From a virus, in IMG/VR virus record IMGVR_UViG_3300022934_000059, positions 1 to 38,162 of that record: DNA of 38,162 nucleotides. One strand, given 5' to 3'. This document shows positions 1-38,162 of the stretch, piece after piece (positions within the stretch are counted from its first letter, which is position 1; the number at the start of each line of letters is the position of its first letter). A program made the translations under genes and the position numbers. The notes below the pieces were generated by a model. It was given only the letters and a program-made list of their open reading frames with translations. It made no database searches and was not told where the DNA came from.

Positions 1-4
1 GATT

Positions 5-412
5 ATGAAAAACGAGGTTTCGCCAAGCGCAAGAAAGGCATTTTCTTTGCTTGAAGAATCGCTTGCATATATGAGAGAAACCTATCATGAAACGAAAGAC
101 AAGCGTTTCTTGGAGTTGTCCGAGGATATAGGGGCGTTGTATGATAGTGCTTTCCCCGAAATGGGTGACTTATACGATTTCCGAAAGTCTAGTTGCACTC
201 AAAAAGCAGGTTGTTCCTGTAGTGAGTGTGTTGGAAAGGCTCTTAGTTCCAAGCAAAAGAAGATTGCTGGAATGGCGGAGCCTAAGGACAAAATTGACGG
301 TGCTGATTTCGCCGCTTTGAGAGAAGAGAAGGCGAACAAGGCAAAGTGTCCCCATTGCGACGGGAATGCTCCTCGTAGTGAATGTATTTGTGGCGGAAAG
401 CACGACCATTGA
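5..412 (+). CDS. Small zinc-motif protein, unknown function
   Basis: 135 aa protein not recognised as a named family. The first half is helical and charged. The second half is Cys-rich: a CSCSEC cluster near residues 70-75, CPHC near 115-118 and CIC near 127-129, followed by a His-rich tail. This pattern could bind one or two zinc ions, which is inference from Cys spacing. The ATG lies at the very edge of the window, so an upstream start cannot be excluded. Its stop overlaps the GAGGTGA ribosome binding site of the next gene, which suggests co-transcription with it. Confidence 0.7.
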   Translation: MKNEVSPSARKAFSLLEESLAYMRETYHETKDKRFLELSEDIGALYDSAFPEMGDLYDFRKSSCTQKAGCSCSECVGKALSSKQKKIAGMAEPKDKIDGADFAALREEKANKAKCPHCDGNAPRSECICGGKHDH

Positions 413-422
413 GGTGAAGAAG

Positions 423-854
423 TTGTCTTGGAAAAACAATCTCCGTATCATTAAGGCTACAGAAGAGTCTTTTTTCCAACTTGACTCCAAAGATGGTAAC
501 AGAATTGTTTCCATTTACATTGACGGGAACTACGAAGTTGACAACTACGACATTAAGGTGATTTCTGAGCATAGCCTTCAAGGAAATCAATACTACGAGC
601 AAGTTTCTAGTATTGAAGGACGAATTGATTTCTATGAAACCTTTGATGATGATGACGGCGATGTGATTTCTCATGAGTTTAAGATTGACGGAAAGCAAAT
701 TGAGGCGAATTACAAGGTTGAGTTGACCGAGATTGGCCAAAATGCAGTCTTTGTTTTAGAAATGGGCATTGATACAGTTGATTTGGACTTTAGAGTTGAA
801 GGTAAGAGCCTCATTTTGAAGTCTGCAAGCGTTGGTTTTACGGCTGAGAACTGA
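423..854 (+). CDS. Tagged accessory protein, unknown function
   Basis: 143 aa with a TTG start. I chose this start because GAGGTGA overlaps the upstream stop and sits just ahead of TTG-TCT-TGG, giving an N-terminus reading M-S-W-K-N-N-L-R. This is a divergent copy of the MSWxDILK tag found throughout the window. The body is rich in alternating acidic and hydrophobic residues, with repeated short beta-like stretches (IVSIYIDGNYEVD, AVFVLEMGID), so a small beta-sandwich is plausible. No catalytic motif is visible. The tag suggests the protein belongs to the putative prohead-internal set. Confidence 0.7.
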   Translation: MSWKNNLRIIKATEESFFQLDSKDGNRIVSIYIDGNYEVDNYDIKVISEHSLQGNQYYEQVSSIEGRIDFYETFDDDDGDVISHEFKIDGKQIEANYKVELTEIGQNAVFVLEMGIDTVDLDFRVEGKSLILKSASVGFTAEN

Positions 855-866
855 GTTGATGTTCTT

Positions 867-1106
867 ATGACGAATTGGCAAGGCGAAATTTTGCGTGATG
901 GTGTTACCACCAAGCAAAAAAGAGCCATTTTTGAAATTTTAGAAGCCGTTCCTGTGGCCAATTGGGGGACAATCATGGAAGGGCTGAATAAGCGGAAAGT
1001 CAAAAGGTTCCAAAACAAGAACATTCGTCGTTTTTTGAACAATTCGCCGGATATTGATGTGCGAAAAGACCGATTTAACAATGTTGAATACAGATTGAGG
1101 CGGTGA
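867..1106 (+). CDS. Small basic protein, possible winged-helix
   Basis: 79 aa. The N-terminus MTNWQGEILRDG is a loose version of the window-wide tag (W followed by an EIL-basic core). The rest reads like a small winged-helix domain: a helix (KQKRAIFEILEAV), a short second helix (WGTIMEGLNKRK), a basic helix (KNIRRFLNNSP) and a C-terminal strand pair ending in the basic RLRR. DNA binding is inferred from charge and secondary-structure pattern only. It lies 12 bp after the preceding gene and 4 bp before the GNAT-like gene, so all are probably in one transcript. Confidence 0.65.
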   Translation: MTNWQGEILRDGVTTKQKRAIFEILEAVPVANWGTIMEGLNKRKVKRFQNKNIRRFLNNSPDIDVRKDRFNNVEYRLRR

Positions 1107-1110
1107 TTCC

Positions 1111-1692
1111 ATGCCTCGCTGGTTTGAAATTCTAAAAAAAGTGGAATTGATGAGTGAAAACGAGGCTTCAACGCAAATGGAGGCCTTTACGAGAGCCGTT
1201 GAGCGTGGTTATCCTTCTGTTATCACTCCATTGACCTTGGTAGCGAAGGTAAAGGACGGAAAAGTGCTTGGTTTTACCTCTTTTAGTGACATGGGGAAGT
1301 TTTTCTTCGTGGGTTCGTCTTTGGTTTCGCCCGAAGCGAGAGGAACGGGGATTTATGGCGAGGTTATTCGGTATAGGGACACTCAAACGGGTGGAAAACC
1401 GAGAATTACGCTCATTGGGGCAAAAAAACCGGAGCATATTGCGACAGTATCCAAGGTTATTGAGCGTAACAATGGCGTTAAGGTTAATTCGTATGAACAA
1501 GTGCGTGACATTATGGACGAAAGCACTTACAACCAAATGAGAGTGCTTCCTATGTATCGTTATGACGCTCTTGGCGGTAGTCAAGATGTGGAAAAGGTGG
1601 CCGGAGCGGTAACTACATCAAGTGCGGCTCATTCACATCTCTTTAGGCCAACTTACGGCGGTCGTCGTAAGCGGAGAAAGAAGGAGGACTGA
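1111..1692 (+). CDS. GNAT-like acetyltransferase with N-terminal tag
   Basis: 193 aa. Residues 41-110 resemble the core of GCN5-related N-acetyltransferases. A beta hairpin (LVAKVKDGKVLGFTSF) is followed by a strand and then SPEARGTGIYGEVI at about 73-86, which matches the acetyl-CoA pyrophosphate loop R/Q-x-x-G-x-G/A (R77-G-T-G-I) and its helix. The family transfers an acetyl group from acetyl-CoA to amines; the substrate here is unknown. The N-terminus MPRWFEILKK fits the window-wide tag, and the C-terminus (RRKRRKK) is strongly basic. An injected or virion-packaged modifying enzyme is an inference from the tag. Confidence 0.6.
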   Translation: MPRWFEILKKVELMSENEASTQMEAFTRAVERGYPSVITPLTLVAKVKDGKVLGFTSFSDMGKFFFVGSSLVSPEARGTGIYGEVIRYRDTQTGGKPRITLIGAKKPEHIATVSKVIERNNGVKVNSYEQVRDIMDESTYNQMRVLPMYRYDALGGSQDVEKVAGAVTTSSAAHSHLFRPTYGGRRKRRKKED

Positions 1693-1694
1693 AA

Positions 1695-2690
1695 ATGGCG
1701 AAGAAGGTGCAGAAGGTTACGGCGAAGGTCGGGGACGCTACTGTTACTCGTAGTGGTTCCATTACTTTCCCGGAGAAATACAAGAAGTGGGAGTCCACTT
1801 GTCGTAGTTTAGGGCCGGGTTCCATTGGTGGTAAGGTCAATCTTTTGACTTGGTTGAAGCGGCACGGTAAGCCCCGAAGAAAGGGGCCAAACTCAAACGA
1901 TGGTAGTAGCGGTATGGCGGTTACTCTTCAAAACATCAATCGTATTTTGGAAAGCAGGCAGAATGGGATTTACGAAGAGGATGATGTTTTCTCCTTCAAG
2001 GATATTCTAGAAGAAATGGAAGAATATAATGCAGAGGGTAGTAATCTCAATCCTTCCAACATTCCCTTTACCACTTATCCCGTTGACTCCGATGGAGATA
2101 GAATTCCGGATTCGGACCCAAAAACTGTTTTTGGTCACTATTTGACGCCCTACTTCTATGGTAAGTATGGGTCCGATGGCGTTCCTTCTCAAGAAGCCGC
2201 CGCAGAATTCTTCTCTGCGAACAAGAACGAGGCCAATCCTCCCATCAAGCAAGCCATGTTTGGCGGTTCATTGTTCCCTGCTGGAACCGATTTGTATTCC
2301 ATTATTCAGTTGGCCATCAAAGAGATTGAGGATTTACAGTATGACTTGGAGATTCGTTCCGGTCGTTCTCCTGTGGGATTGGTGAATGTTCCTTCGTTTA
2401 GAAAGAAGTTGGGACAGGCTATCAACTCATCTTTGGTTGACGGTAAAATCAGCATTAGTGGTGTCAAGGGCAAGTTGGAAGGTATTCGTTTCCCTATTGC
2501 TACTGAGAAGGAGCAACAATTCGTGGCTGAATACTCCAAGACGAAGAACATTGCAGGTGACTTCAAGGCTTTCAAGTTGGTTTCAATGACGCCTGCAAAC
2601 ACGAAGCGTTTGATTGAAACTTACATGGCGACGGGTAAGGGCAAAGAGCGTGATATTGTCAAGTCGTGGGTTGATTTGGTGAGAGTATGA
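1695..2690 (+). CDS. Unknown 331-aa protein with DxDxDG calcium loop
   Basis: Not recognised. The N-terminal third is basic (KVQKVTAKVG, WLKRHGKPRRKGP). Near residues 131-142 it carries DSDGDRIPDSDP, the Asp-rich loop seen in thrombospondin type-3/dockerin-like calcium-binding repeats that are common in archaeal surface proteins. Only one copy is present. An internal FSFKDILEEMEE at about residue 98 recalls the KDIL core of the tag, though it is not N-terminal and may be coincidence. The C-terminal 150 residues look alpha/beta without visible catalytic residues. It overlaps the next gene by 4 bp (ATGA). Confidence 0.7.
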   Translation: MAKKVQKVTAKVGDATVTRSGSITFPEKYKKWESTCRSLGPGSIGGKVNLLTWLKRHGKPRRKGPNSNDGSSGMAVTLQNINRILESRQNGIYEEDDVFSFKDILEEMEEYNAEGSNLNPSNIPFTTYPVDSDGDRIPDSDPKTVFGHYLTPYFYGKYGSDGVPSQEAAAEFFSANKNEANPPIKQAMFGGSLFPAGTDLYSIIQLAIKEIEDLQYDLEIRSGRSPVGLVNVPSFRKKLGQAINSSLVDGKISISGVKGKLEGIRFPIATEKEQQFVAEYSKTKNIAGDFKAFKLVSMTPANTKRLIETYMATGKGKERDIVKSWVDLVRV

Positions 2691-3340
2691 GAAGAAAGAG
2701 TTGCGCCTTTTGTCAACACGAAGATGTTGATGAGTTAGAGCGAGCCTTGGATGCTTGTGAAATCTCTTGCGATACTTTGGACGAGCAAGAGGGATGGCGT
2801 AGCGGGACTTCTGCTCAACACCAAAGAAACCACATGGAGGCTTTTGCGGCAAGTAGCAATCCCAAGTGCAACTTCTGTGTTGACCCTATGCGAAAGCAAT
2901 ACGAGGTGGGTCTTAGTGACGGTAAATTGGAAACCTCTGTTGTGGCCGATATGCTGAGTGTTTCCAAACAACAGGTTCAGCGCCACATGAAGCACCACTT
3001 GGCTCCTATTGTGCAAGAGTCAGCCGCTACTATCATCGCTAAGAAAGAGGTCAATGAGGTTGACATGTTGGCTAACAACCTTGAGGTGCTTGATGGCAAA
3101 CTTACAGAGATTGCTTCAAGGGATGATTTGGATTCCAAAGAGTTGGATTCTTTGGTTAAATTAGCGAGAGAGATTCGTGAGTCATTGAAATACATGATGG
3201 AGTTTAAGGGCAAACTTGTGCATAAGCGTCAAGATACTATTATCGTTGCACAGATGCAAATTGTCCAAGAGGTTCTAGCACAAGGCCATCCGGAAGTTTG
3301 GCTTGATGTTAAGAAGAAGATGCAGGAGAGATTGCAATGA
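2687..3340 (+). CDS. Zinc-finger/HTH protein, candidate small terminase
   Basis: 217 aa. Two tandem modules each have CxxC followed about 36 residues later by HxxxH: C6/C9 with H45/H49, and C61/C64 with H100/H104. The second module contains a clear helix-turn-helix stretch (SVVADMLSVSKQQVQRHMKHH). The C-terminal half is a long helical region that could oligomerise. Sequence-specific DNA binding plus a helical oligomerisation domain upstream of TerL is what a small terminase subunit looks like, but TerL lies 5 kb downstream and no direct TerS signature is visible. A transcription regulator is the main alternative. The start overlaps the upstream stop (ATGA). Confidence 0.55.
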   Translation: MRRKSCAFCQHEDVDELERALDACEISCDTLDEQEGWRSGTSAQHQRNHMEAFAASSNPKCNFCVDPMRKQYEVGLSDGKLETSVVADMLSVSKQQVQRHMKHHLAPIVQESAATIIAKKEVNEVDMLANNLEVLDGKLTEIASRDDLDSKELDSLVKLAREIRESLKYMMEFKGKLVHKRQDTIIVAQMQIVQEVLAQGHPEVWLDVKKKMQERLQ

Positions 3341-3675
3341 GTTGGAAAGAAGTTTTGAAAGCAAAAGTAGGAAGTTACCCCACGGTGTTGGAAGGAAATC
3401 AAATGAGTGAAACTTTGAGGGATGAATTTCAAAGAACTCAATCTATTCAACATAAATACAGGGATAGTCAAACAAAAGACCTGTTTACTTATGGTGAAAA
3501 GAACCCCAAGCATCGTAAGGCCGTTGCACAGGCTAGAAAATTAATTTCGGAACTGATGAGATTAGACCCGACTGCTACAGATGAAGCCGAGAGAATTGAT
3601 TCGCAACTTACCGAGTTATTGGAAAATATGAAGGAAGAATACAATGCACAACTTCCTAGCATTTTTGATATGTAG
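3337..3675 (+). CDS. Tagged helical protein, unknown function
   Basis: 112 aa beginning MSWKEVLKAKVG, a good match to the window-wide tag. The rest is helical and highly charged (HRKAVAQARKLISELMRL, then an acidic helix), with no cysteine and no catalytic motif. The start has the Shine-Dalgarno GGAGAG, and it overlaps the upstream stop by 4 bp. The start region (SD, ATG and first three codons) is nearly identical at DNA level to those of the next two genes. A structural or nucleic-acid-associated internal virion protein is inference from the tag. Confidence 0.72.
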   Translation: MSWKEVLKAKVGSYPTVLEGNQMSETLRDEFQRTQSIQHKYRDSQTKDLFTYGEKNPKHRKAVAQARKLISELMRLDPTATDEAERIDSQLTELLENMKEEYNAQLPSIFDM

Positions 3676-3686
3676 GAGAGATTACA

Positions 3687-3938
3687 ATGAGTTGGGAAAA
3701 AATCATCAAAGGCGAAAAGGAATACTCTGCTATTCTTGATTATATTGAAAAGGTTGAGCAACAAATTGAAGAGGTTTACCAAGATATTGAGGACCAAGCA
3801 GTTGACTTACATCGGAGGTTTGGGGTCGGGACTGTAGAAGAATACAGGAAGACCATTAAGGGTGCAATGGCTGGAAGTCTTGGTTTGCTAGAAAGAACAC
3901 TAGCAGAACTAAGAGAACTGCTTAAGGATTCAATCTAG
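3687..3938 (+). CDS. Tagged coiled-coil protein
   Basis: 83 aa starting MSWEKIIKGEKEY, a match to the tag with isoleucines in the hydrophobic positions. Residues 14-40 form a likely acidic coiled coil (YIEKVEQQIEEVYQDIED). A second helix near the C-terminus (LLERTLAELRELLKD) has clear leucine heptads. It is probably a helical hairpin that oligomerises. No enzyme motif is present. It sits 11 bp after one tagged gene and 10 bp before another, within a run of four tiny genes. Confidence 0.7.
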   Translation: MSWEKIIKGEKEYSAILDYIEKVEQQIEEVYQDIEDQAVDLHRRFGVGTVEEYRKTIKGAMAGSLGLLERTLAELRELLKDSI

Positions 3939-3948
3939 AGGGATTACA

Positions 3949-4113
3949 ATGAGTTGGATTGAAGTTGTCAAGGGAAAAGGTGTTGTGGCCTATAGCGGAA
4001 CCTGCCCTAAGTGTGGTAAGTTTGCTGAGAACGGAAAACCATGTCCGGCCAACCTTCCGGCAAAGTCCCCTAATATCCCTACCGTAAGTGCTTGCCCTAT
4101 GAAGGTGGAATGA
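3949..4113 (+). CDS. Tagged mini-protein with zinc knuckle
   Basis: 54 aa. It begins MSWIEVVKGKG, matching the tag, then CPKCGKF near residues 19-25, C32 and C49, giving a possible four-Cys zinc site. The start is supported by AGAGGG upstream and by the near-identical start repeat of its two neighbours. The stop overlaps the next start (ATGATG). No family is recognised; the zinc ribbon is inferred from Cys spacing. Confidence 0.62.
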   Translation: MSWIEVVKGKGVVAYSGTCPKCGKFAENGKPCPANLPAKSPNIPTVSACPMKVE

Positions 4114-4316
4114 TGGATTGGAAATCAGTAGTCAAGCGGGATACTCTATCCCAACTACAGAAGGAAACCATTGATGGTTTCGTCGCTTCCAAAGACAAGG
4201 TAACGGTTCGTGAGGTTTCGCAGAATCTCATGATTAAGTTGGGTTATCAAAACCAAGCAGGAAGAAGGGTCATTGAAGCCTATCTAGAGAAAAATTATCC
4301 GGAAAAGTTGGAGTGA
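4113..4316 (+). CDS. Tagged small protein, possible HTH
   Basis: 67 aa starting MDWKSVVKRDTL, the tag with D in place of S. ATG at 4110 would add one Met; 4113 gives better spacing from GGTGG. The body contains VTVREVSQNLMIKLGYQNQ and RRVIEAYLEKNYP, a layout like a small helix-turn-helix or winged-helix domain, but no close family is recognised. It overlaps both neighbours by a few bases, so translation is probably coupled. Confidence 0.65.
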   Translation: MDWKSVVKRDTLSQLQKETIDGFVASKDKVTVREVSQNLMIKLGYQNQAGRRVIEAYLEKNYPEKLE

Positions 4317-6175
4317 TTGGCTTGGACTTTCCTCGTAGCATTGACTTCTCTTACCTCTTGACGAATTATCTTTTGCCAAGAGGTAGAGGAGAAAATGTTG
4401 AACAATTGGATAGCACATCGGGTCCACGGGAATTGATTGAGGACATAAAGGCAAAGGGAGCAAATTACACGAATGCTCGCAAACTCTTGGAGCCTTTTCG
4501 TGAGAAATCCCTTGTTCGGATTAAGCAGACGCTCAAGAGCGTTTATGGGCAAGACTTGGACAGAGTTGAAGCCTTGGCTGGTAGGAAGGGTATCAAGCCT
4601 CAACGATTACCGAGCGTATTAGCCCCTATTATCTACGACATGATGCCGAAACTTGAGAGGACTCTAGAAGAAAAGAGTCTTCCGGAACTTATCTCTCAAT
4701 TTGCTAGAGATAAGGATAAGGCTACGGGTCTGCGTTTGGCTAAATTGATTCAAAATCGCTTAAACATTAGAAATGACTTATCACAGGCTAAGGTAAGTTC
4801 TGCTGATTTGATGGACGCATTCTATTCCATTTCACCTAGTCCCGAAAGTGTGAACTTAAAGGAAATGGAAGTGGATGAATCAAAACTTTCGGAAGAGGAT
4901 AAGAAAAAGCCCTTTGCCGCACAACTTCGTCAACAAACGCAAAACGAAGTTGATGAAAGGTTGGACAAACTCAATCGGGATTTGAATACGAAGACTGCCG
5001 TTGTTGTTTTCCGCTACAAGAAAAAGAATGGCGAAACGGGAGGCAAGATTGGGTATCTTCCTGTTAAAGAATTGCTTGCAGGAAAGACAGGCCAATTTGA
5101 AAAGGCCGGGATTAGAGATGCCATGTCTACGCCTCGCTATCTTGTCATTTCCTATCCCAAAATTTGGTGGATTATCAACAAGGGCATAGATTATGCTCCT
5201 GTTACGGTGACACTCAAAGAAACGCAAGGGGCGGAAGAAGAAGCACCCGAATACAGAATCAACGATAGTCCGTTGTTATTCTACAATTATGCTCAAATGT
5301 TGAAGGGTGCGAGAAGTCAAGACCAAATCGGTAACTTGACGGTTCGCCGCAAATACATGCTCCCTAAACTTCCCGGTAGGAGTATTTCTAAGAACAGTCC
5401 TATTTTCCAAAGCATCGCTGGTAAGGGTATTTCACTCAATCCTACCATACAAGAAATTTTGCGAAACCCGCTTTATTTGGATACGCTTTTGGAAAGTAGC
5501 GGTCTTAGTGAACAAAGAATCAAGGATATTTTCACGAATGTTCAAGGGTCCAACCTAACCAATCGTGCTATTCGTATCAATCAAGAATACAAAGATAAGG
5601 TCGTTTCCTTGATGGAGAATGAAGATGCAATCATTGAGGAATTGAAGGATGAAGGGTTTGATGAGTTGAAACCTCTAGACTCTCAAGTGGAGTTTTCCCA
5701 AGGGATTGGTTTAGACAACTACCTTCTTTTCCTCACGGACGATTTGGAAATTGTTTCGGCACTCAAGACTTACATTAGAGAAAGAGTTTCTGCTAAGGCG
5801 ATTTCTGACTTGCTTATTGAAATCCCAAAGCAGAAGACCGCAGACAAGCGAAACTTTGCTGAAACTCTTAGTCCGGATTTCAACACGAAGACCGCTCTCC
5901 ACAGTCTAGTTCTCATCGGTTCGCAGAAGAACACTTCTATTCGTGACCTTCTTACGACAAAGGAAGACAGAACAATGACCAATCGCAAATTCCTTAGAGA
6001 GTTGAAGAAGGTCACGCTTGATTTCATTGAAGAGTTAAAGGCAGGAATTACTGAAAAGTTGGAAGACATTTTGGCTGAACCGGAACACTACAAAAAGGTA
6101 GTCAATGAGGACATTTTTAATATCTTGGTGCGACACGGAATATTGTTAGGGGGTAACGAAAGTGAGGTTGAGTGA
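4313..6175 (+). CDS. Large unknown protein (620 aa)
   Basis: 620 aa, GTG start overlapping the upstream stop (GTGA). No recognised domain. It is mostly helical with charged linkers (ESKLSEEDKKKPF). A more beta-rich segment sits at about residues 220-320 (TAVVVFRYKKKNGETGGKIGYLP; YLVISYPKIWWIINKG), and the second half is long and helical. There are no cysteines in CxxC pairs, no Walker motif and no signal peptide. It lacks the N-terminal tag. Position between the candidate TerS and TerL, next to another huge unknown, suggests a pair of virion or prohead-core proteins, but this is weak inference. Confidence 0.75.
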   Translation: MIGLDFPRSIDFSYLLTNYLLPRGRGENVEQLDSTSGPRELIEDIKAKGANYTNARKLLEPFREKSLVRIKQTLKSVYGQDLDRVEALAGRKGIKPQRLPSVLAPIIYDMMPKLERTLEEKSLPELISQFARDKDKATGLRLAKLIQNRLNIRNDLSQAKVSSADLMDAFYSISPSPESVNLKEMEVDESKLSEEDKKKPFAAQLRQQTQNEVDERLDKLNRDLNTKTAVVVFRYKKKNGETGGKIGYLPVKELLAGKTGQFEKAGIRDAMSTPRYLVISYPKIWWIINKGIDYAPVTVTLKETQGAEEEAPEYRINDSPLLFYNYAQMLKGARSQDQIGNLTVRRKYMLPKLPGRSISKNSPIFQSIAGKGISLNPTIQEILRNPLYLDTLLESSGLSEQRIKDIFTNVQGSNLTNRAIRINQEYKDKVVSLMENEDAIIEELKDEGFDELKPLDSQVEFSQGIGLDNYLLFLTDDLEIVSALKTYIRERVSAKAISDLLIEIPKQKTADKRNFAETLSPDFNTKTALHSLVLIGSQKNTSIRDLLTTKEDRTMTNRKFLRELKKVTLDFIEELKAGITEKLEDILAEPEHYKKVVNEDIFNILVRHGILLGGNESEVE

Positions 6176-8564
6176 TGAAGACTTTGACTCCTTAAATGTG
6201 GATGGCGCAAAGATTACCCGCTATTTTGAAACCGAAGTTGGCGGTAGGGCGCTTCCTAGACCTACTCCGATTTTTGAGCCTATCCTTCAAAACTACAAGG
6301 AAACCGGAAATATTCGTTTGGCAATGAAAAAAATGCGCCGTATCATCGTTGCTAAATTAGAAGAAGAGGCAGAATCTCTTGGTCTTGAAGAAGACGAGGA
6401 TGCAGATGATATTGGCGACCGAGTGAATAAGATATTCACAGAGCAGTTGGCTCTCGGTATGCTTCAACCTGAAGTTGCAGATGTTGGAGCCTTACAAAGC
6501 AAAGCCAACTACGAGAAGATTCTCAACAGTATCTTTTCCGGCGTCCGATACGAGCAGAAGAAAATCACCTTTGAGGTTTTCACAGGACAAAAGATGGACA
6601 GTAGCAAGTTTTCGCTTTTGTCAAGAGAGGTTCAACCCGAAGACTTGGAGAGAAGATACAAGAAAAAAGAGAAGGAGTTTCCTGTTGATTTTGAGTCTTT
6701 GATGGAATATGAGAATGCGAAAGAGAATTTTGAAGCGGCTAAGGTCGGTGTGCAGAAGGCTTCCGACATGAGGAGCAAAGTTGAGCGTTCTAACATTAAT
6801 TCGGTCCTTGAGATTCGTGACCCTGTTCTTTCTCTTCTCGGTGGGACTTCTAAGACTATCATTACTCGCAAGGATTCCATTTACCGTGGTTGGAAAGAGG
6901 TTAGCGGTAAATTCGCAGACCTAGAGAAGGCGAATAAAGCCCTCATTGCAAAATTTGACTCTCCCAATACCCAAGAGAAGAAATTCCAAGAGGCCGCAGA
7001 AAGTTTAGAGAATTATGTTGAGGAATATTCTCAGCAAGCGGTTCCTGTTAAAGAAAAGGAGCGAGTAGCCCTTGACCTTATTTTCACATTCTTGAAGAAG
7101 TATGGTAAGATTGTAGAAGAAGCCGAGGAAGCAGACCCCACATTAGGTCACGGTGAAATGCAGTTTAGCCAAAGCGGCATTACAGAAACCGAGCAGGCAT
7201 ATAGCACAAAAACAGACCCTATCACCAAGTATTACTTGACGAAGATGCTAGATGGAGTTTTTGTTCCAAAAGCCTCTGCTGGTGACATCAAAGAAATGAT
7301 TAGGACTTTCATTAGAGAAGACTTGCCTGCTTTAGATACCGACGATTTCAATTCTCTAGACCGTTTCATTAGTGACATTCCCGATATTGATGATTACAAG
7401 GGTGAAGCCTTCTTGCCCGTGCAGTTTGCCCCTATGCTCAATGTCAAGGAATTGAAAGATAAAGCAGGGCCTATCAACGATAATTACGAAGATTATCTAA
7501 GAGCCTTGGGTAGTTTGATTGAAGAGGGCAGTTACCGAATGGGTTCCTCTGCTATTGTCAATGTAACTACCGGTGGGACCTATGAGGGTAACAGAACCCC
7601 GGAGAGGGACTACAGATACTCTGCTCGTAGCACACCAAGACAAATGGAGTTCCGTGAAACATCTTATGCAGAAGAGTTGAAGGCAGTCCTACAGGCACTC
7701 CAAGCCTATCTCTTTACTCCAACACAAAACCCTCTACTCTCATTGGGCTACTCTTTCCAAGAAATTAGAAAACCAAAGGAATTCAAGATTCTTTCCGTTT
7801 ATGCGGCAAATTCTTTGGGTGAAGAAAACATGTCAACACAGGCAATTTCCTCGTTGTATGATAGATACCAAAAGAGGCCAAGAGCGGCTATGTTTACCAA
7901 CAAACAATTGAAGGTTCTAGAAACCTTCTTGGTTGGTCTTCGTAGAAACTTTACCTTTGATGCTATGGAAAAGAATCTAGAAGCAGTCTATCAATCCGTA
8001 ATCAAACCTGTTTACAGAAAGGCCGGTAGTGGTTTCCTTGACCGAACTCACAAGGCTTTTGGTAAGTGGACTGCTAGTATCTTCAACAAGTTGTTTGAGA
8101 AGGGAGAATACACGCACCCTTCGGGTGTCACAAGTGCAGAAGTTAAGAACGCAGAAGTTGAAATTGATGATGTTCTAGAGTTGGAGGCTTTCCTTGAGTT
8201 GAAGGATTTCATTATCAACAACAAGGACAGAATCTCTACGAGTAGCACGAAGAAAACACTCAACAACATCATTAATGAATTCAACACTTTGATGAAATCC
8301 AAAAAGTTGCGAAACAGAATCTTGGATGCTCACGACGCTTTCCGTATCTTGAAGGGCTTTCCCATCTACTACGCAAGAGGGGACATTGATTCCGTTACTG
8401 ATGTTTCATTCATGATTGACAAAATCCACCATGAGATGGGCCTCAATGTTGTTGCTACGGACATTGTAAAAATGGTTGAAGAGGTTGACTCCTTCGCTAA
8501 CATCGCCACAGAAGTTGGTCTTAGCGAGGAAGTTGTGTATTTCACAAAAGCGCACTTTAGGTGA
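6162..8564 (+). CDS. Large unknown helical protein (800 aa)
   Basis: 800 aa, GTG start preceded by TTAGGGGGT. It overlaps the previous gene by 14 bp. The protein is highly charged and predicted mainly helical, with probable coiled-coil stretches (RRIIVAKLEEEAESLGLEEDE; ALIAKFDSPNTQEKKFQEA). One segment, at about residues 490-545, contains RYSARSTPRQMEF and a hydrophobic patch. No catalytic or metal-binding motif is visible. As a pair with the preceding 620-aa gene it fills 4.3 kb between the candidate TerS and TerL. Ejected inner-virion proteins or large core proteins are possible; no function can be assigned. Confidence 0.75.
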   Translation: MRLSDEDFDSLNVDGAKITRYFETEVGGRALPRPTPIFEPILQNYKETGNIRLAMKKMRRIIVAKLEEEAESLGLEEDEDADDIGDRVNKIFTEQLALGMLQPEVADVGALQSKANYEKILNSIFSGVRYEQKKITFEVFTGQKMDSSKFSLLSREVQPEDLERRYKKKEKEFPVDFESLMEYENAKENFEAAKVGVQKASDMRSKVERSNINSVLEIRDPVLSLLGGTSKTIITRKDSIYRGWKEVSGKFADLEKANKALIAKFDSPNTQEKKFQEAAESLENYVEEYSQQAVPVKEKERVALDLIFTFLKKYGKIVEEAEEADPTLGHGEMQFSQSGITETEQAYSTKTDPITKYYLTKMLDGVFVPKASAGDIKEMIRTFIREDLPALDTDDFNSLDRFISDIPDIDDYKGEAFLPVQFAPMLNVKELKDKAGPINDNYEDYLRALGSLIEEGSYRMGSSAIVNVTTGGTYEGNRTPERDYRYSARSTPRQMEFRETSYAEELKAVLQALQAYLFTPTQNPLLSLGYSFQEIRKPKEFKILSVYAANSLGEENMSTQAISSLYDRYQKRPRAAMFTNKQLKVLETFLVGLRRNFTFDAMEKNLEAVYQSVIKPVYRKAGSGFLDRTHKAFGKWTASIFNKLFEKGEYTHPSGVTSAEVKNAEVEIDDVLELEAFLELKDFIINNKDRISTSSTKKTLNNIINEFNTLMKSKKLRNRILDAHDAFRILKGFPIYYARGDIDSVTDVSFMIDKIHHEMGLNVVATDIVKMVEEVDSFANIATEVGLSEEVVYFTKAHFR

Positions 8565-8568
8565 TACT

Positions 8569-9996
8569 TTGGAAATCAATGCGCTTAACCTAGAGCATGA
8601 AATGGACTTGCGCCTTTCGCAACAGTCCTTTGCTTATTTCTTTGAGCATGTTCTAGGTTTCCAAATGACGGACCATCAATTGGAATGGCTCAGTCTTATG
8701 GATGAGAGCAACCGCAATGTCATTATCTGTAGTCGTGGTCACGGTAAGTCCGTCTTCATGCATTCGTGGGTGGCTTGGAATCTTCTCTTCCAACCTCCTC
8801 CTTACCAAATCGTTTACATGTCGTCTAATCAAAAGCAGACGAACATGCACATGAAGTCCATTGACAAATTATTCAACAATCCTATTTTGGGGAAGTTCAA
8901 GCCAATGGGTTCCAAGGGTTGGGCCGTTGAAGAAATGAATCTCGTCAATGGTAACTCTATTGTTGCTCGTTCGGTCAACTCACAGGTTCGTGGTCTTCAC
9001 CCACAAGAGATTATCATTGACGACCCTCTCAAGGAGTTTAGCCTTACAGGTATCCAAAAGGTCACGGATTGGTTTTTCGGTGACATGATTCCTGCGCTTC
9101 ACCATTCTGCATCGCTAAGAATTATTGGGACGCCATTCAGTTACACGGATATTTATTCCCAACTAGAAGAGAACTCTCAGTATCTAGTGAGGAAGTATCC
9201 TTGTTTGAATGCTCTTAACGAACCCTTGTGGCCCGAACGATGGGACTACGATTCACTTATGGATAGGAAGGCTGAGATTGGCTCTCTTAAGTTCACAAGA
9301 GAATACATGTGTGTGCCTATCTCTACGGGGACTTCGTTGTTCAATCCCGAATACATTGAGAATGCGAAGAACAAGCATTTGGTCTTGAGTGCAAGGCGTC
9401 GTGAGGGCTACAAATACTTCGTTGGTATTGACCCTGCTATCTCTACAGATGGCGACTACAATGTAATTACGGTTCTAGAAGTGGACCAGCACGACAACAA
9501 ATCAATTGTTTACATTGACCGGGCAAAGAATGTAGAGTTTAGAGAGAATCTACAGAAGATTCGCCTCATTGGTAAAATCTTCAATCCCGAGGTCGTTTTG
9601 TTTGAAACCAACACCTTTGCTAAGTCGTTCACTCAAGAGTTGCGGAATATCTCTGACATTAATGTGCATGACTTCAACACGACGAGAAAAAAGAAGCAGG
9701 ACATTATTTTAAATTTACAAATGAATTTTGAGAATTCTAAGATTCATCTTCCGTATGGTAACGAAGAGAGCAAGAGGGTTACAACTGCGCTTGTTGAGGA
9801 GTTGTCAATGTTCTCTATTACTGATAAGGGACGCTTTGAAGGTGTGGGCGCTCACGACGACATGGTGATGAGTTTAGCCTTGGCTAATGCCGCTACGCAG
9901 AGGGCTAGTGAAAATTTCTTATTGCTTGACGACTTGGGACTCTTTGATGCAAAACCTGTTAGTCCGTATCGGGGTATCATGGGACTGAACTTTTGA
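8569..9996 (+). CDS. terL: Terminase large subunit (packaging ATPase/nuclease)
   Basis: 475 aa from TTG 8569, chosen because AGGTGAT at 8559-8565 precedes it directly and it follows the upstream stop. The ATPase domain has Walker A CSRGHGKS (54-61) and Walker B IIIDD (148-152). The C-terminal RNase H-like nuclease has FVGIDPA (D288), VVLFETN (E346) and a GAHDDMVMSLA motif (D430/D431), the expected acidic metal-binding set. Length is normal for the family. It translocates viral DNA into proheads through the portal and cuts concatemers. The nuclease domain is uninterrupted, so no intein is present even though a LAGLIDADG gene follows. Confidence 0.96.
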   Translation: MEINALNLEHEMDLRLSQQSFAYFFEHVLGFQMTDHQLEWLSLMDESNRNVIICSRGHGKSVFMHSWVAWNLLFQPPPYQIVYMSSNQKQTNMHMKSIDKLFNNPILGKFKPMGSKGWAVEEMNLVNGNSIVARSVNSQVRGLHPQEIIIDDPLKEFSLTGIQKVTDWFFGDMIPALHHSASLRIIGTPFSYTDIYSQLEENSQYLVRKYPCLNALNEPLWPERWDYDSLMDRKAEIGSLKFTREYMCVPISTGTSLFNPEYIENAKNKHLVLSARRREGYKYFVGIDPAISTDGDYNVITVLEVDQHDNKSIVYIDRAKNVEFRENLQKIRLIGKIFNPEVVLFETNTFAKSFTQELRNISDINVHDFNTTRKKKQDIILNLQMNFENSKIHLPYGNEESKRVTTALVEELSMFSITDKGRFEGVGAHDDMVMSLALANAATQRASENFLLLDDLGLFDAKPVSPYRGIMGLNF

Positions 9997-10002
9997 GGTG
10001 AT

Positions 10003-11343
10003 ATGATGCCAACTTCTCAAGAATTAGCAGAGGCTAGCGATAAACTTGAAGAGATGGCGGAAGCCCAAGAAGAGGCTGAAAACGATTTGGATAGCCTAAC
10101 TCAATCTCTCAAGAAAAACTTCGTCATTCGTTCCGAGCATGAAATTGTTTCCGAGGTTTGCAAGGAATACAAAATCAACGCTACGCAAGCAAAGAAGATG
10201 GTTGAGGCTTTCCCACCAAAATACACTTTCTATGACCAAAGTATTCCCGATGTGATTAAGACGCTTAGGAAGGAGAGAAGGGGTCTTAAGGGCGATTCTA
10301 GGGAGAAGATGGCCAAGAGCATAGATACCCTTATTGAAGGCTATTCCGAGCATCTAGAGAAGTGCCTAGATAGCATCTATTGGCTCAACCCCTACAAGCA
10401 GACCGTGAGGAAGATGGGCTTCAAAGAAACGGACTTGATTAAACTCCATTCGCTAAAGTCTGCTGATGAAAGGCGAGCCGTTGTTGATGTTCTCTGCAAG
10501 TATTGGGAGGCAGAGTTGGACCGTAATGAAGTCAACTATGGTCGCATTTATGCTCAACTTGACAAGGAAATGAAGATGGCCAAGAGTGAATACAAGAAGT
10601 TGGTTAAGGGAATTTCCGATACGATTTTGCGAAAGAGCATCAAGGACAAGACCAAGGAGTTTATTCTCAAGCAGGTTTGTGCAGAACAAGGTATTAGTGC
10701 TAGGCAAATTCACGACCGTATGCCTTTGCAACTTCATAACCGAAACTCTTGGAACACCATCGCTAAGATTTCCAAGGAGTTGGACATTGTTTCCTTGGAA
10801 GGAAGATACTACAAAGTCAACTCCGAGATTAAGAAGAACATTTGGGCCTACACGGCGGCATTTATTGACTCGGATGGCTACATTACGATGGACCGTAAGC
10901 ACAACCCAAGAGTGGGTTTGATTGCTACAGGAGAGCGTGGTAAGGCGTTCATGCAAGAGATTCACAAGGCTATTGGTTTTGGGAAGTTGCACCTTGACCA
11001 AAAATCTCCACAGGATACTCGCCCGGTCAACCGTTTGAATTTTTATTCGCAGGATGATGTTTACAATTTGTTGACGAAGTGTTTGCCTCATTTTAGAATG
11101 AAGCAAGGCAATGCGAAATTGTTGTTAGAGTTAGTCCGTATCAAGAAAGGCTACAAGAAAGAGCCTTGGTATAAAGAGCGATGTGATGAAATTTTCAAAC
11201 TAATGAAGTGGGAAAATCATCGTGACCATGTTGGGTATGATTTTGCTAGGGAAGGCATTTACATGGATGATATTCAAAAATATAAGGATAACTGTAAAAT
11301 GTCTTTGATGGATGAAAGAGAACAAATTGGGGTGATTCTTTGA
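10003..11343 (+). CDS. LAGLIDADG endonuclease-like protein with helical N-terminus
   Basis: 446 aa. SD GAGGTGAT abuts the start; ATG 10006 is equally possible. Residues 1-215 are helical and charged. Residues about 215-275 resemble a winged-helix domain (ARQIHDRMP, WNTIAKISKELDIVSLEGRYYKV). Residues about 283-385 form a LAGLIDADG-type domain: AAFIDSDGYI is the first motif, with the acidic Asp that binds metal, followed by a strand, a helix and KLLLELVRIKKGY. Only one such motif is obvious, so it may dimerise or be degenerate. Its placement directly after an uninterrupted TerL suggests either a free-standing homing nuclease or a packaging-associated nuclease. Confidence 0.8.
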   Translation: MMPTSQELAEASDKLEEMAEAQEEAENDLDSLTQSLKKNFVIRSEHEIVSEVCKEYKINATQAKKMVEAFPPKYTFYDQSIPDVIKTLRKERRGLKGDSREKMAKSIDTLIEGYSEHLEKCLDSIYWLNPYKQTVRKMGFKETDLIKLHSLKSADERRAVVDVLCKYWEAELDRNEVNYGRIYAQLDKEMKMAKSEYKKLVKGISDTILRKSIKDKTKEFILKQVCAEQGISARQIHDRMPLQLHNRNSWNTIAKISKELDIVSLEGRYYKVNSEIKKNIWAYTAAFIDSDGYITMDRKHNPRVGLIATGERGKAFMQEIHKAIGFGKLHLDQKSPQDTRPVNRLNFYSQDDVYNLLTKCLPHFRMKQGNAKLLLELVRIKKGYKKEPWYKERCDEIFKLMKWENHRDHVGYDFAREGIYMDDIQKYKDNCKMSLMDEREQIGVIL

Positions 11344-11849
11344 GTTGGGAAGATATTCTCAAAAGAGGCAGAGTTCCTCCAAAGAAGCCTACTAAAAGAG
11401 AGAAGCCCGATACGAGTTGGCAGAACAGAGAACCGAAGGAGAAAGATGATTACGATTATACTCCACCGGCAAATATCGTTGAAGAGATACTGCGAGAAAG
11501 CGAAAGAGAGGCCCGCCTACAAGAAGAGGTGAAGCGGGACCAAGAACGCAGAAATCGCAAACGCCACTACTCTGAACCCTATGAAGAAAGAGAAAAGCGG
11601 CGACGAGATAAAGAGTGGGATGAAAGGAAAGCCCGAAGAGAGCAAATAGAATCGCAAAAGCGTAGGGGAGCCTACAAGCCGAAGAAGGGCCAACAGAGGA
11701 ATCAAGGCCAAAGAGCGGAAACGCCTAAAATGACTCGTTCTCAAAGAAAAGCGGCTAATGAGGCTAAGGCGAGAAAAGAGGCTAATCTAGAAGCACAAAG
11801 AAGAGAAGATGCCGCTAGAGCCGCAAGAGATAGAAGGAGAGGACTTTGA
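11340..11849 (+). CDS. Tagged, highly charged basic protein
   Basis: 169 aa with TTG start 4 bp inside the previous gene; GGTGATTC precedes it. The N-terminus MSWEDILKRGRV is a near-perfect tag. The rest is almost entirely Lys, Arg, Glu and Gln, with long stretches such as EEREKRRRDKEWDERKARRE, so it is either a single long helix or disordered. No hydrophobic core is apparent. Such composition fits a DNA-condensing or core-filling internal virion protein, as inference. Confidence 0.75.
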   Translation: MSWEDILKRGRVPPKKPTKREKPDTSWQNREPKEKDDYDYTPPANIVEEILRESEREARLQEEVKRDQERRNRKRHYSEPYEEREKRRRDKEWDERKARREQIESQKRRGAYKPKKGQQRNQGQRAETPKMTRSQRKAANEAKARKEANLEAQRREDAARAARDRRRGL

Positions 11850-11851
11850 TG
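11830..11851 (+). repeat. 22-bp perfect direct repeat, copy 1
   Basis: Identical to 12196-12217. It contains the core AAGGAGAGGACTTTGATG, which holds a Shine-Dalgarno sequence and ends in the ATG of the following gene. The same 22 bases start two different genes: a tagged soluble protein here and an untagged membrane protein at the second copy. Confidence 0.9.
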
Positions 11852-12199
11852 AGTTGGCAAAATGTTCTCAAGGCTCCCAAAGGTATTCGCCTGCCTCCCG
11901 ATGAGCATGATAAGCGGCATGAAAAGCGATTCATTAGAGAGGTGAATTATGTTTTCAGAATGAGGCTTGAGATGGCCGAAAGAAAAATGAAAGAAAAGGG
12001 CATGACGATGGGGGATAGCCCATACCACCAAGAGTTGCTAGGGCTTTTTAACGAATTTAACGCAGACCCAAGAAAGATGTATGAAGAATACAAGAAGGAA
12101 TATCCGAACCGAATTACCAGATTTAGGGATTTCATAGAGGCCATTAAAACTCAAGCGCATTTTATTGGTTCAATGATTGCAACAGATGAAGATAAATAG
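11849..12199 (+). CDS. Tagged helical protein, unknown function
   Basis: 116 aa from ATG 11849, following AAGGAGAGGA. N-terminus MSWQNVLKAPKG matches the tag. The remainder is helical and charged (HEKRFIREVNYVFRMRLEMAE; GLFNEFNADPRKMYEEYKKEY), with no cysteine or catalytic motif. DPRKMYEEYKKEYP and the final helix might form a small helical bundle. The upstream TTG at 11846 is in frame but less well placed. It is flanked on both sides by the 22-bp perfect repeat, so gene and repeat may form a cassette. Confidence 0.7.
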   Translation: MSWQNVLKAPKGIRLPPDEHDKRHEKRFIREVNYVFRMRLEMAERKMKEKGMTMGDSPYHQELLGLFNEFNADPRKMYEEYKKEYPNRITRFRDFIEAIKTQAHFIGSMIATDEDK

Positions 12200-12217
12200 A
12201 AGGAGAGGACTTTGATG
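12196..12217 (+). repeat. 22-bp perfect direct repeat, copy 2
   Basis: Exact copy of 11830-11851. It spans the end of the tagged gene, the Shine-Dalgarno and the ATG of the small membrane-protein gene. The distance between copies is 366 bp, i.e. exactly the gene between them. Confidence 0.9.
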
Positions 12218-12376
12218 GATTTATACCTTGAACAATTTATTGAAGACATGGTGAGTAACTTGGAATACAGAAATGGAATTTTCAAGAAGTCTTGGGACTA
12301 TACTGTTGTTGGTTTGTTCTGCATTGTTGTCTTGCCTCTCGTTGGATTTCTTGCACTCAAGGAGCGATTCTTGTGA
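12215..12376 (+). CDS. Single-pass membrane mini-protein
   Basis: 53 aa, MDLYLEQFIEDMV... The first 28 residues are soluble and mildly acidic. Residues 29-48 are a strong transmembrane helix (YTVVGLFCIVVLPLVGFLAL), followed by the short positive tail KERFL. The ATG sits 6 bp after AAGGAGAGGA within the perfect repeat, and the stop overlaps the next gene's GTG start. The orientation implied by the charged tail is N-out/C-in or a small holin-like topology; no function can be assigned. Unlike its neighbours it has no MSW tag. Confidence 0.6.
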   Translation: MDLYLEQFIEDMVSNLEYRNGIFKKSWDYTVVGLFCIVVLPLVGFLALKERFL

Positions 12377-12552
12377 GTTGGAAGGATATTCTCAAGAGAA
12401 GCGGCTACAAACCCGCTAATCCTTCTCTATGGAGTCGGGCTATTGCGGCGGCAAAAGCCAAATACGATGTTTACCCTTCTGCTTATGCTAACGCCTATGC
12501 CTCTAAATGGTATAAGAAAAAAGGCGGAACATGGCGCAAATCCAAGAAGTGA
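12373..12552 (+). CDS. Tagged DUF5872-like small protein
   Basis: 59 aa with GTG start 4 bp inside the upstream gene. N-terminus MSWKDILKRSGYK is one of the clearest tags. The rest (LWSRAIAAAKAKYDVYPSAY, then ASKWYKKKGGTWRKSK) matches from memory a short basic domain very common in marine phages and large DNA viruses, with consensus KYDVYPSAYAN...YKKKGG.W; I believe Pfam calls it DUF5872. Its function is unknown. Here the tag plus this domain make up the entire protein, showing the tag is a removable module. Confidence 0.75.
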   Translation: MSWKDILKRSGYKPANPSLWSRAIAAAKAKYDVYPSAYANAYASKWYKKKGGTWRKSKK

Positions 12553-12557
12553 GTTAC

Positions 12558-12824
12558 ATGTGCGAAACCCATTGGGAAGACATTCTGTATAAGGGATGGG
12601 TGGCTTGTCCTTGTCCTAAGAAAGGAAGGCCAAAACCTTGTGGCAGACCGGATGCTTCGGTAGGAAAGAAAAGAAGATGCCGTCCAACATGTGACGCTTG
12701 CAAAGATTACCCTAGAAGGATGGGTAAGAGAGGAAAGCCCAAAAAAAGAAAGGCCGGGACTTTTAGAGCAGAGAAAAAGTATGGGCTTCGTGGTTGGTTA
12801 CAAAGAAGAGGCGGTAAAGAATGA
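12558..12824 (+). CDS. Cys-rich basic protein with partial tag
   Basis: 88 aa from ATG 12558. An in-frame ATG at 12531 lies within the previous gene and is less likely. N-terminus MCETHWEDILYKGW carries the WEDIL core of the tag shifted by three residues. It has nine cysteines, including CPCP, PCGRP and CRPTCDAC, and a very basic tail (KRGKPKKRKAGTFRAEKKYG) ending GLRGWLQRRGG. Similar GWVxxPCPKKGxxxPCGR patterns occur in marine phage proteins that also carry DUF5872-like modules; this is from memory. Probably zinc-binding, DNA-associated by charge. Confidence 0.65.
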   Translation: MCETHWEDILYKGWVACPCPKKGRPKPCGRPDASVGKKRRCRPTCDACKDYPRRMGKRGKPKKRKAGTFRAEKKYGLRGWLQRRGGKE

Positions 12825-13300
12825 AGTGGAAAGATATTTTGAAGATTTCTCGTTTGGAGTTGGAAATCGCTAGAGAGTATGCGCCGGAGGAGTTGGCTAA
12901 GAGAGGAAGAAAAGTCACTCGTCCGGATTCTAAGAGGCTCAAAGGTCGTCCTATGAGTCGCTTTAATGAAGAAGACGCAAATAGGGCGAAAAGAGAAAGA
13001 GATAAAATTATGAGCAGAGGGAAAGCCCTAAGAGAAGCAGAAGAAGCGAGGCAGAAGGCATTGGAAGAATATCGCAACTCTCCGGAGGCCAAGAAAACAC
13101 AGAAATACGGAAAGGTGATGTGTCGGGATTGCGGCTCAGAATACTATGCTGATGATAATTTTAAAGGTAAATGTGATGGCGGGGATAGTTACACCAATAA
13201 TTACGGAGGCAAAGACGGTGGTTGCGGAGCCGAAGGCGATGATATGTTTACTGTTGTTGAACAAGGCGAAATGGGTAATACCGAGAGATACATGAGGTAG
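12821..13300 (+). CDS. Tagged protein with C-terminal zinc ribbon
   Basis: 159 aa starting MKWKDILKISRL, a clear tag with K at position 2. Residues 15-95 are highly charged and helical (ANRAKRERDKIMSRGKALRE). The C-terminal 60 residues form a candidate zinc ribbon: CRDCGSEYYA, then CDGGDSY, GGCGAEGDD. The organisation tag, basic helix and zinc ribbon suggests a nucleic-acid-binding internal protein. The start ATG overlaps the upstream TGA. No named family recognised. Confidence 0.72.
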   Translation: MKWKDILKISRLELEIAREYAPEELAKRGRKVTRPDSKRLKGRPMSRFNEEDANRAKRERDKIMSRGKALREAEEARQKALEEYRNSPEAKKTQKYGKVMCRDCGSEYYADDNFKGKCDGGDSYTNNYGGKDGGCGAEGDDMFTVVEQGEMGNTERYMR

Positions 13301-13305
13301 TGATT

Positions 13306-13824
13306 ATGTCATGGGAAGATATTCTAAAGCAACCTGCGCTAACCCCTCAAGAGGAACAAGAGATTCAATCCATGATGCGATTTAGAAACATGGATAGGGA
13401 ATCTGCGGAGAAGTCTGTTAGGCGTAAGTATGGTAAGTTGGGGCAAGTGAGGCAACCTGTAGGTAGGTTGACGAAAGAGGATATTCTAAAGCGAAAGCCC
13501 AAGTCCGGCCCTAGAGAAGCCGCTCGTAAGAGAATGAAGGCTAAGGGGCTAAGGTCGTTCAATAAACCGCAACGCCTCAACGATGATTCGGATAAATCGC
13601 ACCATGTCATGGCTTCCGAAGGTGGGAAATACAAATACATCAAGTTCGGACAGAAGGGCGTCAAGACCAATCAAACTGCTGGACAACGCAGAGCCTTCAA
13701 GTCACGCCATGCAAAGAATATCAAGCGTGGAAAAATGTCTGCGGCTTATTGGGCTGATAAGGTCAAGTGGAATCCAAGCAAGACCAAAGAGAAGAAGAAC
13801 AAGAAATGGCGGAAGGGTTCGTGA
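13306..13824 (+). CDS. Tagged basic protein with internal second tag (DUF6321-like)
   Basis: 172 aa from ATG 13306, preceded by GAGGTAGTGA; GTG 13300 is an in-frame alternative. N-terminus MSWEDILKQPAL. A second copy of the core, TKEDILKRKP, occurs at residues 56-64. The C-terminal 75 residues (GGKYKYIKFGQKGVKTNQ, QRRAFKSRHAKNIKRGKMSA, YWADKVKW) match from memory a basic domain of phage and giant-virus proteins, probably the one Pfam calls DUF6321; its role is unknown. Strong positive charge suggests DNA contact. Overlaps the next gene by one base. Confidence 0.75.
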   Translation: MSWEDILKQPALTPQEEQEIQSMMRFRNMDRESAEKSVRRKYGKLGQVRQPVGRLTKEDILKRKPKSGPREAARKRMKAKGLRSFNKPQRLNDDSDKSHHVMASEGGKYKYIKFGQKGVKTNQTAGQRRAFKSRHAKNIKRGKMSAAYWADKVKWNPSKTKEKKNKKWRKGS

Positions 13825-14204
13825 TGTGGAAAGATGTTTTGAAAGCACCCTTTGATACTAGGGAATATGAAGAGGCTACTTTTTCTATGGCTGGTTTAAG
13901 GAAGTTCCTAGTTGAGTTCCTAGACGAGCGGATTAGAGGCGCAATAAGGACACGGCGAAGGCCAAGAAGAGATGAAGACGGTAGGACATATACAGTAACG
14001 ATAAACAAATACAATCTTAATCGTAAGGATTCGGAAAATTTGGGTAAACTGCTAAGAAAGGACCGAACAGATTTCACCGAGAGAGTGAAAAAGATATTTA
14101 GAGAAGAATACAACATGGTTAATGTCAAATTTAACCGAGGGCCTTGGTATGAAGACCACTATGGGGTTCTTGAGTTTACCTTCCAAATCAAGGATGGGCT
14201 TTGA
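13824..14204 (+). CDS. Tagged basic protein, unknown function
   Basis: 126 aa from ATG 13824; GTG 13821 is also in frame. N-terminus MWKDVLKAPFD is the tag without Ser2. Residues 25-60 contain an Arg cluster (RGAIRTRRRPRRDEDG) followed by a beta strand (TYTVTINKYNL). The C-terminus ends with a strand pair (GVLEFTFQIKDGL), so a small alpha/beta domain is likely. No catalytic motif. It is the last gene of the small tagged cluster before the portal. Confidence 0.7.
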   Translation: MWKDVLKAPFDTREYEEATFSMAGLRKFLVEFLDERIRGAIRTRRRPRRDEDGRTYTVTINKYNLNRKDSENLGKLLRKDRTDFTERVKKIFREEYNMVNVKFNRGPWYEDHYGVLEFTFQIKDGL

Positions 14205-14267
14205 GGTTCGTGAGGCCCAAAGCAATTAAAAAGGCGAACCACTACATTTTGATTAGGGGAATTGGTC
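14205..14267. other. Intergenic gap before portal, weak hairpin and AT-rich tract
   Basis: One of the larger non-coding gaps (63 bp). GGTTC at 14205-14209 can pair with GAACC at 14236-14240, and GCC (14215-14217) with GGC (14233-14235), leaving an unpaired bulge. CAATTAAAAAGG lies in the loop and could be a weak archaeal TATA-like element about 35 bp before the portal start. Either reading is tentative. Confidence 0.25.
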
Positions 14268-15899
14268 ATGGCTGAAAAAAGGCGATTCTCCTTCACCAAT
14301 CTCTTCCGTAGGACGACCCCTACACCGGCTGACCGAAAGGTGTTCAATGTCGGAATTCAAGAGCGTGAAAACTCTTACATGATGACGGCTCCATTGGTTT
14401 ACAATGTCGTCAATCAGTCCGTTATCGTGCGAACCTGTATTACACAACTCAAGCAGGAGATTTTTCGCCGGGGCTATGTTTGGGAAAAGGCCTACGAGTC
14501 CCGTTGTAATTCTTGTCAAAAGACTCACAAGATGCCCGTAGAGGTTTGTGCTAGATGTGATTCTCCGGATTTGAAGAAGCCCGACCCAAAGCAATTGGAA
14601 TATGCCGAGAACTTCATTGAAGGATATGTGAACAAGTCCGAACAGAAATTCATTGATGTGTTCAAGGAGTTGGAAGATGACCTCAACATTATGGACGACG
14701 CCTACATTGTTCTCGTCAAGGAATACTACTTGGACGGCAATGGAAAAATCCGTATGCATCGCATCAAAGAGTTGTTCCGTGGCGACCCCGTGACCATGAG
14801 CATTTACGCTGATGAGGTTGGGATTAGAGGAACCAAAGGCTTCACTTGTATCAATCACCGTTCGTTCTTAGCCCAAGAACCTCATGAGCCATGTCAAGAG
14901 TGCCGTGGTCCTGTTTATCCGATTCATTATGTCAACAGAGCAAACGGTGAGGAGCAGTATTTCATTGAGGGAGAGGTTCTTCACTTTAGCAAATACAGTC
15001 CTAGTAGACTCTATGGACACTCGCCCATTCTTACATTGTTCAACAACATCATGACGCTCATTGCTATGGAGAATTATGTCAATTCATCTTACACCAAGAG
15101 TCGTATGCCGAGAGGCTTACTTGCCGTTCAAACCCGTAACATGGATTCTATGGCGGCGTTTTGGAGAGGTGTCAAAGAGCGTATGGAACAAGACCCTCAC
15201 TACATTCCTGTTATGGGCATTGAAGCAGAAAACGGTAAGGGTTCTGTTGAGTGGATTAAGTTCATGGATAGCCTCAAAGAAATGGAGTATGTCGCAGTTA
15301 AGGATGATTTGCGTGACCGTATCTCTGCCTTCTATGGCGTAAGTAAGGTCTTCATGGCCGACAATACAACGAGTGGTGGTTTGAACAACGAGGGTATGCA
15401 AATTCTTGTGACGAATCGTGCCGTGCAAATGGCGCAGAATGTTTACAACAACTATGTCTTCCCCTTCTTGACGAAGCAATTCGGTATTACTGATTGGGTC
15501 TTGAAACTGCCTCCAAGTGAAGAGGAGGATGAAGTTGCAGTTTTGCGAAAGCGTGAGTTAGAAGTCAACATTGCCGCCTCTACCAAGAATCTTGGATTTG
15601 AAGTTGACATGGACGAAGACGGTAACTTTACTTTCTCTAAGCCGGAACCCAAAGAAGAGGAAACTTCGGAAGAGGGGCCGATTGAAACCAATCCAATGGC
15701 TGGTTCCAACATTGACCAAAGAGAATTAGCAGAGGCTCAAATGGCTTCTTTGGAAGAAGGTTCTAAGCCCCAAGAGAACCCGCCAGCCACAAGGAATAAA
15801 GCGAGGATGAGCGTAGGACCAGATAAGAGGCTTACAGGATTGCCGCAAGATGCTGGTAATCAAAATGTAGATAGGAGAAGCGAAGGGAGAGTGAGATGA
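14268..15899 (+). CDS. Portal protein with two zinc-ribbon insertions
   Basis: 543 aa from ATG 14268 (TAGGGGA upstream; TTG 14262 less likely). Identified by position after TerL and by portal-like sequence: the segment around EVLHFSKYSPSRLYGHSPIL, a long helix, and DDLRDRISAFYGVSKVFMAD followed by GGLNNEGMQILVTNRAV. Unusually, residues 80-97 carry CNSC...CARC, and residues 194-212 carry CINH...CQEC, each a plausible four-ligand zinc site. The C-terminal 100 residues are acidic and probably disordered. The portal forms the dodecameric DNA channel. It lacks the MSW tag. Confidence 0.85.
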   Translation: MAEKRRFSFTNLFRRTTPTPADRKVFNVGIQERENSYMMTAPLVYNVVNQSVIVRTCITQLKQEIFRRGYVWEKAYESRCNSCQKTHKMPVEVCARCDSPDLKKPDPKQLEYAENFIEGYVNKSEQKFIDVFKELEDDLNIMDDAYIVLVKEYYLDGNGKIRMHRIKELFRGDPVTMSIYADEVGIRGTKGFTCINHRSFLAQEPHEPCQECRGPVYPIHYVNRANGEEQYFIEGEVLHFSKYSPSRLYGHSPILTLFNNIMTLIAMENYVNSSYTKSRMPRGLLAVQTRNMDSMAAFWRGVKERMEQDPHYIPVMGIEAENGKGSVEWIKFMDSLKEMEYVAVKDDLRDRISAFYGVSKVFMADNTTSGGLNNEGMQILVTNRAVQMAQNVYNNYVFPFLTKQFGITDWVLKLPPSEEEDEVAVLRKRELEVNIAASTKNLGFEVDMDEDGNFTFSKPEPKEEETSEEGPIETNPMAGSNIDQRELAEAQMASLEEGSKPQENPPATRNKARMSVGPDKRLTGLPQDAGNQNVDRRSEGRVR

Positions 15900-16156
15900 T
15901 GAATTGGAAAAAAATCCTAAAGGAAGAGTTTGACCATGATGTTGAAGATGTTAGGGGGTTTCATCCTAAATATAAGCACCTCGCTTATTACGAAGCCAAA
16001 CCCTACTATGGTTCTTATCTTATCACTTCTCCTGCAAAAGATGGTTCTATTTTGATGAGTGAAGACGATACTAGGGCCATGTTTGAAGATAGAATGGATG
16101 AGGGCTATGGATATTTTGTGGATGATTATCTAGATTTTTTTGAGAAGGAGGAATGA
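15899..16156 (+). CDS. Tagged acidic small protein
   Basis: 85 aa. ATG 15896 or 15899; the latter gives MNWKKILKEEFD, a clear tag. It differs from most tagged proteins in being acidic and Tyr-rich (YYEAKPYYGSYLI, DEGYGYFVDDYLDFFEKEE). A short alpha/beta fold is likely; no motif recognised. Overlaps the portal stop. Immediate placement after the portal and before other accessory genes suggests co-expression with head proteins. Confidence 0.7.
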   Translation: MNWKKILKEEFDHDVEDVRGFHPKYKHLAYYEAKPYYGSYLITSPAKDGSILMSEDDTRAMFEDRMDEGYGYFVDDYLDFFEKEE

Positions 16157-16158
16157 GT

Positions 16159-16380
16159 ATGAGTGATGCGGCACGAAGAGAAAAAGAGTTGGTGAAAGAG
16201 TTGGCTAAGGTCCGTTCGCAAAGAGCGGCAGAAGACAGAACGGTGAGAGTGAGTCGGGATTATTCCCTTGGTGGCTTGCCTCCCGATACTACGCACAAAG
16301 CAAAGCGTGGTTCTGCGGATACGCCCGATGTGATTCAACTTCCTCTGCGTAAGCGAAACCGAACCGAGAACAAGTGGTGA
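16159..16380 (+). CDS. Small charged protein, unknown function
   Basis: 73 aa from ATG 16159, seven bases after AAGGAGG; ATG 16153 is an in-frame alternative. It begins MSDAARREKELVKELAKVRS, an amphipathic helix that could pair as a coiled coil, then a proline- and arginine-containing tail (LPLRKRNRTENKW). It lacks the tag. No family recognised. The ATG 16153 variant would overlap the upstream stop. Confidence 0.65.
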   Translation: MSDAARREKELVKELAKVRSQRAAEDRTVRVSRDYSLGGLPPDTTHKAKRGSADTPDVIQLPLRKRNRTENKW

Positions 16381-16385
16381 GGCTC

Positions 16386-18068
16386 ATGTCTTACATGGAT
16401 ATTCTCAAACTCAAAGTCGTTAGCGAAGAGGCTAGGGCTGAGATTCTTGATGAATTATCCCGTGAATTAGTTATCGCTGAGAAAGGAAAGAACGGTGTTT
16501 TTAGGTCCGGCAAGGCCGAGGACCGAGAATCAGTTACGAGTGAATTTAATAGCATTCTAAGGTCCATTGAATCAAATCTAAATTCCGTTATTCAGTCTAA
16601 CGAATATGCTAAAGATAGAGGTGAGGAAACACAACCCGAAGCAATGTTTAGAGGCAAAAGCATCCCATTAGATTCTAATGAAGATGATTTGAAGGCTCTT
16701 GCTCTAGAATTACTTATTGAAAGAATTAGAGAGGATATAGAAGAAACCAAAAATGCAGGAATAATGCAACCTATATCTAGAGATACCGGCCCCAAACCAA
16801 ACCTCACTCCTAGGGAAGCAACTTCCGAAGAACAAAAGAAGCGAGTTGAAGAACAAATCAATTCTACAATCAAAGAAGGGGGAGGTAAGAGTGAATTCAA
16901 TTACGGACTCTTGGAAGAACAAATCAACAATCTTCTAGATGTAGAGGACTTCTTGCAATACTTAGAAGAGGGTCGCTCTACCGTCTATCGTAAGAAAATC
17001 GGAATGGTTGTTGAGAGCGCAACCAAAGTCTTTGATTTGTTTGGTTCTCTACTCAAGAGCGGTTCGGATATTAGTGCTATCCTCAAGACAATCCTTGAGG
17101 AGTTAAAGGAAACTGAAAGGAAAGCCACTAACCTTTTGTCTGAAGATAAATTCAAAAAGCACCCCTATGATGCTGGTGTTCTTCGTGAGTCAATGAAGGC
17201 AATCCAAGATTATCTCCGATTTAGAGTTCAAACCTCAAAGGATTATCACACCCTTACAACGAGGACCGTTAAGGTGCTTAGAAACCTCGCTGAATTTGTA
17301 GATAGTGCTTGGAAACACTCTGTTGGAAGGGGACCTATCAGCCTAGATTACAATCTTTTAGGGGACAGTCTTTCGGAACAAAAAAACAATTTTTCTTTCT
17401 TGAAGATTCTTGCTAGGAATGACCAAGAACACATGTATCGCTACGCCCCACAGAATAAGAACATCTTGATGAAACTTGTTGATATGAAAGGTAAGGGTAA
17501 GAGATACATCAAACATAGACCCGGCAAAGGGGAATCTTTATCCAAAAAACAAGAAAATCAAAACAAGTTGTATGATAAATACCTCAACTTAGGTGTTGAA
17601 ATTACAAGTGCCTTTACCGATTTCGTTGAAGGACCCGATAAGGACGAAAAATCTGCAAGCAAATTTCTTCAAGATTTGGAAAGTCAAGGGTTTAAGCAAA
17701 GAAAGGTTGCGAGTAAGACAGAATATAAATTCGTTCATGAAGACGAGAAGGCAACTTTCACAACACCTGCGGGCAAAGTCTACAAAGTCGGTGATGTAAT
17801 TGATGCCGAAGAGTATCTTGCTCTTATTGAAGAATACAATCCAAAAGACACTCTTCTTGATTACATTGCTAACCAATACAAGAGAGATGAAGGCCGCATT
17901 CTAGATGTGCAAATGGATAGAAAGTTGCAAGGCCAACTAAGCCAACTCAAGCGCAAAATTGACTCTATGCTTTCTTCTAGAATGGAAGAAAGGCCCGACC
18001 TTGAAATGAATGTGCCAACTACATTTAAAGATATTAGAGAACAGAGGCTCAAAGAAGAGGAGGAATAA
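16386..18068 (+). CDS. Tagged 560-aa helical protein
   Basis: 560 aa from ATG 16386, following GGTGAGG. N-terminus MSYMDILKLKVV is the tag with Tyr in place of Trp. It is the largest tagged protein. Mostly helical, with acidic coiled-coil stretches (TPREATSEEQKKRVEEQIN), a central helical region (LTTRTVKVLRNLAEFVDSAW), and a basic patch (GKGKRYIKHRPGKGE). No catalytic motif. Position between portal and protease is where phages often encode internal core or scaffold-associated proteins; this with the tag makes a major prohead-core component a reasonable guess. Confidence 0.72.
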   Translation: MSYMDILKLKVVSEEARAEILDELSRELVIAEKGKNGVFRSGKAEDRESVTSEFNSILRSIESNLNSVIQSNEYAKDRGEETQPEAMFRGKSIPLDSNEDDLKALALELLIERIREDIEETKNAGIMQPISRDTGPKPNLTPREATSEEQKKRVEEQINSTIKEGGGKSEFNYGLLEEQINNLLDVEDFLQYLEEGRSTVYRKKIGMVVESATKVFDLFGSLLKSGSDISAILKTILEELKETERKATNLLSEDKFKKHPYDAGVLRESMKAIQDYLRFRVQTSKDYHTLTTRTVKVLRNLAEFVDSAWKHSVGRGPISLDYNLLGDSLSEQKNNFSFLKILARNDQEHMYRYAPQNKNILMKLVDMKGKGKRYIKHRPGKGESLSKKQENQNKLYDKYLNLGVEITSAFTDFVEGPDKDEKSASKFLQDLESQGFKQRKVASKTEYKFVHEDEKATFTTPAGKVYKVGDVIDAEEYLALIEEYNPKDTLLDYIANQYKRDEGRILDVQMDRKLQGQLSQLKRKIDSMLSSRMEERPDLEMNVPTTFKDIREQRLKEEEE

Positions 18069-18070
18069 TC

Positions 18071-18418
18071 ATGTGGGAAAGAATTCTCAAAGAAGATGTG
18101 CGAAAGGAATACAGTCCGGTGCTTGACACCTTGGATGAAAAGAAGCGAAAGAAACTCAAGAAGACTCTGCAATCCACAGAGCCTACAGAGTATTTCGGAC
18201 AAGACTTTACTCGCCTTGGTGAGTTGATTGACATGCTCAAGGAATTAGAGTTTGTCAAATCGGACGAAAAACTCAACAAGAGATTCAAGTCCATTGACGA
18301 AAGGAACATTGATATGTTGGCCCTCTCTAGCAAACTCCGTAAGGAATACGAGTTGTTGTATCGCCAACTTCGGGAAATCGTTTATCCAAAGAGAAAGGGG
18401 GATTTGAGAGATGAGTGA
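18071..18418 (+). CDS. Tagged helical protein
   Basis: 115 aa starting MWERILKEDVRK, the tag without Ser2. The rest is a charged helical protein with probable coiled coil (LGELIDMLKELEFVKSDEKL; LSSKLRKEYELLYRQLREIV). It has no Cys and no catalytic motif. It starts 2 bp after the 560-aa tagged gene, preceded by GAGGAGG, and its stop region overlaps the next gene by 8 bp. Confidence 0.7.
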   Translation: MWERILKEDVRKEYSPVLDTLDEKKRKKLKKTLQSTEPTEYFGQDFTRLGELIDMLKELEFVKSDEKLNKRFKSIDERNIDMLALSSKLRKEYELLYRQLREIVYPKRKGDLRDE

Positions 18419-18635
18419 TACACAAGAAGAAATGTTGGGCGTGTTGAAGGCATTGGTTGAGCGTATTCAGTCGCTTGAGAAGACCGTGTATCATCAAGAC
18501 AATTTGTTGATGAAGTCCGGATTTGTTGTTGCTCAAACTCCTGTTCCTTCTATGACTGCATCTACTATGCCTACAGATGATATGATTCACAAAATGTCGT
18601 GGGACGACATTGAAAGATTTGTGAACGGACGGTGA
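18411..18635 (+). CDS. Small coiled-coil protein with C-terminal MSW motif
   Basis: 74 aa. Residues 1-35 are a coiled coil (EEMLGVLKALVERIQSLEKT). The middle is a Pro/Thr/Ser-rich linker. Residues 62-74 read MSWDDIERFVNGR and end the protein. This aligns closely with the last 14 residues of the protease/scaffold protein encoded 2.8 kb downstream. Here the tag is C-terminal rather than N-terminal. A small scaffold or adaptor that shares the protease's C-terminal docking element is a reasonable hypothesis. Confidence 0.72.
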   Translation: MSDTQEEMLGVLKALVERIQSLEKTVYHQDNLLMKSGFVVAQTPVPSMTASTMPTDDMIHKMSWDDIERFVNGR

Positions 18636-18639
18636 TACC

Positions 18640-18867
18640 ATGCCCGAAAAACTGACGAGAGAAGAAGCACTAGTGGCTAAGACGATTGAGCAAGTGCGTA
18701 TTGTGAAGGAACTTATTCAGCAAGAGAATGAAGTTATGTTACCTTATGATGATGGGATGGAAGAAGTCAAGGTCAAGCGACCTAAGGCTACAACCACCAA
18801 AGTTACCAATGAAGGTAGCGATGAGAACGGATTCGGTTCTGCTGGCGAAACTGTTGAATTCAAATGA
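18640..18867 (+). CDS. Small acidic/charged protein, unknown function
   Basis: 75 aa, ATG preceded by GGTGATACC. The first 40 residues form a helix (LTREEALVAKTIEQVRIVKELIQ); the rest is charged and low-complexity (VKVKRPKATTTKVTNEGSDE). No tag, Cys or recognised motif. It directly precedes the ligase gene (9 bp) and probably belongs to the same transcript. Confidence 0.65.
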   Translation: MPEKLTREEALVAKTIEQVRIVKELIQQENEVMLPYDDGMEEVKVKRPKATTTKVTNEGSDENGFGSAGETVEFK

Positions 18868-18876
18868 GTGGTCTAA

Positions 18877-21414
18877 ATGGCCTCTGCTGGTTTGATGGTG
18901 GGCAAGGTCAAAGCGCCTGCCTCGGATGAAATTCTTTCTCTCTTTGAGAAGGTCCGAGTTGCTTACCTTTCAGCCAAAGAAGACAAGAAAGAATATGGCG
19001 GTCGTTGGAGAAACGCCTTAGAAGAAATTGAAGAAGCCTTTGACTCTCTTTCCATTCTAGGGAAGGAATTGAAGAATTTCTTGGACGAAAGGCATCTTAA
19101 CGACGATGATGCAAAAGACCCGGAAAGCACAACTGCTCGTATTATTTACGAGGCTATCAAAGATATGCGCTTTGAATCCGACAAGGTGCAAGACCCATTC
19201 GCAGACCGTTTTAAGGGCGATGTGTTGGAAGCATTACTCAGCGATATTGGCATGATGGTGAAATTTATTCACTATGCTATTCGTTCCGATGATAAAGCAT
19301 TATCGGGGAAGTTCTACGAATCTAAAGAGTTGCAACCGGATGAGATTACGAATGGTTTAGATGGTCTTGACTTAGAAGTTGATGATGTTCCTCTTTACAT
19401 CATTGAACATTATGGCGACGATAAAGATTCTAGAAAAGTAGAATCTCAATACAAGAAAGCCAAAGCAATTCTTGATGAAATGATTCTTTCCGAATCTTCC
19501 GAAGAGGAATTAGAAGAATTGGAAGAAGTGGATTTGCATAAGGCAGAAAAATCCGAAAAGGAAAAGGCCGTAAGTCAATTCATTATTCCAAACAAGCCGA
19601 TGTATCGTATCTTTGATATTGACGACATGAAGGAACTTAAAGGATTCAGCGGAGAATATGTTGTTCAAGAAAAATACGATGGTATGCGTATTCAAATTCA
19701 TAAGATTGACAACAAGGTTCAAATTTTCTCCTACAACAAGAAAGACATTACAGAGAAGTGTTCTTCTCAAGTCAAGGAGTTGCAAAAGAAATCCTACGGT
19801 GATTGCATCCTTGATGCAGAACTGATTTTGTTTGATGGGGACAAGGCCCTCCATCGTGCCGATACAGTAGCCCATGTTTTCCAAAATAAATACAAAGAGG
19901 CTAGACTCCGAGCGCATGTTTTTGATATTATGCGCCATGAGGCTCAAGACCTTACGGATACGCCTCTGCGTGACCGAATCAACATTCTCTTCAACAATTA
20001 TGCCGTTAAGTCGTCTTCGGATTTGGTCTTCCCTTCAAAGAAGGATACGAGGATTGCTGACTCCTTGAAGGACATTGACGATTACGCCAAGGAAATTATG
20101 GACATGCCTACGGCAGAAGGCGTGGTCATTAAGGACATTGAATCTACTTATTTCATCGGGACAAAGAAGAATCCAAAGTGGATTAAGTGGAAGAAGTTTG
20201 TTGATTTGGACATGTTGGTTTTGGATAAGAAATCAACAAAGTCGGGCTTGTATTCCTACTCTCTTGGCGCTGGTCCCGTTGCTGATGAAGACGAGGGCAA
20301 GCACATTGTAGAATACGAAGGCCGACGATACATGAATGTTGGAAAGGCACTTAACACCAAGATTAAGGCAGATGTTGGACAAATCATTCGTGTGAAGGTT
20401 GACGAGGTTAGAGAAGATAAAGGAAGATTTACCCTCTATTCGGCTAAGGTTGTAGAGGTTCCCGAAGTGGAATTACCGGATAAGATTGTCACTTTACAGA
20501 TGCTTTCGGGAGATACTAAGCCTTCTATCAAATACAAGGCATTGTCCTTGAAGAAAGGCATTGGTATTACTGATGGTATTCATGGAACTGCAATGATTAT
20601 TGCAAAGAGTATGGATGGGTTTACTATTTACGGTTTCCAAGAGAATAATCTCATGGCTAAGAATGCTCTCCAAGACTTGGACATGTGGAAACAAGAAGCG
20701 GAGCAGATGATGAAAACAATGCAGAGTAATGTTCGCTCCGCCGTTATTCGTTATGTCAAGGACGCCACTTCTAGAAATAAAGAAGTGACAGTCAAAGAGT
20801 TGGATGAATTCTTATCCCGCAACTATGCTAATGAGTATTCTAGTTTGTTTGAGAACAAGCAAGACTTCCTTAAATTCCTTAAGGGGCAAAAAGAATTGAG
20901 TCATTTCTTGGATGCTAGTGAATACATTACTGTGCGGGGCAACAAAGTCTTTGTTGATGAGAGTGTTTTACAAAAAGAAGAGGAGCCGTCTAAATTCAAG
21001 GTGTATCTTCGTAAAGATGGCAACTTGAATTTCTCTGTTCGTCATAAAGGTGAGAATCTTATGTGGACGATTGACTTACAGACCGACGATGACATTTTCT
21101 CTTTGTTCGGTAAAGCAGTCAAGTATCCTGCTGAGATTTCCGAACAACAAGATACTCATGACCTCTTAGATGAAGGCGATGTTACCGTTGGCGTCCAACG
21201 GCATGGCTACCACGAATACATCTTGAATGGAAACAAGTTTGAAACCAAACTACACTTCCGAGTTGTAGACATGAAGGGAGAGAAAACTTGGATTGCTTGG
21301 ACGGGCTATGAGCAAGACCCTGTTGACCCCGATACAGATGAAGGGGTATGGAATATCTATAATGATAAATTCAAAAGTATAAAATTGGATAAAAATACGG
21401 ATAAGGTTAAATAG
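18877..21414 (+). CDS. ATP-dependent DNA ligase with large N- and C-terminal extensions
   Basis: 845 aa. The nucleotidyltransferase core begins near residue 235: motif I EKYDGMR with K266 as the adenylated lysine, motif III LDAELILFD near 310-318, motif IV AEGVVIKD near 413-420 and motif V WIKWKKF near 437-443. An OB-fold (VGQIIRVKVDEVRED, RFTLYSAKVVEV) follows to about 535. The KYDGMRIQIHK sequence is archaeal-like. Residues 1-230 are a helical acidic region unlike normal ligase DNA-binding domains. The C-terminal 150 residues (LRKDGNLNFSVRHKG, VGVQRHGYHEYILNG) faintly resemble a LigD-type phosphoesterase fold, unproven. It seals nicks in DNA. Location among capsid genes is unusual. Confidence 0.9.
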   Translation: MASAGLMVGKVKAPASDEILSLFEKVRVAYLSAKEDKKEYGGRWRNALEEIEEAFDSLSILGKELKNFLDERHLNDDDAKDPESTTARIIYEAIKDMRFESDKVQDPFADRFKGDVLEALLSDIGMMVKFIHYAIRSDDKALSGKFYESKELQPDEITNGLDGLDLEVDDVPLYIIEHYGDDKDSRKVESQYKKAKAILDEMILSESSEEELEELEEVDLHKAEKSEKEKAVSQFIIPNKPMYRIFDIDDMKELKGFSGEYVVQEKYDGMRIQIHKIDNKVQIFSYNKKDITEKCSSQVKELQKKSYGDCILDAELILFDGDKALHRADTVAHVFQNKYKEARLRAHVFDIMRHEAQDLTDTPLRDRINILFNNYAVKSSSDLVFPSKKDTRIADSLKDIDDYAKEIMDMPTAEGVVIKDIESTYFIGTKKNPKWIKWKKFVDLDMLVLDKKSTKSGLYSYSLGAGPVADEDEGKHIVEYEGRRYMNVGKALNTKIKADVGQIIRVKVDEVREDKGRFTLYSAKVVEVPEVELPDKIVTLQMLSGDTKPSIKYKALSLKKGIGITDGIHGTAMIIAKSMDGFTIYGFQENNLMAKNALQDLDMWKQEAEQMMKTMQSNVRSAVIRYVKDATSRNKEVTVKELDEFLSRNYANEYSSLFENKQDFLKFLKGQKELSHFLDASEYITVRGNKVFVDESVLQKEEEPSKFKVYLRKDGNLNFSVRHKGENLMWTIDLQTDDDIFSLFGKAVKYPAEISEQQDTHDLLDEGDVTVGVQRHGYHEYILNGNKFETKLHFRVVDMKGEKTWIAWTGYEQDPVDPDTDEGVWNIYNDKFKSIKLDKNTDKVK
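21373..21384 (+). promoter_or_regulatory. Candidate archaeal promoter for protease/capsid genes
   Basis: AAAAGTATAAAA: a purine-rich stretch that could act as a BRE, followed by TATAAAA at 21378-21384. It lies in the AT-rich 3' end of the ligase gene, about 60 bp before the protease start, which would give a leader of about 30-40 nt. The capsid genes that follow should need strong expression. Evidence is sequence resemblance only. Confidence 0.35.
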
Positions 21415-21442
21415 TCAATTAGAGAACGAGGAGTTGAGAAGA

Positions 21443-22612
21443 ATGTCTTCCATCGTTAAGGCTGACACTCATGAGGATTTCAAAATCATCAAGAGCGACA
21501 AACTAATGATTGGGGGATATGCTTCTATTGAAATGGTGGACAAGCAAAACGACCTCATTACTTTAGAGTCATTGAAAGAAGCCGTTAAAAAATTCATGGA
21601 GCAGAAGAGTTTTCGGAATGTAATGACCAATCACTCAAATGTTCAAGTCGGAGAAGTAATTGACAGTTACAGAGATACAAGCGGGAGGCTATGGAAAACA
21701 GAAGTGGATGATGTTGGCTTCTTCGTAGTGATTAAACTCCGTGATGATATTGAAAAAGCAAAAGAAATTGGACGAGGCATTCGCAAAGGAACATTGAGGT
21801 CTTTTAGCATAGGAGGACAGGCGCTACAGAAAGTGAAAAAGCGAAGTGAAGAGTTGGGCGAATACAACGAGATTAGCAAACTTGAACTTCATGAAGTGAC
21901 CATCTGTGAAAAAGGAATCAACCCCGAAGCGAAATTTGACATTTTGAAACAACAAAAGGTGAAAGACATGACGAAATTGGAAAAAGCATTGGCGGAATTG
22001 GACACTCTCTTAGCAGAAGTGAACACTCTCCGTAAGGAAGAAGAAGAACCCGCTATGGAAAACATGGCCGGAGAAGAAGAAGAAATGATGGATATTGAGT
22101 CCTACGAGCGAGCAGAAAAGGGCGCAAAGCCTACTGTTGACGGTGGCTCTTTGGAAACCGGCGAGCCAGCAGACCTTGTTGTGGTGTCCGGTGGCCGACC
22201 AACCGGTTCCTCTCAAGCCGCAGAGGAAGGCAAGGTTAGCAAAGCCTTTGACAACAACGAGTTCGGAACGCTCAACCTCTCTAACGAGAACATTGAGAAG
22301 GCTTACGCACAATTCCGTGCCGAGCAGATGGAAGAGTTGGCTCTCAAGAACCTTGAGTCCACCTTCGCTAAGAGATTTGAGGCTGAGATGGCTAACCGTG
22401 AAGAAATGGTTGCTAAGTCGGAATACGATGCTCAGTCCGAGATTGCTTCTCTCCGAGAGCAATTCTCTTCGCTCCGCAAGTCGTTAGAGAACGGCGCACA
22501 AGAAATTCGCAAGGCTAACGAAGCCGCCCAAGAAACCACGGCCCTTTCCTTGGATGAGGTCGCTGAAATGTCTTGGAGCGACATTCACAAGATGGCCAGC
22601 GGAAACTATTGA
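21443..22612 (+). CDS. Prohead protease/scaffold fusion with C-terminal MSW motif
   Basis: 389 aa from ATG 21443 (GAGGAG nine bases upstream; TTG 21434 less likely). Residues 1-175 are a phage prohead protease of the XkdF/U35 type: IGGYASIEMVDKQNDLI, MTNHSNVQVG (H64, likely catalytic), IKLRDDIEKAKEI and GTLRSFSIGGQ (S122, likely nucleophile), then KLELHEVTICEKGINPEA. Residues 180-375 are acidic and helical, like a fused delta/scaffold domain. The last 14 residues, MSWSDIHKMASGNY, match the window-wide tag. It would direct capsid assembly and then digest the scaffold. It sits just upstream of the capsid gene, the usual order. Confidence 0.9.
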   Translation: MSSIVKADTHEDFKIIKSDKLMIGGYASIEMVDKQNDLITLESLKEAVKKFMEQKSFRNVMTNHSNVQVGEVIDSYRDTSGRLWKTEVDDVGFFVVIKLRDDIEKAKEIGRGIRKGTLRSFSIGGQALQKVKKRSEELGEYNEISKLELHEVTICEKGINPEAKFDILKQQKVKDMTKLEKALAELDTLLAEVNTLRKEEEEPAMENMAGEEEEMMDIESYERAEKGAKPTVDGGSLETGEPADLVVVSGGRPTGSSQAAEEGKVSKAFDNNEFGTLNLSNENIEKAYAQFRAEQMEELALKNLESTFAKRFEAEMANREEMVAKSEYDAQSEIASLREQFSSLRKSLENGAQEIRKANEAAQETTALSLDEVAEMSWSDIHKMASGNY

Positions 22613-22623
22613 GGTGATGAAAA

Positions 22624-23955
22624 ATGGGTTACATTAACACGATTAGAGATTTAGAAGCAGCAACTTACGGACTACCAAACTTCGGTGGCAACTCCTTGCT
22701 TAAGCAAGCAGGTGTTGTGCAGGGCCTTCACACGGCTCACGACACCGCCGAAGCAGGAGCAAGCGGTGTTTCCGCTATTGGCTCCACCGCAGGCATGTAT
22801 AATGTCGTCTACGGACAAAAGGTTTGGTCTATGCTGAACCGTGAAGTCAACGCCCTCGCTATGCTCTCCAAGAGAGCCTACACTTCCAGCGGTTGGCGAA
22901 TCCTCAAGAGTCGTCCCTTCGGTGGTAGTGGCGCTACTCTTACCTTGCAAAGCGACGGCACGGGCGGTGGCATTGGTTCCGACGACCCACAAGCAGACGA
23001 GATTGGTGGTGTTCCTGAGAACGGTGGCCTCTCTACTGCCGCTGACGGTCTTGGTAGCATGGCTCCAACCTACGCTCAACTCTTCATGAGTCCAAAGACT
23101 GTGGCTCATCAGTTTGACATTTCTGAACTTGCTATGGAAATGGCTCAAATTGACGATGGCCTCGGTGACATTCGGGCTATCATCCGTGAAGACATGGGTA
23201 AGGCTCACGCAGAAGCACAAAACAAGATGCTGGTTATGCCTCTTGAGTTCTACGGTGAAACCTCTGCTCTTGGTAACATTGAGCGAAACTACACCTCGCT
23301 CTTGAAGATTGTTTCAAGCCGAGATGAAATTCTTGCTTTGGACAATGGCGTTCTCGCTACTGATGTTGCTTCCGCTACCAACAACCTCGGTAAAATCTAC
23401 GGCGAGGAGCGATTTACTGCCGCTTCTTTCCTTGACTCCGAAGTTGACTCCGGAACCTACGCCGCTTCTTCGGTTCGTGCTTTGACGCTGACCAAGATTA
23501 ACGACATGATTCGCCGTCTGCGAGTCGCTGGTGGTTCGCCTAAGGTTATTCTTACGGGCTACGATACCATCCAAGCAATCGCTGACTTGCTCCAAGCACA
23601 AGAGCGTTTCATGGACCGCAAGGAAGTTATTCCTACCGTGAACGGCGTTCGTGGTATCAAGGGTCAAGAAGTTGGTTTCCGTGTGGCTACCTACTACGAC
23701 ATTCCTCTCATCCCTGTGAAGGAAATGACCTCCACCACCAACTCGGCTGACACCGGTATTAGCGACATGCTTTTCCTTGACACGGACCATCTTTGGCTCC
23801 AAGTCATGAAGCCTACGCAATACTTTGAAGACGGTATTTCCAACGGGAACCCATTCGGTGTGGGTCGCCTTGGGAACCAAGCCCTTTACCGCACCATTGC
23901 GGAAACGGGTTGTTCCTTCTTCTTGGGCCAAGGCAAGATTACGAACATCGCTTGA
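22624..23955 (+). CDS. Major capsid protein, HK97-fold
   Basis: 443 aa, SD GAGGTGAT. Identified by position after the protease, size and sequence: an N-terminal region, then VWSMLNREVNALAMLSKRA, a Gly-rich loop (SDGTGGGIGSDDP) and GSMAPTYAQLFMSPKTVAHQFDIS, which matches the transition to the spine-helix and P-domain of HK97 capsids. The C-terminal part (VILTGYDTIQAIADLLQAQE, MFLDTDHLWLQVMKPTQYFEDG) fits the A-domain and closing strands. Codons are GC-richer and more uniform than in neighbours, consistent with high expression. It forms the icosahedral shell. It lacks the tag. Confidence 0.92.
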   Translation: MGYINTIRDLEAATYGLPNFGGNSLLKQAGVVQGLHTAHDTAEAGASGVSAIGSTAGMYNVVYGQKVWSMLNREVNALAMLSKRAYTSSGWRILKSRPFGGSGATLTLQSDGTGGGIGSDDPQADEIGGVPENGGLSTAADGLGSMAPTYAQLFMSPKTVAHQFDISELAMEMAQIDDGLGDIRAIIREDMGKAHAEAQNKMLVMPLEFYGETSALGNIERNYTSLLKIVSSRDEILALDNGVLATDVASATNNLGKIYGEERFTAASFLDSEVDSGTYAASSVRALTLTKINDMIRRLRVAGGSPKVILTGYDTIQAIADLLQAQERFMDRKEVIPTVNGVRGIKGQEVGFRVATYYDIPLIPVKEMTSTTNSADTGISDMLFLDTDHLWLQVMKPTQYFEDGISNGNPFGVGRLGNQALYRTIAETGCSFFLGQGKITNIA

Positions 23956-23966
23956 GGTGATTAAGT

Positions 23967-24230
23967 ATGGGTTTTACCTCTACGATTACCGAAACCACGG
24001 TGTTTGGTAACAAGCGTGTTGCTTTTGGGACCTTTACGGGCGACGGCGGGTCTACCGGCGGCGAGATTGAAACCGGTCTTGATAGAGTGGACATGATTCA
24101 CCTTCAACAAAGTGGAAGTAGCGCCGTAAACGCAACTTCAATCAACGAAACCCTGCCTTTGGCTAGTGGCGATGTGACCGTTGTTACCGCTCCCGATATG
24201 GTTGGGTTTTGGATTGCTTACGGGGCTTGA
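23967..24230 (+). CDS. Probable capsid decoration/small structural protein
   Basis: 87 aa with SD GAGGTGATTAAG. All-beta appearance: KRVAFGTFTGDGGSTGGEI, then LDRVDMIHLQQSG and GDVTVVTAPDMVGFWIAYGA. Small proteins of this type (KRV..GTFT.DGG.TGG) often follow capsid genes in tailed phages and are taken as decoration or minor structural proteins; this is recall, not a search. Codon use resembles the capsid gene. High copy number is therefore likely. Confidence 0.7.
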   Translation: MGFTSTITETTVFGNKRVAFGTFTGDGGSTGGEIETGLDRVDMIHLQQSGSSAVNATSINETLPLASGDVTVVTAPDMVGFWIAYGA

Positions 24231-24242
24231 GGAGGGTCTTAA

Positions 24243-24560
24243 TTGGCGACCATCAAATTAAACGATGATTGCGAATGGGACTCTCGGCAACTTCAAGGTA
24301 AAGAAGGCAAATTTGAAGTTACGAAGGCTGAATCTATTGAGGTTTCAGCCTTCGTAGCCTCTCACTATTACGCAAGCCACCGCTTAGATGTGGTGTTTGA
24401 TGAGAGTGACCGAAAGGAATTGTCTTCTTTGCCCGATAGAGAGTTGTCCATGTTAGCGGTTGCATTGCAATGCGAGCCTAGCGAAGTCGTCAATCTGCTT
24501 CTTCCTAAGAAGAAGGCCCCTCGTAAGAAGGCCCCTTCAAAGAAAGAGCAATCCGAATGA
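24243..24560 (+). CDS. Small protein with Lys-rich tail, unknown function
   Basis: 105 aa, TTG start preceded by GGAGGG. The N-terminal half (MATIKLNDDCEWDSRQLQG) is beta-like; then a helical region (RELSMLAVALQCEPSEVVNLL). The C-terminal 20 residues are basic with a repeated K-K-A-P-x-K-K pattern, encoded by a duplicated AAGAAGGCCCCT. Probably a capsid-associated or DNA-contacting minor protein; no family recognised. Confidence 0.65.
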   Translation: MATIKLNDDCEWDSRQLQGKEGKFEVTKAESIEVSAFVASHYYASHRLDVVFDESDRKELSSLPDRELSMLAVALQCEPSEVVNLLLPKKKAPRKKAPSKKEQSE

Positions 24561-24611
24561 AGGGCAAAACCTTCATTAATGGATGATTGATAGTCCTCTT
24601 TAGGTGATAAC

Positions 24612-24935
24612 ATGCCCGACGCATCTAGGTCTAGTGGAGTTTTGACTGCATCAGCAGTCATTGTAGCAAATCCGTGTAACTTGAAGAGTGTTCACATCAC
24701 TTGTAGAGCGAATGGAGCCGACGAATACATCTTGAAGATTTTTGATTCCGAGGATGCTACCTTAACAGGTAACACGGAATTAGTGCGGTTTGTATTCAAT
24801 GGCGACTTGTCTGCAAATAATGTGGAGGCTGACCTGCACGGTGTCCTCGCTAGAGAAGGACTCTACGCTCAAGTTACCGCCCCTGCTTCACCCGATGCCG
24901 CTTCACACTTCGCTTTTAGTGTGGAGTTCAACTGA
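24612..24935 (+). CDS. Small beta-rich structural protein candidate
   Basis: 107 aa, SD AGGTGATAAC. Beta-sandwich character: SVHITCRANGADEYILKIFD, ELVRFVFNGDLSANNVEADL, GLYAQVTAPASPDAASHFAF, ending in SVEFN. It resembles phage decoration or head-fibre-base proteins in general style. Downstream of the capsid and small structural genes, upstream of membrane proteins. Function inferred from position. Confidence 0.65.
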   Translation: MPDASRSSGVLTASAVIVANPCNLKSVHITCRANGADEYILKIFDSEDATLTGNTELVRFVFNGDLSANNVEADLHGVLAREGLYAQVTAPASPDAASHFAFSVEFN

Positions 24936-24944
24936 GGTGAAACA

Positions 24945-25343
24945 ATGGCGGCTTTGAACGCAGACACAAGGCTCATCATGACGATTCTTTTCGTTGGAGT
25001 GGTGAGTGGTGCGAATGTTTTCTTCTACGCTCAGTATGGTTCCAATTTCCCCTACACTCATTTGGCTCATGGAGTCCTATTCGGTCTTATTACTGTCGGT
25101 GCTATTCTCATCATGAAGGCAGTCAACGATTTGTTCTTGAATGACTACATTGAACAGGGCTTACTTGACCGAAGAATTGAGGCTTATTGGAAGTTGAAGA
25201 CCAAAGAAGAACAACAGAGAAAGCGTATGCAAGACTCTCTCAAGACCTTCCAAACGGACTTTAACACGACGAGGGTTCCCGAAATCTCTACTTACAACAA
25301 CGACAACGAACTAGGAGCAGAATTCTTAGCCTCTTTGCAATGA
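24945..25343 (+). CDS. Membrane protein, two transmembrane segments
   Basis: 132 aa, SD TGAGGTGAAAC. Two hydrophobic helices at residues about 8-29 (TRLIMTILFVGVVSGANVFF) and 39-60 (HLAHGVLFGLITVGAILIM). The C-terminal 70 residues are soluble and charged, with a likely helix (RIEAYWKLKTKEEQQRKRMQ). No recognised family. Forms an apparent unit with the next membrane protein and the GTPase, all within 10 bp of each other. Confidence 0.75.
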   Translation: MAALNADTRLIMTILFVGVVSGANVFFYAQYGSNFPYTHLAHGVLFGLITVGAILIMKAVNDLFLNDYIEQGLLDRRIEAYWKLKTKEEQQRKRMQDSLKTFQTDFNTTRVPEISTYNNDNELGAEFLASLQ

Positions 25344-25352
25344 GGTGATTGA

Positions 25353-25571
25353 ATGCCTCTAGGGGATTTGATGGGTTTCTCGGACTCGGACTATGCTTAC
25401 AATCAGCAAAGAGCGCACTCTGCTGACATGTTCTTCATGAAGATGAGGTTCTATTTTTGGGGTTCTTGTGCCGTTCTCTCATCGTTCCTTATCGGGAACA
25501 TTATGGGCGTCTTTGACTTGAATGTAATGGGTTGGATGGTAGACGCATTTACAGGTCTTTGGGGGCATTGA
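25353..25571 (+). CDS. Small membrane protein
   Basis: 72 aa, SD GAGGTGATTG. Residues 1-29 are soluble, then residues 30-53 (MRFYFWGSCAVLSSFLIGNIM) form one transmembrane helix. The last 15 residues are moderately hydrophobic (MGWMVDAFTGLWGH), perhaps membrane-associated. Situated between a two-TM protein and a small GTPase, a plausible membrane platform for that GTPase. Confidence 0.7.
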   Translation: MPLGDLMGFSDSDYAYNQQRAHSADMFFMKMRFYFWGSCAVLSSFLIGNIMGVFDLNVMGWMVDAFTGLWGH

Positions 25572-25572
25572 T

Positions 25573-26235
25573 ATGTCCCTTCTTACCGGCTTTGCGGTAG
25601 TCATTACAGAAGCCGCTATTGCCTTCTACAAGAAAATACACGCAATCAATTTCGGAGTTTACGGCGCTACAATGGTTGGAAAGACGACACTACATCATCA
25701 ATTACGAACAAGAGGTGAGGTCGCTCAAATCAAAGAACGAACAGTAGGCCTACACAGAGCCACAAGAAAGGTCGTCAAGATTGACGGAGAAGCCCATACA
25801 CTACGCACTTCCGATGTTGGAGGAGAGTCCATCTATTGGAAGGAATGGATGAAGGACATTAAATCTAGAAGGGTGAAATACATCATCTTCATGATTGACC
25901 ACCGACACTTGGATAGTGGCGCTAATCTAGACCATCAACTCGCATGGAAGTTTCTTGTAGACGGTATTTGTTCAACGAGATGGCCTAACGGTAAGAAGAA
26001 AAAGGAAGAGGATTACCCCTTAGCGATTGGCCTTTGGGCAAACAAATACGACATTTGGGGTGAAAAGCACAAACATGATGGCGAGATTAGCGACCATCCT
26101 ATCTTCAAACCGTTTCAATACGGAATGCAAAAACTAAATGAACGAGGAATACCGACACATAAATACATAGTTTCGGCTAAATCGCAACCCGAAATGGTTT
26201 ATCGTGGCGTTACGACGATGATTAAGGACTACTGA
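25573..26235 (+). CDS. Ras/Arf/MglA-like small GTPase
   Basis: 220 aa. All five G-box motifs are visible: G1 GATMVGKTT (31-39), a likely G2 Thr at T57, G3 SDVGGE (80-85, D-x-G-G), G4 NKYD (157-160), and G5 SAK (201-203). The spacing and size fit the Ras superfamily fold; G3 lacks the Trp seen in Arf (WDxGGQ), and its Glu replaces the catalytic Gln. Residues 1-20 form a hydrophobic helix (LLTGFAVVITEAAIAFYKK) that could anchor it to membrane. GTP hydrolysis would switch an unknown effector. Two membrane proteins precede it directly. Small GTPases are very rare in tailed viruses. Confidence 0.88.
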   Translation: MSLLTGFAVVITEAAIAFYKKIHAINFGVYGATMVGKTTLHHQLRTRGEVAQIKERTVGLHRATRKVVKIDGEAHTLRTSDVGGESIYWKEWMKDIKSRRVKYIIFMIDHRHLDSGANLDHQLAWKFLVDGICSTRWPNGKKKKEEDYPLAIGLWANKYDIWGEKHKHDGEISDHPIFKPFQYGMQKLNERGIPTHKYIVSAKSQPEMVYRGVTTMIKDY

Positions 26236-26240
26236 TTGTT

Positions 26241-26645
26241 ATGTGGAAAAGCATTCTAAAATCAATCCCAAACTATTACATCGGTGACGATGATTGGATG
26301 GACCTTATGCCTAGTGATTTTAATATAGAGGCGTATAAAAATAAACAATATGAAGAAAAATACGAGGCAAATTATCCACTAATGGTAGTTCCTGATGAAA
26401 AATTTGCAAATAAGGCTCTAAGAAGCAGATATGACTTCAACATGCAAGATGAAACAAGGGAATTATTTACAAATATGAAGGACATAGAACCTGTAGTGGT
26501 GATGGAGTTACTAAATGAAGACGGTTCTGTGTTTGATAGAATATTAGTAGCGGGACACCTGCGTTCTCACCTAAGAGGGTTAGCCGGACATAAAACTATA
26601 CCTACAATCGTTTTAACTATGAAAGAAAAACAATGGAGAGGATAA
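26241..26645 (+). CDS. Tagged possible ParB-fold protein
   Basis: 134 aa starting MWKSILKSIPNY, a clear tag. The C-terminal 60 residues (DIEPVVVMELLNEDG, DRILVAGHLRSHLRGLAGHKT, IPTIVLT) recall the ParB/sulfiredoxin-like nucleotide-binding fold, in which a G-H-x-R box follows a strand and leads to a conserved I-P-x-x-V strand. The resemblance is by eye only. Those proteins bind or hydrolyse nucleotides or DNA. AT content is higher than in neighbouring genes. It follows the GTPase after 5 bp. Confidence 0.55.
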   Translation: MWKSILKSIPNYYIGDDDWMDLMPSDFNIEAYKNKQYEEKYEANYPLMVVPDEKFANKALRSRYDFNMQDETRELFTNMKDIEPVVVMELLNEDGSVFDRILVAGHLRSHLRGLAGHKTIPTIVLTMKEKQWRG

Positions 26646-26646
26646 A

Positions 26647-27279
26647 ATGTTTCAACAACCAAATTTGATTGGCGCACAATCGGCGCAAACTATAACCCCA
26701 TTCCTGCCTCCTTTGGCGCAGGCAAGAGCGCCGGGTCCTGTAGAGGAATACCAATACCGGACGCTCAAGCCTAAAAAAAGGCTCAAGGAGATTCGCCAAG
26801 TTTTGATGGCCGAGAAGAAAAAATTCTTATTTTTCAAATACAGTTGGAAATTCAACCTTCGTGACCGTTGTGTTGTTTGCGGTGTGCATCATGTTTGGGA
26901 TGCTGGTGATTATTTGCGACCACCTATCCCTCTTACTCATGTGGAAAAGGGTCGTCCAATGAAGGGAACCTACTGTCCAAAACACGCCGGTATTCACAAG
27001 CAAATGGAAATGCTACAACAACAAATCATGGCCGAAGAACATGGTCTTGACTTTAAGGCGTTTATTCCAAAGCCTAGAGTTCCGCAAGTCTTATCAAAAG
27101 GGCCGCTAACCACATTATCACAGGCCGATATAGTTTCGCTAACGGGCGCTGGATGGGTGATTACAAGGCCTCAAACAAAGAAGGACGAAACCCCTCCCGA
27201 AGAAGTAGTAAGATTGAGCCAAGAGATGCGTAATTCATTAGAAAGAATGCAATTTTTGATTGAAGGAAAAGGTGAATGA
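26647..27279 (+). CDS. Zinc-motif protein, unknown function
   Basis: 210 aa. Residues about 76-120 hold a candidate zinc site: DRCVVCGVHHVWD, then TYCPKHAGIH (CxxC plus CxxH). N-terminal residues are Pro/Gln-rich; the C-terminal half has a short wing-like region (TLSQADIVSLTGAGWVI) and a final helix. No tag, despite its tagged neighbour. Zinc binding is inferred from ligand spacing, and the function is not known. Confidence 0.65.
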   Translation: MFQQPNLIGAQSAQTITPFLPPLAQARAPGPVEEYQYRTLKPKKRLKEIRQVLMAEKKKFLFFKYSWKFNLRDRCVVCGVHHVWDAGDYLRPPIPLTHVEKGRPMKGTYCPKHAGIHKQMEMLQQQIMAEEHGLDFKAFIPKPRVPQVLSKGPLTTLSQADIVSLTGAGWVITRPQTKKDETPPEEVVRLSQEMRNSLERMQFLIEGKGE

Positions 27280-27280
27280 A

Positions 27281-27949
27281 ATGGTATTTGGTCCTAGTAA
27301 TAACGACATTGTGGGCGCTATCGGCGCTTCTCAAGAGTCACAATTCAAAACGGTGAACAATCTCCTGTCTTTGCAAGACAACCATGTTGAAGAATTCTTC
27401 CAATATCACGGGCATAGATTCCTTACCTCTTTAGAGAAGTTGATGGAAGATGTAACGGAAAGAGTGGTTTCGCAAATGTTGGCTAAGTTGGAATTCATTC
27501 AAGATTCTACTACGGGTAAGATTACTGTTCACCCCGATTGCCTTAGAGAATACGAGAAGATTACTCAAGAGAACATTGAGTTGGACATTAATTCTATTAT
27601 GCACTCGGCCATTGATAATGAGGTCGTCAATCAAAGGAAGATGGCCAAGCAACAATACCTTGAATCTCAAGGCTTTTCCTCCCCTCAAATGGGTGGCGGT
27701 CAAATGGCTGGTCCTACCGCTGGCATGGCTTTAGCAGGAGTGACCGGGAACACTCAACAATACCAACAGATGCAAGGGGCCATGAACAACGGTTCCGGGT
27801 ATCCTGTTCCGCCTAACGGAACCGATGGCTACGGTCGCCCGTATTGGATTGACGCTCAAGGCCAAATGTCCTATGAACCTCCCTCAAGTGGTCTTCACTT
27901 AGGCTCTGCTATCCAAAAGGGTGCGGCTTGGGCTAAATGGTTAATGTGA
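27281..27949 (+). CDS. Unknown protein, possibly virion-associated
   Basis: 222 aa from ATG 27281 after GGTGAATGAA; a TTG at 27260 is less likely. The first 130 residues are helical and acidic (FKTVNNLLSLQDNHVEEFFQY). The C-terminal 90 residues are Gln/Gly/Pro-rich (MGGGQMAGPTAGMALAG, GYGRPYWIDAQGQMSYEPP) and likely flexible. This pattern is common in phage head-associated proteins but no homology can be named. It separates the GTPase group from the neck genes. Confidence 0.65.
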   Translation: MVFGPSNNDIVGAIGASQESQFKTVNNLLSLQDNHVEEFFQYHGHRFLTSLEKLMEDVTERVVSQMLAKLEFIQDSTTGKITVHPDCLREYEKITQENIELDINSIMHSAIDNEVVNQRKMAKQQYLESQGFSSPQMGGGQMAGPTAGMALAGVTGNTQQYQQMQGAMNNGSGYPVPPNGTDGYGRPYWIDAQGQMSYEPPSSGLHLGSAIQKGAAWAKWLM

Positions 27950-27960
27950 GTTGATTTGAT

Positions 27961-29292
27961 TTGGTTGAATACAAAGTCCAAATCGGCAACGCTATTCTAG
28001 ACGCAACTGCGTTTGGTAGGAGCAAGATTATCAAGAATATTTTTCTGTCCTATTTAGAAGGCTACACGCCCGGAGATAAGGACGAGGATTTTGATAATCA
28101 AATTGAAAAATTAGAGGTTGTCAATAGAGGGACGAGTTACGAGGACAATGTTAGACCCGTTTTGGAACTTCTAGATGAGGAACTTGAAAGATTGGAAACG
28201 AAAGATATTGGTAAAACTTCTATCAAGTTTGACAAGAAAAAATTCGCTTTTGATTCCTCGGAGGATGAAGAAGGCAAATCCTTTGCCATTGATACAGACC
28301 AATTTGATTTTTCACTTAGAGATTTAACCGACGATAGCAAAATCAATCAGATTCTTGGGTTCGGAGAATACACTAGAGAGTTTGAAGATTTAACTTCGGT
28401 TAAGGATATTACAAGGGAAATTAATGAAAGGTTGGATAGAAGTTTCCCAACTCTCTTCAACTATGTTCAAGAGAATTTGGTAGTGAAGAAAGAAGGAGAA
28501 TCTACTGTTCTGTATTTTGATGATGGCGATTTCACTATGAATGTCTTGAGAGAGTTTTCTCCTTCTCGTTTGTCTTTCAAGAGAGAGAAAGGTGGGTCTA
28601 AATCGGCTGAATTTTCTTCGTATTTGCGTTTAGTTGAATTAGAAGAGAAGGTTTCCGATTTCCGGGATACTCCTACAGAACTTGTGAAGGAGATTCAAAA
28701 GAGTTGGAGAAATCAATTCTACGAACTTTCTATTGAAGGAAAGAGAAACGAAATCCCAATTGCTCGTCTAAAAGATATTAAAGAAGGCAGTAGAGAAGCC
28801 GCAGAACTGTTCATCAAGACTATTTTCAATGGTGATAGGGCAATTAAAATCTTTAATGACGCCTACAATGTTTCCAATGAGATTGTTGATGTTAAGTTGA
28901 CTTTCCCCAACGAAATATTGTGTGACCCGGAAGGAGAAACAGAAGGCGCTCAAGCATTCGCTAGTAGTGCTAAAGTTTTGGACGCTCCAATCATGGTAGA
29001 GAGGATTACTTCCGGAACCATGACTTGGACTTCTACTGATAGACCGGGTATGGAAGGCTACATTAGAGATATTGACCCATACGATAGAGGCGCTAGAGTG
29101 GACGGCGAGAGAGTCAAGGTCATGGGAGAGTTACCTCCCTACTTCCCTCAAGGCATGACAAGAGGCGATTCGGAAAAGGTCATTGATGTTCTTGAGGATT
29201 TCTTGTATTCAACTGTGGCCAATTATTTGGAGTTGAAAGAAGCAATTGAAGAAGCATTGGCGAAATTACCCGACACAACTGAGGAGGAGTAA
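27961..29292 (+). CDS. Unknown 443-aa protein in head-to-neck position
   Basis: 443 aa with TTG start, 11 bp after the previous stop; the SD is weak (GTGAGTTGAT). Acidic, mixed alpha/beta, with no Cys cluster or catalytic motif. Segments such as YTREFEDLTSVKDITREIN and VDVKLTFPNEILCDPEGE show no recognised domain. It directly precedes the head-tail adaptor (2 bp gap). A minor head or neck protein is plausible by position only. Confidence 0.7.
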   Translation: MVEYKVQIGNAILDATAFGRSKIIKNIFLSYLEGYTPGDKDEDFDNQIEKLEVVNRGTSYEDNVRPVLELLDEELERLETKDIGKTSIKFDKKKFAFDSSEDEEGKSFAIDTDQFDFSLRDLTDDSKINQILGFGEYTREFEDLTSVKDITREINERLDRSFPTLFNYVQENLVVKKEGESTVLYFDDGDFTMNVLREFSPSRLSFKREKGGSKSAEFSSYLRLVELEEKVSDFRDTPTELVKEIQKSWRNQFYELSIEGKRNEIPIARLKDIKEGSREAAELFIKTIFNGDRAIKIFNDAYNVSNEIVDVKLTFPNEILCDPEGETEGAQAFASSAKVLDAPIMVERITSGTMTWTSTDRPGMEGYIRDIDPYDRGARVDGERVKVMGELPPYFPQGMTRGDSEKVIDVLEDFLYSTVANYLELKEAIEEALAKLPDTTEEE

Positions 29293-29294
29293 CT

Positions 29295-30416
29295 TTGCCT
29301 GTATCATCATCCCCAAGCGACTACACCAACATTGATGTTGACTACTCGCAAGGAAAGGGCTACTACACGGACAAAACTGCTATTGCAGACCTTCTGCAAA
29401 TCCCTGCCTTTACTTCCGTTACCAATCCTACTGATGCACAAATCGGTAGCATCATCAAGCGTGTAGAGGGGATAATTGACGATAAGGTTGGGCGTTCTTA
29501 CAGACCAATTATTTGGAAGGACGAGTTTAGAGATTTTGAATTTACTCGCCATCCAATCAATTCTTATTACGGCGGCTATGTTGGATTTGTCCAACTCAAT
29601 CAAATGAAGATTAGAAAGATTATCAGTTTGCAAGTTTGGGAAGGTAACAACTACAGAGAGTTAGCCTCCGCCCAAGCCAGCATTGATTTGGATACGAGCG
29701 GCTACAACAACATCAATACGATTACCATTCAGTTACCCAATTCCGGTGACTCTTGGGTGTTGAAATACAACGGGCATACTGACGCTCCTGCCGCTTCTGC
29801 TTCTTTTAATTCCTCCTTTGGCGCAAAGACCACGGCCAAGGAAATTGCCGCACTCATCAACGAAGAGTTTCCTTCCAAGACGGCTCAGTTTACAGGAGCC
29901 ACTACAGAGAAGGCGCTTCTCTCTACTCCCAACTCTTACAACATTTCGGACTTCTTCTATGCTTATACGGACAAGCAAGACGGAACCAAGATTCACATTT
30001 CTAGTCTGTTAGAGGGAGAAGATGGCTCCGACTGCACCATTACAGTTGCAGACCAAGCAGGAAAGGATTCGTCAACTACGGTTGAAAACTTTACTGATAA
30101 ACAAGAGATGCGTCGTCTTGGTGATTTTTGGACGATGGACAACGATGGTAGAATCTTCTTCCTCAAGCGTTATCCTTACCACAACAAGAATTCAGTTATT
30201 GTCAACTTTATTGCCGGTGACGGTCGTGTTCCTTCTGCTATTCACGAAGCGGCTACCAAACTTGTAGCGGCTGAGATTCTTCGTCACGACGACCAAACCA
30301 TTCTCATTGCTGAAACAGGAGCCAATATCTCTACTAAAGAGAAGTATGACATTCTGCGAAAGGAAGCAATGGAGATTCTTGACGGCAAGAAGGACCTTGT
30401 GTATTTGATTGATTGA
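29295..30416 (+). CDS. Head-tail adaptor with inserted domain
   Basis: 373 aa, TTG start after GAGGAGG. Residues 1-95 (DKTAIADLLQIPAF, DAQIGSIIKRVEGIIDDKVG) and the final 90 (DGRVPSAIHEAATKLVAAEIL, IAETGANISTKEKYDILRKE) look like the helical halves of a gp6/connector-type adaptor that docks on the portal. Between them lie about 150 residues of beta-rich sequence (TIQLPNSGDSWVLKYNG, TKIHISSLLEGEDGSDCTIT), which would make it far larger than the usual adaptor of about 100-150 aa. Adaptor identity is inference from fold pattern and position. Confidence 0.7.
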   Translation: MPVSSSPSDYTNIDVDYSQGKGYYTDKTAIADLLQIPAFTSVTNPTDAQIGSIIKRVEGIIDDKVGRSYRPIIWKDEFRDFEFTRHPINSYYGGYVGFVQLNQMKIRKIISLQVWEGNNYRELASAQASIDLDTSGYNNINTITIQLPNSGDSWVLKYNGHTDAPAASASFNSSFGAKTTAKEIAALINEEFPSKTAQFTGATTEKALLSTPNSYNISDFFYAYTDKQDGTKIHISSLLEGEDGSDCTITVADQAGKDSSTTVENFTDKQEMRRLGDFWTMDNDGRIFFLKRYPYHNKNSVIVNFIAGDGRVPSAIHEAATKLVAAEILRHDDQTILIAETGANISTKEKYDILRKEAMEILDGKKDLVYLID

Positions 30417-30417
30417 T

Positions 30418-30630
30418 ATGTCATTTCAAGACGCAAAGAAAACCTTTGAGCGTTTTTTGGAGAGGGAGAAAGAGAGAAACATACAGATGTTGGAACTCTC
30501 TAGACTGCTTGGTGTTGATTTTACTTTCTCCAACGAAGAAATGATAAAGCAGGCAGAAGAGGCATTTGTAGCGCACATGGAGTTAGAAGTGCAGAAGATG
30601 GTTGAGGGGATTTTTGATGGACGAGGTTAG
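30418..30630 (+). CDS. Small helical neck-region protein
   Basis: 70 aa from ATG 30418, overlapping the end region of the adaptor by one base gap. Starts MSFQDAKKTFERFLE: a weak echo of the tag, but lacking Trp and the IL core. Helical and charged, with probable coiled coil (EMIKQAEEAFVAHMELEVQKM). No family recognised. Its end overlaps the next gene's start by 14 bp. Confidence 0.6.
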   Translation: MSFQDAKKTFERFLEREKERNIQMLELSRLLGVDFTFSNEEMIKQAEEAFVAHMELEVQKMVEGIFDGRG

Positions 30631-31123
30631 TTTGGTTATTGACTTGCTTGATACGCAATGGTCAACTTCTGCAACTTCGCTTGTCAATGATGGAGTCATT
30701 GATGTTTCACATTCGGCTAAACCCAATCTTATTGATGTTCGCTCATTGGAAAAGAACAAGGGTGTGAGGTATGACCTCTCTTCTAAAGATGTGATTATTG
30801 TGTTTGAGGACTCAAATGAAATCATCTATCCTACTCTTTTCTACGATACTCGTAGAGAGGTGTTCAATTTCACTCTTCACATTAGGACGGTGCATGATGA
30901 ACGAGGCGCTACAGATGCCGATTTCGGAAAAGACAGGCTAAGGGCTTTATACTTGATAACCCGTCACGCAATTGAGAGCAATCGTAGGGGGTATGAGTCT
31001 TCGGATAATTCGTGTTTCAATCAACTCTATTTTGGTTCACGAAGCGAGTCAAATGACAGAGCAAAACGATTATTCGGATACAAAATCAACCTCACGGCAA
31101 ATCGGCGCTCATTACTCCCCTAG
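30617..31123 (+). CDS. Probable tail terminator/neck protein
   Basis: 168 aa from ATG 30617 with GAGGGG upstream (TTG 30602 is an in-frame alternative). Mixed alpha/beta: LVIDLLDTQWSTSATSLV, then a central FEDSNEIIYPTLFYDTRREV and NFTLHIRTVHDERG, followed by a helical region (KDRLRALYLITRHAIESN). This order, and position between the adaptor and tail-tube genes, fits tail-terminator or neck proteins that cap the tail and link it to the head. Not certain; no unique motif is known for the family. Confidence 0.6.
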   Translation: MDEVSLVIDLLDTQWSTSATSLVNDGVIDVSHSAKPNLIDVRSLEKNKGVRYDLSSKDVIIVFEDSNEIIYPTLFYDTRREVFNFTLHIRTVHDERGATDADFGKDRLRALYLITRHAIESNRRGYESSDNSCFNQLYFGSRSESNDRAKRLFGYKINLTANRRSLLP

Positions 31124-31147
31124 GGTTTGTTTGTAGGAAGTGGGATT

Positions 31148-33115
31148 ATGGCAAGACCAAATATATTTTTAGGAAGCGGTGCATCGGTAACTTTTGTTCC
31201 CGAAGTGGATATTTATTTGAAACCTGATTCATTGGATGCAGATAAAAGCACTTTGACTATTGACACGGATTTTACGAATCGTTTTGATTTGGTTAATGAC
31301 CTGTATGTGGGTTGTGTCCTTGAATTCTATGACAACGGGACACTTACAACCACCCATAGAATTACTTCTAACACCGGAAGGAAGATTACCTTTCATCCAG
31401 CGCAAACAATTACCTTGGATACAACGAACGACTACTACAGACTCAAGGGATACGGAGCGCCATGTCCCGCCAAAAAGGTTCTAGGGGGTTCAAATGTTCA
31501 CACGGATGAAGTGACGCACTTCACCTTTGCTAGCGATACTAAGTCCGATTATTTCGGGGATTGGATTTACTTCTATGAGATTCAAACCGATGATGCGGGG
31601 ACGGAAAAAGCAGTCGTGGTTTGGTGGGACACTACAGGAAGCGATACCGTTCCAAGTCATGGAGTCACAGGTTCTCCCACCGTTGTAGATGTTGACATTT
31701 CCGATTCCGGGCTTACCACTCAAGAAGAATACATTGCGGCTACTGTTGCGGCTATCAATGCAGAAAGCGTGGATTTAACCGCTAGCAGAAGCAATAACAT
31801 TTTGATTATCACCAATACTTATGGTGGCCCTACTACAGATGCAAACTCTAGCAATGCAAGCCATATTACACATGAAGTAGTTACGCAAGGTTCTACTGCT
31901 ATTTCTTCTTCTACTGCCAAAAAACTCAACTCGGACAATTGGCTAGGCATTGTTGAGTCTTTGACTTTCCCTAGTGTTGATGTTGAATTCAAACAACAGA
32001 ACCTCTTTGTTGGTGGTAGTCGTAACTATACCTACCAATACAAGGGGATTGAAACGGCAGGAAACGCCAGCATTGGTGTTGTTGCAAATCATGGTGCTTG
32101 GCTTTACTATTTCTTCGGTAAGTGTTCTTCTATCAGCGCCACTCTTCTTTCTTCTACAAATCCGACTAGTGATTTCCAAGGAGCGGCTGATGGTGAAGAC
32201 AAGTTTTACTTGAACGGTAGTTCCGTTACGGAAACAGGACCTTTGTTTTACCGTAGTATTGACCGAGATATGACCCCTCCTGTTCTTAGAGGACAAGATA
32301 CCTATACGGACCTACAACAATTGGACCCCCCTACTATTGACGCTGACGGCCACATTGAGAAGGCTATCACTTACACCTTTACAGAACAAGAAGGTGACGA
32401 CTTGCCTTCTTTCGCTCTTGAACAGGTCTTCTCTAAGTTGCCAAGTTCAAACACTTACAGAACCAGCACGGACAACGACAACGAAGACACCAACTTCGTT
32501 CTTATTGCTACAGGGAACAGAGTCAACACTCTTACCATGACTGCTAACGAGAATGAAGAACTGAAAATGACGATGGATTGTATGCCTCGCAAGGTTCACA
32601 ACTTGGAAAAGACCGAATCTTATGAGGCTAGAAGAGGCGTCACGAACGAAACCGAATTTATCAACTACTATAGTGAAGATGCTTGTTTGGAACCATTCTT
32701 CTTCTCTAGTGGTTCCATCAGCATGTTTGGTCAAGACTTTATGAGAATTACAAACTTTACCTTGACCATGAACAATACTTTGACGGATAAGAGATTCATT
32801 GGTATTGGTAGTAAGACCGTAAAGGACGCTATTCCTGCTCAAAGAACTTACGAGTTGACCTTCTCCGCTCTCGTTACTGACGATATGTTGTTTAATGAAT
32901 TGAAAAATCAACACGAAACTACAGGCACGGTGATTGACCTTATCTTTGACAAGGGTAGTGAAGAACAAATCCGATTGAAGTTTGATGATTATTTCTTGAC
33001 GACAAACACTTGGCCAATCCCCGAAGACAAAGGGGCCGTGACCGTTGAGGCTACTATTATCCCACGCTCGTTGAATTCTTGCACAGTCAAGACTCATTGG
33101 ATTTTGCAGGGGTGA
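31148..33115 (+). CDS. Major tail tube protein (long form)
   Basis: 655 aa from ATG 31148, before which no strong SD is visible. N-terminal GSGASVTFVPEVDIYLK and the C-terminal part (FGQDFMRITNFTLTMNNTL, DKRFIGIGSKTVKDAIPAQR, YELTFSALVTDDMLFNEL) read like the beta-barrel tube fold, with typical closing strands (DYFLTTNTWPIPEDKGAVT). At 655 aa it is several times the usual 150-300 aa, so one or more extra domains lie in the middle, e.g. the segment with EEYIAATVAAINAESVDLTA. Polymerises as rings around the tape measure. Position before the frameshifted chaperone supports the call. Confidence 0.7.
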   Translation: MARPNIFLGSGASVTFVPEVDIYLKPDSLDADKSTLTIDTDFTNRFDLVNDLYVGCVLEFYDNGTLTTTHRITSNTGRKITFHPAQTITLDTTNDYYRLKGYGAPCPAKKVLGGSNVHTDEVTHFTFASDTKSDYFGDWIYFYEIQTDDAGTEKAVVVWWDTTGSDTVPSHGVTGSPTVVDVDISDSGLTTQEEYIAATVAAINAESVDLTASRSNNILIITNTYGGPTTDANSSNASHITHEVVTQGSTAISSSTAKKLNSDNWLGIVESLTFPSVDVEFKQQNLFVGGSRNYTYQYKGIETAGNASIGVVANHGAWLYYFFGKCSSISATLLSSTNPTSDFQGAADGEDKFYLNGSSVTETGPLFYRSIDRDMTPPVLRGQDTYTDLQQLDPPTIDADGHIEKAITYTFTEQEGDDLPSFALEQVFSKLPSSNTYRTSTDNDNEDTNFVLIATGNRVNTLTMTANENEELKMTMDCMPRKVHNLEKTESYEARRGVTNETEFINYYSEDACLEPFFFSSGSISMFGQDFMRITNFTLTMNNTLTDKRFIGIGSKTVKDAIPAQRTYELTFSALVTDDMLFNELKNQHETTGTVIDLIFDKGSEEQIRLKFDDYFLTTNTWPIPEDKGAVTVEATIIPRSLNSCTVKTHWILQG

Positions 33116-33119
33116 TACC

Positions 33120-33281
33120 TTGACGACCGTTCAAGGAAAAGACCGCTACACAAAGATGCAGGAATACCGTGAGCGTCTTGAGCGTGAACGGCAGGAGCAA
33201 GCGGCGAAGCCTGCTCCAAAAAAGAGGGGGCGAAAGCCCAAAGTTGTCAAGGAGGAAACCGTGAACACGGACTCCAAGTGA
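33120..33281 (+). CDS. Mini-protein with AT-hook-like tail
   Basis: 53 aa, TTG start with GGGGTGATACC upstream. Residues 5-30 form an Arg/Glu-rich helix (YTKMQEYRERLERERQEQAA), followed by PKKRGRKPKVV, an AT-hook-like core (RGRKP) that in other proteins binds the minor groove of AT-rich DNA. It fills most of the gap between the tail tube and the tail chaperone, and is followed at once by a hairpin. Small size limits confidence. Confidence 0.5.
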   Translation: MTTVQGKDRYTKMQEYRERLERERQEQAAKPAPKKRGRKPKVVKEETVNTDSK

Positions 33282-33289
33282 TACATTCC

Positions 33290-33315
33290 ACCAACATTGT
33301 TTGTTTGTTGGTTTT
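33290..33315 (+). terminator. Hairpin followed by T-tract, possible terminator
   Basis: ACCAACA (33290-33296) pairs perfectly with TGTTGGT (33306-33312) across a 9-nt loop, followed by TTT. It sits between the tail-tube/AT-hook genes and the tail chaperone. This may attenuate transcription so that the abundant tube protein is made in excess over chaperone and tape measure. Archaeal RNA polymerase terminates mainly on U-tracts, so the short tract makes this a weak or partial terminator. Confidence 0.4.
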
Positions 33316-33332
33316 ATGAAGGTGGAAGAAAC

Positions 33333-33689
33333 ATGCATACTGTAAAAGATAAATCGGTGCTTTTTGCACACACAAAGGAGAAGTGCTACGAACTCAAAGT
33401 AGCGCCACAAAGCGACGAATGCCTCAAGGTTTGGATTAGAGAACCCACTTGGCTTGAAGTTGAGCAAGCCCTTACAACCTTGATGAAGATTGATGCGAAG
33501 AAGCAAGACATGGGGATTGACCTCAATGCTATGTATCGCTATCTTGCTGAGAAGTTCGTCGTGAAAACCGAGCCTAGTTTGACTACGCTTGAACTTATCC
33601 GACTCAATCCTTTTATCGGGAATCAACTTAAGGAAGTCTTACCAAATCCTTTGGCCGTTTTTGAGGAGAACGAAGCAAAAAACGGATGA
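33333..33689 (+). CDS. Tail assembly chaperone, short form (gpG-like)
   Basis: 118 aa from ATG 33333, preceded by GAAGGTGG; TTG 33297 lies in the hairpin region and is unlikely. Fits the upstream chaperone of the lambda G/T pair: directly before a short overlapping ORF and then the tape measure, with a helical sequence (WLEVEQALTTLMKIDAKKQ, LNAMYRYLAEKFVVKT). Chaperones bind the tape measure and deliver tube subunits. A slippery heptamer near the 3' end can send a fraction of ribosomes into the next ORF. Confidence 0.75.
   Translation: MHTVKDKSVLFAHTKEKCYELKVAPQSDECLKVWIREPTWLEVEQALTTLMKIDAKKQDMGIDLNAMYRYLAEKFVVKTEPSLTTLELIRLNPFIGNQLKEVLPNPLAVFEENEAKNG
33677..33683 (+). promoter_or_regulatory. 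-1 ribosomal frameshift slippery site
   Basis: A-AAA-AAC in the zero frame (codons GCA-AAA-AAC), a textbook X-XXY-YYZ heptamer, two codons before the stop of the short chaperone. A -1 slip continues as CGG-ATG-ATG-AGA, exactly the frame of the next ORF, and would make a 188-aa fusion. This matches the conserved G/GT programmed frameshift of tailed phages. Confidence 0.75.
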
Positions 33690-33898
33690 TGAGAGATGCG
33701 GTTAGAAGAGGGCCACAAGACCCTCAAACTGCTTCTCTCATGATTACCTATACCCTTAGCAAAGCGTTGGCCATTAGCCCTATAGAAATCATGAAAATGC
33801 CTGCTACAATGGTTATGGACTTCCTATACATACATCGGAACTTTGAAGAATTGAAAGCCGATACAATAGAACAGGAAATGAAGAAGGTGAAGAAATGA
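33686..33898 (+). CDS. Tail chaperone extension (T-like part of G-T fusion)
   Basis: 70 aa if started at ATG 33686, which overlaps the upstream TGA; more likely also translated as the C-terminal extension of the chaperone via the -1 shift at 33677-33683. Helical: DPQTASLMITYTLSKALAIS, EIMKMPATMVMDFLYIHRNF, EELKADTIEQEMKKVKK. In lambda, the T domain contacts tube subunits while G coats the tape measure. Overlaps the tape measure start by 4 bp (ATGA). Confidence 0.7.
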   Translation: MMRDAVRRGPQDPQTASLMITYTLSKALAISPIEIMKMPATMVMDFLYIHRNFEELKADTIEQEMKKVKK

Positions 33899-35217
33899 GC
33901 AGAATCGCTGATGCTTCTAGGGATGCTAATGAGGCTTCTTCTATTTTTACTGACCTTGCTCAGGCTATTGGCAATGCAAGTTATAGTGCTGAGGGATATG
34001 ACGGTCGGTTCCAAAAACTTGCGGTGACGATGGCTTATGTTAACAAGATTGGATATGCTACGCTTCCGTTTTATTTTCGTTTGAAAAACAGAGTTGAAAC
34101 TAGTCTGCTGGCAATCGGTAAATTGTCCAAGATGTTTACCGGAGGAGGAAATGCGGCAGGAACAATGGGTGATGCGGTTGAAGGCCTAGTGGGACAGTAT
34201 GAGGACGCACTAGATATTGTTACTAGTGGAGGCATTATGGAAAGAATGGGTAAATCCTTAAATTTCGTAACAATGGGTCTTGCTGGAAAAACCAAAGATG
34301 GGTTGCTCGGATTAGGAGCGGGAGTGATGGCTCTTGGTGTAGGAATAAAGGATTTTGCTAAAAGGCGAGATAGGGTTCAAACAGTAGTAGATGGTTTGTA
34401 TGCCTTTGGGATGAATACTCAAGAAATGCTAAAGGATTTTGGCTCGGCGCTATTTGATAAAATCAAAAATATTCCGCTCAAGGCTATTTTTGCTAATTTA
34501 GGAGCATTCCTTCTTGTTGGCTTAAAAGCATTCTTTATCATTACTTTAGGTTTAACCGCACTTCTTGTTCTCTTCAAGAGCAAAGCAGTTCAAAATACCG
34601 CCAAGAGAATACTAGCAACGATTATAGAGTTAGGTGCGGTTATCTTTGATGCGTTAGCGACAGTCTTTGAAGGATTTATGCTTATTTTCAAGGCCTTGAT
34701 GGGCGGAGAGGGTTTTATGAAATCCTTAGGAATGGCTCTTAAGGGAGTGGGTAAGATTTTCTTTGGAATCCTCAAGGGTCTATTTGGAGTTGCATTTGTT
34801 GTTTTGAAGGGGTTGTTAACGGTAGTAGTTGGAGCGGTTTACGAGGTTGGAAAGTATATTGTTGACGGGGTTATATTCGCTTTGAAGGGAAGCGGAAAAT
34901 TCTTGGGTAATCTTTTGCTTCCCGGACAACCTTTCGGTTCTCCCTTTGCAATGGCGAGCGGAGGTGTTTCTTCCGGAGGTATGACTCTTGTAGGAGAAGA
35001 AGGACCGGAACTTGTGCGACTGCCTACAGGTGCTAGAGTTTACTCAAACCAACAATCTAGAAGAATGGCTATGGGGACCACAAACAACATCACCGTAAAT
35101 GTCCAAGGGCGAATTGGTGCATCCGACACGGAACTGCGACAAATCGCTTCTAAGATTGGCCAAATGATAAACAAAGAAGTCAACAGAACGACTTCTTCTA
35201 GAGGAACTTTGGGGTGA
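33895..35217 (+). CDS. Tape measure protein (short)
   Basis: 440 aa immediately after the frameshifted chaperone. Central residues about 195-310 contain strongly hydrophobic helices (AFLLVGLKAFFIITLGLTAL; AVIFDALATVFEGFMLIFKA; GLFGVAFVVLKGLLTVVVGA) typical of tape measures. Near the C-terminus is the common phage motif GGMTLVGEEGPELVRLPTGA. It fixes tail length and is threaded through the tube; by the rule of about 1.5 angstrom per residue the tail would be around 65 nm. AT-richer than its neighbours. Confidence 0.85.
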   Translation: MSRIADASRDANEASSIFTDLAQAIGNASYSAEGYDGRFQKLAVTMAYVNKIGYATLPFYFRLKNRVETSLLAIGKLSKMFTGGGNAAGTMGDAVEGLVGQYEDALDIVTSGGIMERMGKSLNFVTMGLAGKTKDGLLGLGAGVMALGVGIKDFAKRRDRVQTVVDGLYAFGMNTQEMLKDFGSALFDKIKNIPLKAIFANLGAFLLVGLKAFFIITLGLTALLVLFKSKAVQNTAKRILATIIELGAVIFDALATVFEGFMLIFKALMGGEGFMKSLGMALKGVGKIFFGILKGLFGVAFVVLKGLLTVVVGAVYEVGKYIVDGVIFALKGSGKFLGNLLLPGQPFGSPFAMASGGVSSGGMTLVGEEGPELVRLPTGARVYSNQQSRRMAMGTTNNITVNVQGRIGASDTELRQIASKIGQMINKEVNRTTSSRGTLG

Positions 35218-35221
35218 TTAA

Positions 35222-35896
35222 ATGGCTGACCACTATGTATTTCTTAGGATTGGTGCAGGTTCTCAAGGTGGAAACGAACTTACGGACAACATCATCCCTC
35301 TAAAGGCAACAAGTGTTTCTATTTCTACGAGTAAGACTATTCCTTCTTTGGATATTCCATTTAGCGGTTTGTTGACCGGTGAATCGGTAACTGCCGCTTT
35401 AGATTTAGGTATGTCTAGTAAGAATATTTCCGTTAGCGGATTTCTGCTAGAGGATACCATTACTAAGAAGTTTAGTGGGGACTCGGACGCCATCACAAGA
35501 AAATTTACGGCTATTGAATTGGCTCAACTCATTCATTCTAGTGTTGATTCTACAGGTCTACAATCTTATCAAGCGATTAACGAATTAATTTTTCTTTATG
35601 ATTCTAAAGTTGATGAGAATTATGAGCCAAGAGATAGTCCCCAACTCATTCCGTTCAATTATGCGGCGAGAGGGCAAGGAGGGTTTACTGACGGAACCTT
35701 TGATAATCAAGGCGTGGCTTATCCAGCAAATTTTCCCACAAGTAGCACATCGGACGGCATGAAAGGATTCATTCGTTCCTTCAACACTACAATTGATTCA
35801 ACCACGATTGACATTGCCTTTGACCTTCAATTTGAAGTGGCTCAAGTGTTCCCTCAAGGCAACATTATCACTAAGATTCAAGACGCATTGGAGTGA
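35222..35896 (+). CDS. Distal tail/baseplate protein candidate
   Basis: 224 aa, SD GGGTGATTAA. Beta-rich: DNIIPLKATSVSISTSKTIP, SLDIPFSGLLTGESVTAALD and KNISVSGFLLEDTITKKF in the first half, then a helix (AIELAQLIHSSVDS) and an alternating C-terminus ending FQLFEVAQ-like strands. The order (tape measure, then this) fits the distal tail or baseplate hub position. No specific family is claimed; a second tail-tube-like fold is an alternative. Confidence 0.6.
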   Translation: MADHYVFLRIGAGSQGGNELTDNIIPLKATSVSISTSKTIPSLDIPFSGLLTGESVTAALDLGMSSKNISVSGFLLEDTITKKFSGDSDAITRKFTAIELAQLIHSSVDSTGLQSYQAINELIFLYDSKVDENYEPRDSPQLIPFNYAARGQGGFTDGTFDNQGVAYPANFPTSSTSDGMKGFIRSFNTTIDSTTIDIAFDLQFEVAQVFPQGNIITKIQDALE

Positions 35897-35900
35897 TTTC

Positions 35901-37034
35901 ATGTATCGTCTTCTCACCGGAAAGCAACGAAGTCTTGTCTTCCCGGTGATGTGCAACGCCTTTGTTCGCATTGATTATTCCGACAACATTCCTAGAGGTG
36001 AAGATGGAGTTTATGAAAATAGCGACGACCAAACCTACGGTCTTTGGAACCACAAGGACTCATTCACAATTGAAACGACGCTTACGCCATATGACATTAA
36101 TGGACCCGGTGGAATTACAACGATTCCTTCTGTTACCGCATCGAAAAAAATGATGGATGGGATTAGTCGCACGACCTTAAATGACGCTACAGAGCGAGCA
36201 AAGAGGCCATCTTACAAATACCTCAAGGAGGCCGATAAAGAAGATTATGAGATGAGAGTTTTCCACAGTAGCAAAGTCAAACTTTCTCTTGTCAATGATA
36301 CTGAACATACCGTCAACAACCCATCAAAATACAGAGTGAAGTTTGAGTTAACGCTTGGAAGCACAAATCAAACGCTTCTTAGCCCTGTTGTTATCTCGCC
36401 AATTTTCGGTAAATCTTCGGCTACGGACAACACGGTTGGATTTGACTACAATGGGAAATACAAATACGAAGAGGCTACAACTGCTACCATCTCTAGTTAC
36501 ACTTCTCTTCTCAAACTCATTACTTTTGATGCAAACATTGAGAGTGATTTCCACGAAGGACAAGAGTTATTCGTTCGTAATGGGTTTGGGGTGACTTCTG
36601 TAGGAAAGGTTGACACCGTTTCAGGAACAACTGTAGAGTTGGTTTCTTCCTATTCGGGGACTCTAGATTCTACCACTCCGATTCTCATTGCTACAACGAA
36701 GAACCCAATTTACACACAAGAAGTTCATCACATTGCCGCTACTTACAACAACCTTAGCAAAGTCATGAAGATTTACTACGGTGGTGTTGAGGTTGCTTCT
36801 ACTGAGCATACGGCTACCGATGCTTTCGCCTTTGACAAGGAGGACTTTTACCTTGGTTCCAACGGCACTTCAAGCACGGCAGAGGATTCAGCAAAGGATA
36901 ACAACCAATTCATGGGGGAGTTGCATGAGTTTGCTATCGTGAACGGGGCAAGTGAAGTTTTTGACACGGCAAGCCTTCGCCCTAGATATGCAGAAACTCT
37001 TCTGTATTTCCGATTTGAGGAGGTGGATGCATGA
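35901..37034 (+). CDS. Tail protein with LamG/concanavalin-like domain
   Basis: 377 aa from ATG 35901. The N-terminal half (VFPVMCNAFVRIDYSDN, YGLWNHKDSFTIETTL, NDTEHTVNNPSKYRV) and C-terminal half together resemble a laminin-G/Con-A jelly roll: sub-motifs SFTIETTLTPYD, then IAATYNNLSKVMKIYYGGV, EDFYLGSNGT and FMGELHEFAIVNGA match the W/F-x-H-x-A-x-x-Y and G-x-L-x-E-F-A-I pattern of LamG_3 domains. An insertion occupies the middle. Such domains bind carbohydrate or host surface. Overlaps the next gene by 4 bp. Confidence 0.72.
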   Translation: MYRLLTGKQRSLVFPVMCNAFVRIDYSDNIPRGEDGVYENSDDQTYGLWNHKDSFTIETTLTPYDINGPGGITTIPSVTASKKMMDGISRTTLNDATERAKRPSYKYLKEADKEDYEMRVFHSSKVKLSLVNDTEHTVNNPSKYRVKFELTLGSTNQTLLSPVVISPIFGKSSATDNTVGFDYNGKYKYEEATTATISSYTSLLKLITFDANIESDFHEGQELFVRNGFGVTSVGKVDTVSGTTVELVSSYSGTLDSTTPILIATTKNPIYTQEVHHIAATYNNLSKVMKIYYGGVEVASTEHTATDAFAFDKEDFYLGSNGTSSTAEDSAKDNNQFMGELHEFAIVNGASEVFDTASLRPRYAETLLYFRFEEVDA

Positions 37035-38162
37035 CGCAATATGCTCTTAGAAAGGGGACTGCACCTAACCCTGCATCCATCATTACCACCATCAATGACG
37101 CTACCAACAATGTCAACTTTGACTGTCCTACCAACCCCGTCTTTTACGAGCAGGCCCTTACAACTTCGGCTCATCGGCTTTTCTCGTATGTTTCTACTGA
37201 TGCTAGCCACAGTCAAAACTTCGTTCAAGAGTTAGTTTCGGGGGATACGGGGGGAACCCAATACAACAACTTGAGCAATACTGAGGGCTACAGTATTCAT
37301 TGCTATGAAGATTCTTCGCAAACAGGACTACGACTCAACAGTTTAGATAGTGACTATGATTACTTCGTTCTTATTCACTCCAATGATTTGTTGCAACATC
37401 ATTTTGCTAGAATTACAGAGGTTAGAACAGGTGATGTAGACGGAGATTTCTTTGACTTTGAGCCACGGCTCGGTAAGAAGATTCCTAGAGATACCAAATT
37501 TATGGTGTTTCGTGGTCCGGAGAAAACAGAAACAAGTATTGTTGCTCTTTCGGCGGGTGTTCTCAATCAACAAATTACCGCAGGTGGTTCTACTTACAAT
37601 TATCAGCGTTCCTATATTTGTGCTAGACCTACCTTTTACTTCTACAAAGACCGATTAGATAAGAAGGGAGAGTTGGACCACAATAAGAAATATTTCACTA
37701 GATACGAAAACACTTCTACCACTAGCGCAACAATTACGCCTAGTGATACAAATTGCTTCGTTACTGCTCCCGACTACAATAATCGCATTGTAGACTACAG
37801 TAGATACACGATTAAGGCGACTTTGGTTGATAATCTTAGGGATTTAGATGACCCAACAAAGAACGCTATTACTTCTAACGAAGGCTACACGCTACCGGCG
37901 AACGATTTCACAGATTACGATGAATGTTTCTTCAACGCTAGAAGAGATTCAAACAATGTTTACGATTCTAGTGATGCTTCTACTCTCATTCTTACCGGGC
38001 CTTATCGGTATATTCACTACAATTATTCACCCGAAAAAGCCAATACGAATTTTTCTCTTGCTTCGTTCAATGTCTTTGAATCGGTTGGGCAGAAGGGCGG
38101 GTATGCAGAAGCAAAACTCATTGACACTCAGCGTATTCTTTCTTCAAAGATTCAAGAACAGG
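37031..38162 (+). CDS. Large tail protein, 3' truncated by window edge
   Basis: At least 377 codons from ATG 37031, running off the end with no stop; the reading frame is open throughout. Overlaps the LamG-type gene by 4 bp. Beta-rich: DYFVLIHSNDLLQHHFARI, VDGDFFDFEPRLGKKIPR, KATLVDNLRDLDDPTKN, RYIHYNYSPEKANTN. The N-terminal part resembles baseplate or tail-fibre-attachment proteins, e.g. the stretch with HFARITEV followed by a beta-barrel-like loop. Complete length and C-terminal domains are unknown. Confidence 0.75.
   Translation, partial: MTQYALRKGTAPNPASIITTINDATNNVNFDCPTNPVFYEQALTTSAHRLFSYVSTDASHSQNFVQELVSGDTGGTQYNNLSNTEGYSIHCYEDSSQTGLRLNSLDSDYDYFVLIHSNDLLQHHFARITEVRTGDVDGDFFDFEPRLGKKIPRDTKFMVFRGPEKTETSIVALSAGVLNQQITAGGSTYNYQRSYICARPTFYFYKDRLDKKGELDHNKKYFTRYENTSTTSATITPSDTNCFVTAPDYNNRIVDYSRYTIKATLVDNLRDLDDPTKNAITSNEGYTLPANDFTDYDECFFNARRDSNNVYDSSDASTLILTGPYRYIHYNYSPEKANTNFSLASFNVFESVGQKGGYAEAKLIDTQRILSSKIQEQ

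Follow-up and report, generated by a model that had tools for sequence, protein, structure and literature searches.

A conserved C-terminal motif common to the head protease and a 74-residue coiled-coil protein of magrovirus-like viruses, and a predicted scaffold nested in the protease gene

Introduction

Two genes in the head module of the viral DNA analyzed here (referred to as the window, meaning the whole stretch of 38,162 nucleotides) end in closely similar peptides, one of them encoding the head maturation protease and the other a coiled-coil protein of only 74 residues. This raises the question of why two such proteins should finish alike, and of what a tail common to both would bind during head assembly.

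Few archaeal viruses of the surface ocean are as abundant as the magroviruses. In the accessible text of the published description, they are roughly 90-kb marine tailed viruses that encode a B-family DNA polymerase and an ATP-dependent ligase and are related to the Druskaviridae (PMC12999244), and the accessible text of further accounts likewise deals with magroviruses of marine Poseidoniales (PMC10160649, PMC10768690, PMC8651126). The uncultured viruses studied here match this description as magrovirus-like, tailed viruses of marine Poseidoniales, the window being a 38-kb fragment: their long relatives measure ~90 kb, a B-family DNA polymerase is encoded by all six of those relatives (86–96 kb), an ATP-dependent ligase is present, and the nearest named relatives of the portal, protease, and capsid protein are Druskaviridae (haloviruses HVTV-1 and HCTV-1). 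A scaffold gene of magroviruses is not described in the accessible text of any of the four accounts (PMC12999244, PMC10160649, PMC10768690, PMC8651126). The protease was also found on three contigs (L281, L282, and L283), all in one MAG labeled Maricaulis sp. IN14, and these contigs are probably mis-binned viral DNA.

The head module and the two carriers of the motif

Relatives were collected by protease searches in IMG/VR, which gave 561, and by additional scans using the small protein, a motif DNA pattern, two divergent proteases, and the HVTV-1 protease as queries. All head genes discussed here lie on the + strand of the window. The module starts with the portal gene (14262..15899; Pfam Phage_portal; PHROG portal, E 1.5e-65), which is followed by the gene of the 74-aa protein (18411..18635), the gene of a protein of 845 aa that contains an ATP-dependent DNA ligase domain (18877..21414; PF01068, E 3.4e-29), the gene of an S78 head maturation protease that continues into a scaffold-like domain at its C-terminus (21434..22612; 392 aa in full), and the gene of the presumed docking partner of the tail, an HK97-fold major capsid protein whose N-terminal arm is short (22624..23955; PHROG major head protein, E 1.9e-23). 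The protease was recognized by Pfam PF04586 (E 5.7e-10), whose match spans residues 23–179, and by PHROG head maturation protease. An earlier note on this DNA had rightly placed the 74-aa gene between portal and protease; the 845-aa ligase-domain ORF also lies between the 74-aa gene and the protease, a position that it holds within the head module in 182/182 loci, and its product may be a virion protein. No marine locus that reaches 4.5 kb or more upstream of the protease lacks the small gene. Elsewhere in the window (31127–33115), a 662-aa protein has a Phage_tube_2 tail-tube domain only at residues 339–598.

The 74-aa protein ends in MSWDDIERFVNGR, encoded from the ATG at 18594 to the stop ending at 18635 (18594..18635, +), and the protease ends in MSWSDIHKMASGNY, also quoted as LDEVAEMSWSDIHKMASGNY (22568..22612 with its stop, +), which would also be the end of the nested scaffold predicted below. 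The earlier note had aligned the last 13 residues of the small protein with the protease tail, and this observation was confirmed, with its coordinates (18594–18635) proving exact. When the two tails are aligned over 13 residues without gaps, KMSWDDIERFVNG / EMSWSDIHKMASG is the highest-scoring pair, with a BLOSUM62 score of 40, which ranks first among 22,791 ORF-tail pairs in the window (the runner-up scored 35) and was reached by 0/20,000 shuffles. A profile-profile comparison of the small-protein and protease families gave an E value of 7e-11, with the signal coming from the C-terminal motif.

Conservation of the motif

Among all fetched loci, Phi-x-W-x-x-[IVL] stands at the end of 243/243 complete distinct marine proteases and of 212/212 distinct small proteins, and the ends of both families carry Phi-x-W-x-[D/E]-I or a close variant. 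This comparison of homologous C-termini, by which the earlier note had proposed to check its claim, found no small protein that has the coil without the motif. The motif as first written, M-S-W-x-D-I followed by a basic residue, a hydrophobic residue, and a final G-x, stood in its core and fell at its last two positions, as relatives of the small protein end in KME, AGGQ, and other ways; the common core is better given as Phi-x-W-x-[D/E]-I, then [H/E/D/N]-[K/R]-[M/F/L/I]-[V/A]. We hold that the motif does not reflect chance because it is universal in both families, in clades only about 45% identical; in the most divergent clade used as a query, the proteases are about 45–57% identical to the others.

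Position by position, the 144 and 139 distinct DNA tails of the two proteins read M(L/V)-[D/S/E/N]-W-x-[D/E]-I-[H/E/D/N]-K-[M/L/F/I]-[V/A], and the Trp is invariant in both sets. Synonymous codons are used freely in these tails at the motif D, I, H, K, and V, and selection therefore acts on the peptide and not on the DNA. The tail distances of the two proteins correlate beyond the distance of their protease domains (partial Mantel r 0.22, 0/2000 permutations, with phylogeny roughly controlled), a weak signal of the kind that a common binding partner might cause.

When a degenerate DNA pattern for W-x-D-I-H-K-M was run on viral contigs, and carriers were counted over all loci gathered by then, the motif ORFs among the matches listed comprised at least 140 proteases, at least 116 small proteins, and five others (four unrelated and one truncated ORF). 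No third carrier of the motif appeared among these listed matches from viral contigs or in the window, and at equal stringency the motif is absent from the capsid protein. It is also absent from the haloviral relatives HVTV-1 and HCTV-1 and from relatives in Methanomassiliicoccales viruses; judging from the two haloviruses, members of this protease family can therefore do without the motif.

A predicted scaffold nested in the protease gene

The capsid protein lacks an N-terminal scaffold domain, as seen when the N-terminal arms were compared, and the scaffold must therefore come in trans. The C-terminal half of the protease gene likely supplies the main scaffold. An internal ATG (Met179, at 21968 in the window) stands exactly where the protease domain ends and the coiled-coil half begins, and it is preceded by the Shine-Dalgarno sequence (SD) AGGTGA (21957..21962, +). 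Translation from this codon to the shared stop is predicted to yield, in frame, a scaffold of 214 aa (21968..22612, +) with the same C-terminus as the protease.

A start codon is kept at all 153 distinct aligned junctions (ATG 147, TTG 5, and GTG 1). Where the Met is lost, Leu or Val takes its place, and the codons used, TTG or GTG, can also start translation. An SD of at least six bases was found at 75/153 junctions, whereas 0/484 of the remaining in-frame ATGs in these protease domains had one; in a wider set an SD of at least four bases was found at 221/229 junctions vs. 45/673 control ATGs. The wider count took, within a short interval, whichever start codon scored best, and it includes one entry (L380) that is a mis-assigned upstream TTG; the count of 153 is the cleaner test because its position is fixed by the LEKAL block that follows. 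The SD is kept despite changes in the residues that it encodes (KVKN, KGDT, KEDK, and VGGE) and across reading frames (AAG GTG A, AAA GGT GAT, AAG GAG GAC, and GTT GGA GGT GAA). It is from this conserved start codon and SD at a domain boundary that we predict the nested scaffold.

An AlphaFold model of the whole protease was confident only in the coil at residues 284–367, a single long helix (pLDDT about 80–87), with a poor model of the protease domain, and PDB profile searches with both families retrieved no viral scaffold or protease and no meaningful sequence relatives. Between the protease domain and the scaffold coil lie repeats rich in acidic residues and Met (DEKMMDEK-like), whose length varies greatly, at about 22040–22130 in the window and in relatives such as L139 and L056. 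The haloviral proteases (L082:13874–15844 and L083:14431–16446) have a Met in a VKNM context near the same boundary, with AGTGAAAAACATG in HVTV-1 and an SD that is weak or absent; perhaps this Met is an older form of the nested start.

The 74-residue protein

Conservation along the 74-aa ORF (18411..18635) divides the protein into a coiled coil (residues about 8–30), a block LLMKSGFVV..P.P (32–46), a variable linker (49–61), and the tail (62–72). Heptad-spaced residues of the coil are M8, L12, L15, I19, L22, and V26. Averaged over each part, the entropy is 1.10 bits for the coil, 0.77 for the block, 2.35 for the linker, which is the most variable stretch of the protein, and 0.89 for the motif. 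The block (18504–18548 in the window) is nearly invariant as LLMK[SA]GxVVxxxPxP, and since it is conserved like the motif it must have a function of its own. A likeness between LE..VY..DNLLMKSGFVV of the small protein and LEA.TYG..GN.LLKQAGVV of the capsid N-terminal arm (P 0.014 by profile comparison) was set aside as chance, as unrelated protease segments twice scored equally. The protein has no match in PHROG or Pfam.

The earlier note had described a coiled coil, a flexible linker, and a docking peptide, and had called the whole a small scaffold protein. The layout is borne out by the conservation profile, the block at 32–46 had been overlooked, and docking on the capsid is a matter of interpretation. 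As to the name, the main scaffold is likely the C-terminal half of the protease gene with its internal start, and the 74-aa protein is best read either as an accessory scaffold or as an internal head protein, one that borrows the presumed docking tail of the scaffold.

Proposed function of the tail

We consider it probable that the tail is a capsid-docking helix common to the protease, the nested scaffold, and the 74-aa accessory or internal head protein. While the prohead assembles, the tail, folded as a short amphipathic helix with an N-cap, would attach to the major capsid protein on its inner face. It would have three carriers, namely the protease-scaffold (392 aa), the predicted nested scaffold (~214 aa), and, encoded apart from these, the coiled-coil protein of 74 aa. 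The protease would thus enter the prohead via the same tail by which the scaffold organizes the shell, and the 74-aa protein would join the core through the same contact while oligomerizing through its coil, its LLMK[SA]GxVV block probably tying another head component to the shell.

The residues of the tail, with D/S/E/N at position 2, D/E at position 5, and hydrophobic residues at positions 1 and 6, suggest a helix N-cap with a hydrophobic staple, and the invariant Trp, which capping does not explain, is likely a contact residue. The tails of both proteins sit behind variable linkers that are probably flexible. In both AlphaFold models the tail appears as two short helices of low confidence, and a tail-capsid fusion model, for which natural in-frame read-through fusions served as paired rows, gave a pLDDT of 50.8, with the tail mostly below 50. 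A cleavage site that would release the tail was not identified.

Other explanations of the common tail were weighed against capsid docking. Chance likeness, or a functionless remnant of a duplicated gene end, might be invoked for a motif of 13 residues, but it is virtually nil in our estimate and already refuted by the universality of the motif in 212 + 243 distinct sequences, the invariant Trp, the free synonymous change, and the 0/20,000 shuffles. It is rather unlikely that the tail docks instead on the portal, or on another protein of an initiator complex, where protease, scaffold, and 74-aa protein would gather and so start assembly. The small gene does sit in the module that runs from portal to capsid protein, the portal is conserved, and the portal, protease, and Nu3 of lambda form an initiator complex (PMC3224144); however, none of the evidence is specific to the portal, and a scaffold must touch the capsid protein, which herpesvirus scaffolds usually contact through their C-terminus (PMC12474303).

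That the tails bind one another, alike or mixed, as an assembly contact inside the scaffold core would agree with the amphipathic character of the helix and with the coiled coils upstream of the tail in both proteins. We nevertheless regard it as quite unlikely, as the tails differ at their ends and in some clades at position 7 while Phi-x-W-x-[DE]-I is kept, which is better accounted for by a third, common partner. The presence of the motif on the protease, an enzyme expected to process the core, is compatible with a sequence common to enzyme and substrate, by which the protease would find and remove the scaffold and the 74-aa protein in trans. Such a recognition or cleavage signal is very unlikely in our view: the motif lies at the extreme C-terminus, a capped amphipathic helix with an invariant Trp resembles a docking helix and not a scissile site, and the capsid protein, compared at equal stringency, does not carry it.

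If capsid docking is the correct reading, then the scaffold of magroviruses has been identified together with the contact by which it probably meets the shell and with another conserved protein that relies on this contact, and the scaffold would have been invisible to ordinary annotation because it is hidden inside the protease gene. The tail would then be a short C-terminal tag of natural origin with which cargo could be brought into an HK97-type shell. More tentatively, and with less confidence than in docking itself, we suggest that a single portable docking helix at the C-terminus may serve magroviruses as a general tag for prohead entry, placed on the protease, on the nested scaffold, and on a coiled-coil adaptor that tethers a further component (e.g., portal-associated or internal proteins) to the shell.

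Comparison with known systems

Among the nearest named relatives, HVTV-1 and HCTV-1 (Druskaviridae) have a similar gene order and an ATG in the VKNM context near the same junction, whereas their protease lacks the W-x-D-I tail and no homolog of the 74-aa protein is detectable in them. The scaffold of HK97/D3-type phages is a delta domain fused to the capsid protein (PMC12749128). An HK97-fold capsid protein and a head protease in the portal module are features in common with those phages; the capsid protein here has a short N-terminal arm instead, with the scaffold supplied in trans.

The targeting sequence of T4 is N-terminal and is removed by the prohead protease. Head proteins of T4 and P1 are directed into the prohead by a short peptide at one end, which is also N-terminal in P1 DarB (PMC9024508). 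The present motif is similarly a terminal peptide on several head proteins, here two gene products, or three with the predicted nested one, but it is C-terminal in both proteins and occurs on the protease itself. If the reading as a general tag holds, it would combine a C-terminal counterpart of the T4 targeting sequence with the protease/scaffold plan of herpesviruses in archaeal viruses.

In lambda, the protease gene contains an in-frame nested scaffold gene, so that gpC and Nu3 have a common C-terminus, and we know of no separate small coiled-coil protein of lambda that carries the C-terminus of gpC/Nu3. The same arrangement of a scaffold nested in frame in the protease gene is predicted here. 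Nu3 is a scaffold that interacts with C and E (PMC3224144). The last 25 residues or so are common to UL26 and the nested UL26.5 of herpesviruses and bind the capsid protein (PMC12474303). UL26/UL26.5 resembles the present gene in its N-terminal protease and C-terminal scaffold, the latter being also made alone from an intragenic start (in our case a predicted one), and differs from it in that the protease there is assemblin, in contrast to the S78-type match here, and in that UL26.5 is an overlapping gene starting inside UL26, whereas an SD-led internal translation start is predicted here. A small, separately encoded third protein bearing this tail is not known to us from herpesviruses. PDB profile searches, PHROG, and Pfam detected no sequence relationship to the herpesvirus or lambda scaffolds. 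If our prediction is correct, the gene plan of herpesviruses and lambda is present in archaeal tailed viruses, and we regard this variant of the protease/scaffold plan with a shared C-terminus, in which a separate small protein is an added carrier, as new.

Follow-up and report, generated by a model that had tools for sequence, protein, structure and literature searches.

The protein encoded directly ahead of the gene for the major capsid protein in the 38,162-nucleotide stretch of viral DNA analysed here (the window) ends in a short Trp-centred peptide, the core of which recurs at the start of many other predicted proteins. This locus hence raises the question of whether the scaffold tail and the N-terminal tags belong to the same process, and of whether that process is prohead assembly.

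A conserved tail closes the protease/scaffold protein

The features of the head module on which the analysis centres are:

18411..18635, + strand: candidate mini-scaffold, 74 aa, with a coiled-coil-like N-terminus and tail MSWDDIERFVNGR (18594-18632)
21443..22612, + strand: S78 prohead protease/scaffold fusion, 389 aa, with a protease domain (~20-176), a coiled coil (281-363) and a C-terminal tail
22568..22612, + strand: C-terminal tail MSWSDIHKMASGNY plus stop
22624..23955, + strand: major capsid protein of the HK97 type, sharing 25% identity with that of haloviruses HCTV-1/5

The 389-aa translation of 21443-22612 (+) ends in AEMSWSDIHKMASGNY, with LDEVAEMSWSDIHKMASGNY as the residues closing on the stop codon, in agreement with an earlier note on this DNA that had placed an MSWxDI-type motif at the end of the protease/scaffold. 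The coordinates assigned there to the tail (22571-22612) were shifted by 3 nt, including the stop and dropping the Met codon; the last 14 residues, MSWSDIHKMASGNY, occupy 22568-22609, and the stop codon 22610-22612. The protease was identified by matches to Pfam Peptidase_S78 (E=5.6e-10) and to the PHROG head maturation protease family (E=1.2e-14), and it presents the arrangement of S78/scaffold proteins in the Caudoviricetes, with an S78 domain, a coiled-coil C-terminal half and a location 11 nt ahead of the capsid gene. A predicted model of the protein, of low overall confidence, outlined a long helix (281-363), a break and two tail helices (370-374 and 378-385) with pLDDT values of 61-68. 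A read-through chain from L008, with the stop codon rendered as Trp and the tail placed directly before the capsid protein, reached a pLDDT of 33 and, as a single chain, was uninformative.

Searches with the capsid protein matched 562 IMG/VR stretches, and the best 80 of these 562 were taken as the set of relatives. The tail was present at the end of the ORF preceding the capsid gene in 79 of the 80; the sole exception (L035) has no more than 41 bases ahead of the capsid gene, its protease being cut off by the contig end. In an alignment of 51 sequences, Met376 and Trp378 are invariant, Asp380 is conserved in 48 and the residues just before are variable. All eight of the more divergent proteases, which were fetched via the N-terminal tag alone, end in M-x-W-x-[DE]-[IVL]-[HN]. 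An extreme C-terminal, predicted helical element of the kind described for P22 and herpesvirus scaffolds is hence conserved across orthologues (79/80 loci and 8/8 divergent records), and the proposal of the earlier note, which had been made to depend on this conservation, withstood the comparison.

A tail of the same kind was identified in a second protein. The 74-aa product of 18411-18635 terminates in HKMSWDDIERFVNGR and has an orthologue in 9/9 genomes (the window and eight near-complete relatives, the genes of which were called with our own script); in one of these, Phe stands in place of Trp. Homology between this tail and that of the protease was assumed, and the two may not represent independent cases. 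In the Methanofastidiosa virus vir519 (L251:8986-11385), the protein encoded before the capsid gene ends in GKMTTEEIERQFGGE, which resembles the mini-scaffold tail without its Trp; a search for relatives with which to compare this vir519 end returned none.

The window fits a magrovirus-like virus, matched by published description, and its presumed host follows from this assignment. The Magrovirales, viruses of Poseidoniales, have been described as having genomes of 90-110 kb with two oppositely transcribed modules and a Druskaviridae-related capsid protein (PMC12999244, PMC10768690). The complete or near-complete relatives of the window span 84-99 kb and present two oppositely transcribed strand blocks, features that, together with the identity of the capsid protein to those of HCTV-1/5, are those expected of this order. 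One relative of twice the usual size (L061, record G010, 184,733 bases) contains two protease copies, each 67% identical to that of the window, and perhaps represents two joined virus genomes.

N-terminal tags are restricted to late-strand genes

For gene counts, a tag was defined as M-x(0-2)-W-x-x-[IVL]-[ILVM]-[KR], with M-x-W-x-x-[IV]-L-K as its core form. In the eight relatives, 123 of 510 late-strand genes start with a tag, versus 1 of 477 early-strand genes (Fisher p=1.6e-37, a value that overstates independence, since genes share their history within a genome and genomes share descent). The effect is seen on the late strand of every genome, with 12-21 tags each, and the tags cluster near head genes. 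The association of tags with head genes is well supported, and tagged proteins are encoded together with late and head genes, as expected of a capsid-targeting sequence (CTS) of the T4 or P1 kind. The tag consensus is [STN]-W-[KEQ]-[DNE]-I-L-K, with K in 95% of instances, even though the pattern behind the logo did not require it. Beyond position +5 (counting from Trp) no conserved residues were found after the tag, nor was a conserved scissile position or protease site seen.

The tagged proteins of the window, together with related candidates, are as follows:

1111..1692, + strand: N-tagged protein, MPRWFEILK, with weak, below-cutoff GNAT similarity only
1695..2690, + strand: 331-aa protein with a putative C-terminal cargo tag, KSWVDLVRV before the stop, at 2661-2687; like ends in the equivalents of 8/9 genomes
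3337..3675, + strand: N-tagged protein, MSWKEVLK, 112 aa
3687..3938, + strand: N-tagged protein, MSWEKIIK, 83 aa
3949..4113, + strand: N-tagged protein, MSWIEVVK, 54 aa
4113..4316, + strand: N-tagged protein, MDWKSVVK, 67 aa with this start codon
11340..11849, + strand: N-tagged protein (TTG start), SWEDILK, 169 aa
11849..12199, + strand: N-tagged protein, MSWQNVLK, 116 aa
12373..12552, + strand: N-tagged basic protein (GTG start), SWKDILK, 59 aa
12558..12824, + strand: basic Cys-rich protein with a candidate degenerate N-tag, MCETHWEDILYKG; W lies 5 residues past Met, outside the strict definition
12821..13300, + strand: N-tagged protein, MKWKDILK, 159 aa
13306..13824, + strand: N-tagged basic protein, MSWEDILK, 172 aa, with internal relic LTKEDILK at 13468-13491
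13824..14204, + strand: N-tagged protein, MWKDVLK, 126 aa
15899..16156, + strand: N-tagged protein, MNWKKILK, 85 aa
16386..18068, + strand: large protein of ~560 aa with a W-to-Y tag variant, MSYMDILK
18071..18418, + strand: N-tagged protein, MWERILK, 115 aa, with an orthologue in 9 genomes
26241..26645, + strand: N-tagged protein, MWKSILK, 134 aa, encoded shortly after the capsid gene

In other genomes, the large protein in the place of 16386-18068 starts with MWQNLLK, MQSWDSILK, MSYSEILR or MSFMDILK. The terminase, portal, capsid, ligase and tail-tube genes of the window lack the tag, and searches for phage homologues of the Cys-rich protein (12558-12824) identified none.

The exact DNA pattern for MSW[KE]DILK was detected in at least 120 IMG/VR stretches, 108 of them with proteins of this virus group, and in 257 Gb of cellular genomes it gave 8 matches, which look like chance. 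Among 14 records fetched with the tag (not a random sample, as they were picked partly because 8 of their loci had no match to the gene set), the eight with the protease carry 2-16 tags, all on the protease strand, and the six without it carry one tag each. No tags were found in HCTV-1, vir519 or four bacterial phages. HCTV-1, which has a related capsid protein, lacks both tail and tags, so that heads of this type do not require the device.

Tagged proteins are diverse, and the tag is modular

Tagged proteins are mostly small, and for the majority no family is known. Comparison of 137 of them with Pfam and PHROGs returned scattered weak matches only (EF-hand, zinc finger, DUF5754); five members showed a weak match to part of the long profile for 'minor head protein and DNA pilot' (phrog_220), which was not relied on. 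No homologue in the other seven genomes was found for 66 of 118 tagged proteins. Among small proteins, lack of such a homologue was observed for 54% of the tagged versus 20% of the untagged late proteins (p=8e-10), and tagged proteins are also more basic, with a median net charge per residue of +0.020 versus -0.019 for untagged late proteins. A short N-terminal peptide is hence common to otherwise unrelated proteins (123 strict tags in 8 genomes), as in CTS systems of the T4 and P1 kind.

The pattern W-x-x-[IVL]-[ILVM] was also observed in excess at the extreme C-terminus of late proteins (14 instances versus 1.9 expected, p=2e-8), with 4 instances versus 1.6 expected in early proteins. Most of this excess stems from a single ~330-aa protein (1695-2690 in the window), which is tagged in eight genomes. 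These data provide good evidence that the signal may be placed at the C-terminus, and do not imply that it frequently is.

The protein encoded at 13306-13824 illustrates the mobility of the tag. Marine phages of bacteria encode untagged, stand-alone proteins that match its C-terminal domain at up to 74% identity. Its relatives start with MSWEDILL at the point where the relic LTKEDILK sits, and the G003 orthologue begins there. The protein has hence gained an upstream N-terminal segment with its own tag, the old tag being left as an internal relic. Since a fresh tag and a relic coexist in this protein and its domain occurs untagged in bacterial phages, the tag is a module.

The claim that the core motif of the tail is common to many tagged proteins was thus correct, and these are confined to late, head-proximal genes. 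The connection drawn by the earlier note between tags and prohead assembly gains from the conserved tail and from the location of the protease/scaffold gene directly upstream of the capsid gene, with entry into the prohead itself remaining putative. The note had overlooked the second tail, at the end of 18411-18635, as well as the cargo tags at C-termini and the restriction to one strand.

Tag and tail share a core and differ downstream of it

A profile derived from 142 N-terminal tags was scored against the 182,407 internal 8-mers of the nine proteomes. Scaffold tails scored among the best, that of the window ranking 3rd (tied 3-6 with three orthologues), which exceeds chance. Met and Trp contribute part of this score: with these two columns removed, the tail of the window remained in the top 0.2%, and the tails of some other clades were unremarkable. 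Tags present L at +4 and K at +5 in every clade, whereas tails present H, N or E at +4; K at +5, which the tags retain, is lost from the tails of divergent clades. Tail and tags are thus related in a core, M-x-W-x-[D]-I, without being identical or tightly co-varying. Because they differ at +4/+5 and do not co-vary, a groove shared by tail and tags is rated below the broader proposal of capsid targeting.

Alternative explanations

The reading that we consider probable is that the tail is the scaffold's capsid docking peptide, and that its core has been reused as a portable tag bringing late proteins into the prohead. The consistent differences at +4/+5 and the lack of co-variation between clades would also suit a capsid-targeting tag that docks elsewhere, on the scaffold core, the portal or the protease domain, its likeness to the tail being that of any generic Trp-anchored amphipathic helix. 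T4 internal proteins are indeed described as encapsidated into the precursor scaffolding core (PMC3012670). Such a helix, however, has no need of M-x-W-x-D-I, the tail is among the top handful of 182,407 positions, and its invariant Met at -2 coincides with the start Met of the tags, all of which makes this alternative unlikely, if still worth serious consideration. It has also been suggestive that the T4 CTS is tied to proteolytic processing, at least in the title of Mullaney and Black 1996, as cited in PMC9024508, and that the tail is located on the protease itself. On this view, the tag would mark substrates for recognition or cleavage by the prohead protease, which would process itself at the tail. 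Yet the residues past +5 are unconserved, so that no conserved scissile position follows the tag, and a tail at the extreme C-terminus leaves few residues to cleave; a cleavage signal is accordingly very improbable.

Other readings detach the tag from the head. Lysis and takeover functions are also encoded among late genes, for most tagged proteins no family is known and the motif could conceivably form a membrane-binding amphipathic helix. The tag might hence send late proteins to the host membrane, chaperone, ribosome or protein-turnover machinery, with the likeness to the scaffold tail due to chance or to the same host factor. The co-occurrence of tags and this protease on one strand in the tag-selected records, and the presence of the motif at the end of two scaffold-like proteins encoded close to the capsid gene in 9/9 genomes, speak against such a host target, which we deem quite improbable. 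Most copies lie exactly at start codons, as would be the case for a translation or mRNA element, or for a start region copied from gene to gene. Synonymous codons, however, vary freely at the I, L and K of the tag, pointing to selection at the protein level, and the motif is also found at extreme C-termini and in scaffold tails. Because of this variation and these C-terminal copies, the RNA and copied-DNA readings were rejected as barely credible; tandem duplication accounts for few cases only.

Proposed mechanism and comparison with known systems

Under the preferred reading, of a docking peptide reused as a tag, the scaffold would comprise a long coiled coil, a variable linker and a short helix centred on the invariant Met-x-Trp-x-Asp-Ile, which would dock it on the capsid side, and a second small coiled-coil-like protein would bear a like tail. 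In each genome, the virus would reuse the core M-x-W-x-x-I-L-K on 12-21 fast-changing late proteins, at their N-terminus or sometimes at their C-terminus. As the prohead assembles, the tag would draw these proteins to the inside of the shell or into the core of the scaffold, enclosing them ahead of DNA packaging, and the enclosed proteins could reach the next host with the genome. The data suggest, rather than prove, that the tag is a shipping label loading proteins into the head before DNA; prohead entry, docking on the capsid protein, sharing of the scaffold's site and delivery to the host are steps that we infer. A magrovirus cargo code in the full sense, with the scaffold docking peptide naturally copied onto either end of a large and quickly exchanged set of proteins, is conceivable and somewhat doubtful. 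Any late protein that gained the motif would then compete with the scaffold for its site, be packed into the head and enter the archaeal host by injection, and the motif would define an effector repertoire carried by the virus.

By analogy, the tag would be a capsid-targeting signal like the CTS of T4 or P1, perhaps operating by mimicry of the scaffold's coat-binding tail. The internal proteins of T4 are a diverse defence set with only the targeting sequence in common (PMC3012670), and hence the fast turnover of tagged proteins fits this comparison. In both systems a short conserved N-terminal peptide is found on diverse, fast-changing proteins; in T4 it directs them into the prohead before packaging, as it putatively would here, and other cargo can be attached (PMC3012670). 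In contrast with T4, the signal here is Trp-centred (M-x-W-x-x-I-L-K), is also used at the C-terminus and shares its core with the end of the scaffold; no conserved cleavage site was seen, the viruses are archaeal and 12-21 proteins are tagged per genome. The likeness is drawn from the published description of the T4 CTS. In P1, an N-terminal signal within the first 30 residues of DarB is enough to bring a reporter inside the capsid; the Dar proteins lack a shared consensus (PMC9024508), whereas here a single consensus covers >100 proteins.

On the scaffold side, the C-terminal coat-binding helices of the P22 scaffold load fused cargo into the head (PMC9962691), and they likewise form an extreme C-terminal helical element following a helical scaffold. 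Their sequence is unrelated, and their use for cargo is engineered, whereas tagging here is apparently natural and coat binding putative. Herpesvirus scaffolds also bind the capsid protein by their C-termini, and UL26 and VP22a (UL26.5) similarly combine a protease-scaffold fusion with a second protein of the same C-terminus (PMC12474303). They differ in that UL26.5 arises from an internal start of the same gene, unlike the separate 74-aa gene found here, in the protease family and in that natural cargo tags are not described there (PMC12474303).

Implications and further observations

If the proposal holds, one short motif would reveal from sequence alone which proteins travel inside the virion, sorting hundreds of family-less genes into 'packaged' and 'not packaged'. 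It would indicate where to look first for anti-defence proteins that archaeal viruses inject, and offer a natural tag with which protein cages could be loaded. The loading of cargo would also be coupled directly to the contact between scaffold and capsid, a link that was engineered in P22 and of which we know no natural use of this sort. Magroviruses are among the most abundant viruses of the ocean and, to our knowledge, none has been grown so far. A literature search, the scope of which did not extend to the two main magrovirus papers, found no report of such a tag, and the words 'motif' and 'N-terminal' are absent from one magrovirus paper.

Several other genes of the window deserve mention. 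Downstream of the terminase, the protein of 10003-11343 includes the stretch AAFIDSDGYITMDRK, which recalls a LAGLIDADG endonuclease domain, for which Pfam gave no confirmation. Within the head module, the mini-scaffold and protease genes flank one for an untagged protein of 845 aa (18877-21414) that has an ATP-dependent DNA ligase domain. Shortly after the capsid gene, two short, apparently membrane-spanning proteins precede a small GTPase-like protein (25573-26235) with weak, below-cutoff matches to Ras/Roc/MMR_HSR1. Elsewhere, L138:1-14008 contains 21 tags in 14 kb, some of them in a tandem array of tagged paralogues that share NIQISSQRTSSKDY after the tag, and a similar array of four tagged paralogues is present in G006.
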